Shown here: positions 1-64,000 of the stretch, piece after piece
How positions within the stretch are numbered: position 1 is the first letter of the stretch
Layout: every line of letters starts with the position of its first letter
From: Halanaerobium hydrogeniformans
GTDB lineage: Bacteria > Bacillota > Halanaerobiia > Halanaerobiales > Halanaerobiaceae
DNA: 64,000 bases
Reading direction: 5' to 3'
Assembly (NCBI RefSeq): GCF_000166415.1
Contig: NC_014654.1
Location: 930,001-994,000 of the forward strand
Made by a program: the position numbers and the translations under genes
The notes under the pieces: model-generated
The model's input: the letters and a program-made list of their open reading frames with translations, nothing else
Told to the model about the DNA's origin: nothing
Databases searched by the model: none

Positions 1-32
1 TTTTTACAGAAAAAAATAAATTTAAATAATAA

Positions 33-85
33 TAACTCAAACTTCGCACTTATAAAAGAGTTAAATATCTGCGAAGTTTGAGTTA
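33..85 (-). terminator. Long inverted repeat, possible terminator of the rnfD-like operon
   Basis: Perfect 15-bp arms (33-47 and 71-85) are separated by a 23-nt loop. Read leftward, they are followed by an A/T-rich tract with several T runs. The position just after the stop of the 69-residue ORF fits a terminator. The loop is unusually long for an intrinsic terminator, so a protein-binding palindrome remains possible. Confidence 0.45.
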
Positions 86-100
86 ATTATTTTCAAAGGA

Positions 101-310
101 TTATCCTGAAATCCCCAGTATTACAACCATATATATTACACCTAAAACTACTGAAAACTTAATCCCTTCATTTTTTGCCTCTTCTTTTATTTTTTTGTGA
201 TCTTCTTTCTCATTCTTTAATTTCTCCAGCTTTATTTTATACCAGCCTATACCTGTCACAATCATTAATATGGCAAGCGAAATAATTCTAAATAAAGAGT
301 CTTCTATCAT
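101..310 (-). CDS. Small two-helix membrane protein of unknown function
   Basis: This 69-residue protein has a hydrophobic helix at about residues 8-24, a strongly charged Lys/Glu linker at about 26-50, and a second helix at about 52-67. It would sit as a hairpin in the inner membrane. I do not recognise its family. It lies 24 bases after the stop of the RnfD-like gene, on the same strand and with a good ribosome site (GGAGGTGG), so the two are probably co-transcribed. An accessory role to that membrane flavoprotein is only inferred from position. Confidence 0.6.
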   Translation of the reverse strand: MIEDSLFRIISLAILMIVTGIGWYKIKLEKLKNEKEDHKKIKEEAKNEGIKFSVVLGVIYMVVILGISG

Positions 311-334
311 CAGTAATCCACCTCCTGAAGTATG

Positions 335-1171
335 TTAAGCTTTGAATTTTTTATCGAGTAAAGGTACAAAGATATTCATTATCAAGACACCAAAAGCCAT
401 ACCTGCTGGCAGCCAACCCCAGAACCTCATGGCCATTAGAATCAAAGCAATTCCTATCCCGAAAACTATCTGAGCTTTCGGAAAACGGGGAGAAGTCATC
501 GGATCAACTGCATAAAAGAAAGAACCAAGCATTACACTACCTGTGAATATATGAAAAAGAGGATTATGTCCCATTAGCAGGGCGAAAATACCTACGGTAG
601 TAATAAGGCTGACCGGAATTCTCCAGCGGGCATATTTTTTATAAATTATATATATCCCACCAATTAATATTAAAAGAGCAGACATTTCCCCCAGACTTCC
701 AGGAACTAGCCCTAAAAAGGCTTCACCTGTTGAAACCATTTCCCCGCTATCCCAGAAAATACCAAGAGGAGTAGCTGTACTTACCATATCTATCCTCGTC
801 TGCCAGGGAGATAGAGCCGCAGGAAAAGCAAAAATCAAAAATAATCTACCAAGTAAAGCGGGATTAAATAGATTTTTTCCTACTCCACCAAAAAGTTCTT
901 TTCCTACTATTATACCAAAAGCAACTGAAATTGCAGCTGCATAAATTGGAGTACTTGGAGAAAGTGTAAAAGAAAATAATAAGCCTGTAACTACTGCACT
1001 TAAATTTTTGATCTTCAGAGGCTGATTGCTTAATTTCTGATAAGCTGCCTCAGCAGTTACAGCACCTAAAATTGAAACCGATATTAATATAAAAGCTGAT
1101 AAACGATAACTATATAAAGCATATAAAGTTACCGGTATTAAAGCCAATAACATGCCCTTCATCATCTTCAT
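335..1171 (-). CDS. NQR2/RnfD/RnfE-family membrane subunit, stand-alone
   Basis: This 278-residue multi-helix protein matches the RnfD/NqrB family. That family holds covalently bound FMN in ion-translocating ferredoxin:NAD oxidoreductases. The likely flavin-attachment motif is D128-x-x-S131-T132-A133-T134 followed by PLG, matching the ApbE flavinylation pattern with Thr134 as acceptor. Other family blocks visible are the GKNLFNPA segment near residue 100 and the WRIPVS segment. It is shorter than usual RnfD (about 310-350), and no other rnf gene is adjacent. ATG with GGAGG ten bases upstream fixes the start. The Crp/Fnr gene lies upstream on the same strand, separated by 34 bases. Confidence 0.85.
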   Translation of the reverse strand: MKMMKGMLLALIPVTLYALYSYRLSAFILISVSILGAVTAEAAYQKLSNQPLKIKNLSAVVTGLLFSFTLSPSTPIYAAAISVAFGIIVGKELFGGVGKNLFNPALLGRLFLIFAFPAALSPWQTRIDMVSTATPLGIFWDSGEMVSTGEAFLGLVPGSLGEMSALLILIGGIYIIYKKYARWRIPVSLITTVGIFALLMGHNPLFHIFTGSVMLGSFFYAVDPMTSPRFPKAQIVFGIGIALILMAMRFWGWLPAGMAFGVLIMNIFVPLLDKKFKA

Positions 1172-1205
1172 AATTAAATTCCTCCCTTATTTTCATTAAA
1201 AGTAA

Positions 1206-1874
1206 TCAATCGATATCTTTTAATTTGTCAAGTTCAAAAATGTATATTTTTTTGCGAGAAGTTTTGATGATTTCTTGAGCTTCAAATTTACCGAGCACTC
1301 TAGAGACCGTCTCTCTGCTGCTGCCTATCATATTAGCCAGTTCTTTTTGGGTTAGTGAGAGATCAAGTACAATTTTATCTTTTTTCTTGACTCCATATTT
1401 TTTTGCCAAAAAGACCAGCAGTCCTGCCACCCTGGCCGAGCTGTCTTTTAAGGCTAAGTCTCTAACATTTTCCTGAGCTCTTCTAAGGCGGTGACTCATC
1501 TCTCTTAAAAGCTTAATCGCTATCTGGGGATTGTCTAAAATTAGTTCTTCTAATTTTTCTTGTTCAAAAACTAAAACCCGGGTTTTGGCCATGGTAACAG
1601 CGGAAGCAGGATAATTACCCTTATCAAAAGCCACTATTTCTGCAATTATATCGTTTTTACCAAAAATATTTAAAATTTGTTCATCACCATTTGCTATCAT
1701 TTTGATTAATTTAACCTGACCAGCTTCTATTATATAGAATTTATCTCCTTTTTCTCCTTCAAAAAAGATATACTCCCCTTTTTTAAAAGTCCTTTTAATA
1801 ACTATTTGATCAATTAATTTTATTTCTTCATCTGTGAGTGAACTAAAAAGAGGTATTTCTTTGACAATACTCAT
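1206..1874 (-). CDS. Crp/Fnr-family transcriptional regulator
   Basis: This 222-residue protein has an N-terminal cyclic-nucleotide-binding-like beta-roll (about 8-120), a long dimer helix, and a C-terminal winged helix (about 150-215). The recognition helix carries SSRETVSR. The Arg-Glu pair is the CRP-type reading head that prefers GTGA half-sites. The roll lacks the Glu and Arg/Ser residues that CRP uses for cAMP phosphate, and there is no N-terminal cysteine cluster like that of FNR, so the signal is unknown. A matching GTGA-N6-TCAC box lies in the divergent intergenic region upstream of the 2089 operon. This gene is therefore probably the local activator, and it may also affect the rnfD-like gene downstream of it. 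Confidence 0.9.
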   Translation of the reverse strand: MSIVKEIPLFSSLTDEEIKLIDQIVIKRTFKKGEYIFFEGEKGDKFYIIEAGQVKLIKMIANGDEQILNIFGKNDIIAEIVAFDKGNYPASAVTMAKTRVLVFEQEKLEELILDNPQIAIKLLREMSHRLRRAQENVRDLALKDSSARVAGLLVFLAKKYGVKKKDKIVLDLSLTQKELANMIGSSRETVSRVLGKFEAQEIIKTSRKKIYIFELDKLKDID

Positions 1875-2010
1875 TTTTTCACCTCGTTTAAATTATTAAT
1901 TACCTATAGCATAACCATATCTTTGAATTTAATGATATTAAATCAGAACATAAATTGCAAGAAAACTGTTTTTTTGTAGATTTATAATTTTTTTAAAAAA
2001 TTTTAAGCAG

Positions 2011-2053
2011 AGTGAGCTGTATCACAGTGTAAACCTGAGTACAATGCTATACT
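2011..2053 (+). promoter_or_regulatory. CRP-type box and extended -10 promoter
   Basis: The 16-mer AGTGAGCTGTATCACA (2011-2026) is one base from the CRP consensus TGTGA-N6-TCACA. An extended -10, TGC-TATACT, lies at 2045-2053 with no recognisable -35. If transcription starts near 2060, the box is centred at about -41.5, the class II activator position. The arrangement points to activation of the 2089 operon by the divergent Crp/Fnr regulator. Confidence 0.7.
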
Positions 2054-2088
2054 TTAAATAATGAAAATTAAAGGAGTTGTAAAAAATA

Positions 2089-3294
2089 ATGAAAAACTTA
2101 AATATTAATGTAAATGATAATTTGTACCAGATAACAGAAAAGTACCCTGCAGTGATCTCTGTATTAACAAATAAAGGTTTTAACCAGCTTGATGACGAAA
2201 AGAAAAGAAAAGTTTTCGGCTCTAAAATAACTTTAAAACAGGCAGCAGCTTTAAAAAATATTGATTTAGATAAACTTGTAGAACTTATGGAAGAAACAAT
2301 CTTAGAAAACAGCCAAAATAATTCTCAGGCAGAAACGATCAGGGTTGCAGGCTCACTACCATGTCCTGTTAAAAATCCTCTTACTGAGGAATTAGAAAAG
2401 TTGAGAGGAGAGCTGGATTATAATCTGGAATTAGATTTAAAATCTGCCTCCCAGGGTTTAGAATGGTTGAAAAATGGCTTTGAAGATATAGAATCAGAAG
2501 ATGAACTTTTTGATTTATTTATTTCAGCTGGATTCGATCTTTTCTTTGATCGTGATCTAATGGATCGCTTTAGAAGACAGGATGTTTTTAAAGATGCAAG
2601 TGGAATAAATGAGCTAAACAGTGATTTTGAAGATCAGAACATCGATCTACTTGATCCTGAAGGTGATTATTCGGTCTTATCAATTGTACCAGCCGTATTT
2701 TTAGTTAATGAAGAAGAACTAAATGGAAGAGATGTTCCCAGAAGCTGGGAAGAAATTATGAGTGAAGAATTTGCTAATAGTGTTAGCTTACCTGTCAGTG
2801 ATTTTGATCTTTTTAATGCCATCTTATTAAATATCTATAAAAGTTATGGTAGAGAAGGGGTAAAAAATCTAGGGCGCTCAATGCAAAAAGCTCAACACCC
2901 TTCACAGATGATTAAAGAAGGTGGCCGCAAAGCCCAAAACCAGGCAGCAGTAACAATAATGCCATATTTCTTTACCAGAATGGCTAAACGTTTTCCTCAT
3001 ATGCAGTTTATCTGGCCTGAAGATGGTGCAGTGATTTCACCAATCTTTATGTTAAGTAAAAAGAAAAAGAATCAAAAAATGAAAAAATTAATTGATTTAA
3101 TGGCATCAGAAAAAATTGGCCGGATTTTATCTGAACAGGGACTTTTCCCAAGTGTATTAGCAGGAATAGATAATAATTTACCTGAAAACGCTAAATTTAT
3201 GTGGCCTGGCTGGAAATTCTTAAGAGAAGAAAATCCCGGTCAGCTGCTTAAAGAATTAGAATCGGAATTCAATAGTGCAGTGGGAGTGGTATAA
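2089..3294 (+). CDS. Cytoplasmic ABC substrate-binding-protein-like protein with DUF1858-like N-terminus
   Basis: The 401-residue product starts with a DUF1858-like helical domain (about 5-68; pattern ITEKYPAVISVLTNKGF then ITLKQAAALKNIDLDKL). The rest (about 85-395) resembles class II periplasmic solute-binding proteins of the Fe3+ (AfuA/FbpA) type, with a SWEEIM stretch and a C-terminal GRILSEQGLFPS segment. No signal peptide, lipobox or membrane helix is present, so it should be cytoplasmic, which is odd for a binding protein. The next ATG follows the stop codon directly. The likely role is sensing or carrying a metal or anion inside the cell for the next two gene products. That is inference from neighbours. 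Confidence 0.75.
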   Translation: MKNLNINVNDNLYQITEKYPAVISVLTNKGFNQLDDEKKRKVFGSKITLKQAAALKNIDLDKLVELMEETILENSQNNSQAETIRVAGSLPCPVKNPLTEELEKLRGELDYNLELDLKSASQGLEWLKNGFEDIESEDELFDLFISAGFDLFFDRDLMDRFRRQDVFKDASGINELNSDFEDQNIDLLDPEGDYSVLSIVPAVFLVNEEELNGRDVPRSWEEIMSEEFANSVSLPVSDFDLFNAILLNIYKSYGREGVKNLGRSMQKAQHPSQMIKEGGRKAQNQAAVTIMPYFFTRMAKRFPHMQFIWPEDGAVISPIFMLSKKKKNQKMKKLIDLMASEKIGRILSEQGLFPSVLAGIDNNLPENAKFMWPGWKFLREENPGQLLKELESEFNSAVGVV

Positions 3295-3996
3295 ATGAAT
3301 TTAGTAACTTTTTCTGGACCTCCTTCTTCTGGAAAAACTGCAGTAATTTTGAAAACAATAGAAGCAATTCAGGAGCGGGGACTAAAGGTTGGAGTTGTGA
3401 AATTTGACTGTCTCTATACAAATGATGATGAGCTTTATGCAAAAGCAGGAGTACCTGTAAAAAAAGGTCTTTCCGGTTCACTCTGTCCTGACCACTATTT
3501 TGTCAGTAATATTGAAGAAGTGGTTCAGTGGGGTAGAAAAAAAGAGCTGGATCTATTGATCACAGAAAGTGCGGGCTTATGTAATAGATGTTCTCCCTAT
3601 ATTAAAGATATTAAAGCTATTTGTGTAATCGATAATTTAAGTGGAATCAATACTCCGCGTAAGATAGGACCAATGTTAAAAACTGCAGACATAGTTGTTA
3701 TTACAAAAGGCGATATTGTTTCTCAGGCGGAAAGAGAGGTTTTTGCTTCTCGGGTTAGTTCAGTAAACCCTGAAGCCATGGTTATGAATATCAATGGTTT
3801 GACAGGTCAGGGAGCTTATGAATTTTCAACTTTGCTCTATGATCAAAAAGAAGATGTTGAAACTGTTAAAGGTAAAAGATTGAGATTTTCTATGCCTTCA
3901 GCAATGTGTTCTTATTGTTTAGGAGAAACCAGAATTGGTTCAGAACATCAGCTTGGCAATGTCAAAAAAATTGATTTAGGTGATAATAATGCTTAA
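3295..3996 (+). CDS. HypB/UreG-like P-loop GTPase with cysteine motifs
   Basis: The 233-residue protein opens with a Walker A motif GPPSSGKT (residues 8-15). The next block (TNDDELYAKAG...SGSLCPDHYF) parallels the HypB segment with its metal-binding Cys-His pair. ESAGLCNRC stands where HypB has its G3/Cys region, and TKGD replaces the usual NKxD guanine motif. Near the C-terminus an AMCSYCLGE motif gives another CxxC pair. HypB and UreG deliver nickel to hydrogenase and urease, but neither enzyme is encoded here, so the client is unknown. Translation is tightly coupled: it begins at the stop of the preceding gene, and its own stop overlaps the next start. Confidence 0.75.
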   Translation: MNLVTFSGPPSSGKTAVILKTIEAIQERGLKVGVVKFDCLYTNDDELYAKAGVPVKKGLSGSLCPDHYFVSNIEEVVQWGRKKELDLLITESAGLCNRCSPYIKDIKAICVIDNLSGINTPRKIGPMLKTADIVVITKGDIVSQAEREVFASRVSSVNPEAMVMNINGLTGQGAYEFSTLLYDQKEDVETVKGKRLRFSMPSAMCSYCLGETRIGSEHQLGNVKKIDLGDNNA

Positions 3997-5023
3997 AAAA
4001 AATGAATTAAAAAAATTAACTATTAATGAAATTTTTGAAAAATATCCTTATACAGAAAGTTTTTTTGCTGATCAGCAATTTCCCCTTAAAGATAAAGATA
4101 AAAGACTCTCTGAGATTTTCATTTCACTCAGCAGAGAAGAAAGAGAAGACCTGGTCTATGATCTTGATGAACTATTGGCCAGTTTAATTTCTTATATCAA
4201 AAATATGCAGGAATTTTTGGGTGAAAATGATTCAACTGTTGAGGTATTATCAATTCTGGCCGGTCAAAACAAAGCCGGTGAAAAAGAAAATTATCAAAAA
4301 CTTGATATTAAAAGTGGAGAAATTATTTCAATAGTGGGTCCAACCGGTTCTGGTAAGAGCAGGCTTTTGGCTGATATCGAATGGACTGCTAGAGGTGATA
4401 CACCGACTGAAAGACATATTTTAATAAATGATGAGGTGCCTGATAAAAAATGGCGTTTTTCTGGCGGCAAAAAATTAGTTGCCCAGCTTTCACAAAATAT
4501 GAACTTTGTAATGGATCTTTCAGTAATGGAGTTCTTGAACCTACATGCTGAAAGCCGTTTAATAGATAACCAGACAGAGGTCGTAGAAAGAATTTTTAAA
4601 GAGGCAAATCAGCTGGCTGGTGAGCAGTTTGCACGTGATGCCCAGATTACAAGTTTAAGTGGTGGGCAGTCAAGAGCTTTAATGATTGCTGATACAGCAA
4701 TTTTAAGTTCTTCTCCGATTATATTGATAGATGAAATCGAAAATGCTGGGATTAACAGAGAAAAAGCACTTGAGTTACTGGTTGGTGAAGAAAAGATCGT
4801 GCTAATGGCCACCCATGATCCTATTTTAGCCTTAATGGGTGATAAAAGGATTATTATCAATAATGGTGGAATTATTGATATCATAGAAACTTCTGCTGAA
4901 GAAAAAGAACTGATGCAGGAACTTAAAGTACTTGATAAAGTCTTAACAAATCTGCGTGAAGACCTCCGTTATGGAAATAAGCTTAATAGATTGAATTCTA
5001 AGTTGAATGCAGTCAATATCTAA
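3989..5023 (+). CDS. ABC-type ATPase with DUF1858-like N-terminus, no permease partner
   Basis: The 344-residue protein has an N-terminal helical domain (about 1-80; TINEIFEKYPYTESFF) resembling the one in the first gene of the operon. An ABC ATPase follows: Walker A GPTGSGKS, signature LSGGQSRA, Walker B IILIDEIENAG and a switch histidine in MATHDP. The Walker B glutamate is retained, so ATPase activity is likely. No membrane-spanning partner is encoded in the operon, so it may be a soluble ATPase rather than a transporter motor. I chose ATG 3989, with AGGTGA upstream, over the GTG at 3980. The start overlaps the end of the GTPase gene. A strong terminator follows. Confidence 0.8.
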   Translation: MLKKNELKKLTINEIFEKYPYTESFFADQQFPLKDKDKRLSEIFISLSREEREDLVYDLDELLASLISYIKNMQEFLGENDSTVEVLSILAGQNKAGEKENYQKLDIKSGEIISIVGPTGSGKSRLLADIEWTARGDTPTERHILINDEVPDKKWRFSGGKKLVAQLSQNMNFVMDLSVMEFLNLHAESRLIDNQTEVVERIFKEANQLAGEQFARDAQITSLSGGQSRALMIADTAILSSSPIILIDEIENAGINREKALELLVGEEKIVLMATHDPILALMGDKRIIINNGGIIDIIETSAEEKELMQELKVLDKVLTNLREDLRYGNKLNRLNSKLNAVNI

Positions 5024-5050
5024 ACTTTAAAAAAATATTATATTCTCTGA

Positions 5051-5090
5051 ACCTTATTTTCTTAAATTTTTAAGAGAATAAGGTTTTTTT
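5051..5090 (+). terminator. Intrinsic terminator of the PBP-GTPase-ABC operon
   Basis: A 14-bp stem (5051-5064 with 5071-5084, one G-U pair), a 6-nt loop and an eight-base T run end the three-gene operon. This separates it from the FakA-FakB fusion gene downstream. Confidence 0.85.
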
Positions 5091-5232
5091 GTTGAAAAAC
5101 TATTCACATTTAAAGCTCGATAAATAATTTAAAAGAAATTTTTGTAATTGAAGAACTTTTAATTACTATTAAAAAAGGTTATAATAAAACTAAGGTAAAG
5201 AATGTAAAAATTAAAATCAGGAGGGATTAAAA

Positions 5233-7035
5233 TTGCAAATAAACTATCTTGATGGTAAACGTCTCTATTATGCCGTTTTATCAGGCTCTAGAGAGGTAAT
5301 TAAAAATAGAAGAGAATTAAATGAAACCAATGTATTCCCTGTGGCAGATGGTGATACAGGTACCAATCTCAGCCAGACCCTTAATGTTGTAAAAACAGAA
5401 TCAGTTAAAGATGATTCCTTAAATGTTACCTTAAATTCAATGGGAGATGCAGCTTTAAAAGGTGCAATTGGAAATTCAGGCATTATTTTTGCTCAATTTA
5501 TAAATGGACTTAAAAAGAATTTAGCCGATAAAGCCAGTACAGATTTAAACGAATTTGCCGCTGCAGTAGAAAATGCTGTTGAATACACTTATCAGGGGAT
5601 GAGTAACCCTGTTGAAGGTACCATTTTAACTGTTATGAAAGACTGGGCTGGAGCTTTAAAAGAATTTAAATATATAACAGATGATTTTGCAGAAGCAATG
5701 GAAAAATCGCTTGAGACAGCTTTTAAATCACTTCAGCAGACCAAAGAAAAACTGCAGGTATTAAAAGATGCCGATGTGGTTGACTCTGGTGCTCAGGCTT
5801 TTGTTTATTTTTTAGAGGGAATTGTAGATTTCATTAAAAGTGGTAATATAAAAGAAATTAGCAGTTCTCAGATAGAAAATATTGAAAGAATAAGTGAAAA
5901 AGAGCTTAGCCTGGAAGAAGAAATTAATCATCGTTACTGTACTGAAGCCTATCTTGAAAACCTCAGCATCTCTATTGATCAGTTGAGAGAGGAAATTTCA
6001 TATTTAGGAGATTCACTGATTGTTGCTGGAGATAAAGAAAAACTGAGAGTTCATATTCATACAAATAATCCAGAAGAACTATTTGCCGACCTTGATCAAC
6101 TGGCAGATATTATTGATCAAAAAGCAGATGATATGCTGCTTCAATATCAGGTAAAGTATAATAAAAATTCCGAGACTGCAATTTTAACTGACTCTATAGC
6201 AGATTTGCCGCGAGAATTTATCGACAAACATCAGATTCATTTATTACCTTTGAATATTTTAATAGATGGAACAAATTATCTTGATAAACTAACTTTAGAT
6301 AGTGATAAGTTTTTTGAAATGCTTGAAAAAGCAGAAGAATATCCAAGTTCAGCTCAACCAGCTATTAAAACAATAGAAAATAAGCTTGCCTATTTAGCAG
6401 ATCATTATCAGTCTATTATTGTAATTACTGTTTCTCAGAAAATGAGTGGTACCTATGATAATGTTGCAAAAGCAGCTGAAAAGATTAGAACAGAAAATGA
6501 GAATTTAAAAATAGATGTTATCGATTCCAGAAGCAATTCCGGTGCTCAGGGACTATTAGTTATGGAAGCAGCTGAGCAGTTGAGTAGTGGTAAAAGTTAT
6601 CAAGAAACAGTAGCACATTTAGAAAAAATCAGAAAAGATCTATATATATATGTTAGTGTGGATGATTTTAAATATATGGTCAAAGGTGGAAGGGTCAGCC
6701 CACTTAAGGGTAAGATTGCTAATTTCTTAAATTTAAAACCTATTATTTCCATTGATCGAAAAGGTAATGGAATAGCTCTTGCCAAGGCTTTCAGCAAAAA
6801 AGGTAATTTTAAGAAAATAAAAGCTATTTTAAAAGAACATCAAGAAAATAGAGGAATAAAAAGATATGCAATTGTTCACGGTGATGACCGAAAAAGGGCG
6901 GAAATGTTTGCCGAAAGCTTTGAAGAGTTATTGGGCCAGAAAGCAGATTTTGTTGAAAATATTTCTCCGATAGTTGCAATTAATGCGGGAAGGGGTAGTA
7001 CAGCGGTTGCTGTTTTGTTGAGAGAGGAAGGATAA
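5233..7035 (+). CDS. FakA-FakB fusion: DhaL/DAK2 kinase domain fused to DegV fatty-acid-binding domain
   Basis: The 600-residue protein joins two partners of fatty acid kinase. The N-terminal DhaL/FakA domain (about 1-200) has the nucleotide-metal motif ADGDTGTN. A FakA middle domain follows (about 225-305, with RVHIHT). Residues from about 312 form a DegV/FakB fold: TDSIADLP, the acyl-binding SAQPA and SGTYDN motifs, and [19 protein letters not shown]. FakA phosphorylates a fatty acid held by FakB for entry into phospholipid synthesis. Fusion would dedicate one binding protein to the kinase. The start is TTG behind an AGGAGGG site, with a possible -10 (TATAAT) at 5180. The next gene follows after one base. 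Confidence 0.85.
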
Positions 7036-7036
7036 A

Positions 7037-7813
7037 ATGCTAACTTCAATTTATTTACAGGTTTTATTATTTATCTATGTATTTTTTACAGCTTTTTTTC
7101 TTCTAGCAGTTTATAAAGATAACAATTCTATTATCGATATTGCCTGGGGTTTAGGTTATGTACTGGCAGCCAATTTTGCTCTTTATATTACCGATAACTT
7201 TAATCCCAGGACAATACTTATAACCTTAGTTGTGAGCATCTGGGGTTTGAGATTGGCCTATCATATAATGAAGCGAAACTGGGGTAAAGGGGAAGATTAC
7301 CGATATAAAAAATGGCGAGATGACTGGGATAATTTTTATTTGAAATCATATATTCGGATTTTTCTTTTACAGGCAACCCTGCTTTTTATCATAGCCAGTC
7401 CGATTATAAAAGTGATTAATTCCTCCTATCAGAGCTTTAAAATAACAGATTTCATTGGCCTGGCAGTCTGGGGAATAGGATTTTTCTTTGAAGCTACTGC
7501 CGATAAACAGCTGCAGGATTTTAAAAAGAAAACAGCTGCAGAAAAAGATGGCCATGTTATGAAAGAGGGGGTCTGGAAATACAGCAGACATCCTAATTAT
7601 TTTGGTGAGACTTTAATCTGGTGGGGTGTTTATATTATAACCCTTTCGGTTAGTGGAGGCTGGAAATTCATTTACAGTCCAATTTTAATTACTTTACTGT
7701 TGTTATTTGTTTCGGGTGTACCACTTTTAGAAAAAAGATATGCAGATGATGAAGAATATCAAGAATATGCGGAAAAGACCAATAAGTTTTTCCCCTGGTT
7801 TCCAAAAAAATAA
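7037..7813 (+). CDS. DUF1295 / steroid 5-alpha-reductase-like membrane protein
   Basis: This 258-residue protein has about six or seven helices. It carries the DUF1295 hallmarks: [12 protein letters not shown] near residue 35, WGLRLAYH near 75, and the C-terminal block [17 protein letters not shown], as in the steroid-reductase/isoprenylcysteine methyltransferase superfamily. The enzymatic substrate in bacteria is not established. It is translationally coupled to the FakA-FakB fusion, which makes a lipid substrate plausible but unproven. ATG is preceded by GAGAGAGGAAGG. Confidence 0.85.
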
Positions 7814-7828
7814 GTGATTTAAATTATT

Positions 7829-7860
7829 AAAGAGATGGTGTACACCATCTCTTTTGCTTT
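7829..7860. terminator. Bidirectional terminator between convergent genes
   Basis: A perfect 26-bp palindrome (7829-7854; half AAAGAGATGGTGT) lies between convergent genes. T-rich bases follow on the + strand and A-rich bases lie on the other side, so it can end transcription of the DUF1295 gene and of the leftward glycosyltransferase gene. Confidence 0.8.
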
Positions 7861-7884
7861 GCTGTGAAAATTATTTAAAATTGA

Positions 7885-9054
7885 TCAATTTAAGATTGAA
7901 TTATAAACTTCTAATAATTCGTCAATTACTCTGGCCCAGGAAAAATTATTTAGGGCATAATCTGCTGCATATTCTCCTTTTTCATTTTTATCATCTTCTT
8001 TGATGGCAGTAATGATCTTAGCGGCTAAATCATCAGAATTATCCATCTCAAATAAGCGTCCGACCTTTTGATTTATAAAATCGGGTAGTCCACCAGCCTT
8101 TGAAGCAATGACCGGAGTTCCACAGGCAAGAGCTTCTAATGCAACAAGACCAAAGGGTTCAACTCGAGAAGGAACTATAGATAGGTCTGCACTGCTGTAA
8201 AAAGCAGGTAATTCACTTTGATTTAAATTACCAAGAAAATAAATATTTTCTAAGTTTAATCTTTTTACCTGTTCTTTAAGCTGAGCTGATAATTCTCCAC
8301 TACCGATTATCAAAGTTGTGATACCGGGAAACTCTTTTTCGTATTTTTGAGCTGCTTCAATTAAGAGATCTATCCCTTTAAAATCGGTTAGCTTGCCGAC
8401 AAAATTAATTAAATAAGGAGGATCTTCTTTAATATCTGGCAGATACTTCTGCAGTAATTTAAGCCGATTAAGCTCTAATGGTTTAAATAATTCATCATCA
8501 ACCCCATTTAAAATTTTTCTTAACTTCTTTTTATCTGGAGAATAATATTTTTCCACCTCCTGGTGAACCTGATCAGAGATGGTGATTATTTTTTCAGCAT
8601 TTCTAGCTCCCTCTAAAGCAAATTTTCGATAGCGTTCATCTTTTTTAAAACCTTTAATATCTGTACCATGGGCTGTAATTATATAAGGTAGATTCGTACT
8701 TTGGGCAGCATAGGGAGCAATCCAGAGATGTTGAGCGTGGATTAGATCTGCCTCAAATTCTTCTGCTTCTTTTTTTATTATTTCTTCAAAACTATTCAGA
8801 TAGGAATCTATTTCAGATTTACTTAAATTATAAAATTGATTATTGCTTTTAGGATGGGTAGTAAAACAGGGAAAATCATCGTGAACTAAGGTTTCAACAG
8901 GAAATTGATATTGATTATTTTCAGCTTTTTGATTATCCACTGCAATTACTTTTACTTTATGTCCTTTATCTAAGAGACGCTGGGCTATATTTTTAGTATA
9001 GATTCCACTACCTGATCCCTCAAGTGGAAAATGATTAACCAATAAAATTCTCAT
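7885..9054 (-). CDS. Glycosyltransferase family 4 (GT-B fold)
   Basis: The 389-residue protein has the two Rossmann-like halves of GT4 enzymes. The N-terminal acceptor domain carries GSGSGIYTKN near residue 13. The C-terminal sugar-nucleotide domain has NFVGKLTDFKGIDLLIEA and the catalytic EPFGLVALEALACGTPV box (E-x7-E). There is no signal peptide, so it acts in the cytoplasm or at the inner membrane face. Family members make glycolipids, sucrose-type osmolytes or surface glycans, and the acceptor cannot be read from sequence. It is the last gene of a leftward run after gnd, but a terminator lies between them, so it may have its own promoter. Confidence 0.88.
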   Translation of the reverse strand: MRILLVNHFPLEGSGSGIYTKNIAQRLLDKGHKVKVIAVDNQKAENNQYQFPVETLVHDDFPCFTTHPKSNNQFYNLSKSEIDSYLNSFEEIIKKEAEEFEADLIHAQHLWIAPYAAQSTNLPYIITAHGTDIKGFKKDERYRKFALEGARNAEKIITISDQVHQEVEKYYSPDKKKLRKILNGVDDELFKPLELNRLKLLQKYLPDIKEDPPYLINFVGKLTDFKGIDLLIEAAQKYEKEFPGITTLIIGSGELSAQLKEQVKRLNLENIYFLGNLNQSELPAFYSSADLSIVPSRVEPFGLVALEALACGTPVIASKAGGLPDFINQKVGRLFEMDNSDDLAAKIITAIKEDDKNEKGEYAADYALNNFSWARVIDELLEVYNSILN

Positions 9055-9090
9055 AATATTTAGCTCCTTCCTGTAACCACTCAGTCTATA

Positions 9091-9120
9091 GCAAAACCCT
9101 CTTTTACAGATAAAAGAGGG
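9091..9120 (-). terminator. Intrinsic terminator downstream of gnd
   Basis: Ten-base arms CCCTCTTTTA (9097-9106) and TAAAAGAGGG (9111-9120) enclose a 4-nt loop. On the minus strand a TTTTGC tract follows. It is placed 16 bases after the gnd stop. Confidence 0.75.
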
Positions 9121-9135
9121 CTTCTCAAATTCATA

Positions 9136-10536
9136 TTAAGCTTCCCATTCTGTATGAAAAACTCCTTCTTTATCTCTGCGCTGATAAGTATGGGCACCAA
9201 AAAAATCTCTTTGAGCCTGGATTAAATTAGCAGGCAGTTTTTCGGACTTTAAACTGTTAAAATAATCAGAAGCTGCATGGAGGGCTGTTAGAGCTAATTC
9301 AGATACTGCAGCAGTAGTAAATATTTCTTCTAAATCTGCCCCTGCTGCTTTTAACTTATCTTTAAACTGATCTGATTTGATCAAAGTACTGAGATCATTA
9401 TCTACAGCAAATGACTTTTGAATAGGCTCTAAAAAAGCAGAGCGAATAATACAGCCATCTTCCCAGATCCTGGCTATTTCCTGATAATTAAGCTGATAAT
9501 TATATTCCTTAGAAGCAGCCTGCAGCAGTTTAAATCCTTCTGCATAAGCAATTACAGAAGCAAAATAAAGGGCCGATTTGAGCCTGGGAATGATAAGTTC
9601 ATTATTTACATTAACTGAATCAGGAGCAGGAAAATCTTTAGAATTTTCTACCCTTTCTTCTTTTAGAGCAGAAAGGAGACGGGCATTTACCCCTGCATTA
9701 ATTGTAGGTATTGCTACCCCTAGATCAAGAGCATTTTGTACACTCCATTTTCCTGTGCCTTTGTGTTTGGCTTTATCTAAGATAAGATTGATCAATTTTT
9801 TTCCGCTTTCTGGATCATCTTTTTGCAGAATTTTGGCGGTTATTTCTACTAAATATGACTGGAAATCCAGATTCCACTCAGCAAAAATATAACTCATTTG
9901 AGCTGGCTCTAAAGCCATAACCTTTCTCATATAATCATATATTTCTGCAATTATTTCCATGATCCCGTATTCAATACCATTATGGATCATTTTTACATAA
10001 TGACCTGCTGAATCAGGACCAAGATAACTTACACAGGCACCTTTTTCTGTTTTAGCAGCGGCATTATTAAAAATTGCTTCTACTTCCTGATAAGCTTCTT
10101 TGTTCCCTCCAGGCATAATTGACGGTCCGTGCAGGGCTCCATATTCACCACCACTGATACCTACTCCCAGATAACGAATTCCTTTTTTAGCCAGTTGTTT
10201 TGTTCGTCTATTTGTATCTTTAAAATGGGAGTTGCCGCCATCAATTATTATGTCACCAGTCTCAAGATAAGGCAGTAGACTTTCTATAACTAAATCTACC
10301 GGTTCACCTGCTTTAATCATCAGCATAATTTTTCGAGGTTTAGCAAGTGAAGAGACCAGCTCCTTTAGATCATAACTGGCTTTAATTTGCTGCTGTTCTA
10401 CTTTCTCTTCCATAAATTTTCTTGTTTTAGCTTCTGTCCGATTATAGACGGCTATAGAATGATTTTCAGCAATATTTAAAGCTAAATTTTGCCCCATTAC
10501 TGAAAGACCAATTAATGCGATTTCATATTTTGACAT
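9136..10536 (-). CDS. gnd: 6-phosphogluconate dehydrogenase (decarboxylating)
   Basis: The 466-residue enzyme oxidises 6-phosphogluconate to ribulose 5-phosphate and CO2 in the oxidative pentose phosphate pathway. The N-terminal Rossmann motif GLSVMGQNLALN is followed by YNRTEAK, where the Arg-Thr pair favours NADP+. The substrate signature is LGVGISGGEYGALHGPSIMPGG, and GPDSAGHYVKMIHNGIEYG contains the catalytic lysine. The C-terminal tail with QRRDKEGVFHTEW is complete. zwf lies two genes upstream on the same strand, separated by a cyclase-family hydrolase gene, so NADPH supply is likely coordinated. Confidence 0.97.
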   Translation of the reverse strand: MSKYEIALIGLSVMGQNLALNIAENHSIAVYNRTEAKTRKFMEEKVEQQQIKASYDLKELVSSLAKPRKIMLMIKAGEPVDLVIESLLPYLETGDIIIDGGNSHFKDTNRRTKQLAKKGIRYLGVGISGGEYGALHGPSIMPGGNKEAYQEVEAIFNNAAAKTEKGACVSYLGPDSAGHYVKMIHNGIEYGIMEIIAEIYDYMRKVMALEPAQMSYIFAEWNLDFQSYLVEITAKILQKDDPESGKKLINLILDKAKHKGTGKWSVQNALDLGVAIPTINAGVNARLLSALKEERVENSKDFPAPDSVNVNNELIIPRLKSALYFASVIAYAEGFKLLQAASKEYNYQLNYQEIARIWEDGCIIRSAFLEPIQKSFAVDNDLSTLIKSDQFKDKLKAAGADLEEIFTTAAVSELALTALHAASDYFNSLKSEKLPANLIQAQRDFFGAHTYQRRDKEGVFHTEWEA

Positions 10537-10547
10537 ATTATGTCCTC

Positions 10548-11204
10548 CTAATTAAAACTGTTTAAAAGCTTTTCGATTTCACCCTTTTCAAAAAGATGAG
10601 CTCTGGCAGGCAGTCCATCACTATTGGCTACTTTTAATAAAGCGAGTAAAAGCACATAATCTCCTGCGGGAACATCATTTAACCTTAAACCTTCTAGAAT
10701 TATTACCCCATTTTTAAGCAGATTTTTGTGGGTTGGATGATCAGACTGATTTCTTTCAATACCATTAGAATCGATTCCAATTCCCCTGAGATTTTTTTCT
10801 AAAAGATATTCTGCACCTGATTTGGCCAGATAAATGAACTTTTCTGGAGTTTTTTCTAAATAATCTTTGGCTGAATTTCTGGTTTTTAAAATTAAAAAAA
10901 CATTATTTTTAATCTGATATTCTTTTAGATCAGCTGCAGTAATTTTTTCCTCAACTTTAGTTAAATCTATAAGTTGAGCATTATAAAAAGGATTTTCCTG
11001 CAGAAAAATATTACTGTTTTCTCCATCTTCCAGCATGTGAAGAGGTGCATCAATATGAGTACCGGTATGAACATTCATTTTGAGCTCACTTTCATGGGCA
11101 TCTCCATCACTATAATCTCTTACAATTTTTAACTCCGGCCTAATTTCATCTTTACCTTTATAAACTAACATATCTTCTTTAATTGTCATAGAAATATCAT
11201 ACAT
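10548..11204 (-). CDS. Cyclase-family (PF04199) metal-dependent hydrolase
   Basis: The 218-residue protein has the family metal motif HTGTHIDAPLH (about 46-56) and further conserved histidines in SDHPTHKNLL. Relatives include kynurenine formamidase and isatin hydrolase, which open amide or lactam bonds with a divalent metal. The gene sits between zwf and gnd, 11 bases from gnd and 24 from zwf, exactly where 6-phosphogluconolactonase is often encoded, and no pgl gene is visible. A lactonase role is an inference from this position. The family itself does not establish it. Confidence 0.8.
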   Translation of the reverse strand: MYDISMTIKEDMLVYKGKDEIRPELKIVRDYSDGDAHESELKMNVHTGTHIDAPLHMLEDGENSNIFLQENPFYNAQLIDLTKVEEKITAADLKEYQIKNNVFLILKTRNSAKDYLEKTPEKFIYLAKSGAEYLLEKNLRGIGIDSNGIERNQSDHPTHKNLLKNGVIILEGLRLNDVPAGDYVLLLALLKVANSDGLPARAHLFEKGEIEKLLNSFN

Positions 11205-11228
11205 TGTATGGCCTCCTATAAATCGAGA

Positions 11229-12758
11229 TTATTTTAATTTTTTATCCCACCACTGTCTTTCATCATCTGCTAATAGTTCATCTGCAGCTTTTGGTCCCTG
11301 ACTTAAAGCAGGATAGTGGTGCAGATTTATATTTTCTTCTTCACATTTTTGCATAAATTTATCAATAAATTTCCAGGAATAATAAACTTCTTCCCAGCTG
11401 GTAAAAAGGGTTTTGTCTCCAACGATCATATCATGAATTAAAACCTCATAACTTTCTGGTGAGTTAAAAAGTTGCTCACAGCTGTGGCAGAACTCCATTT
11501 GAACAGGAACAATTCTATTAATGCTCCCCGGTTTACGGGTATTAAACTGTAAGGAAATACCTTCTTCAGGCTGGATTTTAATTAAGAGCAAATTGCTTTC
11601 ACTGCCCTTTTCTTTAAGATAAGATTGATGAAAATCATCGTTAAATTCTACAGCGATAGCCGCTTCTTTTTTGGCCAGTCTTTTGCCTGACTTAATATAG
11701 ATTGGAACATCCTGCCAGCGCTGATTATTTAAAAAGAGTTTTAAGGCTATAAAGGTTGAGGTCATTGAATTATCAGGGATACTGTTTTCTTCCCGATAAG
11801 ACTTGATCTCCTGTCCGTCTTTTTTGCTCCCCGTATATTGAGCTCTAACTATATGATCATCAAAATTATCCAGGTTAATTTCGGCAAGTTCTTTAAAAAC
11901 TTCAACTTTTTTTCGAGAAATTTCCTGAGATGATAAATCATCTGGTTCTTCCATGGTGATTAATGATAGTATCTGCAGCATGTGATTTTGAATCATATCT
12001 TTAACCACACCGGTATCATCATAATATTTACCCCTGTTTTTTACCCCTTCTGATTCATTTAAATAGATCTGAATATTATCGATATAGTCTTTATTCCAGA
12101 GGGCTCTAAATATTGGGTTGCTTAATCTGATTACCATGATATTTTGGATCATTTCTTTACCTAAATAATGATCTATTCTAAAGATATTCTTTTCTGAGAA
12201 AATATTGCTAAGACTTTTATTTAATTGCTGGGCAGAATCTAAATCACTTCCAAATGGTTTTTCTATAACAAGTTTTGAGTCTCTGTCTTCAAAGCCCAGA
12301 TTTAATAAATTAAACTTTTTAAGATTTTCAGCTATCTCAGCAAAAAAGCCGGGAGCAGTAGCAAGATAAAAAAGACGGTTATGAATTGTTTTTCCGGCTG
12401 ATTTTTGTTTTAAGATTTTCTTTAAAGCTAAAAAATCAGCTTCATCTTTAAAATTAAGCTCAAAATATTCGATATTAGCAGCTAATAACTGCCAGATACG
12501 TTTATCAAGCTTGATGTTTGAACTTAGAGATTTTTTAATTTCAGCAAGATATTCCCGCTGGCTGTCATAACGCCTTCCTGTTGCAATTATGGTAAATGTT
12601 TCTGGAAGTATATCCTTTTTGAGCATATTATAAAATGCTGGCATTATCTTGTTATGAGCCAGATCTCCGGTTCCTCCAAAAAGGATAAACTGAAAATTAT
12701 CTTTTATTTTTTTTTCCTGATCTACCTGTTTTAATTTTGTAATCAATTTTTTATTCAT
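11229..12758 (-). CDS. zwf: Glucose-6-phosphate 1-dehydrogenase
   Basis: The 509-residue enzyme makes 6-phosphogluconolactone and NAD(P)H from glucose 6-phosphate. It shows the N-terminal dinucleotide motif GGTGDLA, the EKPFG segment and the active-site signature RIDHYLGKE with its catalytic lysine. Length is normal for the family. It begins with ATG behind AAGGAAGGTGG. The gene order zwf, cyclase-family hydrolase, gnd forms an oxidative pentose phosphate cassette. Confidence 0.97.
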   Translation of the reverse strand: MNKKLITKLKQVDQEKKIKDNFQFILFGGTGDLAHNKIMPAFYNMLKKDILPETFTIIATGRRYDSQREYLAEIKKSLSSNIKLDKRIWQLLAANIEYFELNFKDEADFLALKKILKQKSAGKTIHNRLFYLATAPGFFAEIAENLKKFNLLNLGFEDRDSKLVIEKPFGSDLDSAQQLNKSLSNIFSEKNIFRIDHYLGKEMIQNIMVIRLSNPIFRALWNKDYIDNIQIYLNESEGVKNRGKYYDDTGVVKDMIQNHMLQILSLITMEEPDDLSSQEISRKKVEVFKELAEINLDNFDDHIVRAQYTGSKKDGQEIKSYREENSIPDNSMTSTFIALKLFLNNQRWQDVPIYIKSGKRLAKKEAAIAVEFNDDFHQSYLKEKGSESNLLLIKIQPEEGISLQFNTRKPGSINRIVPVQMEFCHSCEQLFNSPESYEVLIHDMIVGDKTLFTSWEEVYYSWKFIDKFMQKCEEENINLHHYPALSQGPKAADELLADDERQWWDKKLK

Positions 12759-12849
12759 TTACAGCCACCTTCCTTAATAGTAGATTGGCTATTTTAATCA
12801 GTATTATCAACTTAACATAAATACTGTTTTAAAACTGTAAATGAATTAA

Positions 12850-13485
12850 CTAATAACCTAATTCTTCTCCAACTAAGATTACTTTAATCCTGCCGTTCTT
12901 TCCAGAGCGCCTTGTAATCACAGTCTGACAGCAGATAGTATCTTCTTCCTGGCATTCATGACAGCGGCCTGTTTGAGAACAGGGTGTATTTTTATCTAAG
13001 CGCATCACATTTTCAGGGGCAGCTTGATTTTTTACTCTTTTTAAGGCTGCTGATTCATCGATACTTACTTTGTTCATCCCGGCAACAATAATAACATTTT
13101 TGGGACCATAAAGCAGAGCAGCCAGGCGATTTCCTGTACCATCTATATTTACAAGTTTACCATCTTGAGTAACTGCATTAGAACTCATTAAATAATAGTC
13201 TGCATTTAAAGCCTGATGATAAATATCTTCTTTTTCAGCTCTATTTTTTGCAGTTGCTCTATCGATTAAGTTCAGCTCAGCTTTTTGCAGCTGCTCAAAA
13301 ATATTAATTTCTTTTAAAGTCATTGAGCCTCCCCATGATACTGAAGCATTATCCTCGATCAGGCTCATCACTTTTTCGGCTGCTTTTTCTGAACTATCAC
13401 AATAATAAGCTTCCATATTCCTCTGTTTAAGACTCTTAATTAAATCTTCTGCTTTTCTTTGATAATAAATTTTTTTCGTTTCCAT
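12850..13485 (-). CDS. LUD-domain protein (LutC/YkgG-like, DUF162)
   Basis: The 211-residue protein is of the LUD family, with the motif GGSMTLKEINIFE near residue 52, LMSSNAVTQDGKLVNIDGTGNR in the centre and GPKNVIIVAG after it. The C-terminal part is cysteine-rich (PCSQTGRCHECQ and TICCQT), as in clostridial stand-alone LUD proteins. LutC belongs to the L-lactate oxidation complex in Bacillus, but lutA and lutB partners are absent here, so lactate use cannot be claimed. It lies 91 bases upstream of zwf on the same strand. Confidence 0.85.
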   Translation of the reverse strand: METKKIYYQRKAEDLIKSLKQRNMEAYYCDSSEKAAEKVMSLIEDNASVSWGGSMTLKEINIFEQLQKAELNLIDRATAKNRAEKEDIYHQALNADYYLMSSNAVTQDGKLVNIDGTGNRLAALLYGPKNVIIVAGMNKVSIDESAALKRVKNQAAPENVMRLDKNTPCSQTGRCHECQEEDTICCQTVITRRSGKNGRIKVILVGEELGY

Positions 13486-13561
13486 TATTGATCACCCTTC
13501 TTTTTAAATTTTAGTTTTATCTTTTAAAAAAATTATTTAAAATAAAAATCCTCTACCAGCG

Positions 13562-14368
13562 TTAATCTAATAGCACGATCTCAAATAATTTAGGCCACAA
13601 TTTACCAGTAACTAAAAAACTTTCTTTTTCCTCTAAATATGCTATACCATTTAAAACATCAAGTTGATGTTCATATTGATCTTTATCTATAATATTTTCC
13701 AGATCAAGGTATGCTTTAACTTCAGCATTTTCCAGATCAATTTTAACAATATAATCTTCTAACCAGATATTTGCATACAAATACCCATCTAAGTACTGAA
13801 GCTCATTAATATTGTTTAGGGGGATATCATTAGCAGTTATAGAAATTTTTTTAACTATTTCAAAATCTTCTGGATTACGGTAATAGATATACTGGCTGCC
13901 ATCACTCATGATTAAAAAATCTTGATTTGAAGTTAAACCCCAGCCTTCTCCTTGATAAGTAAACGTTTTTAGCAAATTAAAATCTAAATCATAAACGAAA
14001 GCTTTATTTTCTCGCCAGCTTAATTGATATATTTTATTAGCAAAAATTGTGATTCCCTCTCCAAAATAATTTTCATCAAGTTGAATTGATTTAATTATTT
14101 CACCACTTTGATAATCTGTTTTGCGCAGAGAAGAACTTCCATACTGACCTGTACTTTCATAAAGATATCCTTCATGAAATATTAAACCCTGGGTAAAGGC
14201 ATCACTGGCATGGGGATACACAGCAATAATCTGATAATTGATTTCTTTTAGCTCAGAATTTATTTTTTCAACCGGAATAGCATTAACAACTTTCATTTGA
14301 CTGGCTAAAAAAATGCTGATTAGAAAAAACATTGTTGTTATAATGCTAATTTTAATTAATTTTTTCAT
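13562..14368 (-). CDS. Glutaminyl-peptide cyclotransferase-like protein (beta-propeller type)
   Basis: The 268-residue protein has an N-terminal hydrophobic anchor or signal (about 5-25). The plant/bacterial glutaminyl cyclase pattern follows: VYPHASDAFTQGLIFHEGYLYESTGQYG, later GWGLTSNQDFLIMSDGS, NELQYLDGYLYANIW and the C-terminal GIAYLEEKESFLVTGKLWP. Such enzymes convert N-terminal Gln to pyroglutamate on exported proteins, so it should act outside the inner membrane. ATG 14368 was preferred over TTG 14383 because AAGGAG sits between them at the right distance. It is divergent from trpP. Confidence 0.85.
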   Translation of the reverse strand: MKKLIKISIITTMFFLISIFLASQMKVVNAIPVEKINSELKEINYQIIAVYPHASDAFTQGLIFHEGYLYESTGQYGSSSLRKTDYQSGEIIKSIQLDENYFGEGITIFANKIYQLSWRENKAFVYDLDFNLLKTFTYQGEGWGLTSNQDFLIMSDGSQYIYYRNPEDFEIVKKISITANDIPLNNINELQYLDGYLYANIWLEDYIVKIDLENAEVKAYLDLENIIDKDQYEHQLDVLNGIAYLEEKESFLVTGKLWPKLFEIVLLD

Positions 14369-14478
14369 CTGCTTCTCCTTCAAAGAGCTATGATCAGCCT
14401 ATATCAAAAATTTTGTGATTAATTATTATTTTCTTTATTGAGCTTTTAAAACCTTTATTTTAGTTATTTTAAAATATT

Positions 14479-14507
14479 TTGACATAAAATTCTTGATAAT
14501 ATATAAT
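14479..14507 (+). promoter_or_regulatory. Consensus sigma-A promoter of trpP
   Basis: TTGACA (14479-14484) and TATAAT (14502-14507) are both perfect and separated by 17 bp. The predicted start near 14514 gives a leader of about 53 bases that begins just before the triplet array. Confidence 0.85.
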
Positions 14508-14519
14508 ATAAACAATTAA

Positions 14520-14585
14520 TAGTTGAGTTTAGTTTAGAAAAAATATAAGAGGAGAGATGAGTTGAGATGAGAACAAGAGATTTAG
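14520..14585 (+). promoter_or_regulatory. Probable TRAP-binding site over the trpP ribosome site and start
   Basis: Eleven GAG/TAG triplets lie in the transcript. Four (14520, 14525, 14530, 14535) and then five (14549, 14554, 14559, 14564, 14569) repeat at exactly five-base spacing, and two more occur at 14577 and 14583. TRAP (MtrB) binds eleven (G/U)AG triplets spaced by two or three bases, and in B. subtilis it blocks trpP translation this way. Here the array covers the Shine-Dalgarno (GAGGAG) and the ATG, so tryptophan-bound TRAP would stop initiation. Confidence 0.75.
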
Positions 14586-15094
14586 CACAGGCGGCTTTGT
14601 TGGTGGCAATTGCAATGATTTTGAGGACTTTAACACCCCCGTTGGTATTGGGAATGAAACCTGATGTAACCCTGGCAATGATGTTTATTATCCTGATAAT
14701 TAAAAGAGATATTAAATTAGGATTTTTGGTTGCTTTGTCTACCGGGTTATTTACAGCTTTAACCACTACTTTTCCCGGGGGTCAGGTAGCAAATATTGTA
14801 GACAAATTACTTACTTTTATAATTGTATATAATTTGATACCTGTTATTACAAAGTTTGCCTCAAAAAGAATTGCCGCAGGGATTACAACTGCAGTAGGAA
14901 CAATTATAAGTGGAAGCTTATTTTTGACTATTGCTTCTTTATTAGTTTCTTTACCGGCTCCATTTGTGGTTTTATTTACTACAGTGGTTTTACCGGCAGC
15001 AGTGATTAATACAGTAACAGCAGTTGTACTCTTTAGTGTGGTTAACTTTGCAATGGACATCGAATATAATCAGGCTGAAAATAAAGCCGTGTAA
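14567..15094 (+). CDS. trpP: Tryptophan transporter TrpP
   Basis: The 175-residue membrane protein has about five helices and matches Bacillus TrpP (YhaG). Diagnostic segments are PPLVLGMKPDVTLAMMFIIL near residue 22 and LTTTFPGGQVANIVDK near 65. It imports tryptophan across the inner membrane. ATG at 14567 lies within the GAG/TAG triplet array, with GAGGAG 13 bases upstream. Transcription stops at a hairpin 20 bases after the gene. Regulation by tryptophan through TRAP is strongly suggested by the leader. Confidence 0.9.
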   Translation: MRTRDLAQAALLVAIAMILRTLTPPLVLGMKPDVTLAMMFIILIIKRDIKLGFLVALSTGLFTALTTTFPGGQVANIVDKLLTFIIVYNLIPVITKFASKRIAAGITTAVGTIISGSLFLTIASLLVSLPAPFVVLFTTVVLPAAVINTVTAVVLFSVVNFAMDIEYNQAENKAV

Positions 15095-15114
15095 AAAATT
15101 AATAATTAATTTTT

Positions 15115-15143
15115 GGGTCCTTTTAATAAAGGGCTCTTTTTTT
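15115..15143 (+). terminator. Intrinsic terminator of trpP
   Basis: The stem GGGTCCTTT (15115-15123) pairs with AAAGGGCTC (15128-15136), including two G-U pairs. The loop is TAAT and seven T residues follow. Confidence 0.85.
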
Positions 15144-15150
15144 ATAAATA

Positions 15151-15208
15151 TAGTTGCATCTGCAACTAATCTATGTTATTATTGATTAAACAAGTTGCAG
15201 CTGCAACT
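15151..15208 (+). promoter_or_regulatory. MarR promoter bracketed by two palindromic operators
   Basis: Operator 1 is TAGTTGCATCTGCAACTA (15151-15168). Operator 2 is AGTTGCAGCTGCAACT (15193-15208), a perfect palindrome. Their centres are 41 bp apart, about four helical turns. The promoter has -35 TTGCAT (15154-15159) inside operator 1, a 17-bp spacer and -10 TATTAT (15177-15182). Operator 2 covers the first transcribed bases. Bound dimers would block both entry and escape of polymerase. Confidence 0.8.
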
Positions 15209-15227
15209 AAAAAAAGAGGTGGTAATT

Positions 15228-15662
15228 ATGCAGATAGATGCGCCAATTGGAAAATGGATTGCTAAATTATATAAACATCATGATCAATTTGTGGATAAAC
15301 TATTAGAACCACTTAGTATTAATCACAGTGAAGGTAATATGCTGATTTATCTCTATAAAGATGGAGATGGGATAAGTCAGAAAACTTTGCAAGAAAACCT
15401 TGGAGTAGATAAAGCTACAGTGTCACGCTCGGTTAATAGTTTAATCCAAAAAGGCTATATTCGTAAAGAGTCTTCTCCTGAAGATGGTAGAGTGAATTTG
15501 ATATATTTAACTAAAAAAGCAAAAGAGTTTGAAAAAAAGATCAAGGATATTTATCAAAAATGGTTTGATATTTTTTTAAAAGAGATTTCTGAAAAAGACA
15601 CAAAAATAGTGCTTAATACTTTAAAGAAGATGTATGAAATGGTTCAGGGCACAGTTGATTAA
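15228..15662 (+). CDS. MarR-family transcriptional regulator, probable autorepressor
   Basis: The 144-residue protein has the MarR winged helix: a recognition region QENLGVDKATVSRSVNSLIQKGYI and the wing KESSPEDGRVNLIYLTKKA with the conserved DxR. It begins at ATG 15228 behind AGAGGTGG; an upstream in-frame extension is unlikely because it would run through operator 2. It heads the operon with the MMPL exporter, which starts 20 bases after its stop. The two GTTGCA palindromes upstream make autoregulation of the whole export operon likely. The ligand is unknown, perhaps a hydrophobic compound moved by the exporter. Confidence 0.9.
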   Translation: MQIDAPIGKWIAKLYKHHDQFVDKLLEPLSINHSEGNMLIYLYKDGDGISQKTLQENLGVDKATVSRSVNSLIQKGYIRKESSPEDGRVNLIYLTKKAKEFEKKIKDIYQKWFDIFLKEISEKDTKIVLNTLKKMYEMVQGTVD

Positions 15663-15682
15663 TGAATTTGGGAGGTAAAGTC

Positions 15683-18379
15683 ATGAAAGAGATTTTAAAA
15701 CATAATAAATTGATAGTTGTGGTAATTTTAGTGATGACTGTATTTTTTGCCATACAACTGCCGAAGGTAGAAATAGATAATGATATCGAGGTGTTTTTAC
15801 CAGATGACCATATTTCAAAAGTTACTACTGAAGAAATAGAGGATATATTTGGTGAAAATGATGGTATAGTTACTGCAGTCAGATTTAAAGAAGGTAGTAT
15901 TTTTGATTATCATAATATCAGCAGAATAGAAAATATTACCCATGATTTAGAAAATATTAAAGAAGTTGATGAGGTCACCTCATTGACAAACGTAGATTTT
16001 ATCGAAGGAACAGCAGAAGGTATGCTGGTCGAAAATTTAGTAACTGAACTCCCCAGAACAGACAGAGAGAAATATCAGATTAAAGAAAACATATTAAGCT
16101 GGGATTTTTACAGAAATAATCTTTATTCAGATGATTTTCAGTCAACCCAGATTTTAATAACCCTTAATGAAGGGCTTTCAACAGAAGAAGAAAATGCTGC
16201 CTATTATAAAGTTGAAGAGATAACAGAAGAATATAATGCCCGAGATCTAGAGAGTTACATTTCTGGAGCAACAGCTATTAATGTCAGGATGGGAGATAGC
16301 ATGTTAGAGGATATAAAATACTTGATCCCTTTTATTGTCCTGGTTTTAATACTTACATTATATATATTTTTCAGAAAAATATTACCTGTAATTTTGATCA
16401 TGCTCAATGTATCGATAAGCAGTATCTGGGCAGTTGGCTTAATGGCCTATCTTGGGGTCAATCTGACACTTGTCTCTACGGTTATACCTGTACTCTTAAT
16501 CGCAGTGGGAAGTGCATATGGAATCCATATTTTAAGCCATTATTATGATTATCTGGCAGAATATGATGGAGAGATAGATCAGGAAAAGCAGGAAGAATTA
16601 GTACTTAAAACAGTTAAGCAGTTGGGCAAACCGGTCTTTCTTGCTGCCTTAACAACTGCGGTTGGTTTTGGTTCACTTGCATCAAGTGAGATTATTCCAA
16701 TTAGAACTTTTGGTATTTTTACAGCGATAGGTATTTCAACAGCTTTTATAATTTCTCTATTTTTGATACCTTCGTTGTTGATTTTAATTTTCTCATATCA
16801 AAAAGACACTTCTAAACTTGACTATCAAAAAATAGATTATTTTGAATCAACGATTTTAAAACTGCATAAATTTTATTCAAATAAAAGGATCTCAATTATA
16901 ATTACCGCTTTAATCATCGTAATTGTTTCAATTATAGGTTTACCCAGGATAGTAATAGATACACCATTAATAGAAATGTTTAGAGAAAACAGTCAGATCA
17001 GACAGGCAGATGATTTTATTAATCAAAATTTTGCCGGAACAACAATCATGAATGTGATGATTGAGGGTGAAGATACTGGAAGTCTTAATCACCCTCAGAT
17101 ATTAAAACCAATGGCTGATATGCAAAACTATATGAGTTCATCTTTTAAAGAAGTTGGTAAGATGTCTTCAATCGCTGATTATATCAAAAGGATGAATCAA
17201 GTAATGCATTATCCAGAAGAAGAGATAGTTGAGGAAGAAACGGATTCTCAAGAAGTTGATGATGGGGCCAGCTTCTATAATCAAAGTGAGGAAGAAGATA
17301 ATGATACCGGTAGTTTTTATCAGGAAAACAATGAGGCTGATACCGGCAGTTTCTATGAAGAAGAAAACTCCAGTGAAGCAGATACAGGCAGTTTCTATGA
17401 GGCAGAGACTGAGCCAGAAGAAGAAACCCCGGCTAGGGAGATAATTCCCGGTCCTGACAGGGAGCAGAATCTAAGTGAATATGAGTTTATGATGCTAATA
17501 AATAGGGCGCTGGCAAGAGCTGATAGGCTTGATATTTCTGCAGATGAGATGGTCAGACTGCTTAATCAAGAAATGAACTACCAGGCAGCAAATTATTATG
17601 AAATACCGGTTGATCTAGAAAAATATGGTGCTGAAAGAGAAGAAAATCTCCAAAATCTAATTTCTCAATATTTACTGCTTTATTCAGGTAGTCTTGATGA
17701 TATGATAAATGATGATTTAGAACCAGATAAAGCTCAGATCTTAGTTCAGCTTAATGACCCCAGTACAATTGTAGCTGGAGAGGTTAGAGAGACAATTTTA
17801 AATTATGCGGATAATAATTTTCCGGATGGTTATGAAACTACAGTTTCTGGTAATGCTGTAATGGCTCAAGCGGCAAATGATTTAATTGTCAGCAGTCAAA
17901 CCAGAAGTATTTTAATCTCATTTATTGTGGTATTTTTGATAGTTTCTTATTCGTTTAAGTCTTTAATTGCTGGAATTTATGGGATTATACCATTAGCCTT
18001 TGCTCTATTGATAAATTTTGCCTTGATGGGTTATACAGGTATAAAACTCGATGTGGGAACAGCTATGGTTGCTTCAATCGCAATAGGTATTGGAGTAGAT
18101 TATACAATTCATTTTCTCCACAGCTATCATAAAGAGAGACTAAAAAGTGATGATCTATTTTTGGTAACACAAAATACTTTAACCTCAACAGGTAAAGCGA
18201 TTATCTTTAATGCAATATCTGTGGCAGCAGGTTTTATGGTACTTCTCTTTTCGAACTTTTATCCACTTGTATATTTAGGGCTTTTAATAACAGTTACTAT
18301 GTTTTCTTCTTCAATGGCTGCTTTAACAATTTTGCCATTGATGCTCAATATATTTAAACCTAAGTTTATTCAAAAATAA
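15683..18379 (+). CDS. MMPL/HpnN-type RND superfamily exporter
   Basis: The 898-residue inner-membrane protein has two RND halves, each with one helix, a large outer loop and a five-helix bundle (about 220-390 and 745-890). Motifs include VLLIAVGSAYGIHILSHYYDY and ASIAIGIGVDYTIHFLHSYHKE, the central-helix blocks of MMPL/patched-type pumps. These proteins move lipids or hydrophobic compounds using the proton or sodium gradient. The second outer loop holds an acidic segment with four DTGSFY-like repeats. ATG 15683 follows GGGAGG. A LolA-like protein and an outer-membrane barrel follow, suggesting a full trans-envelope route. Confidence 0.88.
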   Translation: MKEILKHNKLIVVVILVMTVFFAIQLPKVEIDNDIEVFLPDDHISKVTTEEIEDIFGENDGIVTAVRFKEGSIFDYHNISRIENITHDLENIKEVDEVTSLTNVDFIEGTAEGMLVENLVTELPRTDREKYQIKENILSWDFYRNNLYSDDFQSTQILITLNEGLSTEEENAAYYKVEEITEEYNARDLESYISGATAINVRMGDSMLEDIKYLIPFIVLVLILTLYIFFRKILPVILIMLNVSISSIWAVGLMAYLGVNLTLVSTVIPVLLIAVGSAYGIHILSHYYDYLAEYDGEIDQEKQEELVLKTVKQLGKPVFLAALTTAVGFGSLASSEIIPIRTFGIFTAIGISTAFIISLFLIPSLLILIFSYQKDTSKLDYQKIDYFESTILKLHKFYSNKRISIIITALIIVIVSIIGLPRIVIDTPLIEMFRENSQIRQADDFINQNFAGTTIMNVMIEGEDTGSLNHPQILKPMADMQNYMSSSFKEVGKMSSIADYIKRMNQVMHYPEEEIVEEETDSQEVDDGASFYNQSEEEDNDTGSFYQENNEADTGSFYEEENSSEADTGSFYEAETEPEEETPAREIIPGPDREQNLSEYEFMMLINRALARADRLDISADEMVRLLNQEMNYQAANYYEIPVDLEKYGAEREENLQNLISQYLLLYSGSLDDMINDDLEPDKAQILVQLNDPSTIVAGEVRETILNYADNNFPDGYETTVSGNAVMAQAANDLIVSSQTRSILISFIVVFLIVSYSFKSLIAGIYGIIPLAFALLINFALMGYTGIKLDVGTAMVASIAIGIGVDYTIHFLHSYHKERLKSDDLFLVTQNTLTSTGKAIIFNAISVAAGFMVLLFSNFYPLVYLGLLITVTMFSSSMAALTILPLMLNIFKPKFIQK
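17257..17403 (+). repeat. Tandem DTGSFY repeats in the MMPL exporter loop
   Basis: Within the second periplasmic loop, four related units (GASFY, then DTGSFY three times) are separated by Glu/Asn-rich linkers of about 7-10 residues. The DNA copies differ in codon use (GATACCGGTAG, GATACCGGCAG, GATACAGGCAG), so the repeat is conserved at protein level and is not a fresh duplication. Confidence 0.8.
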
Positions 18380-18411
18380 GTTTTGACCCAAATTAAAAGG
18401 AGGAATTAAAA

Positions 18412-19233
18412 ATGACAAAATTATTTAGAAACTCACTAAAGATAACAGCTTTGATTTTGATGATTTTAACCGTATTTAGCTTTTCTGTATTTGCTGTTGA
18501 TGGTAGAGAGGTGATGGAAAGGGTAGATGAACGTGATACCGGAGATGCCAGACATGCTCTGATGGGAATGGATTTGATTGATGAATCTGGAGATGTGAGA
18601 TCCAGGGTTATAGAGACCTGGTCAAAAACAGCCGATCAGGAGCTTGATTTAGATAAAACCATAATGGTGTTCCATGAGCCCTCTTCTGTTAGAAACACCC
18701 GTTTTTTACAGGAAGAGGTTGATGGTGATGATGATAACCAGTGGATATATTTACCTGATTTAGGTAGGGTAAGAAGAATTTCTGGTTCTCAGGGTGAAGA
18801 CTCTTTTATGGGTTCTGATTTTACCTATGATGATATGAAATCTAGAGAACTTGATGATTTTGAATATGAGCTTTTAGGTGAAGAAGAACTCGGTGAATAT
18901 GATACCTATGTTGTAGAGGCAATTCCAATCAACCCGGAAGAAGAACAGTACAAAAAGACCATTTCCTGGGTTACTAAAGAACATTATATCCCTGTTAAAG
19001 TAGAGATGTATGATCATGATACTGGTGATTTATATAAAGAGATGACTGTAGAGCATAATATAGAAAAGATTGATGGAATCTGGACTGTTTTTTCTACAAC
19101 CATGAAAGATTTAGATTCTGGCCACAGTACCCGTCTTTATGTACAGGAAAGAGACGGAGAACCTCTGATAGAATATAATGTAGATATAAGTGATCAGAGA
19201 TTTACTCAGCAGTTTTTAAGAACAGGTCGGTAA
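18412..19233 (+). CDS. LolA-like outer-membrane lipoprotein-sorting family protein
   Basis: The 273-residue protein has a Sec signal peptide (about 1-28, ending FSVFA). It then shows the LolA-like (PF17131) pattern: RSRVIETWSK, QWIYLPDLGRVRRISGS, SDFTYDDMKSRELDDFEYELLGEE and ISWVTKEHYIPVKVEMYD. The fold is an open half-barrel that carries an acyl or other hydrophobic ligand through the periplasm. It lies between the MMPL pump and an outer-membrane barrel, so it probably shuttles the exported molecule. The ATG is preceded by AAAAGGAGG. Confidence 0.85.
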   Translation: MTKLFRNSLKITALILMILTVFSFSVFAVDGREVMERVDERDTGDARHALMGMDLIDESGDVRSRVIETWSKTADQELDLDKTIMVFHEPSSVRNTRFLQEEVDGDDDNQWIYLPDLGRVRRISGSQGEDSFMGSDFTYDDMKSRELDDFEYELLGEEELGEYDTYVVEAIPINPEEEQYKKTISWVTKEHYIPVKVEMYDHDTGDLYKEMTVEHNIEKIDGIWTVFSTTMKDLDSGHSTRLYVQERDGEPLIEYNVDISDQRFTQQFLRTGR

Positions 19234-19290
19234 ACTTAGATTGAAATAAAATTTGCTTTAAGATAGTTAAGTCCAAGGAGGGTCAAAAAA

Positions 19291-20667
19291 ATGCTAAAAA
19301 AAGATAAAATGATACTGCTATTACTGCTGATTTTTGTGCTAAGCTTTTCTTTTTCCACAGCAGCTTTTGGAGGTGGATTTTATACTCAGGATACTCAGGT
19401 AACATTGGAAGGAGATATTTATCCAGAATTTAGAATCTTTAGTGATAGTGGTGATATAGAGGAAAACTTAAGGGGTAAGCTGGATATTGCTTATCCTGGA
19501 TCAACCCATGAATTTAATGTACTGCTCAATTACCAAATAGGTGCTGCAGAAGAGATAGATTTTGCTGAAGCATATTACAGGTATTATGGAGAACAGTATG
19601 AAATATTGATCGGAAAAAACAGATTGGTCTGGGGTGAAGGTGATCAGGTCCATGTAGTTGATCATATTAATCCAGAGGATTTAAGTGACTTTATTAATCC
19701 TGATTATTTAGATAGGCAGGTTGGTGAAGAAATGATTAAAATTGACCGCTATTTTAGAGGTGGTAATGCCAATTTAGAGTTCGTCTATACTCCTGATTTT
19801 AATGGTAATCGGCTGGCAAATGATCCTGACAGTCCTTTAGGCAATTGGATTATCAATCCTTTTGCAGCAGAAATAACTTTTGCAGAGATATTAGATAATA
19901 CTGCTTACAGGAGTGAAAAGGAAATACTAGATAGGGTGGAATCCTCAATTCAGGATGAAGACCATCAGTTTGCCCTTCGCTTTACAGATAGCCGTGGTGG
20001 AACAGATTATGGTTTCAGTTATTATAAAGGTTATTTAAGAGAGCCAAGTTATGATAAGGCTGCTATTAATAGACTTAGAACTGCTTTGGATCAAAATGGT
20101 TTTGATCAAAGTGAATTTGAGGCAGAACTTGATGCGGCTGACATCCACTATGATGAGGTAGATGCATTTGGTTTTGAGATGGCCAGGGTTATCGGTGATA
20201 TTAACAGTCGTTTTGAGTTAGCCTATTTAAGAACAGATGACAGCTCTGGTGATGATCCTCTAACCAGAAATAATCGAATAGGCTGGGTAGTCGGTGGAGA
20301 CAGAAATCTTCCTTATAATAATCTGAATTTAAATATTCAGTTTACCGGTGAAAAAATACTTGATGATGATGCAATCGGAAATAATGAACTGCATATAGAT
20401 TATGATGAAGATGGTGACTATACAACCCACCGGGCCATAGTTAAGCTTGAAGACAGCTATCAGAATGAAAGGATAATTCCCCAGTTAACCTGGATCTATA
20501 ACTTCAATGATAATGACTACAGTTTAGAAGCAGCTGTTGATTATGAACTACAGCAGGATCTAGAACTGCAGTTATCTCATAAGATCTTTAGGGGAGATGA
20601 AGATACTACCTTTGGCCAATTTGAAGACAATGATTTTACTTCAATTGCTTTAAAATATAGTTTTTAA
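19291..20667 (+). CDS. Probable outer-membrane beta-barrel (DUF1302-like)
   Basis: The 458-residue protein has a signal peptide (about 1-27). Alternating amphipathic strands follow, many Tyr/Asp/Gly, and it ends in Phe (ALKYSF), typical of outer-membrane barrels. The GKNRLVWGEGDQ...VVDHINPEDLSDF segment resembles DUF1302 proteins, which occur next to MMPL pumps and LolA-like partners in Proteobacteria. I infer an outer-membrane exit or docking role for the same substrate. The AAGGAGGG site is 9 bases before ATG. A second envelope membrane is implied. Confidence 0.78.
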   Translation: MLKKDKMILLLLLIFVLSFSFSTAAFGGGFYTQDTQVTLEGDIYPEFRIFSDSGDIEENLRGKLDIAYPGSTHEFNVLLNYQIGAAEEIDFAEAYYRYYGEQYEILIGKNRLVWGEGDQVHVVDHINPEDLSDFINPDYLDRQVGEEMIKIDRYFRGGNANLEFVYTPDFNGNRLANDPDSPLGNWIINPFAAEITFAEILDNTAYRSEKEILDRVESSIQDEDHQFALRFTDSRGGTDYGFSYYKGYLREPSYDKAAINRLRTALDQNGFDQSEFEAELDAADIHYDEVDAFGFEMARVIGDINSRFELAYLRTDDSSGDDPLTRNNRIGWVVGGDRNLPYNNLNLNIQFTGEKILDDDAIGNNELHIDYDEDGDYTTHRAIVKLEDSYQNERIIPQLTWIYNFNDNDYSLEAAVDYELQQDLELQLSHKIFRGDEDTTFGQFEDNDFTSIALKYSF

Positions 20668-20765
20668 ACAGCTTTTTTAAAAAGCAATATATTTGGCTGA
20701 TATTAGCTGGCTAAAAAAATAATTATGGGCCATAATAAAATAACTCTCCTGTAATTGTAAAATAG

Positions 20766-20794
20766 TTGACAATTATATAGTGAATAGTTATAAT
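20766..20794 (+). promoter_or_regulatory. Sigma-A promoter of the ferredoxin gene
   Basis: TTGACA (20766-20771), a 17-bp spacer and TATAAT (20789-20794) form a perfect consensus promoter, in keeping with very high expression of clostridial-type ferredoxins. Confidence 0.85.
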
Positions 20795-20859
20795 AGTTTT
20801 GTGAACTTTTTTTTAAAAATTATAAATAAAGTTGAATAGCAGGAGGTGAACTACTTAAT

Positions 20860-21030
20860 ATGGCTCATGTAATTAATGATGATTGCATTCTTTGCGGTGC
20901 CTGTGCACCTGAATGTCCTGTTGACTGTATTAGCGAAGGTGATACTAAATACGAAATTGATGCTGACGAATGTATCGATTGTGCAGCATGTGTATCTGTT
21001 TGTCCTGTCGATGCTATTAGTCAAGCTTAA
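20860..21030 (+). CDS. 2[4Fe-4S] ferredoxin, clostridial type
   Basis: A 56-residue ORF starts at ATG 20860 behind AGGAGGTGA. It carries two classical cluster motifs, CILCGACAPECP and CIDCAACVSVCP, each CxxCxxCxxxCP. It is the low-potential electron carrier for pyruvate:ferredoxin oxidoreductase, hydrogenase and Rnf-type enzymes in anaerobes. The protein is acidic. It stands alone, with its own consensus promoter and terminator. Confidence 0.96.
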   Translation: MAHVINDDCILCGACAPECPVDCISEGDTKYEIDADECIDCAACVSVCPVDAISQA

Positions 21031-21043
21031 ACCATTTTTAGAA

Positions 21044-21069
21044 GCCGGAGTATTTGCTCCGGTCTTTTT
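21044..21069 (+). terminator. Intrinsic terminator of the ferredoxin gene
   Basis: CCGGAG (21045-21050) pairs with CTCCGG (21057-21062) around a 6-nt loop, followed by TCTTTTT. Confidence 0.85.
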
Positions 21070-21233
21070 CTTTATTAGATATTGAATTTATCTTTAAATA
21101 ATGGAGTGGTAATTTTTGGGAGCAATAATTAAAGCAGGATTTGATTATTTTTTAGAGAATTGTTAATAATGTAGAGAAAAAAATTGAAAAAATATAAATT
21201 AGTACGGATTTTAAATAAGGAGATGAAGCTTGA

Positions 21234-22466
21234 ATGCAGGAATTAAAAAAGGTTGATCCTGAAATTGCAGCAATAATTTCAGAAGAGGATAAAAGGCAGG
21301 TTCAAAATATTGAACTTATTGCCTCGGAAAATTTTGTTAGTTCAGCTGTTATGGAAGCAGCTGGGTCAGTTTTAACAAACAAGTATGCAGAAGGTTATCC
21401 CGGGAAAAGATATTATGGTGGCTGTGAAGTAATCGATAAGGCAGAAGAACTAGCAATAGAGCGAGCTAAAGAATTATTTAATGCAGAACATGCAAATGTG
21501 CAACCACATTCTGGCTCACAGGCAAATCAGGCAGTTTATTTTGCCCATGTACCTCTAGGTGGTACGATTTTGGCGATGGACCTCACCCATGGCGGACATT
21601 TAACCCATGGTAGCCCGGTTAATATGTCAGGTGAATACTATAATTTCGTTCATTATGGTGTTACTAAAGATAAGGAAATTATAGATTACGAACAGGTAAG
21701 AACACTGGCCAAAGAACATAAGCCGGATATGATAGTTGCAGGAGCAAGTGCCTATTCGAAGGTAATTAACTTTAATGCTTTTAGAGAAATAGCTGATGAA
21801 GTTGGTGCATTATTTACAGTAGATATGGCCCATATTGCAGGGCTTGTTGCAGCAGATCTGCATCCTAACCCTGTTCCGGTGGCTGACTTTGTTACAACTA
21901 CAACCCATAAGACCTTAAGAGGAACCAGAGGTGGAATGATCCTCTGTAAAAAAGAATATGCAAAATCAATCGATAAAGCTATATTTCCTGGTCTGCAGGG
22001 TGGCCCTCTGATGCATATTATTGCAGCTAAGGCAGTTTCTTTTAAAGAAGCATTAACAGATGATTTTATAAAATATCAACAGCAGATCATTAATAATGCC
22101 AGAGTACTTGCTGAAGAAATAAGCAGTTATGGAATGAGAATTGTTTCCGGAGGAACCGAAAATCATATGATGTTGGTAGATTTAACTAATATGGAAATCA
22201 CCGGCAAAGAAGCAGAAGAGGCTTTAGATAAAGTCGGTATAACTGTTAATAAAAATACAATTCCATTTGAAACTAGAAGTCCTTTTGTTACAAGTGGAAT
22301 TAGAATTGGAACCCCAGCAGTTACAAGCCAGGGAATGAAAGAAAAAGATATGAAAAAAGTAGCAGAATATATTTTTGAGGCACTAAAAAATATTAAAGAT
22401 GAAGAAAAATTAAAAGAGATGAAAAAAGAAGTACATGCTTTCTCAGCTCAATTTAAAATGAACTAA
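21234..22466 (+). CDS. glyA: Serine hydroxymethyltransferase
   Basis: The 410-residue PLP enzyme converts serine and tetrahydrofolate to glycine and methylene-tetrahydrofolate. Visible landmarks are [11 protein letters not shown] at the N-terminus, [28 protein letters not shown] and the PLP-lysine motif [14 protein letters not shown]. The C-terminal tail is complete. Length is standard. AAGGAGA lies 10 bases before ATG, and a terminator follows 26 bases after the stop, so it is probably monocistronic. Confidence 0.97.
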
Positions 22467-22492
22467 AAAGCAAAAAAATTCAATCTCTAATG

Positions 22493-22516
22493 AGCCGGGG
22501 AGACCCGGCTATTTTT
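22493..22516 (+). terminator. Intrinsic terminator of glyA
   Basis: AGCCGGG (22493-22499) pairs with CCCGGCT (22504-22510) around GAGA, and an ATTTTT tract follows. Confidence 0.85.
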
Positions 22517-22535
22517 ATAATAGAAGGTGGTAAAA

Positions 22536-23375
22536 ATGAATATAAAATTAATATCTTTTGATTTAGATGGAACCCTTTTAAATGATCAGCATCAGCTACA
22601 TGAAAAAACTATTGAAGCTGTTCAGGCAATCCGCCAAAAGGGGATAAAAACTTTAATTGCTACAGGTAGAATGTATATTTCTGCTAAACCATATGTAAAT
22701 TCTTTAGAAATGAAAGACCCGGTTATTACCTATAATGGTGCTTTAGTGATGAATCCGCTTTTAGATCAAGAAATTTATCACTCCCCAATCCCCTTAGATA
22801 TTGCCAAAGATATCAGCAAAAGGTTAAAAGAAGGGAATTATTATTTACAGACTTTTCTCGATGACACACTTTATGTTGCTGAAAAAAATGATTTCACCCT
22901 TAAATATGAAAATATTGCCGGGGTAGAAGCTCAGGTTGTAGGTGATCTGACGGAGTTCATGGATAAAGGACCCACTAAAATGTTGATTATTGAAGAAGAT
23001 GAAAGTGTTCAAATAGAAATTCAAAATTTTCTTTTAGATAATTTTTCTGATGAAATTGAAATTACTTCTTCTTATCCTTCTTTTCTTGAAATAACTAAAA
23101 AAGGTATTTCTAAAGCAGTTCCTTTAAAAAAATATGCTGAAGAAAACAACTTAAAAAAAGAAGAAATAATGGCTTTTGGAGATGGATTAAATGATTTAAA
23201 AATGATAGAGTGGGCTGGACAGGGAATAGCAATGGAAAATGCTCATCCTGGGTTAAGAGAAGCAGCTGATGATATTGCTCAAAATAATAATCAGCTCGGT
23301 GTAGCCAGATATTTAAATGATAAATTTGATTTAGCTTTAGAGATAGAAGCAGAAGTTGAGAAAGAAAAAAACTAA
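22536..23375 (+). CDS. Cof-type HAD-superfamily IIB phosphatase
   Basis: The 279-residue protein has HAD motif I DLDGTLLN (about 8-15), motif II ATGR, a C2B-type cap domain and motif IV GDGLNDLKMIEWAG. Cof/YidA-type enzymes dephosphorylate sugar phosphates or FMN; the substrate here cannot be told. ATG 22536 was chosen because AAGGTGGT precedes it; an upstream GTG would start inside that ribosome site. The stretch after position 250 is a short Glu/Lys-rich tail. Confidence 0.92.
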   Translation: MNIKLISFDLDGTLLNDQHQLHEKTIEAVQAIRQKGIKTLIATGRMYISAKPYVNSLEMKDPVITYNGALVMNPLLDQEIYHSPIPLDIAKDISKRLKEGNYYLQTFLDDTLYVAEKNDFTLKYENIAGVEAQVVGDLTEFMDKGPTKMLIIEEDESVQIEIQNFLLDNFSDEIEITSSYPSFLEITKKGISKAVPLKKYAEENNLKKEEIMAFGDGLNDLKMIEWAGQGIAMENAHPGLREAADDIAQNNNQLGVARYLNDKFDLALEIEAEVEKEKN

Positions 23376-23453
23376 AATTGCTGTTATTCTAAAATAGAAG
23401 CTAAATATGTTATAATTAAATTAAGTTTAAAGTTTTCTCAGGAGGGGTTTTTA

Positions 23454-24116
23454 TTGGAAATATTCTCTGTCTTAAAATATACTTTCAAAAAGTTTTATGA
23501 ACACCTATTTAAACTTTTTATTTTAGGAATGAGCTGGTTTATATTAACTTTACTGCTGTTACTGGTGGTTATAATTTCTATTACAACTGGCTGGTATATT
23601 ATTTTGCCTATACCACTGCTTTTATTAGGCCCTCTGTTTTTAACTGCTCTTTATGGGGTTAATCAACTTTTAGAATATCGAGAGTATTCTTTAAAGGTGT
23701 TATTAAGTTATTTTAAAAATAATTTTTGGCGGGGATTTTTAGCCTGTATTTTTAGTATAGTTATTTATCTGATCCTATTATTTGATATACGCTTTTTTAT
23801 TCTGCAGGGCCAACATAATACCTGGTTTTTAGCTTTCGCCTTTTTATTTGGCTATTTGTTAATTTATTTTTCTATTTATGAGGCTTATTTATGGGGTATG
23901 TTAGTTATTCAGCCTGAAAAAAGTCTTAAAGATATTTTTAAAAATGCAATTGTATTAAGCCTTGACAATATTGTTTTTTCTTTGGTCTGGTTTTTAGCAT
24001 TATTTTCAATTTCATTTTTATTATTAATGATCGGAATCGGACTGCCGACAGCTTTTATCGGTATTATCGGGACTTTGATTTTAAAAGGCAATAAAGAAAT
24101 GCTGGCAAAATATTAA
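23454..24116 (+). CDS. DUF624/YesL-like membrane protein
   Basis: The 220-residue protein has about five strongly hydrophobic helices. The arrangement resembles DUF624 (YesL) proteins: an N-terminal amphipathic stretch ending with FKLFILGMSW, LLLGPLFLTALYGVNQLLEYRE, and a positively charged C-terminus after LILKG. Family function is unknown, though members often sit near sugar-use genes. It starts with TTG behind AGGAGGGG, 28 bases before the ROK kinase gene. Family assignment is from pattern only. Confidence 0.6.
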   Translation: MEIFSVLKYTFKKFYEHLFKLFILGMSWFILTLLLLLVVIISITTGWYIILPIPLLLLGPLFLTALYGVNQLLEYREYSLKVLLSYFKNNFWRGFLACIFSIVIYLILLFDIRFFILQGQHNTWFLAFAFLFGYLLIYFSIYEAYLWGMLVIQPEKSLKDIFKNAIVLSLDNIVFSLVWFLALFSISFLLLMIGIGLPTAFIGIIGTLILKGNKEMLAKY

Positions 24117-24144
24117 TTTTAGTTAATCTGAGGGGGATTTGGGG

Positions 24145-25119
24145 ATGAAAGAATATTATCTTGGTCTAGATTTAGGTGGCACAAAAATATTAACCGGTTT
24201 AGCTGATAAAAATGGCAAAATTTTAGCCCGTTCACGTAAAGATACTGAGGCAAAATATGGTGAAGAAAAAATTATAGCCAATATGGTTGAGAGTATAGAA
24301 GATGTTTTAGCAAAAACAGAACTTAAAGCAGAAGATATCAAATGTCTTGGCATCGGAAGCCCTGGTCCTTTAGATGCTAAAAAAGGAATAATTATAGAGA
24401 ATTCTAATTTGCCCTGGAAAAATGTTGCTATTGTTGACAGAATTGAAAAAGAAGTTGGAATTAAAACTTTGTTAAAAAATGATGCTAATGCTGCAGCTTT
24501 AGGTGAAAAATGGTTTGGAGCAGGTAGAAAAGTAAAAAATTTAGTTTATATTACCATTTCAACCGGTGTTGGTGGAGGAGCTATAATCAATCAGGAATTA
24601 TTTACTGGAGTTAATGATAATGCCTGTGAAATCGGTCATACCGTAATTGATCCAGATGGGCCTCTCTGTGGATGTGGCAATCATGGCTGTTTAGAAGCTT
24701 TTGCTTCTGGAACTGCGATAGGCCGGATGGCTCAGGAGGCAACAGCTGAGGGTAAAAGCAAAAAAATGCTTGATCTGGCAGATAATATTATAGAAGATGT
24801 TGATGCTGTTATCTGTGCTCAAGCTGCTTATCAGGGTGATCAGATAGCAAAAGACATCTTTGCTATAGCAGGATTTTATCTTGGGATTGGCCTGGCTAAT
24901 TTGATAAATATCTTTAATACAGAAATGATAATCTTAGGAGGCGGAGTTATGAAGGCATCTGATCTTTTTTTAGATAAAGCTTTAGAGTTGATGCGGGAAA
25001 ATGCCCTGGCAGGACCACTAGAAATCGTTGAGATAAGGGAAGCTGAACTTGGTTCTGATATTGGTTTAATGGGAGCTATTGCAGTTGCAATGGAAGACAG
25101 GTTGATAAAAAATGGCTGA
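24145..25119 (+). CDS. ROK-family glucokinase-like sugar kinase
   Basis: The 324-residue protein has the ATP phosphate motif DLGGTKI (about 8-14), catalytic NDANAAALGEKWFGAG, and the ROK zinc motif CGCGNHGCLEAFASG (about 175-189). GTVIDPDG-type spacing around EIGHTVIDPDG supports glucokinase activity, phosphorylating glucose for glycolysis. ATG 24145 follows GAGGGGGATTTGGGG; an in-frame TTG six bases earlier is less likely. It overlaps hprK by 8 bases, which suggests coupling of sugar uptake and catabolite control. Confidence 0.92.
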   Translation: MKEYYLGLDLGGTKILTGLADKNGKILARSRKDTEAKYGEEKIIANMVESIEDVLAKTELKAEDIKCLGIGSPGPLDAKKGIIIENSNLPWKNVAIVDRIEKEVGIKTLLKNDANAAALGEKWFGAGRKVKNLVYITISTGVGGGAIINQELFTGVNDNACEIGHTVIDPDGPLCGCGNHGCLEAFASGTAIGRMAQEATAEGKSKKMLDLADNIIEDVDAVICAQAAYQGDQIAKDIFAIAGFYLGIGLANLINIFNTEMIILGGGVMKASDLFLDKALELMRENALAGPLEIVEIREAELGSDIGLMGAIAVAMEDRLIKNG

Positions 25120-26029
25120 AGAAGCACACGTACTTGTATTAGATATTTTTAATCGTTTTGATCTTGAAATCAAGGCAGGCCGAAGTGGTATTAAAAATAA
25201 AATTACTGTTAGTGATATAAAAAGGCCGGGTATAGAATTAGCAGGTTTTTGGGAGCATTTTTATCCAGAGAGAATTAATTTGATAGGTACAACTGAACTT
25301 TCTTTCTTAAGAGGCTTAGATGAAAATGTCTTTATAGAAAGGATAGATGAATATGTTTCTTATGATCCGGTTTGTATTATTGTTGCAAGGGGAGAAGAAA
25401 TACCAAAATATCTGCTTAAAAGAGCTGAAGATAAAGGAATACCCATTTTGTCAACTAAGATTACTACCACTAGATTTAGCAGTATGCTTTTAAATTATTT
25501 AGAAGAAAAGCTGGCTCCTTTAACCGTTATCCATGGAGTTTTAGTAGATATTTATGGAATAGGGGTTTTGATTAAAGGAGAAAGTGGAATCGGTAAAAGT
25601 GAAACAGCAATCGAATTGGTTAAACGTGGACATCGCCTGGTAGCAGATGATATAATTGAAATTAAAAAGATTGGAGAACTGCGTTTATCGGGTAGTGCTC
25701 CTGAAAATGCCCGCTATTTTTTAGAAATGAGGGGAATAGGAATAATCAATGTTAAAACCCTTTTTGGGGCTGGAGCTGTTAAACATGATTCACCAATAAA
25801 TCTGGCAGTTCGGCTTGAAAAATGGGTGGAAGGATATGATTACGAAAGATTGGGCTTAGATGATCACAAAACAGAAATTATGGGTCTAGAGATAGACGAG
25901 ATTGTTATTCCTGTTAAACCGGGTCGTAATCTGGCCCTGGTACTTGAGGTTGCGGCAATGAATTATAGGATGAAAACGATGGGTTACAATGCGGCTGTAG
26001 ATTTTACAGAAAATATTATGAAAAAATAA
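25112..26029 (+). CDS. hprK: HPr kinase/phosphorylase
   Basis: The 305-residue bifunctional enzyme phosphorylates HPr on serine with ATP and reverses the reaction with phosphate, controlling carbon catabolite repression. The N-terminal domain ends near residue 130. The catalytic domain shows Walker A GESGIGKS (about 156-163), then HRLVADDIIEI and the C-terminal signature LEMRGIGIINVKTLFG. Presence of HprK implies an HPr elsewhere. The start overlaps the end of the ROK kinase. Confidence 0.97.
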   Translation: MAEEAHVLVLDIFNRFDLEIKAGRSGIKNKITVSDIKRPGIELAGFWEHFYPERINLIGTTELSFLRGLDENVFIERIDEYVSYDPVCIIVARGEEIPKYLLKRAEDKGIPILSTKITTTRFSSMLLNYLEEKLAPLTVIHGVLVDIYGIGVLIKGESGIGKSETAIELVKRGHRLVADDIIEIKKIGELRLSGSAPENARYFLEMRGIGIINVKTLFGAGAVKHDSPINLAVRLEKWVEGYDYERLGLDDHKTEIMGLEIDEIVIPVKPGRNLALVLEVAAMNYRMKTMGYNAAVDFTENIMKK

Positions 26030-26053
26030 TCTAAACAGCAGAGGTGATTAAAA

Positions 26054-26992
26054 TTGACTTTACTTAGCAGAAAAATCTGGCAAATAATAATCTTATTATC
26101 AATCCTCATTTTCCTGATTTCTTTTTTGATGACAGCTGTTTCAGCAGCTGAATATCGAGTTGTTTTTAATCACCTTGATGCTCGTGGAGATGACTTTGGC
26201 CCAGGAGATTATGAATATCCTTTAAATCATATTTTCCATCAGGCTGATAATCTTTTTGATATCCAGGCTTTAACAATTTTCGAATCAGAGCACAGTTATC
26301 GTTTTCGCTTTTCTTTTGGAAATTTGACTGATCCCTGGGATTCAGAATATGGGTTTTCACTACCTTTAATAGAAATCTATCTTGATAATCAGAGTTCAGG
26401 AGCCGATCAGCCTTTTCATGAAGGTGCTAACATATCTTTTTCTGATGATTTTAAGTGGAATAAATTTTTGAAAATTAGCGGCTGGTGGGCCAGACTTTAT
26501 ACACCAGAAAGTGAAGAAGAATTTCTTAACTTAAATGAACTGGCCCTTGATGATAAACACCAGGCCCAAAGTGCAGAAATTATTAGAGATGATAATGATC
26601 TGTATTTAACTTTAGCTAAAAGTGAGCTTGGTTCATTAGATGACAGTTCAATTGTGCTGCTTGTTGGCAGCTTTGATCCTTTTGGTTATGATTATTACAG
26701 AGATCTTTCGCGGCGGAGGCAGCTCTGGAAGATTTATACAGAAACAGACTTAGATCTAGCTAAAGCACCTCGAGTTATGGATATTTTAACTCCAGGTCCT
26801 TACAGTCAGCGAGATATTTTAGATAATGAGCTGGCAGAAGTACCGGCAATAAGGGTCAAACCTCCTCTACCTACGCGAAGGAGAGGATTAATAGAATTTT
26901 TTATGATTGAAAACTTATTGATTGTATTTGCTTTTCTAATTTATCTTGTATTGATAAAGGTAATTGTTCATAAATTTGAATATAAAAAATAA
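26054..26992 (+). CDS. Membrane-anchored glucodextranase DomF-like protein
   Basis: The 312-residue protein has a signal peptide (about 8-33) and a C-terminal helix (about 282-305) followed by a basic tail, so the bulk faces outside the inner membrane. The central part matches the C-terminal binding module of glucodextranase (PF09985): DARGDDFGPGDYEYP, FDIQALTIFES and YGFSLPLIEIYLDNQSSGAD. In known proteins this module binds carbohydrate or cell wall. No catalytic glycosidase domain is fused here. It is in a same-strand run after hprK. The start is TTG with GAGGTG upstream. Confidence 0.75.
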   Translation: MTLLSRKIWQIIILLSILIFLISFLMTAVSAAEYRVVFNHLDARGDDFGPGDYEYPLNHIFHQADNLFDIQALTIFESEHSYRFRFSFGNLTDPWDSEYGFSLPLIEIYLDNQSSGADQPFHEGANISFSDDFKWNKFLKISGWWARLYTPESEEEFLNLNELALDDKHQAQSAEIIRDDNDLYLTLAKSELGSLDDSSIVLLVGSFDPFGYDYYRDLSRRRQLWKIYTETDLDLAKAPRVMDILTPGPYSQRDILDNELAEVPAIRVKPPLPTRRRGLIEFFMIENLLIVFAFLIYLVLIKVIVHKFEYKK

Positions 26993-27022
26993 TATCAGTT
27001 TAGTTTGATTTGAGGTGAGAAG

Positions 27023-27997
27023 ATGAGAGATACTCCAATTAAATTTGCTAAAAATATATTAAAAGATGTTTCCCGAAGCTTTGCTTTGACCATTCCCATG
27101 CTCGATAAGATCATTAAAGATGAGGTGCTTGTTAATTATCTTCAGGATAGGATTCTTGATAACTTTGAAGATGAAATTCAACCTCCAGATCTTAAGTTAC
27201 AAAAGAGGATGATGGATAAGGTAAGCAGAATATTTTCACCTGAAGATTATGATCGTCAGGAAGATTTTAAAGAAATTAAAGCTAAAAGTGCTTTAATTAA
27301 GGATGCAGATTTATCTCGCTTAAATTATAATATTGATATAATTTATCAGGCATATCAAAGCTTCGACTTAGAAACTCAAAAAATATCACATAAGTGGCTG
27401 CAGGAAATGAAGCTGGGAATGCAAAAATATTTGACTAAAACGGTAGAAAACTTTACAGAACTGGATGAATATTGTTATTATGTAGCTGGAACGGTTGGTG
27501 GTTTTTTGACTGAGCTGATCATCTACAAATTAGATTTTGCTGCAGAAGATAAAGAGATTTTGCTGGATAATTTTAATGAGGCCGGTCTATTTTTACAAAA
27601 AGTTAATCTGATCAGGGATATCAAAGATGATTTAGAAAATAGAGAAAAACACTTCTGGCCTTTAAAGGAATTAAATATTACAGAAGAAGAACTGCTCAAC
27701 AGAGAAAATGAATCTAGGGTGATGGAAGCTTTAGATAAAATGCTGGATGATTTACTCAAACATACAGCAGCTTTAAAAAAATACTATCATGCTCTACCAC
27801 AAAGTTTGAGCGGCTATAAGAAGTTCTTTGCAGTTAATAATGCTCTTGGCTTAGCTACGGTTGAGAAATTACGGGATAATACAGCTGTTTTTTATGGTGA
27901 TAAAGCTGTTAAGGTTTCTAAATTAGCCTTTGCCAATATTTTGCGAGCACCAGAGAAATATTTTTTAAAATATTGTTCTAAATACATAACAGACTAA
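27023..27997 (+). CDS. Squalene/phytoene synthase-like prenyl condensing enzyme
   Basis: The 324-residue protein shows the head-to-head prenyl synthase pattern. SRSFALTIPML is followed by the first Asp-rich motif DRILDNFEDE (about 45-54), then YCYYVAGTVGGFL (about 152-164), and the second motif LIRDIKDDLENREKHFWP. Such enzymes couple two farnesyl or geranylgeranyl diphosphates. The opening block is closer to squalene synthases than to phytoene synthases. No cyclase, desaturase or other terpenoid gene is adjacent, so the end product is unknown. ATG is preceded by GAGGTGAG. Confidence 0.85.
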   Translation: MRDTPIKFAKNILKDVSRSFALTIPMLDKIIKDEVLVNYLQDRILDNFEDEIQPPDLKLQKRMMDKVSRIFSPEDYDRQEDFKEIKAKSALIKDADLSRLNYNIDIIYQAYQSFDLETQKISHKWLQEMKLGMQKYLTKTVENFTELDEYCYYVAGTVGGFLTELIIYKLDFAAEDKEILLDNFNEAGLFLQKVNLIRDIKDDLENREKHFWPLKELNITEEELLNRENESRVMEALDKMLDDLLKHTAALKKYYHALPQSLSGYKKFFAVNNALGLATVEKLRDNTAVFYGDKAVKVSKLAFANILRAPEKYFLKYCSKYITD

Positions 27998-28051
27998 ATA
28001 ATTATGGCAATTGGAGCTGTACCATAAATTGAAAGGAGCTAAACTTTAAAA

Positions 28052-28900
28052 ATGGATTTTTTATTGATCACAGGTATGTCAGGAGCTGGCAAATCACTTG
28101 CTTTAAATCATTTTGAGGATAGAGGCTATTTTTGTGTTGATAATTTACCACCTGCTTTAATTTCTAAGTTTGCAGAAATTTGTCTGCAGTCTGATCTAGA
28201 AAAAATTGCCCTTGTCAGTGATATTAGAGGCAGAGAGTTTTTTAATGATCTTTTTGCAGAGCTGGGAAAATTAGAAAAACTTGAATTAGATTATAATATA
28301 TTATTTTTAGAAGCTTCTGATGATATTTTAATAAGACGATATAAAGAAAGCAGAAGACGTCATCCCCTTGATAAAGAAGGAAGAGTTCTTGATGCTATTC
28401 AGCAGGAGAGAAAAATCCTTGAAGAGCTTAGAGGACGGGCAAGTAAGGTTATTGATACAGGAGAATTAAAAATTGCAGAACTTCAGGAGGAACTAGATAA
28501 TCTTTATATCAGTCAGGATCAAAAAAGTTATTTGCAGATTAGTTTAATTTCTTTTGGCTTTAAATATGGTATACCGCTTGATGCTGATCTGGTTTTTGAT
28601 GTACGCTTTCTGGCCAACCCATATTATGTAGAATCACTAAAAGAAAAAACAGGTGAGGACAAAGTTGTACAGGATTATATATTGAAATGGCCGATTACCG
28701 AAAAGTTTTATGAGAAATTTTTTGATTTAATTAAATTTTTGATTCCCGAATATAAAAATGAGGGCAAAAGTCATCTCGCTATAGCAATTGGCTGTACAGG
28801 AGGAAAACATAGATCTGTTACAACGGTTTTAAAATTATCAGAAGTTTTAGCAGAACAGGATTTAAACTATAATATAGAACATCGTGATATAGATAAATAA
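28052..28900 (+). CDS. rapZ: RNase adapter / nucleotide-binding protein RapZ
   Basis: The 282-residue protein has Walker A GMSGAGKS (about 8-15), the block RRHPL typical of the family and the C-terminal signature IGCTGGKHRSV. In E. coli RapZ directs RNase E to GlmZ; in Firmicutes (YvcJ) its role is less clear. It forms the conserved rapZ-yvcK-whiA cluster with 38 and 32 bases between genes. Confidence 0.96.
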   Translation: MDFLLITGMSGAGKSLALNHFEDRGYFCVDNLPPALISKFAEICLQSDLEKIALVSDIRGREFFNDLFAELGKLEKLELDYNILFLEASDDILIRRYKESRRRHPLDKEGRVLDAIQQERKILEELRGRASKVIDTGELKIAELQEELDNLYISQDQKSYLQISLISFGFKYGIPLDADLVFDVRFLANPYYVESLKEKTGEDKVVQDYILKWPITEKFYEKFFDLIKFLIPEYKNEGKSHLAIAIGCTGGKHRSVTTVLKLSEVLAEQDLNYNIEHRDIDK

Positions 28901-28938
28901 GATTAAGGTTAATTTATCTTAATAAAGGAAGTGTAATT

Positions 28939-30219
28939 ATGAACCTGCCTAAATGGTTTTTTCCAGGTTTGGGTGTTAAAAGATGGTTTATTTTGATGAT
29001 TTTTGCTTTTACTTTAATAAGTATTGGCATAACACCATTATTAGGTTTTGACCTAGGTGTTTTTGTAACTGAATATTTAACATTTCATTTAAATAATTTA
29101 ATTGGAGAAGGTACAGAAATCGCCCTGAAATCTATCGCAGTGATAATGGTTGTTGGGGGATTATTTACTATATACTATTCTTTGATTAAAATAAGAGCTG
29201 AACTTAATACCCATATAACACCACATTCAGAGATTTTAGACCTTTTATATGAAAAAAGGCGCTCAAACAAAGGTCCAGAAATTGTTGCTTTTGGTGGAGG
29301 GACTGGTTTAGCTAATTTGTTAAGAGGGTTGAAAAAAAATAGCGATAATTTGACAGCAGTTGTCACTGTTGCAGATGATGGAGGTAGTTCTGGGCGCTTA
29401 AGAGATGAAATGGGTATATTGCCTCCTGGTGATATTCGCAACTGTCTGGTAGCTTTAGCTGACCGGGAACCGCTGATGGAAAAATTATTTCAGCACCGCT
29501 TTAAATCAAATGGTGGTCTGGAGGGCCATAGTTTTGGCAACCTATATATAGCTGCAATGACAGAGGTTTTAGGTGATTTTGAAGAGGCTGTACTTGCTTC
29601 CAGTAAAGTTCTAGCAATTAGAGGTAAGGTATTAGCTGCAACAAATGAAAATATTAAATTGGGTGCTGTTTATGAAGATCAGGAAAAAAGAATTGGTGAA
29701 TCCGCAATCCCTGCCGATAACAAAAAGATTGAAAGAGTATTTTTAACACCTGAAAATCCTAAAACAACTCCTGAAGTAAAAGCAGCAATTGCTGGAGCAG
29801 ATGTTATAGTAATCGGCCCTGGTAGTCTATATACCAGTATTTTACCCAATTTACTGGTTGAAGGGATCGCAGATGCTATCAGAGAGAGTGATGCTTTAAA
29901 AATATATATTTGCAATGTGATGACCCAGGCCGGTGAAACTGATGGTTATACAGCTGCTGATCATGCTAAAGCAATTATAGATCACTGTGGAGAAGGAATT
30001 TTCGATTATATTATTCTTAACAACCAGACAGGAACAAAAGAATTAAGGAAAAAATATGAAGCTGAAGGTGCTTATCCGGTCAAAATAGACCGTAAACGCT
30101 TAAAAAAATTAGGTTTAAAAACTATAGAAAAAGATCTTTTGAAAAAAAACAGTTATCTTCGCCATAATCCTGATGCTTTAGCTGAGTTGATCTATAAGCT
30201 TAATGCAGAAAAAAAATAA
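28939..30219 (+). CDS. yvcK: YvcK/CofD-like gluconeogenesis factor with membrane N-terminus
   Basis: The 426-residue protein has two N-terminal helices (about 15-35 and 60-82). A YvcK domain follows from about 113, with GGGTGLANLLRGLK, VTVADDGGSSGRLRDE, PPGDIRNCL and GPGSLYTSILPN. YvcK binds UDP-sugars and is needed for growth on gluconeogenic carbon and for cell-wall homeostasis. The extra membrane segment is absent from B. subtilis YvcK but occurs in clostridial forms. It lies in the rapZ-yvcK-whiA operon. Confidence 0.94.
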   Translation: MNLPKWFFPGLGVKRWFILMIFAFTLISIGITPLLGFDLGVFVTEYLTFHLNNLIGEGTEIALKSIAVIMVVGGLFTIYYSLIKIRAELNTHITPHSEILDLLYEKRRSNKGPEIVAFGGGTGLANLLRGLKKNSDNLTAVVTVADDGGSSGRLRDEMGILPPGDIRNCLVALADREPLMEKLFQHRFKSNGGLEGHSFGNLYIAAMTEVLGDFEEAVLASSKVLAIRGKVLAATNENIKLGAVYEDQEKRIGESAIPADNKKIERVFLTPENPKTTPEVKAAIAGADVIVIGPGSLYTSILPNLLVEGIADAIRESDALKIYICNVMTQAGETDGYTAADHAKAIIDHCGEGIFDYIILNNQTGTKELRKKYEAEGAYPVKIDRKRLKKLGLKTIEKDLLKKNSYLRHNPDALAELIYKLNAEKK

Positions 30220-30251
30220 TATTATTAAAATTATTAAAGTAGGTGTTTAAA

Positions 30252-31175
30252 ATGTCATTTACTGATCAGGTTAAAGAAGAATTAACCCGAGCAAAAAAGA
30301 AAAGTTATCAGGAGCAGCTGGCAGAATTAGCTGCTTTGATAAGAGTTGATGGCTCAATTCAGATATCTAATAAACATCTTTCTTTAAAAGTTAAACTATA
30401 TCATGGCAATTTAGCCAGGAGGATATATTCGTTGATCAAAGATCGTTTCGGCTTTGATATAGAGATTAGAGTAAGACAGCATAAAAAATTCAACTTAAGT
30501 CATAGTTATGATATTATTGTTACACCCCAACCGGGGATTAGAGAATTTTTACTTGAGCTGGGTTTTTTAACTCCTCAAAACAATTTGATTTTTCACATTA
30601 AAGAAGAATATTTAGAAAATAGGAAGCTGGCCCAGGCATATTTAAGGGGTATCTTTTTAGCGGGAGGGTCTGTAAATAGTCCCAAAAGTGAATATCACCT
30701 TGAATTCCGCTGTGAAAGGGAGAGCCTTGCTGAAGATTTAATTAAATTACTTGCTAAATTTGAGCTGGATGCCCATCAAACTGAGCATAAGGGCTTTTAT
30801 GTTGTTTATTTCAAAAGCTATGATGAGGTTATAAAGGTTTTAAATATTATTGGAGCCCATCAGGCGATGTTAAAAATGGAAAATGATCATATAGTTAAGC
30901 AATTAAAAAATGATGTAAATCGTAGAGTAAATTTTGAAACAGCAAATCTAGAGAAATCTGTTTCTGCAGCTATGGATCAGCTGGAAAATATAAGAATAAT
31001 TGAGAGAGAAAAAGGTTTGGAGAACTTAAGCCCCAGTTTAAGGGAAATGGCCCAGGTTAGAAGAGAAAATCCCTATGCTTCACTTAAAGAATTAGGTGAG
31101 ATTCTGGATTTAAGTAAATCAGGTGTAAATCATCGTCTCAGGAGAATTAAAAAAATTGCTGAAAATTTAGCTTGA
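30252..31175 (+). CDS. whiA: Sporulation/cell-division regulator WhiA
   Basis: The 307-residue protein has a LAGLIDADG-like N-terminal part (ELAALIRVDGSIQ; AYLRGIFLAGGSVNSP) and a C-terminal helix-turn-helix (SLKELGEILDLSKSGVNHRLRRI). In Firmicutes it affects division and chromosome segregation. ATG 30252 follows AGTAGGTG; the in-frame upstream codon at 30243 lies inside that site. The last codons overlap the -35 of the cggR promoter. Confidence 0.95.
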   Translation: MSFTDQVKEELTRAKKKSYQEQLAELAALIRVDGSIQISNKHLSLKVKLYHGNLARRIYSLIKDRFGFDIEIRVRQHKKFNLSHSYDIIVTPQPGIREFLLELGFLTPQNNLIFHIKEEYLENRKLAQAYLRGIFLAGGSVNSPKSEYHLEFRCERESLAEDLIKLLAKFELDAHQTEHKGFYVVYFKSYDEVIKVLNIIGAHQAMLKMENDHIVKQLKNDVNRRVNFETANLEKSVSAAMDQLENIRIIEREKGLENLSPSLREMAQVRRENPYASLKELGEILDLSKSGVNHRLRRIKKIAENLA

Positions 31176-31199
31176 TTTATTTTCAAATGATGATATAAT
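31172..31199 (+). promoter_or_regulatory. Promoter of the cggR-glycolytic operon
   Basis: TTGATT (31172-31177), a 16-bp spacer and TATAAT (31194-31199) with an extended TGA before it. The -35 overlaps the whiA stop codon. A leader of about 125 bases precedes cggR. Confidence 0.7.
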
Positions 31200-31241
31200 A
31201 AACATGAAGGAAAAAATATTCTTAACTAAATAAACTATTAC

Positions 31242-31267
31242 AGCTGATTATTAAGTCAGCTTTGTTT
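31242..31267 (+). terminator. Hairpin with T-rich tail in the cggR leader
   Basis: AGCTGA (31242-31247) pairs with TCAGCT (31256-31261) around an 8-nt loop, followed by TTGTTTTTG. It lies downstream of the cggR promoter, so it may end read-through from whiA and also thin out cggR transcription. The stem is short. Confidence 0.45.
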
Positions 31268-31276
31268 TTGGCTTTA

Positions 31277-31315
31277 TTGGGACATTTTTGTTCCGTTTGG
31301 ACAAAATCGTTCCAA
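31277..31315 (+). promoter_or_regulatory. Probable CggR operator (two related half-palindromes)
   Basis: TTGGGACA-N5-GTTCC (31277-31294) is followed by TTGGACA-N5-GTTCCAA (31297-31315). The copies are about 20 bp apart, two helical turns. B. subtilis CggR binds two similar GGGAC/TGTC-type units downstream of its promoter and is released by fructose 1,6-bisphosphate. Location just upstream of cggR fits a roadblock-type autoregulator. Confidence 0.65.
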
Positions 31316-31330
31316 CTCGGAGGCTTAGTT

Positions 31331-32377
31331 ATGAAAAAACTTTTTAAAATTCAAGAAAAATTAGTTCCAGAAATTGTAGAAAGAGCTCAACAGCGTTATA
31401 ATATACTGAGAGGTATTTATTATAATCAACCTGTTGGCAGAAGAGCACTTGCCAGGATATTAGATCTTAGTGAGAGAAAAATCAGGAATGACCTTGAATT
31501 TTTTGAAAAAAATGCTTTTATTACTATTACTCCCTCAGGAACAAGAATAACTAGAATTGGCGAAGAATTTTTGATAGAATTAGATGAATACATAAAAGAA
31601 TTAAGAAATATTAGCTATTTAGAAAAAAAACTTGAAAATATATTAGGACTTCAAAAGGTTAAACTTGTTAATGGTGCTGTTCCTGCTGATAATATAAAAG
31701 TAGAAATCGGTCGAATGGCATCACAGTTATTGAAACAAGAAATCAAAGATGGAGACATTCTTGCTGTAACAGGAGGGACAACCCTGGCCCAGGTGGCCGC
31801 TGAAATGACATATAGTCCTGAATCCTATGATATTACAGTTGTACCAGGTAGAGGTGGTCTCGGTGAGAATGTTGAGATCCAGGCAAATACGATTGTAGCA
31901 CAAATTGCTAAAAAGCTAGGTGGAAGTTATCATCTGCTGCATATACCTGATAATATTGCCCAGGAAAATATCCATCCTTTAATCACAGAACCCAGTATAC
32001 AAAAGACACTGGAAATTTTGAAGAAAGCAAACATTTTAATTCATGGTGTTGGTACTGCTGAAGACATGGCCGGTCGGCGAGGAATGAACGAAAAAGAAAT
32101 AAAGGAATTACTGGCAGCCGGTGCTGTTGGTGAAGCCTTTGGATTCTATTTTAACTATCTAGGTGATATAGTTTATTCTACAAGTAGTGTTGGCTTAAAC
32201 TTGAGTGATTTAAAAGTCATAGAAAAAGTTATAGTCGTGGCTGGTGGAGAAAACAAAGCTGAAGCAATAATAGCAGCTGTCTCTAATGTATACCAGGATA
32301 TTTTAATAACTGATGAAAATACAGCCAGGAAAATTATCTCTCTTAAGGGGGGTGAGGCCGAAGCAGGGGCTGAATAA
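31331..32377 (+). CDS. cggR: Central glycolytic genes regulator (SorC/DeoR family)
   Basis: The 348-residue repressor has an N-terminal helix-turn-helix (about 30-65; GRRALARILDLSERKIRNDLEFF) and a C-terminal SorC sugar-phosphate-binding domain (about 90-345; DILAVTGGTTLAQVA, VVPGRGGLGE, LIHGVGTAEDMAGRRGM). It should sense fructose 1,6-bisphosphate and repress the downstream glycolytic genes. ATG 31331 follows CGGAGG; the longer in-frame form would read through the operator. Confidence 0.93.
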   Translation: MKKLFKIQEKLVPEIVERAQQRYNILRGIYYNQPVGRRALARILDLSERKIRNDLEFFEKNAFITITPSGTRITRIGEEFLIELDEYIKELRNISYLEKKLENILGLQKVKLVNGAVPADNIKVEIGRMASQLLKQEIKDGDILAVTGGTTLAQVAAEMTYSPESYDITVVPGRGGLGENVEIQANTIVAQIAKKLGGSYHLLHIPDNIAQENIHPLITEPSIQKTLEILKKANILIHGVGTAEDMAGRRGMNEKEIKELLAAGAVGEAFGFYFNYLGDIVYSTSSVGLNLSDLKVIEKVIVVAGGENKAEAIIAAVSNVYQDILITDENTARKIISLKGGEAEAGAE

Positions 32378-32471
32378 TTAAATCAGTAATCCATCGAAGT
32401 CTTGAAGTTTTGTAATTTAAATTTTGCACAATAAATGTTTAATGTTCCATAATTATAAGGAGGTATTTTAA

Positions 32472-33470
32472 ATGACAAAAAAAGTAGCAATTAATGGTTT
32501 TGGAAGAATTGGTAGAGGATTTTTAAGACTTGTAGAAGGTAGAGACGTAGACATGGAAGTAGTAGCAATTAATGACCTGGTAAATGTAGATAACTTAGCT
32601 TACTTATTAAAGTATGATTCTGTACATGGACGTTTTGATGGTACAGTAGAAGTTAAAGATGACAATACTTTAGTTGTTAATGGTAAAGAAATTAATGTAA
32701 CTGCAATTAAAGATCCTGCAGATTTACCATGGGCAGAACATAATATTGATGTTGCAATAGAAGCAACCGGTGTATTCCGTCATAAAGAGCAAGTTATGAA
32801 GCACATTGAAGCTGGAGCTAAAAAAGCTATTCTAACAGTTCCTGCGAAAGATGAAATTGATAACACAATTGTACTTGGTGTTAATGATGATGATCTGAAG
32901 GATGATGATCTGATTCTTTCTAATGCATCCTGTACTACTAATTGTCTGGCCCCAATGGCTAAAGCATTAAATGATGAGTTTGGTATCAAAAAAGCTCTAA
33001 TTACTACTGTTCATGGTTATACAACAAGTCAGGCTATCTTAGATATGCCAGCTTCAAAAACTAGAAGAGGTAGAACAGCAGCTGAAAATATTATTCCAAC
33101 TACAACTGGTGCTGCTATTGCTACAACTAAAGTACTGCCTGAATTAGAAGGCAAAATTGATGGTATGGCTATTCGTGTTCCTGTACCTAATGGCTCCTGT
33201 GTTGACGGAGTATTTACTTTAGAAAAAGATGTTACAGTAGAAGAAGTAAATGCAATGTTTAAAGAAAAAGCAGAAGGAGAAATGAAAGGTATCCTTGGCT
33301 ATACAGAAGAAGAATTAGTTTCCAGAGATATTATGGGACAATTTGAATCTTCAATGATAGATGCTGAGTCCACTATGGTTGTTAATGGAAATATGGTAAA
33401 AGTTATTTCCTGGTATGACAATGAACTAAGTTATACCAATAGAGTTATTGACTTAGCTTTAAAAGTATAA
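32472..33470 (+). CDS. gap: Glyceraldehyde-3-phosphate dehydrogenase, type I
   Basis: The 332-residue glycolytic enzyme has the Rossmann start INGFGRIGRGFLR, the catalytic cysteine in SNASCTTNCLAP and the phosphate-binding STTGAA-type motif TTTGAAIATTKVLPEL. NDL around residue 35 suits NAD+ specificity. It is the first enzyme of the five-gene glycolytic run behind cggR. AAGGAGG precedes ATG. Confidence 0.97.
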   Translation: MTKKVAINGFGRIGRGFLRLVEGRDVDMEVVAINDLVNVDNLAYLLKYDSVHGRFDGTVEVKDDNTLVVNGKEINVTAIKDPADLPWAEHNIDVAIEATGVFRHKEQVMKHIEAGAKKAILTVPAKDEIDNTIVLGVNDDDLKDDDLILSNASCTTNCLAPMAKALNDEFGIKKALITTVHGYTTSQAILDMPASKTRRGRTAAENIIPTTTGAAIATTKVLPELEGKIDGMAIRVPVPNGSCVDGVFTLEKDVTVEEVNAMFKEKAEGEMKGILGYTEEELVSRDIMGQFESSMIDAESTMVVNGNMVKVISWYDNELSYTNRVIDLALKV

Positions 33471-33486
33471 ATAATTAATACATTTA

Positions 33487-33520
33487 TTTCAGGGTCAGGT
33501 TCGCCTGTCCCTGAAATTTT
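33487..33520 (+). other. Stable UUCG-capped hairpin between gap and pgk
   Basis: A 13-position stem with one T-T mismatch (33487-33499 with 33504-33516) is capped by TTCG, and TTTT follows. It may be a partial terminator or an mRNA-stabilising and processing element giving gap a higher transcript level than pgk. Confidence 0.7.
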
Positions 33521-33576
33521 AATGTTAAGTAAATATAAAGGATTTTACTGAAGAATATAAGTGGAGGTGGATTTTA

Positions 33577-34773
33577 ATGTACGATATTAATAAAAAAACA
33601 TTAAAAGATATGGATTTTAAGGGCAAGAAAGTTTTAGTTAGGGTTGACTTCAATGTTCCGCTTAAAGAAGGTGAAGTGACAGATTCAACTAGAATCAAAG
33701 CTGCTCTGCCAACTATTGAATATTTAATTAGAGAAGAAGCAAAGGTGTTATTGATTTCTCATCTTGGGCGTCCTGGTGGAGAGGTAAATGAAGATCTCAG
33801 AATGGATGCAGTTGCTAAAGAATTGGCAAACCAATTAAATAAAGAGGTTAAAAAAGCTGATGACTGTATCGGTAAAGAAGTTAAAAAAGCTGCTAATAAC
33901 CTTGAAAATGGTGAAGTGCTTTTACTGGAAAACAGTCGTTTTTATCCTGGTGAAAAAGCTAATGACCCAGAATTTTCAAAAAAACTGGCTTCTTTAGCAG
34001 ATCTTTATGTAAATGATGCTTTTGGTGCAGCTCACAGAGCTCATGCTACAACAGTTGGAGTAACTGAATATTTACCATCTGCAGCAGGATTTCTAATGCA
34101 GAAAGAATTAAATGCTTTAGGAGAAGTAATGGCAGCTCCAGAAAGTCCTTTTGTTGCAATTATGGGTGGAGCAAAGGTTTCTGATAAAATCGATGTTATT
34201 AAAAATTTAATCAATAAAGTTGATATCTTAATCGTTGCCGGTGGAATTGCAAATACATTCTTATTGGCAAAAGGCTATGAAGTTGGAGATTCCCTGGTAG
34301 AAGCAGATAAAGTAGATCTTGCCAGAGAACTTATGGCAGAAGCCGAAGAAAAAGGTGTTAACATTGTACTTCCGATAGATGTTGTTATAGCTGATGAATT
34401 TTCCAATGATGCTGAAACTCAGGTTGTTAAAGTTGATCAAATTCCAGCCGGCTGGCAGGTATTAGATTGTGGTGGACCGGAAAGTTTAGAACAGTATAAA
34501 GAAATTATTAAAAATGCTAAAACTGTTATCTGGAATGGACCACTTGGTGTTTTTGAAATGGAGAAATTTGCCCATGGTACTGTTGAACTGGCAAAAGCTC
34601 TGGGTCAATCTGATGCTCATTCAGTAATCGGTGGAGGAGATTCTGCTGCAGCTATCAATCTTGCTGGAGTAGCAGATCAAATGGATCATATTTCTACAGG
34701 TGGTGGGGCTTCCTTAATGTTCTTCGAAGGAAAAGAACTACCTGGTGTAGTAGCATTAGATGAAATTGAATAA
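33577..34773 (+). CDS. pgk: Phosphoglycerate kinase
   Basis: The 398-residue enzyme makes ATP and 3-phosphoglycerate from 1,3-bisphosphoglycerate. Landmarks are VLVRVDFNVPL at the N-terminus, SHLGRPGG, the DAFGAAHRAHA stretch, MGGAKVSDKIDVI and the C-terminal GGGDSAAA. Length is standard. It is the second enzyme gene of the glycolytic operon. GTGGAGGTGG precedes ATG. Confidence 0.97.
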   Translation: MYDINKKTLKDMDFKGKKVLVRVDFNVPLKEGEVTDSTRIKAALPTIEYLIREEAKVLLISHLGRPGGEVNEDLRMDAVAKELANQLNKEVKKADDCIGKEVKKAANNLENGEVLLLENSRFYPGEKANDPEFSKKLASLADLYVNDAFGAAHRAHATTVGVTEYLPSAAGFLMQKELNALGEVMAAPESPFVAIMGGAKVSDKIDVIKNLINKVDILIVAGGIANTFLLAKGYEVGDSLVEADKVDLARELMAEAEEKGVNIVLPIDVVIADEFSNDAETQVVKVDQIPAGWQVLDCGGPESLEQYKEIIKNAKTVIWNGPLGVFEMEKFAHGTVELAKALGQSDAHSVIGGGDSAAAINLAGVADQMDHISTGGGASLMFFEGKELPGVVALDEIE

Positions 34774-34803
34774 TTAGACATTCCTTATAGAGGGGGAAAT
34801 AAA

Positions 34804-35568
34804 ATGCGTAAACCATTTATTTGTGGTAACTGGAAAATGAATAAAAATGTTGATCAGGCTAAAGATATGATAGAAAAACTAAAAGCTAAAGTTGCAGATG
34901 TAACAGAGGTCGAAATGGGAATCTGCCCAACTGCTCTTGCTTTAACTGCATTTAAAGAAGCTGCAGCAGGTAGTGATATTGTAACTGGAGCACAAAATAT
35001 TTACTGGGAAGAATCCGGTGCTTATACTGGAGAAATTTCTGCGAAAATGTTAGCTGATAGTGAGATAGAATATACAATCATCGGTCACTCAGAACGCAGA
35101 GAAATATTCGGTGAAAGCGATTTTGAAGTAAATAAAAAGGTTCATGCTGCACTTGAAAATGGAGTAAAAGCAATTGTTTGTGTAGGTGAAACTTTAGAAG
35201 AAAGAAAAGCAGAAAAAATAGAAGCCAAGGTTAACTTTCAGGTAGATGCTGCTTTAGCTGGATTAAGCGAAGAAGAAATTGCCGAGGTAGTAATTGCCTA
35301 TGAACCTATCTGGGCGATTGGTACAGGAGAAACTGCTTCTGCAGAAGAAGCAAATAGAGTGATCGGCATAATTAGAGATCACATTAGAGAAAGTTATCCT
35401 CAAGCAGCAGAAAAAATTCGTATTCAGTATGGTGGTAGTGTTAAACCACATAATGTTGAAGAAATCATGGCTCAGGAAGAAATTGATGGTGCTTTAGTTG
35501 GTGGAGCCAGCCTTAAAGCTGAATCTTTTTCTGAGATAATATTAAAAACAGAAGAAATATATAAATAA
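34804..35568 (+). CDS. tpiA: Triosephosphate isomerase
   Basis: The 254-residue TIM-barrel enzyme interconverts dihydroxyacetone phosphate and glyceraldehyde 3-phosphate. It shows GNWKMNKN at the start, catalytic His in IIGHSERR, catalytic Glu in AYEPIWAIGTG (loop 6) and the C-terminal IQYGGSVKPHN and GALVGGASL phosphate motifs. It follows pgk by 30 bases. Confidence 0.97.
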   Translation: MRKPFICGNWKMNKNVDQAKDMIEKLKAKVADVTEVEMGICPTALALTAFKEAAAGSDIVTGAQNIYWEESGAYTGEISAKMLADSEIEYTIIGHSERREIFGESDFEVNKKVHAALENGVKAIVCVGETLEERKAEKIEAKVNFQVDAALAGLSEEEIAEVVIAYEPIWAIGTGETASAEEANRVIGIIRDHIRESYPQAAEKIRIQYGGSVKPHNVEEIMAQEEIDGALVGGASLKAESFSEIILKTEEIYK

Positions 35569-35629
35569 ATCTAGAGTCTAAGGTTAGAACAAACCTATAA
35601 GACAAATAAGTTAATAAGGAGGTTATTTA

Positions 35630-37174
35630 ATGGATAATAATAGACCACTTGCTCTAATCATCATGGATGGAGTAGGTATTAATGAAAATGCAGAAGGAAA
35701 TGCTGTCTATCAGGCAGATACTCCTTATTTAGATAAACTATCTAAAGAGTATCCCCATTCTATTTTAAAACCATCTGGAGAAGCAGTTGGTCTTCCAGAG
35801 GGACAGATGGGTAACTCAGAAGTTGGCCACCTCAATATAGGGGCAGGTCGGATAGTTTATCAGGATTTTACAAGAATCAATAAAGCTGTAGAAAATAAGC
35901 AGTTATTGGATAATGAAGCTCTAAAAAAAGCAGTAATGCATGCTAAAGATAATGATGGTGCTCTACACTTAATCGGATTATTATCTGATGGTGGAGTTCA
36001 CAGTCATATTAAACATCTTTTTGGCCTGATTGAAATGGCTGATCGTGCTGATTTAGATAAAGTATATATTCATCTAATTCTTGATGGTCGTGATACACCA
36101 CCCTCCAGTGGTACAGGTTATTTAAAAGAGCTGGAAGAAGAAATAGAAGAGGTTGGAGTAGGCAAAATTGCAACAGTTAGCGGTCGTTATTACACGATGG
36201 ACCGTGACAATCGCTGGGATAGAACTAAAAAAGCTTATGATGCCCTTGTTTTAGGAGAGGGTGTAAAAGCAGAAGATCCAGTTGCTGCTGTAGAAGCATC
36301 ATATCAAGAAGATGTAGAAGATGAATTCGTTCTGCCAACAGTTATAACTGAAAATGGAGAGCCAGTTGGGACAATGGAAGACCATGATTCTGTGATATTC
36401 TTTAACTTTAGGGCAGATAGAGCTCGTCAAATTACAAAAGCTCTTACCATAGATGGTTTTGATAAATTTGAAAGAGCAGCAGAACACCCAAAAGATCTCT
36501 ATTATGTAACAATGACAGAATATGATGAAGAGTTTGATCTACCGGTTGCATTTGAACCGGTTGAAATAGAAGATGGCCTGGGAGAAGTTTTAAGTCGAGA
36601 AGGATTAAAACAGCTCCGGATAGCTGAAACTGAAAAATATGCTCATGTAACATTTTTCTTCAATGGTGGAGTTGAAGAACCAAATAAAAATGAAGATAGA
36701 ATTTTAATTCCATCTCCCCAGGTTGCAACCTATGAAATGAAACCTGAGATGAGTGCTTATGAGGTAACCGATACACTCTTAGAGAAAATTGAAGCAGATG
36801 AGTATGATGTAATAATTCTTAACTATGCAAATGCAGATATGGTAGGTCATACAGGTTACCTTGAGGCAGCTATTAAGGCTGTTGAGGCGGTTGATGAATG
36901 TCTTTCAAAAGTAGTTCCTGCTATTATAGAAAAAGGTGGGCAGGCTTTAATTACTGCTGATCACGGTAATGGAGAACAGATGGAAGAACCTGATGGTAGT
37001 CCATTTACCGCTCACACTGCAAATCTGGTTCCACTCTATTATGTTGGTGGACCTAAAAATAAAGGGATCGCTTCTGGCAAATTAGCAGATTTAGCTCCAA
37101 CTATGCTGGAAATTCTCGGTATTGAAAAGCCAGAGAAAATGACCGGTGAATCTCTTTTAATCGATAAAAAATAA
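35630..37174 (+). CDS. gpmI: Phosphoglycerate mutase, cofactor-independent
   Basis: The 514-residue Mn-dependent enzyme interconverts 3- and 2-phosphoglycerate. The N-terminal metal motif [10 protein letters not shown] is followed by [19 protein letters not shown], containing the catalytic serine. The middle [10 protein letters not shown] and the C-terminal [11 protein letters not shown] with [10 protein letters not shown] complete the alkaline-phosphatase-type metal sites. AAGGAGG precedes ATG. Confidence 0.97.
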
Positions 37175-37210
37175 AAAATGAAGTTGTTTAATACTTAACT
37201 AAAAAGTTAA

Positions 37211-38527
<1,317 letters not shown>

Positions 38528-38560
38528 GAACTTAATTAATTAAATAGTAATCAACTTGAG

Positions 38561-38588
38561 GAACAGGAAATTTCCTGTTCTTCTTTTT
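38561..38588 (+). terminator. Intrinsic terminator of the glycolytic operon
   Basis: A perfect 20-bp palindrome GAACAGGAAA/TTTCCTGTTC (38561-38580) is followed by TTCTTTTTTT. Confidence 0.88.
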
Positions 38589-38699
38589 TTGCTTAAAAAT
38601 TGATTCCTTAATAGATTTTTTTGTAATTATATGTTATTATTATAATATTATAAATTTCTAAATTGTGTATTAGATTGAATTTGAGTGGAGGTCTTCAGG

Positions 38700-39884
38700 A
38701 TGAAAAATAGCTATTTTGATAAAGATTATACTATGGATGAATTAGTAAAAAAATATGAGTTGGAACTGGAGTATCGAATAAATTTTGAGAACCAAATTAA
38801 CCAAATTACTGAAGCTCTAACTCATTATCAGGAAAATAATATAGATCAAGCTCTGGCTAAGCTTGGAATTACAACAGATATGGATAGAGTATATATTTTT
38901 GAGTTTAAAGAAGAATTAAATATAATGGATAATACCTATGAATGGTGTGCAGAGGGTATAACACCCCAAAAAGATTATTTAAGTGATTTAGAAAGCAGCA
39001 TGTTTCCCTGGTGGATGGATAATTTAAAAGAAAACAAAGCCATTGTTGTTAATGATGTAGAAAAAATCCCACCTGTTGGAACAAATGAACAAAATATATT
39101 AAAAGAACAATCTATTAAATCGGTTCTTGTTATCCCGCTTTTTAATGAAGAATTAATAGGGTTTATGGGTTTTGATGATACCCGAAGCACGAGAGAATGG
39201 AATCTGGCTGATATAGAGCTTTTAAATGCTGCAGGTAATTTGATTATTTCTTATTGGGATAAAAAAAATAAAACTGATGAATTAAAAGAAAAAAATCGTG
39301 AACTTGAAGAAACTGTTAATACAATAATTCAAACCCTTGCTAATATCAGTATAGAAAGAGATCCCTACACTAAAAGACACTCTGTTAGGGTAGAAAGCAT
39401 TGCCTCTAAAATGGCAGAAAAATTGGGTTTTGATAGTGAGACTGTTAGAATTATTAGAATTGCATCGCTATTACATGATGTAGGTAAGGTAAATGTACCT
39501 AAAAGTATCCTCTTTAAACCTGGTCCCTTAACTGAACTGGAATATGAGATGGTCAAAAAACATTCAGAAATGGGCTATGAAATTATAAGCAATATTAAAC
39601 TTCCGGAAAAGATCAAAGATATAGTCTTACAGCATCATGAAAAAAACGATGGTTCCGGCTACCCAAATAATTTAAAAGCAGATGAAATCTTAATTGAGGC
39701 GAAAATTGTTGCTGTTGCTGATGTATTTGAATCGATGATTTCTCATCGTTCTTATCGACCGGCACATGATGTTTCTACAGCAGCAAAGTTTTTAAAAGAT
39801 AATCGAGGAAATTTATTTGATAAACATGTAGTAGATATCCTTATTGAGATGGTTGAAAACAAAGAAATTGACATTTTAAACTAA
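38700..39884 (+). CDS. GAF-domain HD-GYP protein (probable cyclic-di-GMP phosphodiesterase)
   Basis: The 394-residue soluble protein has a GAF-like sensor (about 40-190; SVLVIPLFNEELIGFMGFDD). A coiled linker follows (about 190-215), then an HD-GYP domain with LLHDVGK, KKHSEMGYE, LQHHEKNDGSGYP and AVADVFESMISHRSYRPA. The HD and GYP motifs are intact, so cyclic-di-GMP hydrolysis is likely. ATG 38700 follows GTGGAGG; an in-frame GTG at 38685 starts inside that site. A terminator lies downstream. Confidence 0.9.
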   Translation: MKNSYFDKDYTMDELVKKYELELEYRINFENQINQITEALTHYQENNIDQALAKLGITTDMDRVYIFEFKEELNIMDNTYEWCAEGITPQKDYLSDLESSMFPWWMDNLKENKAIVVNDVEKIPPVGTNEQNILKEQSIKSVLVIPLFNEELIGFMGFDDTRSTREWNLADIELLNAAGNLIISYWDKKNKTDELKEKNRELEETVNTIIQTLANISIERDPYTKRHSVRVESIASKMAEKLGFDSETVRIIRIASLLHDVGKVNVPKSILFKPGPLTELEYEMVKKHSEMGYEIISNIKLPEKIKDIVLQHHEKNDGSGYPNNLKADEILIEAKIVAVADVFESMISHRSYRPAHDVSTAAKFLKDNRGNLFDKHVVDILIEMVENKEIDILN

Positions 39885-39925
39885 GTTAATTTTCAATTAA
39901 ATAAAGCAATATTAAATTTATTGAA

Positions 39926-39960
39926 GTTTATGCATTTTTTTCTTGCATAAACTTTTTTTA
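39926..39960 (+). terminator. Terminator of the GAF/HD-GYP gene, overlapping the tetR promoter
   Basis: GTTTATGCA (39926-39934) pairs with TGCATAAAC (39944-39952), followed by seven T. The downstream arm contains the tetR -35 hexamer. Confidence 0.75.
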
Positions 39961-39993
39961 TGCTATATAATCATTATAAACTGACCGGTTAGT
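39943..39993 (+). promoter_or_regulatory. tetR/efflux operon promoter with TetR-type operator
   Basis: TTGCAT (39943-39948), 17 bp, TATAAT (39966-39971). The near-perfect palindrome ACTGACCGGTTAGT (39980-39993; 12 of 14 positions symmetric) covers the expected start of transcription, a classic place for a TetR-family autorepressor. Confidence 0.75.
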
Positions 39994-40180
39994 CGAGAGG
40001 AGTGTCAACAAGTGGGAAATGATACAAAACAGTGTATTTTAAACTCTGCAGTAAAAGTATTTTCAGAAAATAATTATCATGCTGCTTCAATGGCAATGAT
40101 CGCAGAAGAAGCAGGAGTTAGCAAAGGCACTCTTTACTGGCATTTTGACAGTAAAGAAGAACTCTTTAGAGAAATTGTTT

Positions 40181-41507
40181 AGTAGTGTACAATAAGTTGT
40201 GTAAATAGATTTTTTTCAATAAAAAAAGAGGAATCCTTCTTTGAATGGTTGAAATATTTATTAGCGAAATAAACTCAACCCAAAGGAGGACTCCTCATGA
40301 ACAGTATACCCGAAAAAAACAGTGATGGTCAAGTTGAATTTCACGATTTAATCATTGAACTCATCAAAAATTTTCTCGAGAATTTCCTCAAGGCTGAATT
40401 AACTGAATTTCTAAACTATGAAAAACATGAATACTCAGGTAGAAACTCTGGCAATAGTCGTAATGGATCTTATCTTCGTGATTTCTTAACTCAGTTTGGC
40501 AGTATTAAAGGCTTAAATGTTCCTAGAGATAGAAATGGTGAATTCCAAACTGAACTATTCCAACCATATAAACGCTATGATAACTGGCTTGAAGAAGCTA
40601 TAATAAACATGTATGCTAATGGCCTTTCCACCCGCTATGTAGCTGATTGGATAGAGCAGATGTATGGACAAAAATATAGCCCTACTACTATTAGTAATCT
40701 AACTAATGTTGCTCTTGAAGAGGTTAAAAAGTGGAAAGAAAGACCACTTCAAAAACGGTACAGCGTTATTTTTATTGATGGCATGAGCATAAAAGTCAGA
40801 CGAGATACTGTTGCAAATGAATCTGTATATATTATCATTGGTATCAATGAAGACGGCTATCGTGAAATACTTGATTTCTACATTGGTGCAACTGAATCTG
40901 CTGCTTTATGGGAAGAAGTACTAAGTAATTTAAAAGAACGCGGAGTCCAGGAAGTCCTACTAGGTGTTATAGATGGACTCCCAGGACTTAAAGATTCTTT
41001 TCTAAAAGTATTCCCTAAAGCGGATGTGCAGCGTTGTATAGTTCATAAAGTGCGTAATACAATAGTCAAAGTTAGAAAAAAAGATACTGATGAAATCGTT
41101 AAAGATTTAAAAAAGATCTATAGATCTCCCAGCAGAGAGTTTGCAGAAAAAGCTTTAGAAGAATTTGATTTTAAATGGAGTAAAATCTATCCTAAAGTTA
41201 CTCAAAGCTGGTACGTAGATAAAGATGAACTATTAACATTTTATAAATATCCAGAAAGCATACATAAAGCCATATACACAACAAACTGGATTGAAAGAGC
41301 CAATAAAGAAATCAAAAAAAGATTAAAGCCTATGAATAGTTTGCCTAATGTACAAGCAGCTGAAAAAATAATTTATTTAAAGATTATTGAGTACAACTCA
41401 AAATGGTCTGATAGAAAGATGAGAGGATTTTTAGCTGCAAAAGATCAGCTCCATCAACTATTTAAAGAACGATACTGATTTATTTACACAAGATTCTTGA
41501 CGTTATC
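40181..41507 (+). mobile_element. IS256-family insertion sequence, 1327 bp
   Basis: Imperfect 27-bp ends lie at 40181-40207 and 41481-41507. They share an identical TTGTGTAAATA inner part, and the right end reads GATAACGTC like IS256 termini. An 8-bp target duplication AATTGTTT flanks it (40173-40180 and 41508-41515). One intact transposase gene is inside. The element looks complete and potentially active. Confidence 0.92.
40297..41478 (+). CDS. IS256 (mutator-type) transposase
   Basis: The 393-residue DDE transposase has the first Asp in VIFIDGMSIKVR, the second in VLLGVIDGLPGL and the Glu in YTTNWIERANKEIKKR, with the family signature AVFPKA-like KVFPKADVQRCIVHKVRN. An AAAGGAGGA site precedes ATG. 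It is intact with no stop or frameshift, consistent with recent transposition into tetR. Confidence 0.95.
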   Translation: MNSIPEKNSDGQVEFHDLIIELIKNFLENFLKAELTEFLNYEKHEYSGRNSGNSRNGSYLRDFLTQFGSIKGLNVPRDRNGEFQTELFQPYKRYDNWLEEAIINMYANGLSTRYVADWIEQMYGQKYSPTTISNLTNVALEEVKKWKERPLQKRYSVIFIDGMSIKVRRDTVANESVYIIIGINEDGYREILDFYIGATESAALWEEVLSNLKERGVQEVLLGVIDGLPGLKDSFLKVFPKADVQRCIVHKVRNTIVKVRKKDTDEIVKDLKKIYRSPSREFAEKALEEFDFKWSKIYPKVTQSWYVDKDELLTFYKYPESIHKAIYTTNWIERANKEIKKRLKPMNSLPNVQAAEKIIYLKIIEYNSKWSDRKMRGFLAAKDQLHQLFKERY

Positions 41508-41928
41508 AATTGTTTTATCAGGTTTCGATTATTTTAATCAAAAGTTTATAGAAATTGGAAAAGAAGACATAACTGCCGAAGAAAAAGTATATAAAATTAT
41601 CGATTTTGGAGTTACGACTTTAATAGAAAACTCTCAAATGGCAGATATTCTAAGAAATAATGTCCAGCTGGTAAGTGAAGATTTTCAAAAAAGAATTGAA
41701 ATAAAACAGATAGAAAGTGTAGAAATTTTCAAGAAGATTGTTGAACAGGGAATTAAAGAAAAAAGTATAAAAAAGTTAAATCCAAGAAATACTGCAGTTA
41801 TGGTGCTGACCGCCTTATTTACTTCGAATTCAGAATGGTTGATCGATGAAACTCCTGAGAGTGAACAACAGGTAGAATTTATCTATAATTTTTTAATGGA
41901 TGGTATCCGCAGAAGGGAGAATTAAAAG

Positions 41929-43257
41929 ATGAAAGCAAAGAAAATTATTGTTATTTTAATTGTATTATTAATTTTTTCAGCAATTAATGTTACTGCAGCT
42001 CAGGATTTGAGCTTAGATGAAGCAGTAAATATTTTAGTTAATCAAAACAGACAGCTTGAAAATGCCCGTAAGGATATAGAAAAAGCTGAACAGGATATTA
42101 GCTTAACAACGAGAAGCTATTTTCCCAGTTTAGAACTGCAGAGTTCTTATACGAGAATGGATGATGGGCAATCACCTTTTGGAGATATAGATGAATCTGA
42201 AGACTTGCCATTTGATATCGATACCCCAAATGAAAATTATAGAACCTCTTTTAATCTAAACCAGCCGATCTGGCTGGGTGGTAAGGTTGGTCTGCAGAGA
42301 GAAATTGCAGGATATGGTTTAGAAATAGCAAAAGCTGATTATCAGAGTCAGGTTGAAGAACAGATATTCAATTTAATTCAGGCTTACTATGGGGTGCTGC
42401 AGGCTGAAGGTCTGGTAGGCATAAGAGAAGAAGCACTTGAGATAGTTAAGGAACATTTAAGGGTAGTAGAAAGAAGATTAGATCTCGGTACTGCCATTCG
42501 CCAGGATTTACTGCAGAGTCAGATTGAAGAAAGGCGAGCTCGGGAAGAGCTGAGTTCTGCTGAAAACAATTTAAAAATAGCCAGAAGAAGGCTGGCTCAA
42601 CTTCTGGTAAGCACTGAAGAATATAGTGTTTCTAGACCAGAGATGGACTTTGAGATTAGTTTAGAACAGCAGCAGTTATTTGGAAAAGCAGTTGAAAATG
42701 ATCTAGAGCTTTTAAAATTAGAAATAAATCGCAAAATTATAGAATTAAATCAGAAATTAGAAAGACAGCATTATCGGCCTGATATCAGTCTCAGTGGTTC
42801 CTACAGCTGGGAAGGTGATGAATTTTTAGATGAAGATAGCTGGTCAGTAACGATTGGCGGCAGTATTTCCCTTTATGATGGAGGAAGAGGTAAAATTACT
42901 TCTGAGAAAGAAGAAAAAGAATTAGAGAAACTGGCTAACAGCCGTCAGGATTTTTTGGAAAATCTTGATATAGAGATTGAAGAAGTTATTTTAACAGTTA
43001 AAGAAAATGAAGAATTGATAGAATTAGAAGAACTTTCTTTAGAAAATGCCGAAGAAAATCTGCAGATTGCCAACAGAAGTTATGATGCTGGAGTAGCCAG
43101 CAATACAGATGTAATCGATGCACAGAGCAGATATAATCAGGCACAGATTTCTCTTTTGCAGGCAGAATATGATTATGAGATAGAATTATTCAGAAGTCTT
43201 TATAAGAGCGGACAGCTTACAGACTATTTTGAGGATGTGATAGAATATGAAAAATAG
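41929..43257 (+). CDS. TolC-family outer-membrane efflux channel
   Basis: The 442-residue protein has a signal peptide (about 1-23). It then shows the two-repeat helical barrel pattern of TolC: LSLDEAVNILVNQNRQLENARKDIEKAEQDI at the start and, in the second half, ANRSYDAGVASNTDVIDAQSRYNQAQ. It forms the exit duct across the outer membrane for the adaptor and RND pump that follow. It starts three bases after the interrupted tetR and overlaps the adaptor gene by 11 bases. Its presence supports a diderm envelope. Confidence 0.92.
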   Translation: MKAKKIIVILIVLLIFSAINVTAAQDLSLDEAVNILVNQNRQLENARKDIEKAEQDISLTTRSYFPSLELQSSYTRMDDGQSPFGDIDESEDLPFDIDTPNENYRTSFNLNQPIWLGGKVGLQREIAGYGLEIAKADYQSQVEEQIFNLIQAYYGVLQAEGLVGIREEALEIVKEHLRVVERRLDLGTAIRQDLLQSQIEERRAREELSSAENNLKIARRRLAQLLVSTEEYSVSRPEMDFEISLEQQQLFGKAVENDLELLKLEINRKIIELNQKLERQHYRPDISLSGSYSWEGDEFLDEDSWSVTIGGSISLYDGGRGKITSEKEEKELEKLANSRQDFLENLDIEIEEVILTVKENEELIELEELSLENAEENLQIANRSYDAGVASNTDVIDAQSRYNQAQISLLQAEYDYEIELFRSLYKSGQLTDYFEDVIEYEK

Positions 43258-44491
43258 AATAATTATTTTTTTGGCCTTGATGTTAATTTTAACTGCAGTA
43301 CCTCTTTCAGCAGCTACAACTGTTGAAGTAACTGAAGCGATTATAGAAGATATCAGTCTTGATGAAATTATTACCGGTAATCTAACTCCTTTTGAAAAAG
43401 CAAATATACCTGCTCAAGTTGGAGGAGTTGCAGAAGAAGTTAATATTGATATTGGAGATGAAGTTGAAGCAGGTTCAGAATTAATTAAAATGGAACAGGA
43501 TAGTTTTTTAATTCAAAAAAGGCAGGCTGAAGCAGCTTTAGAAAGTGCAGAGGCAAATTATGATGAGTTAATAAATGGTGTAACTGAAGAAGAATATAGA
43601 AGGGTTAAATCATCATATGAAGATGCAAAAGCAGGTCTGGAAATTGCAGAAATTAATTATAAACAGGCAAAAAGAGCTTTTGAAAGATCAGAAGAGCTTT
43701 TTCAGGACAATATAATTTCCAAACAGGATTTTGAAGATGCAGAAGATGCCTTTAAAAATGCTAGAAGTCAGGTAAAAAGTGCAGAAACAAATCTTGCAGT
43801 TGCAGAAGCTAATTTAGATGAGGCAGACAGAGGTCCCCGTGAAGAACAAATAAGAGCAAGTGCTGCTCAGGTTAAACAGGCTGAGGCAAGTCTTGATGAA
43901 ATAGAGGATACTTTAAGTAAAACTGTTATTAGAGCACCTTTTACTGGTCTTGTTTTTGAGCGTCACATAGAAAAAGGGGAAATGATCGGTTCTGGTCAGC
44001 CAATAGTTAATTTAATTAATATTGATCAGCTTTATGTAGAAATAGAGATTACAGCTTCTGCAGTTTCCAGGATAAATAAAGGTGATATTGTAGAGGTTAA
44101 AGCAGAAACGATGCAGCACTATATTGAAGGAGAAATTACTAATATTGCTCCTCAGGCAGATCCAGAGAGCAGAAGTTTTTTGGTTAAAGTAAAAATAGAT
44201 AACCCTGACCACAGCTTAAGACCAGGCATGTTTGCTGATGTTAGATTACTTAAAGGTGAAGCAGGTGATGCAGTTGTAGTGCCCATAGAAAGTATTCTGG
44301 ATTTAACAGAAGAAACCCCCTATTTATATGTAGTCGAAGATGGTAAAGCAATAAGAAGAGAGGTAGAAGTAGGACTGCAAACTGATACACAGGCAGAAAT
44401 TATTTCCGGACTAGAAGCTGGAGAAAGTGTAATTATCCGAGGCCAGCAGAGGCTTGATGCTGAAGATGAGGTTGAGGTGATTAATCGATGA
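43247..44491 (+). CDS. RND efflux periplasmic adaptor (membrane fusion protein)
   Basis: The 414-residue protein has a signal peptide (about 1-22), a lipoyl-like half-motif (GGVAEEVNIDIGDEVEAGSELIKME), a long coiled-coil hairpin (about 85-210), the second lipoyl half with TVIRAPFTGLVFERHIEKGEMI, a beta-barrel and a C-terminal membrane-proximal domain. It bridges the RND pump and TolC channel. Its start overlaps tolC and its end overlaps the pump gene, so translation is coupled. Confidence 0.92.
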   Translation: MKNRIIIFLALMLILTAVPLSAATTVEVTEAIIEDISLDEIITGNLTPFEKANIPAQVGGVAEEVNIDIGDEVEAGSELIKMEQDSFLIQKRQAEAALESAEANYDELINGVTEEEYRRVKSSYEDAKAGLEIAEINYKQAKRAFERSEELFQDNIISKQDFEDAEDAFKNARSQVKSAETNLAVAEANLDEADRGPREEQIRASAAQVKQAEASLDEIEDTLSKTVIRAPFTGLVFERHIEKGEMIGSGQPIVNLINIDQLYVEIEITASAVSRINKGDIVEVKAETMQHYIEGEITNIAPQADPESRSFLVKVKIDNPDHSLRPGMFADVRLLKGEAGDAVVVPIESILDLTEETPYLYVVEDGKAIRREVEVGLQTDTQAEIISGLEAGESVIIRGQQRLDAEDEVEVINR

Positions 44492-47400
44492 AGATATCAG
44501 AATTCTCGATAAAAAGACCAGTCACCACCTCTATGATTATTCTAGCAGTAATTTTAATCGGGATAGTTGCTTTGCTAAATTTAAGCCTTGATCTTTATCC
44601 TGATATAACCTTTCCGGGAGCAGCAATAGTAACAAGTTACAGTGGAGTAGGTTCTGAAGAAATTGAAAATTTAGTAACAAGACCAATAGAAAGTTCTGTC
44701 TCTACTGTTGAAGGAGTACAGGCAGTTCGTTCTACTTCAGCGATGGGCTCTTCAACCGTAGTAGTTGAGTTCAATTGGGGTAGGGATATGGATTTTGCGG
44801 TACTTGATTTAAGAGAACAGATCGATATGATAAGTGGTACAGCTCTTCCTGATGGTGCAGATAATCCTTTAGTTTTTAAGTTTGATCCAGCAATGCTTCC
44901 AATAATGGTTTATGGTGTTAGTGCAGATGATCTGGATTTAGCTGAGCTTAAAGAAGAAACAGAAGATCAGTTAATTCCCCGTTTAGAAAGAACTCCAGGG
45001 GTTGCCCAGGTTAATCTACAGGGTGGTTTAGAAAGAGAGATTATAGTTTCTTTAAAAAGAGACCGCTTAAATCATTATAATCTTGATTATGAGACTATAA
45101 AAGGTATACTGGCTCAGGAAAATGTAAATGTTTCTGCCGGTGATGTCAGACAGGGAAATAGAGAGCTGTTGGTTAGAACCATCGGTAAATTTTCTTCTAT
45201 AGAAGAGATTAAGGATGTAAACATCCCTGTAGGAGAAAGAGGTTTTGTTAAACTATCTGATATTGCTGAAGTAGAAGATGGTTTTGCAGATGTCCAAACA
45301 ATTTCAAGAACTGATGGTAAGGAGAGTATTTCACTTTCGATTCAAAAACAAACAGACGCAAATACTGTAGATGTGGCTGAAGCAGTAAAAGAAGAGGTTG
45401 AAGCTATTAAAGGAGATTATCCTGACTATAATTTTGCTGTAGCATTTGATCAATCAGAGTTTATAGTGGATTCAATAAACTCCGTAAGTAGAAATGCAAT
45501 AATTGGTGGTTTATTAGCAGTACTGATACTCTATCTATTTTTACGTAATATTCGCAGTACATTAATAATTGCTACAGCTATGCCGGTTTCGATTATAGCA
45601 ACTTTTGTACTAATGTTTTTTGCCGATGTTAACTTAAATGTTATCTCACTGGGTGGTTTGGCCCTTGGAGTCGGGATGCTCGTTGATAATGCGGTGGTAG
45701 TTTTAGAAAATATATACCGCTATAGAAGTATGGGTCAGGGTAGGATTGAAGCAGCAAAAGAAGGTAGTTCAGAGGTTGGGATGGCAATTGTAGCTTCCAC
45801 TATAACTACGGTAGTAGTATTTTTGCCAATTGTTTTTGTTGAAGGGCTGGCTGGAGAGCTATTTAAGGATCTAGCTTTAACTGTTGCATTTTCATTACTG
45901 GCTTCTTTAATGGTTGCTCTTACACTTATTCCAATGCTTTCATCTAAATATTTAAAAGTAACTCAAAAAGAAATCGAAAGAGGTAAAACAGAGGGGAAGA
46001 TCAGAAAAAAATACCGCAGTCTTTTAACATCTGCCCTAAACCATAGATGGGTGATTATTGGGATATTATTAGTTTCTTTAGTTGGTAGCTTTGCCTTATT
46101 ACCGAGAATTGGTTTTGAATTTATACCCGCCACAGACCAGGGAGATATTTCTATAAGCTATAATCTACCTGTAGGTACTGTGCTTTCAGAATCTGATCAG
46201 GCAGCTGCAAAAATTGAGGAAATCTTGTTTGATCTACCAGAGGTTGAAACAGTTATTGCAAATATTGGCTCAGGAAATATGATGCAGACAGCTACCAGTA
46301 GTCATACTGGAAACTTTAATGTTTCACTTGTGCCCGCCTCAGAGAGGGATCGAACAACAATTGAAGTTATGGAAGAGATTAGGCAGAAAGTTAATATTCC
46401 AGACCTTGATATCAATGTCTCAGAACAGGGTGGCCCAGGTGGAGGAGATGATAAACCTGTAAATGTTAGACTAAGAGGAGACAATTTAGAGATTTTAGAA
46501 AGAGAAATCCAGAGAGCTGTTATGGAAATTGAAGATATTGAAGGTTTAGTTGAACTGGAAGATAGCTTTGATGAAGGCCGACCGGAATTGCATTTAAAAG
46601 TTAATCGATCCATGAGTTCAAGATTTGGCTTAAATGTAAATCAAATTGCTAATACGGTCAGAAGTGCAGTTAGTGGAGATGTTGCTACCAGGTATGAAGT
46701 TGATGGTGATGAATATGATATAAGAGTTCGTTTAGATGGAAAAGAAATCGAGAGCTCAACCCAACTAGAAGATTTAACTATTCGTAGTCCAGGTGGTAAT
46801 ATGATTCCGTTAAATCGTTTTGTTAGTACCGAAATAACAGAAGGCCCTGTAGAAATACTAAGAAGAGATCAGGAAAGATACGCAGAAATTACAGCTGATA
46901 TTCAAGGGAGAGATTTAGGTTCTGTGATGGGAGAAATCCAGCAGAGACTGGAAGAATTGGAACTACCTGATGGTTATAGATTTACCTATGAAGGAGAGTT
47001 TGAAGATACAATTGAGGCTTTTGAAAGTTTAATATTTGCTTTTGGCCTTGCTGCAATACTGGTTTATATGGTTATGGCGTCTCAATTTGAGTCACTTGTC
47101 CATCCCTTTACAATAATGTTTACAATTCCAATGGCTATAATTGGAGTGATTTTTGGACTCTTTATCAGTGGTAGCATAATTTCAGTACCATCCTTTTTAG
47201 GATTAATTACACTGAGTGGAATTGTTGTTAATAACGCTATCGTAATGGTTGATTTTATCAATCAACTGAGGAGAAGAGGTCAGAATAAAATTGAGGCTAT
47301 TATCAATGCTGCTTCAATAAGATTGAGACCAATTATGATGACCGCTTTAACAACTATTCTTGCCCTACTACCAATTGCTTTTGGAATTGGTGAAGGAGCA

Positions 47401-47568
47401 GAAGCAACTCAGCCGATGGGAATTGTTATAGTTAGTGGACTTAGTTTTGCTACTTTCTTAACACTTTTCGTAATTCCGATAGTATATTCATTATTAACTG
47501 ATCTAAGAGAGATAACAATTGCAAAGCTGAAAGGCATAGATAGAGAAGAAGCTTCTAAATTTGTTTAA
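44488..47568 (+). CDS. RND multidrug efflux pump (AcrB/HAE1 type)
   Basis: The 1026-residue inner-membrane transporter has twelve helices and two large periplasmic loops. Seen are SIKRPVTTSMIILAV at the N-terminus, GVGMLVDNAVVVLENIYRY with the proton-relay aspartate, GIVVNNAIVMVDFINQLRRRG in the second half and the internal repeat of the docking domains. It exports drugs, solvents or amphiphiles through the adaptor and TolC. The upstream TetR is broken by the insertion sequence, so expression control is likely altered. A terminator follows. Confidence 0.94.
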   Translation: MKISEFSIKRPVTTSMIILAVILIGIVALLNLSLDLYPDITFPGAAIVTSYSGVGSEEIENLVTRPIESSVSTVEGVQAVRSTSAMGSSTVVVEFNWGRDMDFAVLDLREQIDMISGTALPDGADNPLVFKFDPAMLPIMVYGVSADDLDLAELKEETEDQLIPRLERTPGVAQVNLQGGLEREIIVSLKRDRLNHYNLDYETIKGILAQENVNVSAGDVRQGNRELLVRTIGKFSSIEEIKDVNIPVGERGFVKLSDIAEVEDGFADVQTISRTDGKESISLSIQKQTDANTVDVAEAVKEEVEAIKGDYPDYNFAVAFDQSEFIVDSINSVSRNAIIGGLLAVLILYLFLRNIRSTLIIATAMPVSIIATFVLMFFADVNLNVISLGGLALGVGMLVDNAVVVLENIYRYRSMGQGRIEAAKEGSSEVGMAIVASTITTVVVFLPIVFVEGLAGELFKDLALTVAFSLLASLMVALTLIPMLSSKYLKVTQKEIERGKTEGKIRKKYRSLLTSALNHRWVIIGILLVSLVGSFALLPRIGFEFIPATDQGDISISYNLPVGTVLSESDQAAAKIEEILFDLPEVETVIANIGSGNMMQTATSSHTGNFNVSLVPASERDRTTIEVMEEIRQKVNIPDLDINVSEQGGPGGGDDKPVNVRLRGDNLEILEREIQRAVMEIEDIEGLVELEDSFDEGRPELHLKVNRSMSSRFGLNVNQIANTVRSAVSGDVATRYEVDGDEYDIRVRLDGKEIESSTQLEDLTIRSPGGNMIPLNRFVSTEITEGPVEILRRDQERYAEITADIQGRDLGSVMGEIQQRLEELELPDGYRFTYEGEFEDTIEAFESLIFAFGLAAILVYMVMASQFESLVHPFTIMFTIPMAIIGVIFGLFISGSIISVPSFLGLITLSGIVVNNAIVMVDFINQLRRRGQNKIEAIINAASIRLRPIMMTALTTILALLPIAFGIGEGAEATQPMGIVIVSGLSFATFLTLFVIPIVYSLLTDLREITIAKLKGIDREEASKFV

Positions 47569-47574
47569 AATTAT

Positions 47575-47615
47575 AATTCCTGTACCTGACTGCAGTTTTA
47601 GCAGGTACAGGAATT
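47575..47615 (+). terminator. Terminator of the efflux operon
   Basis: Perfect 14-bp arms AATTCCTGTACCTG (47575-47588) and CAGGTACAGGAATT (47602-47615) enclose a 13-nt loop. The following bases are T-rich but broken (CTTATTGTTCTATTTTTC). Confidence 0.7.
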
Positions 47616-47771
47616 CTTATTGTTCTATTTTTCTGAATATTTGCAGTTCAACATTAGTGTAGTTTTTCTCTTGAAATTATTGTTTTTTTATCTTTTGTAT
47701 GTTAAAATTAAAGCTGTGTTGAAAGATGTTAAGCAAGCAATATTTTACTAATCACTGGAGGTGAGATTAGA

Positions 47772-47993
47772 GTGTTAGTTCTTAAAGTAATTCATTTTAT
47801 TATAGCTATCGCTGTAATTGTTGGTGTTCTGCTGCAGTCAGGTAAAAGTGCAGGTCTCTCCGGAGCAATTGATGGAGGAGCAACAACTTTTTTTGGTAGC
47901 TCAGGTAGAAAAATGGAGGATAAAATAAGCAAGGCTACTACAGTTGCAGCTATATTATTTATGTTAAATTCTCTACTTCTAGCTATTTTATAA
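47772..47993 (+). CDS. secG: Preprotein translocase subunit SecG
   Basis: The 73-residue protein has two helices (about 3-22 and 52-72) joined by the conserved loop VLLQSGKSAGLSGAIDGGATTFFGSSGRKMEDKISK-like sequence that is diagnostic of SecG. It assists SecYEG protein export. The start is GTG behind GGAGGTGAG. Confidence 0.95.
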   Translation: MLVLKVIHFIIAIAVIVGVLLQSGKSAGLSGAIDGGATTFFGSSGRKMEDKISKATTVAAILFMLNSLLLAIL

Positions 47994-48187
47994 TATTTTA
48001 AATAAGGGTTTAAAAATAGAATATAAGTAGTTGTATTTTATATCATCAAATAAACTCTGATGTAATATTTAAAATTATTAACTATTATAAACTTGAAATT
48101 TTACTTTGTATTTTTTTAAAATTCATTTTGATTCAATTCATTTAATTTATAAGCTGAAATAATATTAATTTATAAGGAGGTTGGTGC

Positions 48188-50140
48188 ATGATTTTTTATA
48201 CACCCCTGGCAGGAATAATTGCCTTAGTTTTTGCATTTATTCTTACAGGAAAAGTTAAAAAAGCAAGTATGGGTTCTGAAAGAATGGCAGAATTATCACG
48301 TGCAATCAATGAAGGAGCTATGACATTTTTAGGGCGTGAATACAAGATGCTGTCAGTTTTTGTTGTTGTAGTAGCAATTATTATGGCGTCTGTTCCTAAT
48401 TTAGGGTGGCAGACAGCTGTATCCTTTATACTGGGAGCATTCTTTTCTGCTTTAGCTGGATTTATTGGGATGCAAATTGCAACTCAATCTAATTCTAGGA
48501 CTACAGAAGCTGCAAAAACTGGGCTTAATGAAGCATTAGATATTGCCTTTTCTGGTGGTACAGTAATGGGGATGTCTGTTGTTGGATTGGGTACTTTAGG
48601 TTTAGGAATTCTCTACATATTTTTTGCAGACAATGTTGAGTTTATTCGTGGTTTTGCCTTCGGGGCAAGTTCTATAGCACTTTTTGCCCGTGTTGGTGGT
48701 GGAATTTATACCAAAGCTGCTGATGTTGGAGCTGACTTAGTTGGTAAGGTAGAAGCAGGAATTCCAGAGGATGATCCTCGTAACCCTGCTGTTATTGCTG
48801 ATAATGTTGGTGATAATGTTGGAGATGTTGCAGGTATGGGGGCAGATTTATTTGAATCTTTTGTAGGTTCAATTGTTGCTGCAATGACTCTTGGTGTAGC
48901 AAGGGGAGCGAATTATGTTATTTTGCCAATGCTAATTGCTTCTGTTGGTATAATCGCTGCTATTATAGGAACTAAATTTGTTAAGGCAAAAGAAGGTACT
49001 AATCCTGCTAAGGCACTGGAGAGAGGAACTTTAACAGCAGCATTCTTGACTGTTATTGCTGCCTATTTCCTTGTTCAGAATTTGATTGGTGGTACCGGTG
49101 TCTTTATAGCGATCGTTGCTGGATTATTGGCTGGTACTTTAATCGGTCGGATTACTGAATACTATACATCTGAACATTATGGACCTGTAAAACATATTGC
49201 AAGTCAGTCACAAACAGGTGCTGCTACAAATATTATTAGTGGTTTATCTGTTGGAATGAGAAGCACGATGTTCCCAATTCTGGTTATTGCTATTGCAATT
49301 TATTTTGCTTATCAATTTGCCGGTTTATATGGAATAGCGATGGCTGCTGTAGGTATGCTTTCAACAACAGGGATTACACTTTCTGTTGATGCCTATGGTC
49401 CAATTGCTGATAATGCAGGTGGAATTGCTGAGATGGCAGAACTAGATCCTTCTGTAAGGGATATAACAGATAAGTTAGATTCAGTTGGTAATACAACAGC
49501 TGCAATCGGTAAAGGTTTTGCAATTGGTTCAGCTGCATTAACAGCTTTATCACTATTTGCTGCTTTTTCCGAAGCTGTTCAATTAGATTCAATTAGTTTA
49601 ACTAATCCTCAGGTAATCATTGGTCTCTTTATTGGAGCAATGCTTCCTTTCCTATTTTCTGCGATTACAATGGAGGCTGTTGGAAAAGCTGCTTCTCAGA
49701 TGATAGAAGAGGTTAGAAGGCAGTTTAAAGAAATGCCAGGAATTATGGAAGGTACTCAAAAACCTGATCACAAAAAATGTATTGATATTAGTACAACAGC
49801 TGCCTTAAAAGAAATGATATTACCAGGTCTTTTAGCAGTAATAGTCCCAGTTCTGGTTGGCCTCTGGGATGTTCAAGCTCTTGGTGGATTACTAGCTGGT
49901 GCTCTTTCTTCAGGTGTTTTATTAGCTATCATGATGGCTAATGCTGGTGGAGCCTGGGATAATGCTAAAAAATATATTGAATCTGGAGCTTTTGGTGGTA
50001 AGGGTACAGAAACCCATTCTGCTTCAGTTGTAGGAGATACAGTAGGAGATCCTTTTAAGGATACATCTGGTCCTTCCTTAAATATTCTCATCAAGTTAAT
50101 GACTATTGTTTCTCTTGTATTTGCTCCATTATTCATGTAA
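48188..50140 (+). CDS. hppA: K+-dependent membrane-bound pyrophosphatase (ion-pumping)
   Basis: The 650-residue, sixteen-helix enzyme couples pyrophosphate hydrolysis to H+ or Na+ export. The pyrophosphate site is seen in [40 protein letters not shown]-type sequence around residues 178-220 and in the C-terminal [15 protein letters not shown]. In [10 protein letters not shown] (about 434-443) the residue after GNTT is Ala438, the K+-dependent form; K+-independent enzymes have Lys there. Proton or sodium specificity cannot be decided by eye. The AAGGAGG site and a terminator define a single-gene unit. Confidence 0.95.
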
Positions 50141-50170
50141 AATTAAAACTAGTAGTAAAGTTATTAAACA

Positions 50171-50208
50171 CCCTCCTTGTAGTAAATTACTGCTGGGAGG
50201 GTTTTTTT
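50171..50208 (+). terminator. Terminator of hppA
   Basis: CCCTCC (50171-50176) pairs with GGAGGG (50196-50201), with an inner AGTAA/TTACT stem, followed by seven T. Confidence 0.85.
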
Positions 50209-50227
50209 GCAGGAAGGTAGTGATAGA

Positions 50228-50635
50228 ATGCCGGAAGTTGATGATGCAATGTGTTTTGCCTGTGGAGAAGAAAATCCAATTTCTCTTGGGCTAAAATTTA
50301 AAAAGACTTCTGCAGATATTGTAGAAGCAAAATTTACTGCTCTTAAAAATCATCAGGGCTATAATGGGATCATGCATGGTGGTTTAGTGGCAACACTATT
50401 GGATGAAGCGATGGCTTATGCAGTAGGGATTAAGGGTATAACTGCTTATACAGCTGAACTAAATGTCCGTTTTAAAAAAGCATTAAAAATTGGAGAAAAG
50501 GTAATTATTATGGGTGAGTATGAAAAATCTCTGAAAAGAACTATTGCTGTAATTCACTACTGTTCAGCTCAAATTTTAGATAGCTCGGATAAATTAATTG
50601 CAAAAGCTGAGGCCAAATTTGTAGAAAAAACTTAA
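50228..50635 (+). CDS. PaaI/hotdog-fold thioesterase
   Basis: The 135-residue protein has an N-terminal MCFACGEENPISLGLKF segment, common in this acyl-CoA thioesterase group. The hotdog catalytic stretch is GYNGIMHGGLVATLLDEAMAYAV, with Asp/Glu in LLDEA, and ends with AEAKFV. The acyl substrate is unknown. ATG 50228 follows GGAAGGTAG; an earlier in-frame TTG at 50207 lies inside the hppA terminator. An HD hydrolase gene follows by 17 bases. Confidence 0.88.
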   Translation: MPEVDDAMCFACGEENPISLGLKFKKTSADIVEAKFTALKNHQGYNGIMHGGLVATLLDEAMAYAVGIKGITAYTAELNVRFKKALKIGEKVIIMGEYEKSLKRTIAVIHYCSAQILDSSDKLIAKAEAKFVEKT

Positions 50636-50652
50636 GCTGGGAGGTTTTAATT

Positions 50653-51204
50653 ATGCAGAGAGAAGAAGCACTTCAATTGATGAAAGAAAATATTAAAGAA
50701 AAAAATCTTCGCAAACACTGTCTGGCGGTAGAAGCAGTTATGGCAGAACTTGCCGATTATTTTGATAAAGATCAAGATAAGTGGCGCTTGGCTGGTCTTC
50801 TTCATGATATAGATTATGAAGATACTGCTGATCAGCCACATAAACATAGCCAGCTTGGAGCTGATATGCTTGAGGAGATGGGAATGGATGAAGACCTGGT
50901 TAATGCGGTAAGAGCTCACAATGGTATGCATGGTTTAGCTAGAGAAACTCTACTGGCAAAAGCTCTTTATGCAGCTGATCCTCTGACCGGATTAATAGTG
51001 GCATCTGCTTTAATTCATCCTGAGAAAAAATTAGAAGCTTTAGATAGTGAATTTGTCTTAAATAGATATTCAGATAGCTCTTTTGCTAAAGGGGCAGACA
51101 GGGATGTTATAGCTTCCTGTCAGGAGATGGATTTAGCATTGAAAGAATTTGTAGGACTTTCATTATCAGCAATGCAGAATATTTCTGATCAGCTGGGACT
51201 CTGA
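50653..51204 (+). CDS. HD-domain hydrolase (HDIG type)
   Basis: The 183-residue protein has the HD metal motif in WRLAGLLHDIDYE (His-Asp at about 55-56), an upstream conserved His in RKHCLAVEAVM and the HSQLGADMLEE and VRAHNG motifs. This is the short predicted phosphohydrolase group common in Clostridia; the substrate is unknown. GGGAGG precedes ATG. It is probably co-transcribed with the thioesterase. Confidence 0.87.
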   Translation: MQREEALQLMKENIKEKNLRKHCLAVEAVMAELADYFDKDQDKWRLAGLLHDIDYEDTADQPHKHSQLGADMLEEMGMDEDLVNAVRAHNGMHGLARETLLAKALYAADPLTGLIVASALIHPEKKLEALDSEFVLNRYSDSSFAKGADRDVIASCQEMDLALKEFVGLSLSAMQNISDQLGL

Positions 51205-51292
51205 TTTTTACTTTTAAATTATCTCAGTTTTTGGAATGAATTTATCTTAAAATTTTTAAAAATAGTCTAAAATGACTGGGGATGATTAATAA

Positions 51293-53440
51293 ATGAGTGC
51301 AAGAAGTGAATTATTAAGAAAACTAAGAGAAGATGTCCATAAACCACTTAGCAAAAAAGAAATTTATAAAAAATTTGATATTAGTCGTGATCAACAGCAG
51401 CTATTTTCTGAACTGCTGGATGATCTTTTAGAATCTGGCTATATTTATCAAAATGAAGCAGGTTTACTTGGTATACCAGAGAAATTTAATTTGATTGCAG
51501 GTAGAATAGAAAAAACAGCTTCTGGTAATGCTTTTTTAATACCTGATGACCCAGAAAAAGATGACATCTATATTTCTTCAGCCAATATGAATGGTGCTAT
51601 GCATAATGATAAGGTATTTGTGCGTTTAGTACGTTCTTCAAGGGGTAAAAGCCAGGCGGGAGAAGTTGCAGAAATAATAGAAAGAGTTAACAAAACAATA
51701 GTAGGTAATTTAGAAAAATATAAAAATTATGGTTTTTTAATACCTGATAATAAAAGAATTTGTAATGATATATTTATTCCGCCAGATGCTTTAAATGGTG
51801 CTCAAAATGGGCATAAGGTCGTAGCTAAAATAACACGCTGGCCTGCTAAAAACCGTAATCCTGAAGGTGTAATTACAGAGATTTTGGGCCACAAAGATGA
51901 TGCTGGAGTTGATATTGAGGCTATTATTCGTCAGCTTGATTTACCTGGAGAATTTCCGAAAAATCTCAGAAATGAATTAAAAAATATTGCTGATGAGGTT
52001 GATGAACAAAGCATTAAGACCGATGAAGATCGAGTAGACTTAAGAGACTTAAAACTGCTTACCATTGATGGTGCTGATGCAAAAGATCTAGATGACGCGG
52101 TTTCTATAGAAAAAATCAGTGATAAGAAATATCGCCTGGGGGTTCATATTGCTGATGTGAGTCATTATGTAAAAAAGGGCAGTTTGCTTGACAAGGAAGC
52201 ATATAATAGAGCAACAAGTATTTATCTGGTAGATAGGGTTATTCCAATGCTGCCTGAAAAATTATCAAATGGAATCTGTAGTCTTAATCCTCATGTGGAT
52301 CGGATGACATTAACGGTCTTTATTGAATATAAACTATGTGGAAAGATAGGAATTGAAATTTCGGATCACCAAATAGTTAAATCTGTTATCAAATCTAATC
52401 ACCGGATGACCTATGATGATGCTCAGGCAATAATTGAAGATAAAGATGAAAAGATAAAAGATGAATATAGTGATTTTGTCGAAGAAATAAATATGATGAA
52501 TAAGCTCAGAGAAAGATTGCGCAAAAACCGCTTTGAAGAAGGAAGTATGGATTTCAACTTTACTGAGGTTAAGGTGGAACTGGATGAACAGGGAAAGCCG
52601 GTTAAATTAAAGAAAAGACCTCACCGGGAAGCAGAACAGTTGATTGAAGAATTTATGATTGCAGCTAATAGGATTGTAGCTGCTGAAATGTCATGGCGGG
52701 AAATGCCCTTTATTTATAGAATTCATGAAGAACCAGATCTTGATAGGATGATCCAGTTTAAAGAGTTTATCCATAATTTTGGTTATGAATTAAAGGGAAT
52801 AAAAAATGGTGTTCATCCCCGTTCTTTACAGGCTATATTAGAGGAAGTCAGGGGAAGTAAAGAAGAGAAGATAATTGAAACAGTTATGTTAAGATCATTA
52901 AAAAAGGCAGTATACTCGGAAAAAAATATCGGTCATTTCGGTCTTGGTGTTACCCATTATACTCACTTTACTTCACCGATTAGAAGATATCCTGACCTCA
53001 CAGCTCATCGAATCATTAAAGAAACTATAGCAGCAGGTTATTTAAGCAAAAACAGGCAGGATAAAATTGATGCTGAACTTCCTAAAATTGCCGATCACTG
53101 TTCTTTACAGGAAAGAAGAGCCACAGATGCTGAGAGAGATTCAGTTGATCTTAAAAAGATTGAATACATGGAAGATAAGATTGGCGAGGAATTTGAAGGC
53201 ATTATTAGTGGTATAACCGGTTTTGGTATTTTTGTAGAGCTGGAAAACACTGTTGAAGGTTTGATCCATATCAAGGAACTAAAAGATGATTATTACCATT
53301 ATGATCAGGATCAATACCGCCTGATAGGTGAGAGAACAAATAAGATTTATAGAATTGGTGATGAACTCAAAATTAAAGTAGTCAATGTTAATCGTGATGA
53401 GCGAGAGCTTGACTTTAGCTTAATAGAAAAGATTGAATAA
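51293..53440 (+). CDS. rnr: Ribonuclease R (3'-5' exoribonuclease)
   Basis: The 715-residue enzyme has an N-terminal winged helix (about 1-65), two cold-shock-type domains (about 70-210), the RNB catalytic domain with DGADAKDLDDAVSIEK (metal aspartates) and IHEEPD, YTHFTSPIRRYPDLTAHR, and a C-terminal S1 domain (about 630-713, GIFVELENTVEGLIHIKEL). It degrades structured RNA and works with SmpB-tmRNA. smpB follows after 18 bases, and ssrA is next. Confidence 0.96.
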   Translation: MSARSELLRKLREDVHKPLSKKEIYKKFDISRDQQQLFSELLDDLLESGYIYQNEAGLLGIPEKFNLIAGRIEKTASGNAFLIPDDPEKDDIYISSANMNGAMHNDKVFVRLVRSSRGKSQAGEVAEIIERVNKTIVGNLEKYKNYGFLIPDNKRICNDIFIPPDALNGAQNGHKVVAKITRWPAKNRNPEGVITEILGHKDDAGVDIEAIIRQLDLPGEFPKNLRNELKNIADEVDEQSIKTDEDRVDLRDLKLLTIDGADAKDLDDAVSIEKISDKKYRLGVHIADVSHYVKKGSLLDKEAYNRATSIYLVDRVIPMLPEKLSNGICSLNPHVDRMTLTVFIEYKLCGKIGIEISDHQIVKSVIKSNHRMTYDDAQAIIEDKDEKIKDEYSDFVEEINMMNKLRERLRKNRFEEGSMDFNFTEVKVELDEQGKPVKLKKRPHREAEQLIEEFMIAANRIVAAEMSWREMPFIYRIHEEPDLDRMIQFKEFIHNFGYELKGIKNGVHPRSLQAILEEVRGSKEEKIIETVMLRSLKKAVYSEKNIGHFGLGVTHYTHFTSPIRRYPDLTAHRIIKETIAAGYLSKNRQDKIDAELPKIADHCSLQERRATDAERDSVDLKKIEYMEDKIGEEFEGIISGITGFGIFVELENTVEGLIHIKELKDDYYHYDQDQYRLIGERTNKIYRIGDELKIKVVNVNRDERELDFSLIEKIE

Positions 53441-53458
53441 TTAAAGGATGTGGTAAAC

Positions 53459-53941
53459 TTGGCTAAAAAAGATGAAGATATAGAGATAGTGGCCAGAAAT
53501 AAAAAAGCAAAGCATGACTTTTATATAGAAGAAGTATATGAAGCAGGAATTAAATTACAGGGAACAGAGATAAAATCTATCCGTAACCATAGGGTTAACC
53601 TAAAAGACAGTTTTGCCCTGGTTGAGGGAGGAGAAGTTTATCTGCATAATATGCATATAAGTCCTTATAAAGAGGGCAACCGTTTTAATCATGAACCGGA
53701 AAGAAAGCGGAAACTTTTACTGCATAAAAGTCAGATCAGAAAGTTGATCGGTTATACTACTCAAAAAGGATATACCCTTGTTCCCCTAACTATTTATTTA
53801 AGAAAAAACCTCTGTAAAGTAGAGCTTGCTGTTGCTAAGGGTAAACAAAAGCATGATAAAAGAAGAGATATTGCAAAAGAAACAGCCAAAAGAGAGATGG
53901 AAAAAGCTTTTAATAGAAGAAGAAAAGAGGGAGACTTTTAA
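53459..53941 (+). CDS. smpB: SsrA-binding protein SmpB
   Basis: The 160-residue protein shows [42 protein letters not shown] and the basic C-terminal tail [23 protein letters not shown] of SmpB, which inserts into the empty mRNA channel. The TTG at 53459 is taken as the start (family N-terminus MAKK), with AAAGGATGTGG upstream. The tmRNA gene lies 115 bases downstream. Confidence 0.95.
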
Positions 53942-53998
53942 TTTATTTTCCTCCTTTTCCCGCTTGAATGCAAGTTAAATGGCTGTTTTTAAATTAAT

Positions 53999-54027
53999 TT
54001 GACATTTCCTGACCTTTAAGTTATAAT
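53999..54027 (+). promoter_or_regulatory. Consensus promoter of ssrA
   Basis: TTGACA (53999-54004), 17 bp, TATAAT (54022-54027), both perfect. Transcription would start about 20 bases before the mature tmRNA end. Confidence 0.85.
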
Positions 54028-54056
54028 AGTTATGCAGTAAAGATAAAGCTAATTTT

Positions 54057-54413
54057 GGGGGTGTTCTGGCTTCGCCTGGATGGTAAATCCTTTAGAAGCG
54101 AGTCGAGGATTCTCTTTCACTCGAAAAACACTGGGAACTATAAAATTATCCGCAAACGATAATAGTTACGCTTTAGCTGCCGCGTAGGCAGTTAACGCCT
54201 GGCCGTCTCCTGCCTGTGGAGTCGTCCCAGGTGCCATATAAAGCAGGCTAACTTTCTTCTGATGTCTGTAAGAAGAAAGGACAATTAACAGACTGGCAGT
54301 AAATGATCCTGTTCAGTGGAGCATTTACTGTGAGATTAAAAACTGAACTACACTCGTAGAAACTACTGGGTGAGTCATTCAGTACGTGGGTTCGACTCCC
54401 ACCACCTCCACCA
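54057..54413 (+). ncRNA. ssrA: Transfer-messenger RNA (tmRNA)
   Basis: The 357-nt RNA rescues stalled ribosomes. The 5' end GGGGGTG pairs with CACCTCC near the 3' end (one G-U), followed by discriminator A and an encoded CCA at 54411-54413. A T-arm GTGGGTTCGACTCCCAC is intact just before. The tag frame runs from GCA at 54152 to TAG at 54185-54187 and encodes ANDNSYALAAA. The terminal LAAA extends the common LAA degron by one alanine. smpB and rnr lie directly upstream. Confidence 0.96.
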
Positions 54414-54436
54414 AAATTAAAATATATTTATTTGGA

Positions 54437-54466
54437 ATGCTCAGCTGAGGCTGAGCTTATTTTTTT
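54437..54466 (+). terminator. Terminator of ssrA
   Basis: GCTCAGC (54439-54445) pairs with GCTGAGC (54450-54456) around a TGAG loop. TTATTTTTTT follows. Confidence 0.88.
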
Positions 54467-54556
54467 GCAAAAAAATATCTATTTTTATTTAAAACTGGTG
54501 AATAATACTATATAATAATTATAATGTTAATAAAATGTCGGGAGAGGGAGATTATC

Positions 54557-55483
54557 TTGTTTAAAAATAAGCTTAAATTTCTCAAAGAGCAAAGTAAAGA
54601 TAAATACGGCTCTGCTAATTTTTACAGGGTTATTTTATTGGTTATTGCTTATTTTTATTTTGTTTCAGGACTTTTTTATTATAATATTCCCACTGGAGCG
54701 GATCCGATTCCACTTGCCCATCGGGGATTTATAATCTTTTTATCCATAATTTTATTTATCATATCTTACTTTAATGATTGGCTTAAAAGGAGACTTGAAA
54801 CAGCTTCTTATCTAATAGTTTATTCTGTTTTAGCCCATCTAGCCTATATTACATATTTTTATTCTTTTCAATATAATCTGGCTGTAGCATTGATTGGCTC
54901 AATGATAATTGCCAACCTCTTTTTTAAGGGAAATCAGGTTCTCCTTTACTGCAATGTTGCTCTGGCTCTTTTTGTGGGCTTAACCCTGCTTCTTGCAGAA
55001 GAGCTTTCGATCAGTTTTAGACTATATTATTTTGCCTTTTATTTAAGCTCAGCAGCATTTACTTCTATAGTTAGCTATCAAAAATTTAAAACAAGACAGC
55101 AGTTAGATAAACTGAATCAAGAGCAAAAAATACTTTTAAATAATACCGATACCCAAATCTGGTATCTTAAAGATTATGATAGTTATGGGAAGGTCAATCA
55201 GGCTCATGCAGATTTTTTAGGATATGAAAAAGAGGAAATTGAGAATAAAAAACTGGCTGATGTTCTTTCATTTGAAGAGGCAAAGATCTGTAGAAAAGGC
55301 AATAAAAAAGTTTTTGAAGATAAAAAGAAAAACAAGAGTGAAGAATGGGTAAAAAATCACAGGGGAGAAAGAAGACTTTTAAGTATTAGAAAAATTCCTA
55401 AAATAAATGAGCAAAATGAAGTAGAATTTGTAGTTTGCTCTGCCGAAGATATTACTAAAAAAAGGCAAGGGAAGAAAAACTAA
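54557..55483 (+). CDS. Membrane PAS sensor, 5' part of a frameshifted sensor gene
   Basis: This 308-residue product has six or so helices (about 20-175) and a PAS domain (about 195-300) ending in VCSAEDITKK. The PAS-type junction is then broken, the frame running into RQGKKN and a stop. In the -1 frame the sequence continues KKAREEKLKLTQFSVDNAPLGIFWI, the normal start of a second PAS domain. The break lies at an A7 tract (55457-55463). The TTG start at 54557 follows GAGAGGGAG. Alone it would be a sensor without output. Confidence 0.75.
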   Translation: MFKNKLKFLKEQSKDKYGSANFYRVILLVIAYFYFVSGLFYYNIPTGADPIPLAHRGFIIFLSIILFIISYFNDWLKRRLETASYLIVYSVLAHLAYITYFYSFQYNLAVALIGSMIIANLFFKGNQVLLYCNVALALFVGLTLLLAEELSISFRLYYFAFYLSSAAFTSIVSYQKFKTRQQLDKLNQEQKILLNNTDTQIWYLKDYDSYGKVNQAHADFLGYEKEEIENKKLADVLSFEEAKICRKGNKKVFEDKKKNKSEEWVKNHRGERRLLSIRKIPKINEQNEVEFVVCSAEDITKKRQGKKN

Positions 55484-55602
55484 AATTAACTCAATTTTCA
55501 GTTGACAATGCCCCTTTAGGCATATTCTGGATTAGTCCAGAAGGTAGTTTTGAATATGTTAATAAACAGGTCAGTGAAATTTTAGCTTATAGTTCTGATG
55601 AG

Positions 55603-56868
55603 TTGATCGGCAAAAAAATATTTGATATAGATATGAGTTATTTAAAAACTGAGCGAAAAAAAGATTGGGAAAATTTAAAAATACAAAAAACTGATATAAT
55701 CGAAAGTAAAGTTATAACTAAAAATTCGAAGCTAATTGATGTCGAAATTACAAGCAGGTATTTAGAACATAATAATAAAGAATATGAGTTAGCTTTTTTA
55801 AAAGATATTACTGAAAGAAAAGCAAAAGAAGAAGAGATTAAATATTTATCATATAAAGATAAACTTACTAACCTCTATAATCGAAGATTTTTTGAAGAAG
55901 AATTACAAAGACTTGATACAAAAAGACAGCTTCCGATAAGTATAATCATGGCTGATGTAAATGGTTTAAAAATTATAAATGATACCTTTGGCCATGATAA
56001 AGGAGATAAAATGCTGATCAAGGCTGCTAAAATATTAGATAATGTGGTTAGAAAAGAAGATATTTTAGCCAGGCATGGTGGAGATGAGTTTGTTATATTG
56101 TTACCACAGAGTGACCAAACAACAGCTGAAAAAATATTAAAAAGAATAAAAAAAGCGACTCAGAAAACAGAAAATGAGCAAATCCCCATCTCACTAAGTT
56201 TTGGTGTGGCTACTAAAACACAAAAATCAGAAAAGATCGAAGATATTCTAAAAAAAGCAGATGATGCAATGTATCAAAACAAGCTGCTCGAAGGCAAAAG
56301 TGCCAAAAATAAAATTATTCAGGGCTTGCTAAATACTTTAAGTGTTAAAAGTAGTGAGACTAAAGAACATGCTTTAAGAATGATTGAGTTGGCCCATGAT
56401 TTGGGAAAAGACAAGGGGCTGCCAAGTTCGGAATTAGACCGTTTATCTCTGCTGGCAGTATTACATGATATAGGGAAGGCTACTATTTCCGAAGAAATAT
56501 TAAGCAAAGCAGGTAAGCTAACAGATGAGGAATGGGAGATAATAAAAAAACATCCGGAGATAGGCAGTAGAATAGCTGCTTCTACCAAAGAATTCGCCTT
56601 GATTGCAGAAGAGATATTAGCTCATCATGAAAATTGGGATGGCTCTGGTTATCCCAGAGAGCTGGAAAAAGAAGATATTCCCTATTTAGCAAGAATAATT
56701 GCAATCGCAGATGCTTATGATGTGATGACCAATGAAAGGCCATATAGTGCTGCTATTTCTCAAAAAGAGGCTTTAGCAGAAATAGAAAGCTGTTCAGGAA
56801 GTCAGTTTGATCCAGAATTAGCCAAAGCTTTTATAAAAATGATTAGATCTTTAAAAAAAGAGCCTTAA
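55603..56868 (+). CDS. PAS-GGDEF-HD-GYP protein, 3' part of the frameshifted sensor gene
   Basis: From the first TTG in this frame 421 residues can be read, but the open frame and the PAS domain extend back to about 55459 without any ATG, GTG or TTG, so this start is nominal. Domains: the rest of PAS, GGDEF (about 85-245; LYNRRFFEEEL, DVNGLKIINDTFGHDKGD, HGGDEFVILLP) and HD-GYP (about 255-415; LHDIGKA, AHHENWDGSGYP). Both the cyclic-di-GMP synthase and hydrolase motifs are intact. With the upstream part it would form one protein of about 770 residues. Confidence 0.75.
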   Translation: MIGKKIFDIDMSYLKTERKKDWENLKIQKTDIIESKVITKNSKLIDVEITSRYLEHNNKEYELAFLKDITERKAKEEEIKYLSYKDKLTNLYNRRFFEEELQRLDTKRQLPISIIMADVNGLKIINDTFGHDKGDKMLIKAAKILDNVVRKEDILARHGGDEFVILLPQSDQTTAEKILKRIKKATQKTENEQIPISLSFGVATKTQKSEKIEDILKKADDAMYQNKLLEGKSAKNKIIQGLLNTLSVKSSETKEHALRMIELAHDLGKDKGLPSSELDRLSLLAVLHDIGKATISEEILSKAGKLTDEEWEIIKKHPEIGSRIAASTKEFALIAEEILAHHENWDGSGYPRELEKEDIPYLARIIAIADAYDVMTNERPYSAAISQKEALAEIESCSGSQFDPELAKAFIKMIRSLKKEP

Positions 56869-56882
56869 AAGGTTCTTTTTTT
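56856..56882 (+). terminator. Terminator overlapping the stop of the GGDEF/HD-GYP gene
   Basis: AAAAGAGCCTT (56856-56866) pairs with AAGGTTCTTTT (56869-56879) around the stop codon, running into a T tract. Confidence 0.7.
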
Positions 56883-56992
56883 AATCTAAAATAGCTAAAT
56901 TTAGCTGATTTAAAAGCAGGTAAATAGCTAAAAATGGTTAATATATAATATAAGCCTATTATCGGCTAAGCTTTAAAACCGGGAGGAATTTG

Positions 56993-58072
56993 ATGCAGAA
57001 TCTAAATTTAAATACCATAATTTTTAATAATACTATACTCAATTATTTAAGAGCATTTATTTTTATTATAAGTGTATATTTATTAATCAAATTATTTGAT
57101 AAATTTTTACTTGATAGAGTCAACATATTCATTGATAAATTTTCTCATTCATTTGCTGAGCTACTTAAAAAACTGATCAAAAAGAGGCTTTATCCATTAT
57201 TATATTTCTTGACAGTATATATAGCTTTCAATCAATTAAGAACTATAGATGTGCTAGATACCGTTATTACTGCTGTGCTAATGATCTTAACTGTATTTTT
57301 TGCAGTTTTAATTATTCAGGATATTATTACATATCTCTTAAGAAAACACTGGGAGAAAAAAGAAAGAAGTACAGAAGAAAATAATATTCTCACAATAACT
57401 TTATTTATAATTAAAGCGATTATCTGGATCGTTGCCTTTTTATTCATTCTGGATAATTTAAATATTGAGATTACAGGTCTTGTAACCGGTCTGGGTATCG
57501 GTGGTATTGCTATTGCTTTTGCAGCCCAGAATATTTTAAATGATCTCTTTAATTATTTTACTATTTATTTTGATAAACCTTTTGATGTAGGGGACTATAT
57601 AGTGATTAGTGATTATAGAGGTACGATTGAGCATATTGGGATCAAAACAACTCGTTTAAGAAGCATAAGTGGAGAAGAATTAATCATTTCTAATACCGAT
57701 TTAGTTAACTCAAGGATCAACAATCTCAAGCGAATGCAGAGAAGAAGGATTAACTTCAACTTTGGAATAGAATATGGAACTCCTTTAGAAAAAATAAAGC
57801 AGATTCCTGGAATCGTTGAAGAAATAATTAAGGCTGAAGATAAGACCGAATTTGATCGAGCTCATTTTGAAGCATATGGAGATTTTTCGCTAAAATTTCA
57901 GGTGGTCTTTTTTGTTCAGAGCCGGGAATATAGGGTGTATATGGATATCCAGCAGAATATAAACTACAAATTAAATGAAAAATTTAATGAGCTAGGAATC
58001 AACTTTGCCTTCCCCACTCAAACTATTCATTTACAGGATGGTGGTAAAAATAATGATAATAGCAAGCTGTAA
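56993..58072 (+). CDS. Small-conductance mechanosensitive channel (MscS family)
   Basis: The 359-residue protein has about four to five helices. The pore helix is GLVTGLGIGGIAIAFAAQNILNDLFNYFTIYFDKPFDVGDYI, the MscS hallmark (about 160-200), with a cytoplasmic beta/alpha domain after it. It opens under membrane tension to release solutes after osmotic down-shock, which suits a halophile. ATG 56993 follows GGGAGGA. The last 20 bases overlap the DUF503 gene. Confidence 0.92.
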   Translation: MQNLNLNTIIFNNTILNYLRAFIFIISVYLLIKLFDKFLLDRVNIFIDKFSHSFAELLKKLIKKRLYPLLYFLTVYIAFNQLRTIDVLDTVITAVLMILTVFFAVLIIQDIITYLLRKHWEKKERSTEENNILTITLFIIKAIIWIVAFLFILDNLNIEITGLVTGLGIGGIAIAFAAQNILNDLFNYFTIYFDKPFDVGDYIVISDYRGTIEHIGIKTTRLRSISGEELIISNTDLVNSRINNLKRMQRRRINFNFGIEYGTPLEKIKQIPGIVEEIIKAEDKTEFDRAHFEAYGDFSLKFQVVFFVQSREYRVYMDIQQNINYKLNEKFNELGINFAFPTQTIHLQDGGKNNDNSKL

Positions 58073-58337
58073 ACTTAAATTATATCTACCAGGGCTTAGT
58101 TCTCTAAAAGATAAAAGGCATATAATTAAAAGTCTGCTGCAGAAAAGCAAAAATAAATTTAATGTTGCTGCAGCAGAGCTCGAATCTCAAGATTATTTAC
58201 AGACTGCTGTGATAGGAGTTGTTACAGTTGGAAATGATTATCGCTATCTACAGAGTATAATGGATAAATATTTAGATTTTATAGATACTTTTCATGAATT
58301 TTCAGTTGATGACTATGAGGTAAATATCAGCAGATAG
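58053..58337 (+). CDS. DUF503 (YlxP-like) protein
   Basis: The 94-residue protein matches DUF503: KLKLYLPGLSSLKDKRHIIKSLLQKSKNKFNVAAAELES and QTAVIGVVTVGNDYRYLQSIMDKYLDFID-type sequence. YlxP is usually near ribosome maturation genes (infB, rbfA); here it follows the MscS gene. The molecular role is not established. ATG 58053 follows GGATGGTGG within the mscS end. It converges with the chromate transporter gene, four bases apart. Confidence 0.85.
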   Translation: MIIASCKLKLYLPGLSSLKDKRHIIKSLLQKSKNKFNVAAAELESQDYLQTAVIGVVTVGNDYRYLQSIMDKYLDFIDTFHEFSVDDYEVNISR

Positions 58338-58341
58338 CTTT

Positions 58342-58905
58342 TTAGAATTTGAAAACGATTCCAATTAAAGCAGAAGCCAAAATATATATAATTGGATGTT
58401 TTTTAAATTTCCGGATCGCTAAAAATATTAGCAGTAATAATATGATTCCCTTTAAATCTAAAAAACTTAAAATTTCTAAATCGGTGTTAAGTTTATCGAA
58501 ATGAAAGATTTGTCCTCTGCTGAGCTGAAAAGCTGCAGAAGCAATTAGTCCGGCAACAGCAGGTCTAATTCCGACAAAGGCAGATTTAACAAGAGGATGA
58601 TTATTAAACTCTTTAAAGTAATGAGCAATAATTGAAATAATAATAATTGATGGGGCAGCGAGTCCAATTGTGGCGATAACTCCTCCCATAATACCAGCAG
58701 TATTATAACCTATAAAGGTGGCTGTGTTAATACCAATTGCACCTGGAGTTGATTCTGAAACTGCAATCATATTTAGCAGTTCTTCAGAGGTTATCCAGCC
58801 ATATTTTACTATTAGTTCCTGTAAAAAGGGGAGGGCAGCTAAGCCTCCACCGAGGGCGAAAAGACCTACTTTAAAAAATTCTAAAAATAATATTATGTAA
58901 ATCAT
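58342..58905 (-). CDS. Chromate transporter, half-size (CHR domain)
   Basis: This 187-residue membrane protein has the CHR signature FALGGGLAALPFLQ near residue 16 and ESTPGAIGINTATFIGYNTAG near 50. Full-size ChrA contains two such halves; in Firmicutes they are often two proteins that form an antiparallel pair. Chromate or sulfate export is inferred from the family. It lies 26 bases after the other half on the same strand. ATG has AGAAAGAAGG upstream. Confidence 0.9.
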   Translation of the reverse strand: MIYIILFLEFFKVGLFALGGGLAALPFLQELIVKYGWITSEELLNMIAVSESTPGAIGINTATFIGYNTAGIMGGVIATIGLAAPSIIIISIIAHYFKEFNNHPLVKSAFVGIRPAVAGLIASAAFQLSRGQIFHFDKLNTDLEILSFLDLKGIILLLLIFLAIRKFKKHPIIYILASALIGIVFKF

Positions 58906-58931
58906 TAAAATTGACCTTCTTTCTTGAAAAT

Positions 58932-59507
58932 TTAGTTTTTATTATTTTTATATTCTTTAACACTTTTTTTGAATTCACCTCTAAACCTTTGAATAATTAT
59001 ACCACTTATTGCAGAGGCTAAGATTACAAAAACTGGTGAAACCCTTAATAAGGCAAGTAATATAAAAGCCAGAACAAAAATCAATAAACTTATTTTACTT
59101 TTATCAGACTTATTCCACATTTTTATCACTATGTCTATTATAAGTGCTACAACAGCAATCTGAATTGCAGAAAAAGCATGCTGGAATAACTCTATTTCTT
59201 GAAAACGACTAAAATAGCTGGCAATAATTGTAATAATAATTAAAGAAGGCATAATAAAGCCTGATGTAGCAGCTAAAGCACCCTTAATTCCTTTTAGATT
59301 ATAGCCGGTCATAGTAGCAGTATTAACTGCGATTATTCCCGGTGTGCTTTGACCAATCGCATAATAATCAAGGATATCACTTTCTGTGATCCAGTTTAGA
59401 TTATCGACCAGTTCTCTTTTGATTATTGGCAGCATGGCATAGCCACCACCAAAAGTAAATAAACCTATTTTAAAAAATATAAAAAATATTTTAAATATCT
59501 CTTTCAT
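58932..59507 (-). CDS. Chromate transporter, half-size (CHR domain)
   Basis: This 191-residue membrane protein has FTFGGGYAMLPIIKRELV near residue 18 and IGQSTPGIIAVNTATMTGYNLKG near 50, parallel to the motifs in the following gene. The two share clear sequence similarity and probably form a heterodimeric transporter. ATG 59507 was chosen because AGGTGGTGG lies just upstream; the in-frame codon at 59519 sits inside that site. Confidence 0.9.
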   Translation of the reverse strand: MKEIFKIFFIFFKIGLFTFGGGYAMLPIIKRELVDNLNWITESDILDYYAIGQSTPGIIAVNTATMTGYNLKGIKGALAATSGFIMPSLIIITIIASYFSRFQEIELFQHAFSAIQIAVVALIIDIVIKMWNKSDKSKISLLIFVLAFILLALLRVSPVFVILASAISGIIIQRFRGEFKKSVKEYKNNKN

Positions 59508-59686
59508 CTTTACCACCACCTGAGCTAAAATAATATTTCAAAATATATTATAAAAGAATTCGCTCTTTATTATAACATATTAATTATATTTTATCTAAAT
59601 TATATGATATCAATTAACCTGACCGGAACATTTTCTTTGCTTTAAAAATAAAGTAATTACTTTAAAGAGAAAAGAGGTGTAAAAAA

Positions 59687-60091
59687 TTGAAAAAAAATCT
59701 AAATATATTGATATCTTTTTTAATGATTTTCTTTTTGAGTGCTGTATTAAATACTGCTGCAGTAGAAGCGGTTGAATTGGAATTTGAAGAAAAACACTTT
59801 ATGATCATGCCTCAACAACTCGATGAATCAACTTTATTTGTGGTCGATGAATTAGCAGATGAACTTGATATTAATCTTTATCAGCTTGAAGCAGAAAGAT
59901 TCTTATTGATTTCTGGAGGTAGGTTTTATTTATTAAATGTCAATAGTAATATATTAGAAACTGAGGCTGGAGATTATGAAATGCCGACAGAAGTACTGTT
60001 TGTTAATAACAAATTATTGGCTCCTCTTTATATAATAGAACTTTTAGCCGGTTTAGAGCTAAGTGAATATGGGATAATAACAACCGAATAG
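59687..60091 (+). CDS. Secreted copper-amine-oxidase-N-like (stalk) domain protein
   Basis: The 134-residue protein has a signal peptide (about 1-28) and one small beta-rich domain. The pattern EMPTEVLFVNNKLLAPLYIIELLAGLEL resembles the PF07833 stalk domain found in many surface proteins of Firmicutes. No enzymatic motif is present. The start is TTG behind AAAGAGGTG. Exact function is unknown; a surface or periplasmic binding role is inferred. Confidence 0.65.
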   Translation: MKKNLNILISFLMIFFLSAVLNTAAVEAVELEFEEKHFMIMPQQLDESTLFVVDELADELDINLYQLEAERFLLISGGRFYLLNVNSNILETEAGDYEMPTEVLFVNNKLLAPLYIIELLAGLELSEYGIITTE

Positions 60092-60196
60092 TGCACTTTG
60101 ACAGTGCTTTTAAAGGAGATTAATAATTTTTGTAGAAATATCTATATAGTAGAAAATAAAAAATCTATAGTCTTTTTGAGGAAGGGGGGAGTTATA

Positions 60197-60268
60197 ATGG
60201 CAGAAATAGTAGGAATTATAGTAATAGTTTGGGCATTAGTTTACTTTTTTGATAGAATGGCTCCCTAA
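60197..60268 (+). CDS. 23-residue single-helix membrane peptide
   Basis: A very short ORF begins at ATG 60197 right behind an exceptionally strong GGGGGGAG site. It encodes a hydrophobic helix (about 4-17) followed by FFDRMAP, and a 12-bp-stem hairpin lies 13 bases after the stop. The combination of ribosome site, clean helix and downstream hairpin suggests a real small membrane protein. I do not recognise a family. Confidence 0.55.
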   Translation: MAEIVGIIVIVWALVYFFDRMAP

Positions 60269-60281
60269 TACTGAATTTAAA

Positions 60282-60309
60282 AGGGAGAAATATAAAAATA
60301 TTTCTCCCT
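60282..60309 (+). terminator. Hairpin after the 23-residue ORF
   Basis: Perfect 12-bp arms AGGGAGAAATAT and ATATTTCTCCCT enclose an AAAA loop. The tail GCTATTATTTTGC is only partly T-rich, so termination may be weak. Confidence 0.55.
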
Positions 60310-60398
60310 GCTATTATTTTGCAGCAGGAATAACTATTAATTTCCAGAATATAAAATATATAGAGTATAAAAAGCAGTAATATTTAAAGGAGTAATTT

Positions 60399-61460
60399 AT
60401 GCAAATTTTTTTTAATAAAATCAAAGTCATTTCATTGATTATTTTAAAAGATCTTAAAGAATCTTTGAAAAATAGAACAGCAATTATGATAATTTTACTA
60501 CCACTTTTTGCATCTTTAATGTTTTCGCTTGTTAGTGGAGAACAGCTGATGAGAAACTTTAATTTAGGTATTAGTGGTGAAGGTTCAGAAGAAATTGCAG
60601 CTTTTATAGATGATAATTTTCAAAATTTTAATGTAAATAAATATTCTGAAGCAGAAGCAGGCAGGCAGGATACAGCTTCAGGTAATATTGATGCAGCTTT
60701 AATATATTATCAGGATAGAGAAAATATAGAAGACCGGTATCAAATTTACCTTGACAGCAGGGATACAATTAATTTTTTTATTTTAAGAGAAAATATTTCA
60801 CAGATTTTAAGTTCATATCATAGACTTGATCAGGGACCTCAATTCAACTTTGAAAGTGCAGCTGAATTTGAAGCAGCAAGTGCTATTTTACCGGTCTGGT
60901 TAACTGTAACAATAACGATGATTGGTTTAATGCTTATTTCAGGTTCGCTTTCTGAGGAAAAGGATAACTATACCCTGGCAGCTTTAATGGTTACAAAACT
61001 TAAAGCATCTGATATAATAATAGCTAAGAGCCTTTTTGCACTCGTTTTAACTTTAATAACTTCTGTTTTAATGGGAGCTTTAAATGGTGTTTTGGTACTT
61101 TCATTTAACCGTTTATTACTTTCACTTTTTATAATAACCATTGCTTCTTTTGTTTTCAGTGGTTTAGGTCTAATAATAAGTATCTTTACAAATTCTCAGG
61201 CTTCAGCTAGATCAATTTCTACAGTTATCTATTTTCCTATAATTTTTCCGGCTTTAGTAGCAGATGTATCTCCTTTAACTCAGAGGCTGGCCCTGTTTTT
61301 TCCGTCACATTATCTTTATCGGGCTTTAGACAAAACTTTAGTTTATCAAGGAGCAAATATCAATCTTTTTATTGAAATAACAGCATTAACTCTTTTTGCC
61401 CTACTATTTTATATTATAATATATGTTTATTTAAGAAAGGCTGATTCATTTGTTGAATAA
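60399..61460 (+). CDS. ABC-2 type permease (NatB-like)
   Basis: The 353-residue protein has one N-terminal helix (about 25-48), an outer loop of about 120 residues, and five or more helices from about 165 (SGSLSEEKDNYTLAALMVTKLKASDIIIAKSLFALV), the ABC-2 signature region. The layout resembles NatB/YhgE-type exporters. It pairs with the ATPase two genes downstream, and the intervening secreted protein overlaps its end by 11 bases. Confidence 0.85.
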   Translation: MQIFFNKIKVISLIILKDLKESLKNRTAIMIILLPLFASLMFSLVSGEQLMRNFNLGISGEGSEEIAAFIDDNFQNFNVNKYSEAEAGRQDTASGNIDAALIYYQDRENIEDRYQIYLDSRDTINFFILRENISQILSSYHRLDQGPQFNFESAAEFEAASAILPVWLTVTITMIGLMLISGSLSEEKDNYTLAALMVTKLKASDIIIAKSLFALVLTLITSVLMGALNGVLVLSFNRLLLSLFIITIASFVFSGLGLIISIFTNSQASARSISTVIYFPIIFPALVADVSPLTQRLALFFPSHYLYRALDKTLVYQGANINLFIEITALTLFALLFYIIIYVYLRKADSFVE

Positions 61461-61968
61461 AAATTATAAGTGGAAAATATTTTCTTTGTTGGTATTGACG
61501 ATTTTAATTTTTTCTTTTACCCAAAGTACTGAGGCAGGTTATTTTGCTAATCCGGTAGAATTTGGCGAATATATCTATGACAATTATGCTCAAGAAAATT
61601 TCAAAGAAGTTTATGATAATTTTGCAGATGAATTAAAAATAATTTTGAGCAGTGATGAATATATTGAATTTCAACAGGATAATTTCGAAAAATATGAGCT
61701 TGAATATACTGATATTGAAGTAACTAATCCTGAGGAAATTTCTTATCAAGAGTTTAAAAAAGAATTTCCTTTTCTAGAAGATGAAGGTACTTTTTATACA
61801 GTTGAAGTTTCATATTTAATCAAGTTTAGGCGTTTAGGTAGTCGGGAAAGAGAATCTGATAAATTGATCTATTTAAGAGAGAAAGATGATCATTTTGAAT
61901 TGTTTTGGGATCCGGAACCTATTTTAGATGATCTGAGTCCGGAAAGTGTGGCCGAGGATAATGGTTGA
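61450..61968 (+). CDS. Exported small protein between the ABC-2 permease and ATPase
   Basis: The 172-residue protein has a signal peptide or anchor (about 8-29) and an acidic soluble part. The pattern YDNFADELKIILSSDEYIEFQQDNFE, followed by a beta-rich half ending ELFWDPEPIL, recalls NTF2-like/DUF3887 accessory proteins, but I cannot assign it firmly. It starts at one of two adjacent TTG codons (61450 or 61453) inside the permease gene end and overlaps the ATPase start by 8 bases, so it belongs to the same export system. Confidence 0.6.
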   Translation: MLNKNYKWKIFSLLVLTILIFSFTQSTEAGYFANPVEFGEYIYDNYAQENFKEVYDNFADELKIILSSDEYIEFQQDNFEKYELEYTDIEVTNPEEISYQEFKKEFPFLEDEGTFYTVEVSYLIKFRRLGSRERESDKLIYLREKDDHFELFWDPEPILDDLSPESVAEDNG

Positions 61969-62890
61969 TGATTATATCTTAGAGATCAAAGATCTCAAAA
62001 AAAGTTTCGGCAGCTTTGAAGCTTTAAAAGGTATTGATTTAAAGGTTAATAAAGGTGAAATCATTGGGCTCTTAGGACCAAATGGAGCTGGAAAAACAAC
62101 AACTATTAAAATTATTATCGGACTTTTAAAAGCAGATAGTGGAGAGATCAATATTTTTAGCGAAAATATAATATCTGGGCTGCCCGGTTGGATTAAAGAA
62201 AAAATAGGAGTTGTTTTTGAAGAAAGCAATTTGTATCATCGGCTTAGTGCTTATGATAACCTGATTTTTTTTGCCAGAATAAATAATGTTAAAAAAGCTA
62301 AGGTTGAAGAGCTTTTAAAGGAATATAAATTATTTGATGTTCGCAAAAAAGCTGTCAAAAACTTTTCTAAAGGTATGAAAAAAAGGTTGATGATCTGTCG
62401 TTCTCTTTTAGCAGAACCAGAAATATTAATCCTTGATGAAGCAACTGGAGGTCTTGATCCAATTTCTGCAGAAATAATAAGAAAAAAGATTTCTCAATTA
62501 AAAAATGAGGGTAAAACTGTTTTATTAAGTACTCATTATTTAGAAGAAGCTGATCGCCTCTGTGATAGAGTAGCTTTTATAAATAAGGGAAATCTGATTG
62601 CACTGGATAAACCATCGATCTTTAAAGATAATTTACAACAGGATTTTTTAGAACTGATTTTTGCTTATGATCCTTTTTCTTTAAATAAAAAAAGTTTAAA
62701 AAGGCAGTTAGAAGTTTTGCTTAAAAAAGGTGAAGAATTCAAAATTGAAGAAGACAACTTTTATCTTAAGCTATTTGTTGAGGAGAATCTTTTTAAAAGG
62801 CTAAATCAGATTACTGACCAATACAAATTAGTTGATCTTAAAAATAGAGAAGGAGACCTACAGGAAGTTTTTAAACAGATTAATTCTTAG
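61961..62890 (+). CDS. ABC exporter ATP-binding protein (NatA-like)
   Basis: The 309-residue ATPase has Walker A GPNGAGKTT, the Q-loop region VVFEESNLYHRLSAYDNL, signature FSKGMKKRL, Walker B ILILDEATGGLDP and switch His in STHYLEEADRL. The signature SKGMK in place of SGGQ is common in ABC-2 drug or lipid exporters. A C-terminal domain (about 215-309) is typical for these. It pairs with the permease at 60399. ATG 61961 overlaps the preceding gene. Confidence 0.9.
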   Translation: MVDDYILEIKDLKKSFGSFEALKGIDLKVNKGEIIGLLGPNGAGKTTTIKIIIGLLKADSGEINIFSENIISGLPGWIKEKIGVVFEESNLYHRLSAYDNLIFFARINNVKKAKVEELLKEYKLFDVRKKAVKNFSKGMKKRLMICRSLLAEPEILILDEATGGLDPISAEIIRKKISQLKNEGKTVLLSTHYLEEADRLCDRVAFINKGNLIALDKPSIFKDNLQQDFLELIFAYDPFSLNKKSLKRQLEVLLKKGEEFKIEEDNFYLKLFVEENLFKRLNQITDQYKLVDLKNREGDLQEVFKQINS

Positions 62891-62939
62891 CCTCCTTATA
62901 ATATACTGTTTTAAATTTTTTAAAAAAGAGGTTTTTAAA

Positions 62940-64000
62940 TTGACTATATTATCAGATGATTTTTATTTTCTATTTAATGATTTAAAACAAATTGCATTTA
63001 CTTTTAATAAGGCAGATGAGTTTGGTGCTGTTAATAAAAAAATGGCCGATTTTTGCGGATTAAAAATTGAAGAACTTGAAAATAAAAATATATCAGTGAT
63101 TTTAAATCAAGAGGACTCTCTAAAAATCAAAAACTTTAATCAAAAGATTTTTGAAAGTGGAGAGCGGAAAAAGAAAAAAATAATTTTGGAAATAAATAAT
63201 AAAAAGAAGAATGTTGAGGTAGATGTAATTCCTCATCAAAATTATGAGCAGGAAATTGATTATTTGCTCTGTCTAGCAGTTGATATCACAGATAAGATAA
63301 AAAAAGAAAATATATTTTTTAGAAATAGAGAAAGGTATAGAACCTTGTTTGATCAGGCTCCATTAGCTTTTGTCGTTTATGATCGTCAGACTAATATTAT
63401 TGATTGGAATCAACGGGCAGAAGAAATTTTTGGTTGGGAAAAGGAAGAGGTTCTTGATAAGAATTTTAATCTTTTAGTTCCAGAGGACTATTATTCAGAA
63501 GTTACAGAGATGACTGAAAAGTTATTCAGTGGTTTTCAAAATTATAATAATAATATTAACAAAAATGTTTCTAAAGATGGTAATGAGATATATTGTGAAT
63601 GGAACAATGCAATTATAAGAGATCAAGAAGATAATATAATCGAGGTTATTTCAATTGCGAGAGATATTACAGAAAGACTTAGAGCTGAAGAAAAAATTAA
63701 AAAACAAAACGAAGAACTAGAATACAGTAAATTAAGAACTCAATTTTTTGCCAATATTTCTCACGAATTAAAAACGCCATTAAATTTAATTTTTTCTAGT
63801 CTACAGTTGCTCGAGTTTTATTTGTATAATTCTCAAACTTATAAAGACAAAGACAAAATAAATAATTATTTAAAATCCATAAAAAACAATGGTTTTAGAC
63901 TTTTGCGTCTGGTTAATAATTTAATAGATATAACACGAATTGAAGTGGATGCTTTCAGTTTGCACAGAGGTAATTTCGATATAGTTAAACTTATTAGAGA
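62940..64000 (+). CDS. PAS-domain sensor histidine kinase, 3' end beyond the window
   Basis: The frame is open from TTG 62940 (AAGAGG eight bases upstream) to the window end, giving 353 residues so far. A first PAS-like domain (about 10-120) ends with LAVDITDKIKKE. A second PAS (about 128-250) ends IARDITERLRAEEKI. A short coil is followed by the HisKA motif QFFANISHELKTPLN (His about 277). The ATP-binding domain lies outside the window. No membrane helix is seen, so it is a soluble sensor up to this point. Confidence 0.9.
   Translation, partial: MTILSDDFYFLFNDLKQIAFTFNKADEFGAVNKKMADFCGLKIEELENKNISVILNQEDSLKIKNFNQKIFESGERKKKKIILEINNKKKNVEVDVIPHQNYEQEIDYLLCLAVDITDKIKKENIFFRNRERYRTLFDQAPLAFVVYDRQTNIIDWNQRAEEIFGWEKEEVLDKNFNLLVPEDYYSEVTEMTEKLFSGFQNYNNNINKNVSKDGNEIYCEWNNAIIRDQEDNIIEVISIARDITERLRAEEKIKKQNEELEYSKLRTQFFANISHELKTPLNLIFSSLQLLEFYLYNSQTYKDKDKINNYLKSIKNNGFRLLRLVNNLIDITRIEVDAFSLHRGNFDIVKLIR

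Follow-up and report, generated by a model that had tools for sequence, protein, structure and literature searches.

The array of GAG and TAG triplets at positions 14520-14571 of the window (the whole 64-kb stretch of DNA analysed here, taken from a genome of 2,613,117 bases, 2.61 Mb) is very probably (about 0.93) a site for TRAP (MtrB) in the leader of the trpP mRNA, at which tryptophan-loaded TRAP would block ribosome binding. Binding, its dependence on tryptophan, the size of the ring and the direction of control are read by analogy with trpP of Bacillus subtilis. On the same grounds, the import of tryptophan would very probably be shut off when the cell has enough of it.

Layout of the trpP leader

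The gene trpP (14567..15094, forward strand) encodes a tryptophan transporter of 175 residues that matches the Pfam profile PF17099 (TrpP) with an E-value of 1.6e-43 (148.9 bits, for a cut-off of 27.2). Upstream lies a sigma-A type promoter, TTGACA-17-TATAAT (14479..14507, forward strand), identical to the consensus at 12 out of 12 positions. Most relatives have a TTGACA-type promoter at the same place. The position of the promoter predicts a transcript start near 14514, so that the array begins at around +7; an earlier note on this DNA had placed it about six bases into the transcript. An intrinsic terminator follows the gene (15115..15144, forward strand), and trpP is therefore probably monocistronic.

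Direct reading of the forward strand gives two blocks of triplets. The 5' block (14520..14537) is TAG-GAG-TAG-TAG, with triplets starting at 14520, 14525, 14530 and 14535. The 3' block (14549..14571) consists of five GAG, at 14549, 14554, 14559, 14564 and 14569. An A/U-rich gap of 11 nt (14538..14548) separates them, and all spacers within blocks are of 2 nt, for a TRAP-site criterion of 2-3 nt. The Shine-Dalgarno sequence AGGAG (14550-14554) lies inside the 3' block, whose last GAG overlaps the ATG at 14567. The block thus covers both the ribosome site and the start codon, as had been claimed. The earlier note counted nine triplets at exact five-base steps and two more inside the gene, eleven in all. 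The nine are in register (4 + 5). The other two, GAG at 14577 and TAG at 14583 (14577..14585, forward strand), are present inside trpP but out of register: the GAG is absent from most relatives, and the TAG falls in the conserved codons for Leu6-Ala7. They are probably incidental and are not needed to explain the site. TRAP binding sites comprise 9-11 (G/U)AG triplets (PMC4347634), and the nine to eleven found here fall in this range.

In the mechanism we propose, plentiful tryptophan would load the TRAP ring, and the loaded ring would take up the unstructured leader through its GAG/UAG triplets. By covering the Shine-Dalgarno sequence and the start codon it would exclude the 30S subunit, and TrpP would not be made; at low tryptophan the ring would release the leader and TrpP would be made. 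The step of 14 nt across the gap is about three steps of 5 nt, a periodicity that suggests two skipped subunits. Four triplets, about two skipped subunits and five triplets would then make 11 sites, just filling the ring and matching its size in B. subtilis. Rings of 12 subunits exist in B. halodurans (PMC3184956).

TRAP might instead bind the leader and work mainly through early transcription termination or RNA turnover. It does act on transcription at trp leaders, and in B. subtilis it can cause termination independently of the attenuator (PMC3913778). Yet we found no terminator between the promoter and the trpP start, and the most constant part of the array is the 3' block, on the Shine-Dalgarno sequence and the start codon, which makes this alternative very unlikely. 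The leader is weakly folded, less structured than its shuffles (z = +1.65).

The array exceeds chance expectation

We scored triplet arrays on both strands of the whole 64-kb window. The trpP array scored 8.85, against 3.35 for the next best. The maximum in 20 simulated 64-kb sequences was 4.75. Among 2000 Markov versions of the local sequence the best score was 7.05, below that of the trpP array, which none of 300 dinucleotide shuffles of the leader reached either. A pattern of five triplets is weak when taken alone, as backward controls also match it, and we therefore relied on full-array scoring and on conservation. Since GAG reads identically backwards, the reversed-sequence control was uninformative and KAC was used in its place.

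It is hard to credit that a purine-rich ribosome site and an A/T-rich leader simply happen to contain many GAG/TAG words. Such words come easily here, as GAG is natural in Shine-Dalgarno sequences, the genome is A/T-rich, and a control pattern of four triplets, read backwards, matches eight sites of the genome. However, the array score lies beyond every shuffle and simulation. Furthermore, the 5' block, distant from the ribosome site, retains its triplets across genomes despite altered spacers, and the array is missing in genomes without mtrB.

TRAP in Halanaerobium and its order

The search for mtrB, proposed in the earlier note as a check that could have refuted the reading, returned one gene in the genome of the window (PF02081, E = 7e-37; above the cut-off of the NCBIfam equivalog NF009724). 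We identified mtrB in all 12 Halanaerobium genomes, with two matches in one fragmented assembly, and in 32 of the 38 genomes of the order. The nearest solved structures among the PDB matches of Halanaerobium MtrB are all TRAP. The TRAP residues that contact the triplets are Phe32, Glu36, Lys37, Lys56 and Arg58 in B. subtilis numbering (PMC4854314, PMC7430163). All five are present in the TRAP of the genome of the window, and they are invariant across 31 sequences of the order, apart from one Arg58. At two positions near the tryptophan pocket the residues of Halanaerobium TRAP are Asn51 and Val52, those of Geobacillus TRAP His and Thr, which counts against the proposed reading.

We found no convincing gene for anti-TRAP (rtpA). 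The only matches to PF15777 were weak, in frames of 340-386 aa, and appear to reflect the DnaJ zinc-finger domain rather than anti-TRAP. Anti-TRAP is not required for TRAP control itself; on rtpA, the genome departs from the TRAP/anti-TRAP system of B. subtilis. Within L032 (4032-10755), mtrB sits between dnaE and the genes for phosphofructokinase and pyruvate kinase. This setting differs from that of Bacillus, where mtrB is part of a folE-mtrB operon.

Conservation of the array and natural controls

The assignment of this DNA to the Halanaerobiales was right, and its relatives are Halanaerobium, salt-loving anaerobes. The 12 Halanaerobium genomes contain 16 trpP genes in total, and in every genome the two blocks, complete or in part, are seen over trpP. 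The comparison of leaders came out as anticipated for a TRAP site, with triplets kept while spacers and the choice of GAG or TAG vary. The core of the 3' block, GAG-at-GAG-tt-GAG-ATGAG, is nearly fixed in Halanaerobium; other genera of the order have it too, with exchanges between GAG and TAG. Changes in this block are often from GAG to TAG. In most trpP genes the 5' block has three to six triplets, and its spacers and triplet identities vary: it reads TAG-GAG-GAG-TAG in the closest relative (G003), and other relatives have mixtures of TAG and GAG with different spacers. Together with the presence of mtrB, this conservation supports the B. subtilis design of translation control that had been suggested. 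The uneven strength of the site counts against it: regularly spaced triplets are fewer in G001 (the weakest trpP array), in the first trpP copy of G009 and in family f3. Tandem trpP copies occur in four genomes, each copy with its own array.

Two situations serve as natural controls. In family f7, mtrB was detectable in none of the five genomes, and the three trpP genes of this family lack the array (scores 2.0-2.25). Scores range from 4.0 to 8.85 within Halanaerobium, are mostly around 4 or more in members of the order with mtrB, and are 1.0 for two clostridial trpP genes. The high-quality members of the order without mtrB all belong to one family, so that the difference represents one evolutionary event rather than three observations. 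The second control is G004 (one contig, 2,309,262 bases), where we found no match to trpE or trpB and which nevertheless retains mtrB and the trpP array. Of the targets seen, trpP is the only one for which TRAP would remain useful in this genome after the loss of trpE and trpB; others are possible.

The AGGA in the site might suit a different RNA-binding regulator; CsrA, for example, prefers GGA in ribosome sites. But the remaining triplets lack GGA, their 5-nt steps fit TRAP rather than CsrA, and the presence of the array tracks that of mtrB. Use of the site by such a regulator is thus exceedingly improbable, and TRAP remains our reading of it.

Comparison of the trpP-type loci (L004, L005, L006, L007, L014, L015, L016 and L017) revealed two divergent types of trpP, LRTLTPP-like and LHAFFPP-like, found in tandem in four species. 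The genome of the window has only the LRTLTPP-like type, with Arg where the LHAFFPP-like type and TrpP of Bacillaceae have His. The two types may differ in substrate. Downstream of trpP, two TTGCAnnTGCAA palindromes (window 15151-15168 and 15193-15208) precede a MarR-family gene and a gene for an MMPL/RND-like exporter, and are probably MarR operators. Palindromes of this type are also found near trpP in relatives.

Other candidate targets

We searched the genome for four triplets at 5-nt steps, a pattern by which irregularly spaced targets may be missed. It occurs in six places, four of which are trp genes: trpP, the trp operon leader, the start of trpD, a stand-alone second trpB, the gap between nadC and nadA2, and one site antisense to cobalamin genes. 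The design of the trpP site thus recurs elsewhere in the genome, at the trp operon and at further genes, which the earlier note, in suggesting arrays before trp biosynthesis genes, had understated.

In the leader of the trp operon, most genomes have an array of 9 to 12 triplets (read by eye in G006 and G008), with an intrinsic terminator after it. When we folded the leader with the array blocked, the terminator formed in 10 of 11 genomes; the free RNA often pairs otherwise. In the trp leader of G009, the search we used found no first terminator. The sequence suggests an attenuator-like terminator and the attenuator logic of B. subtilis. A second intrinsic terminator lies directly before trpE in the trp operon of the genome of the window (cGGTCAGGCTT..AAGCTTTGGCCGTTTTTT; L031, minus strand, ~10730-10690). 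It is visible in 11 out of 11 genomes with paired changes, e.g., GGTCAGG/CTGACC in G001 and GGCCGG/CCGGTC in G009. The operon also includes trpG, and a cluster of triplets over the ribosome site of trpD (L031, minus strand, ~8564-8620) that recurs in nine relatives, those with a located trpD start.

The stand-alone second trpB, 59% identical to the trpB of the operon, bears an array across the ribosome site and the start (L060 ~1476-1520, i.e., G000:C1 ~1398869-1398913). Ten genomes, the genome of the window and nine relatives, have this array at the start of the gene. Its lower score, and its overlap with coding sequence rich in purines, make it less certain. The gene nadA2, for a second quinolinate synthase, ends a cluster of a symporter gene, nadA, nadB and nadC. 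Both genomes that carry nadA2 have an array of seven triplets before it (L155 ~5390-5435 in the genome of the window, G000; L043 in G003). This array stops upstream of the Shine-Dalgarno sequence, and TRAP would have to obstruct the ribosome sterically or act in another way.

The remaining place is a run of five TAG triplets at 5-nt steps (L041 ~1502-1524), antisense between two cobalamin-pathway genes, which is probably due to chance. At the trp, mtrB, trpP and nadA loci no Rfam family reached the gathering score, which excludes a T-box or another listed RNA there at that score.

We tentatively suggest, at somewhat less than even odds, that the TRAP regulon is wider here than in Bacillus. It might include the trp leader, trpP, the stand-alone trpB, trpD within its operon and, in two species, nadA2, which would tie NAD synthesis to tryptophan, with TRAP surviving in G004 for the control of uptake.

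Comparison with known systems

These results, natural controls among them, support an intact TRAP switch of translation in an order distant from Bacillus and add new candidate targets of TRAP. The absence of the array without mtrB, and the retention of TRAP without trpE and trpB, make the order of gain and loss of a textbook RNA regulator testable. A literature search, with most subscription papers outside its reach, found no link between TRAP and Halanaerobium, and we make no claim of priority.

The mechanism itself is already known from Bacillus; the novelty lies in the extra candidate targets and in the spread within Halanaerobiales. TRAP is described as controlling translation at the leader of B. 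subtilis trpP, or yhaG (Yakhnin et al. 2004; Sarsero et al. 2000, as cited in PMC4347634). The Halanaerobium site resembles it in gene family, triplets, position over the ribosome site and start codon, and presence of TRAP in the genome. It differs in its two blocks at exact 5-nt steps with a gap of 11 nt, in its distant order, and in that anti-TRAP was not found. The trp leader, with its array followed by an intrinsic terminator, resembles the trp attenuator of B. subtilis (PMC3913778, PMC4027176), whereas the second conserved terminator before trpE, trpG in the operon and the cluster at trpD set this operon apart. Finally, B. subtilis trpG (pabA) is a translation target of TRAP that likewise has its array over the ribosome site, but here the comparable clusters are found instead at trpD, the second trpB and the second nadA.
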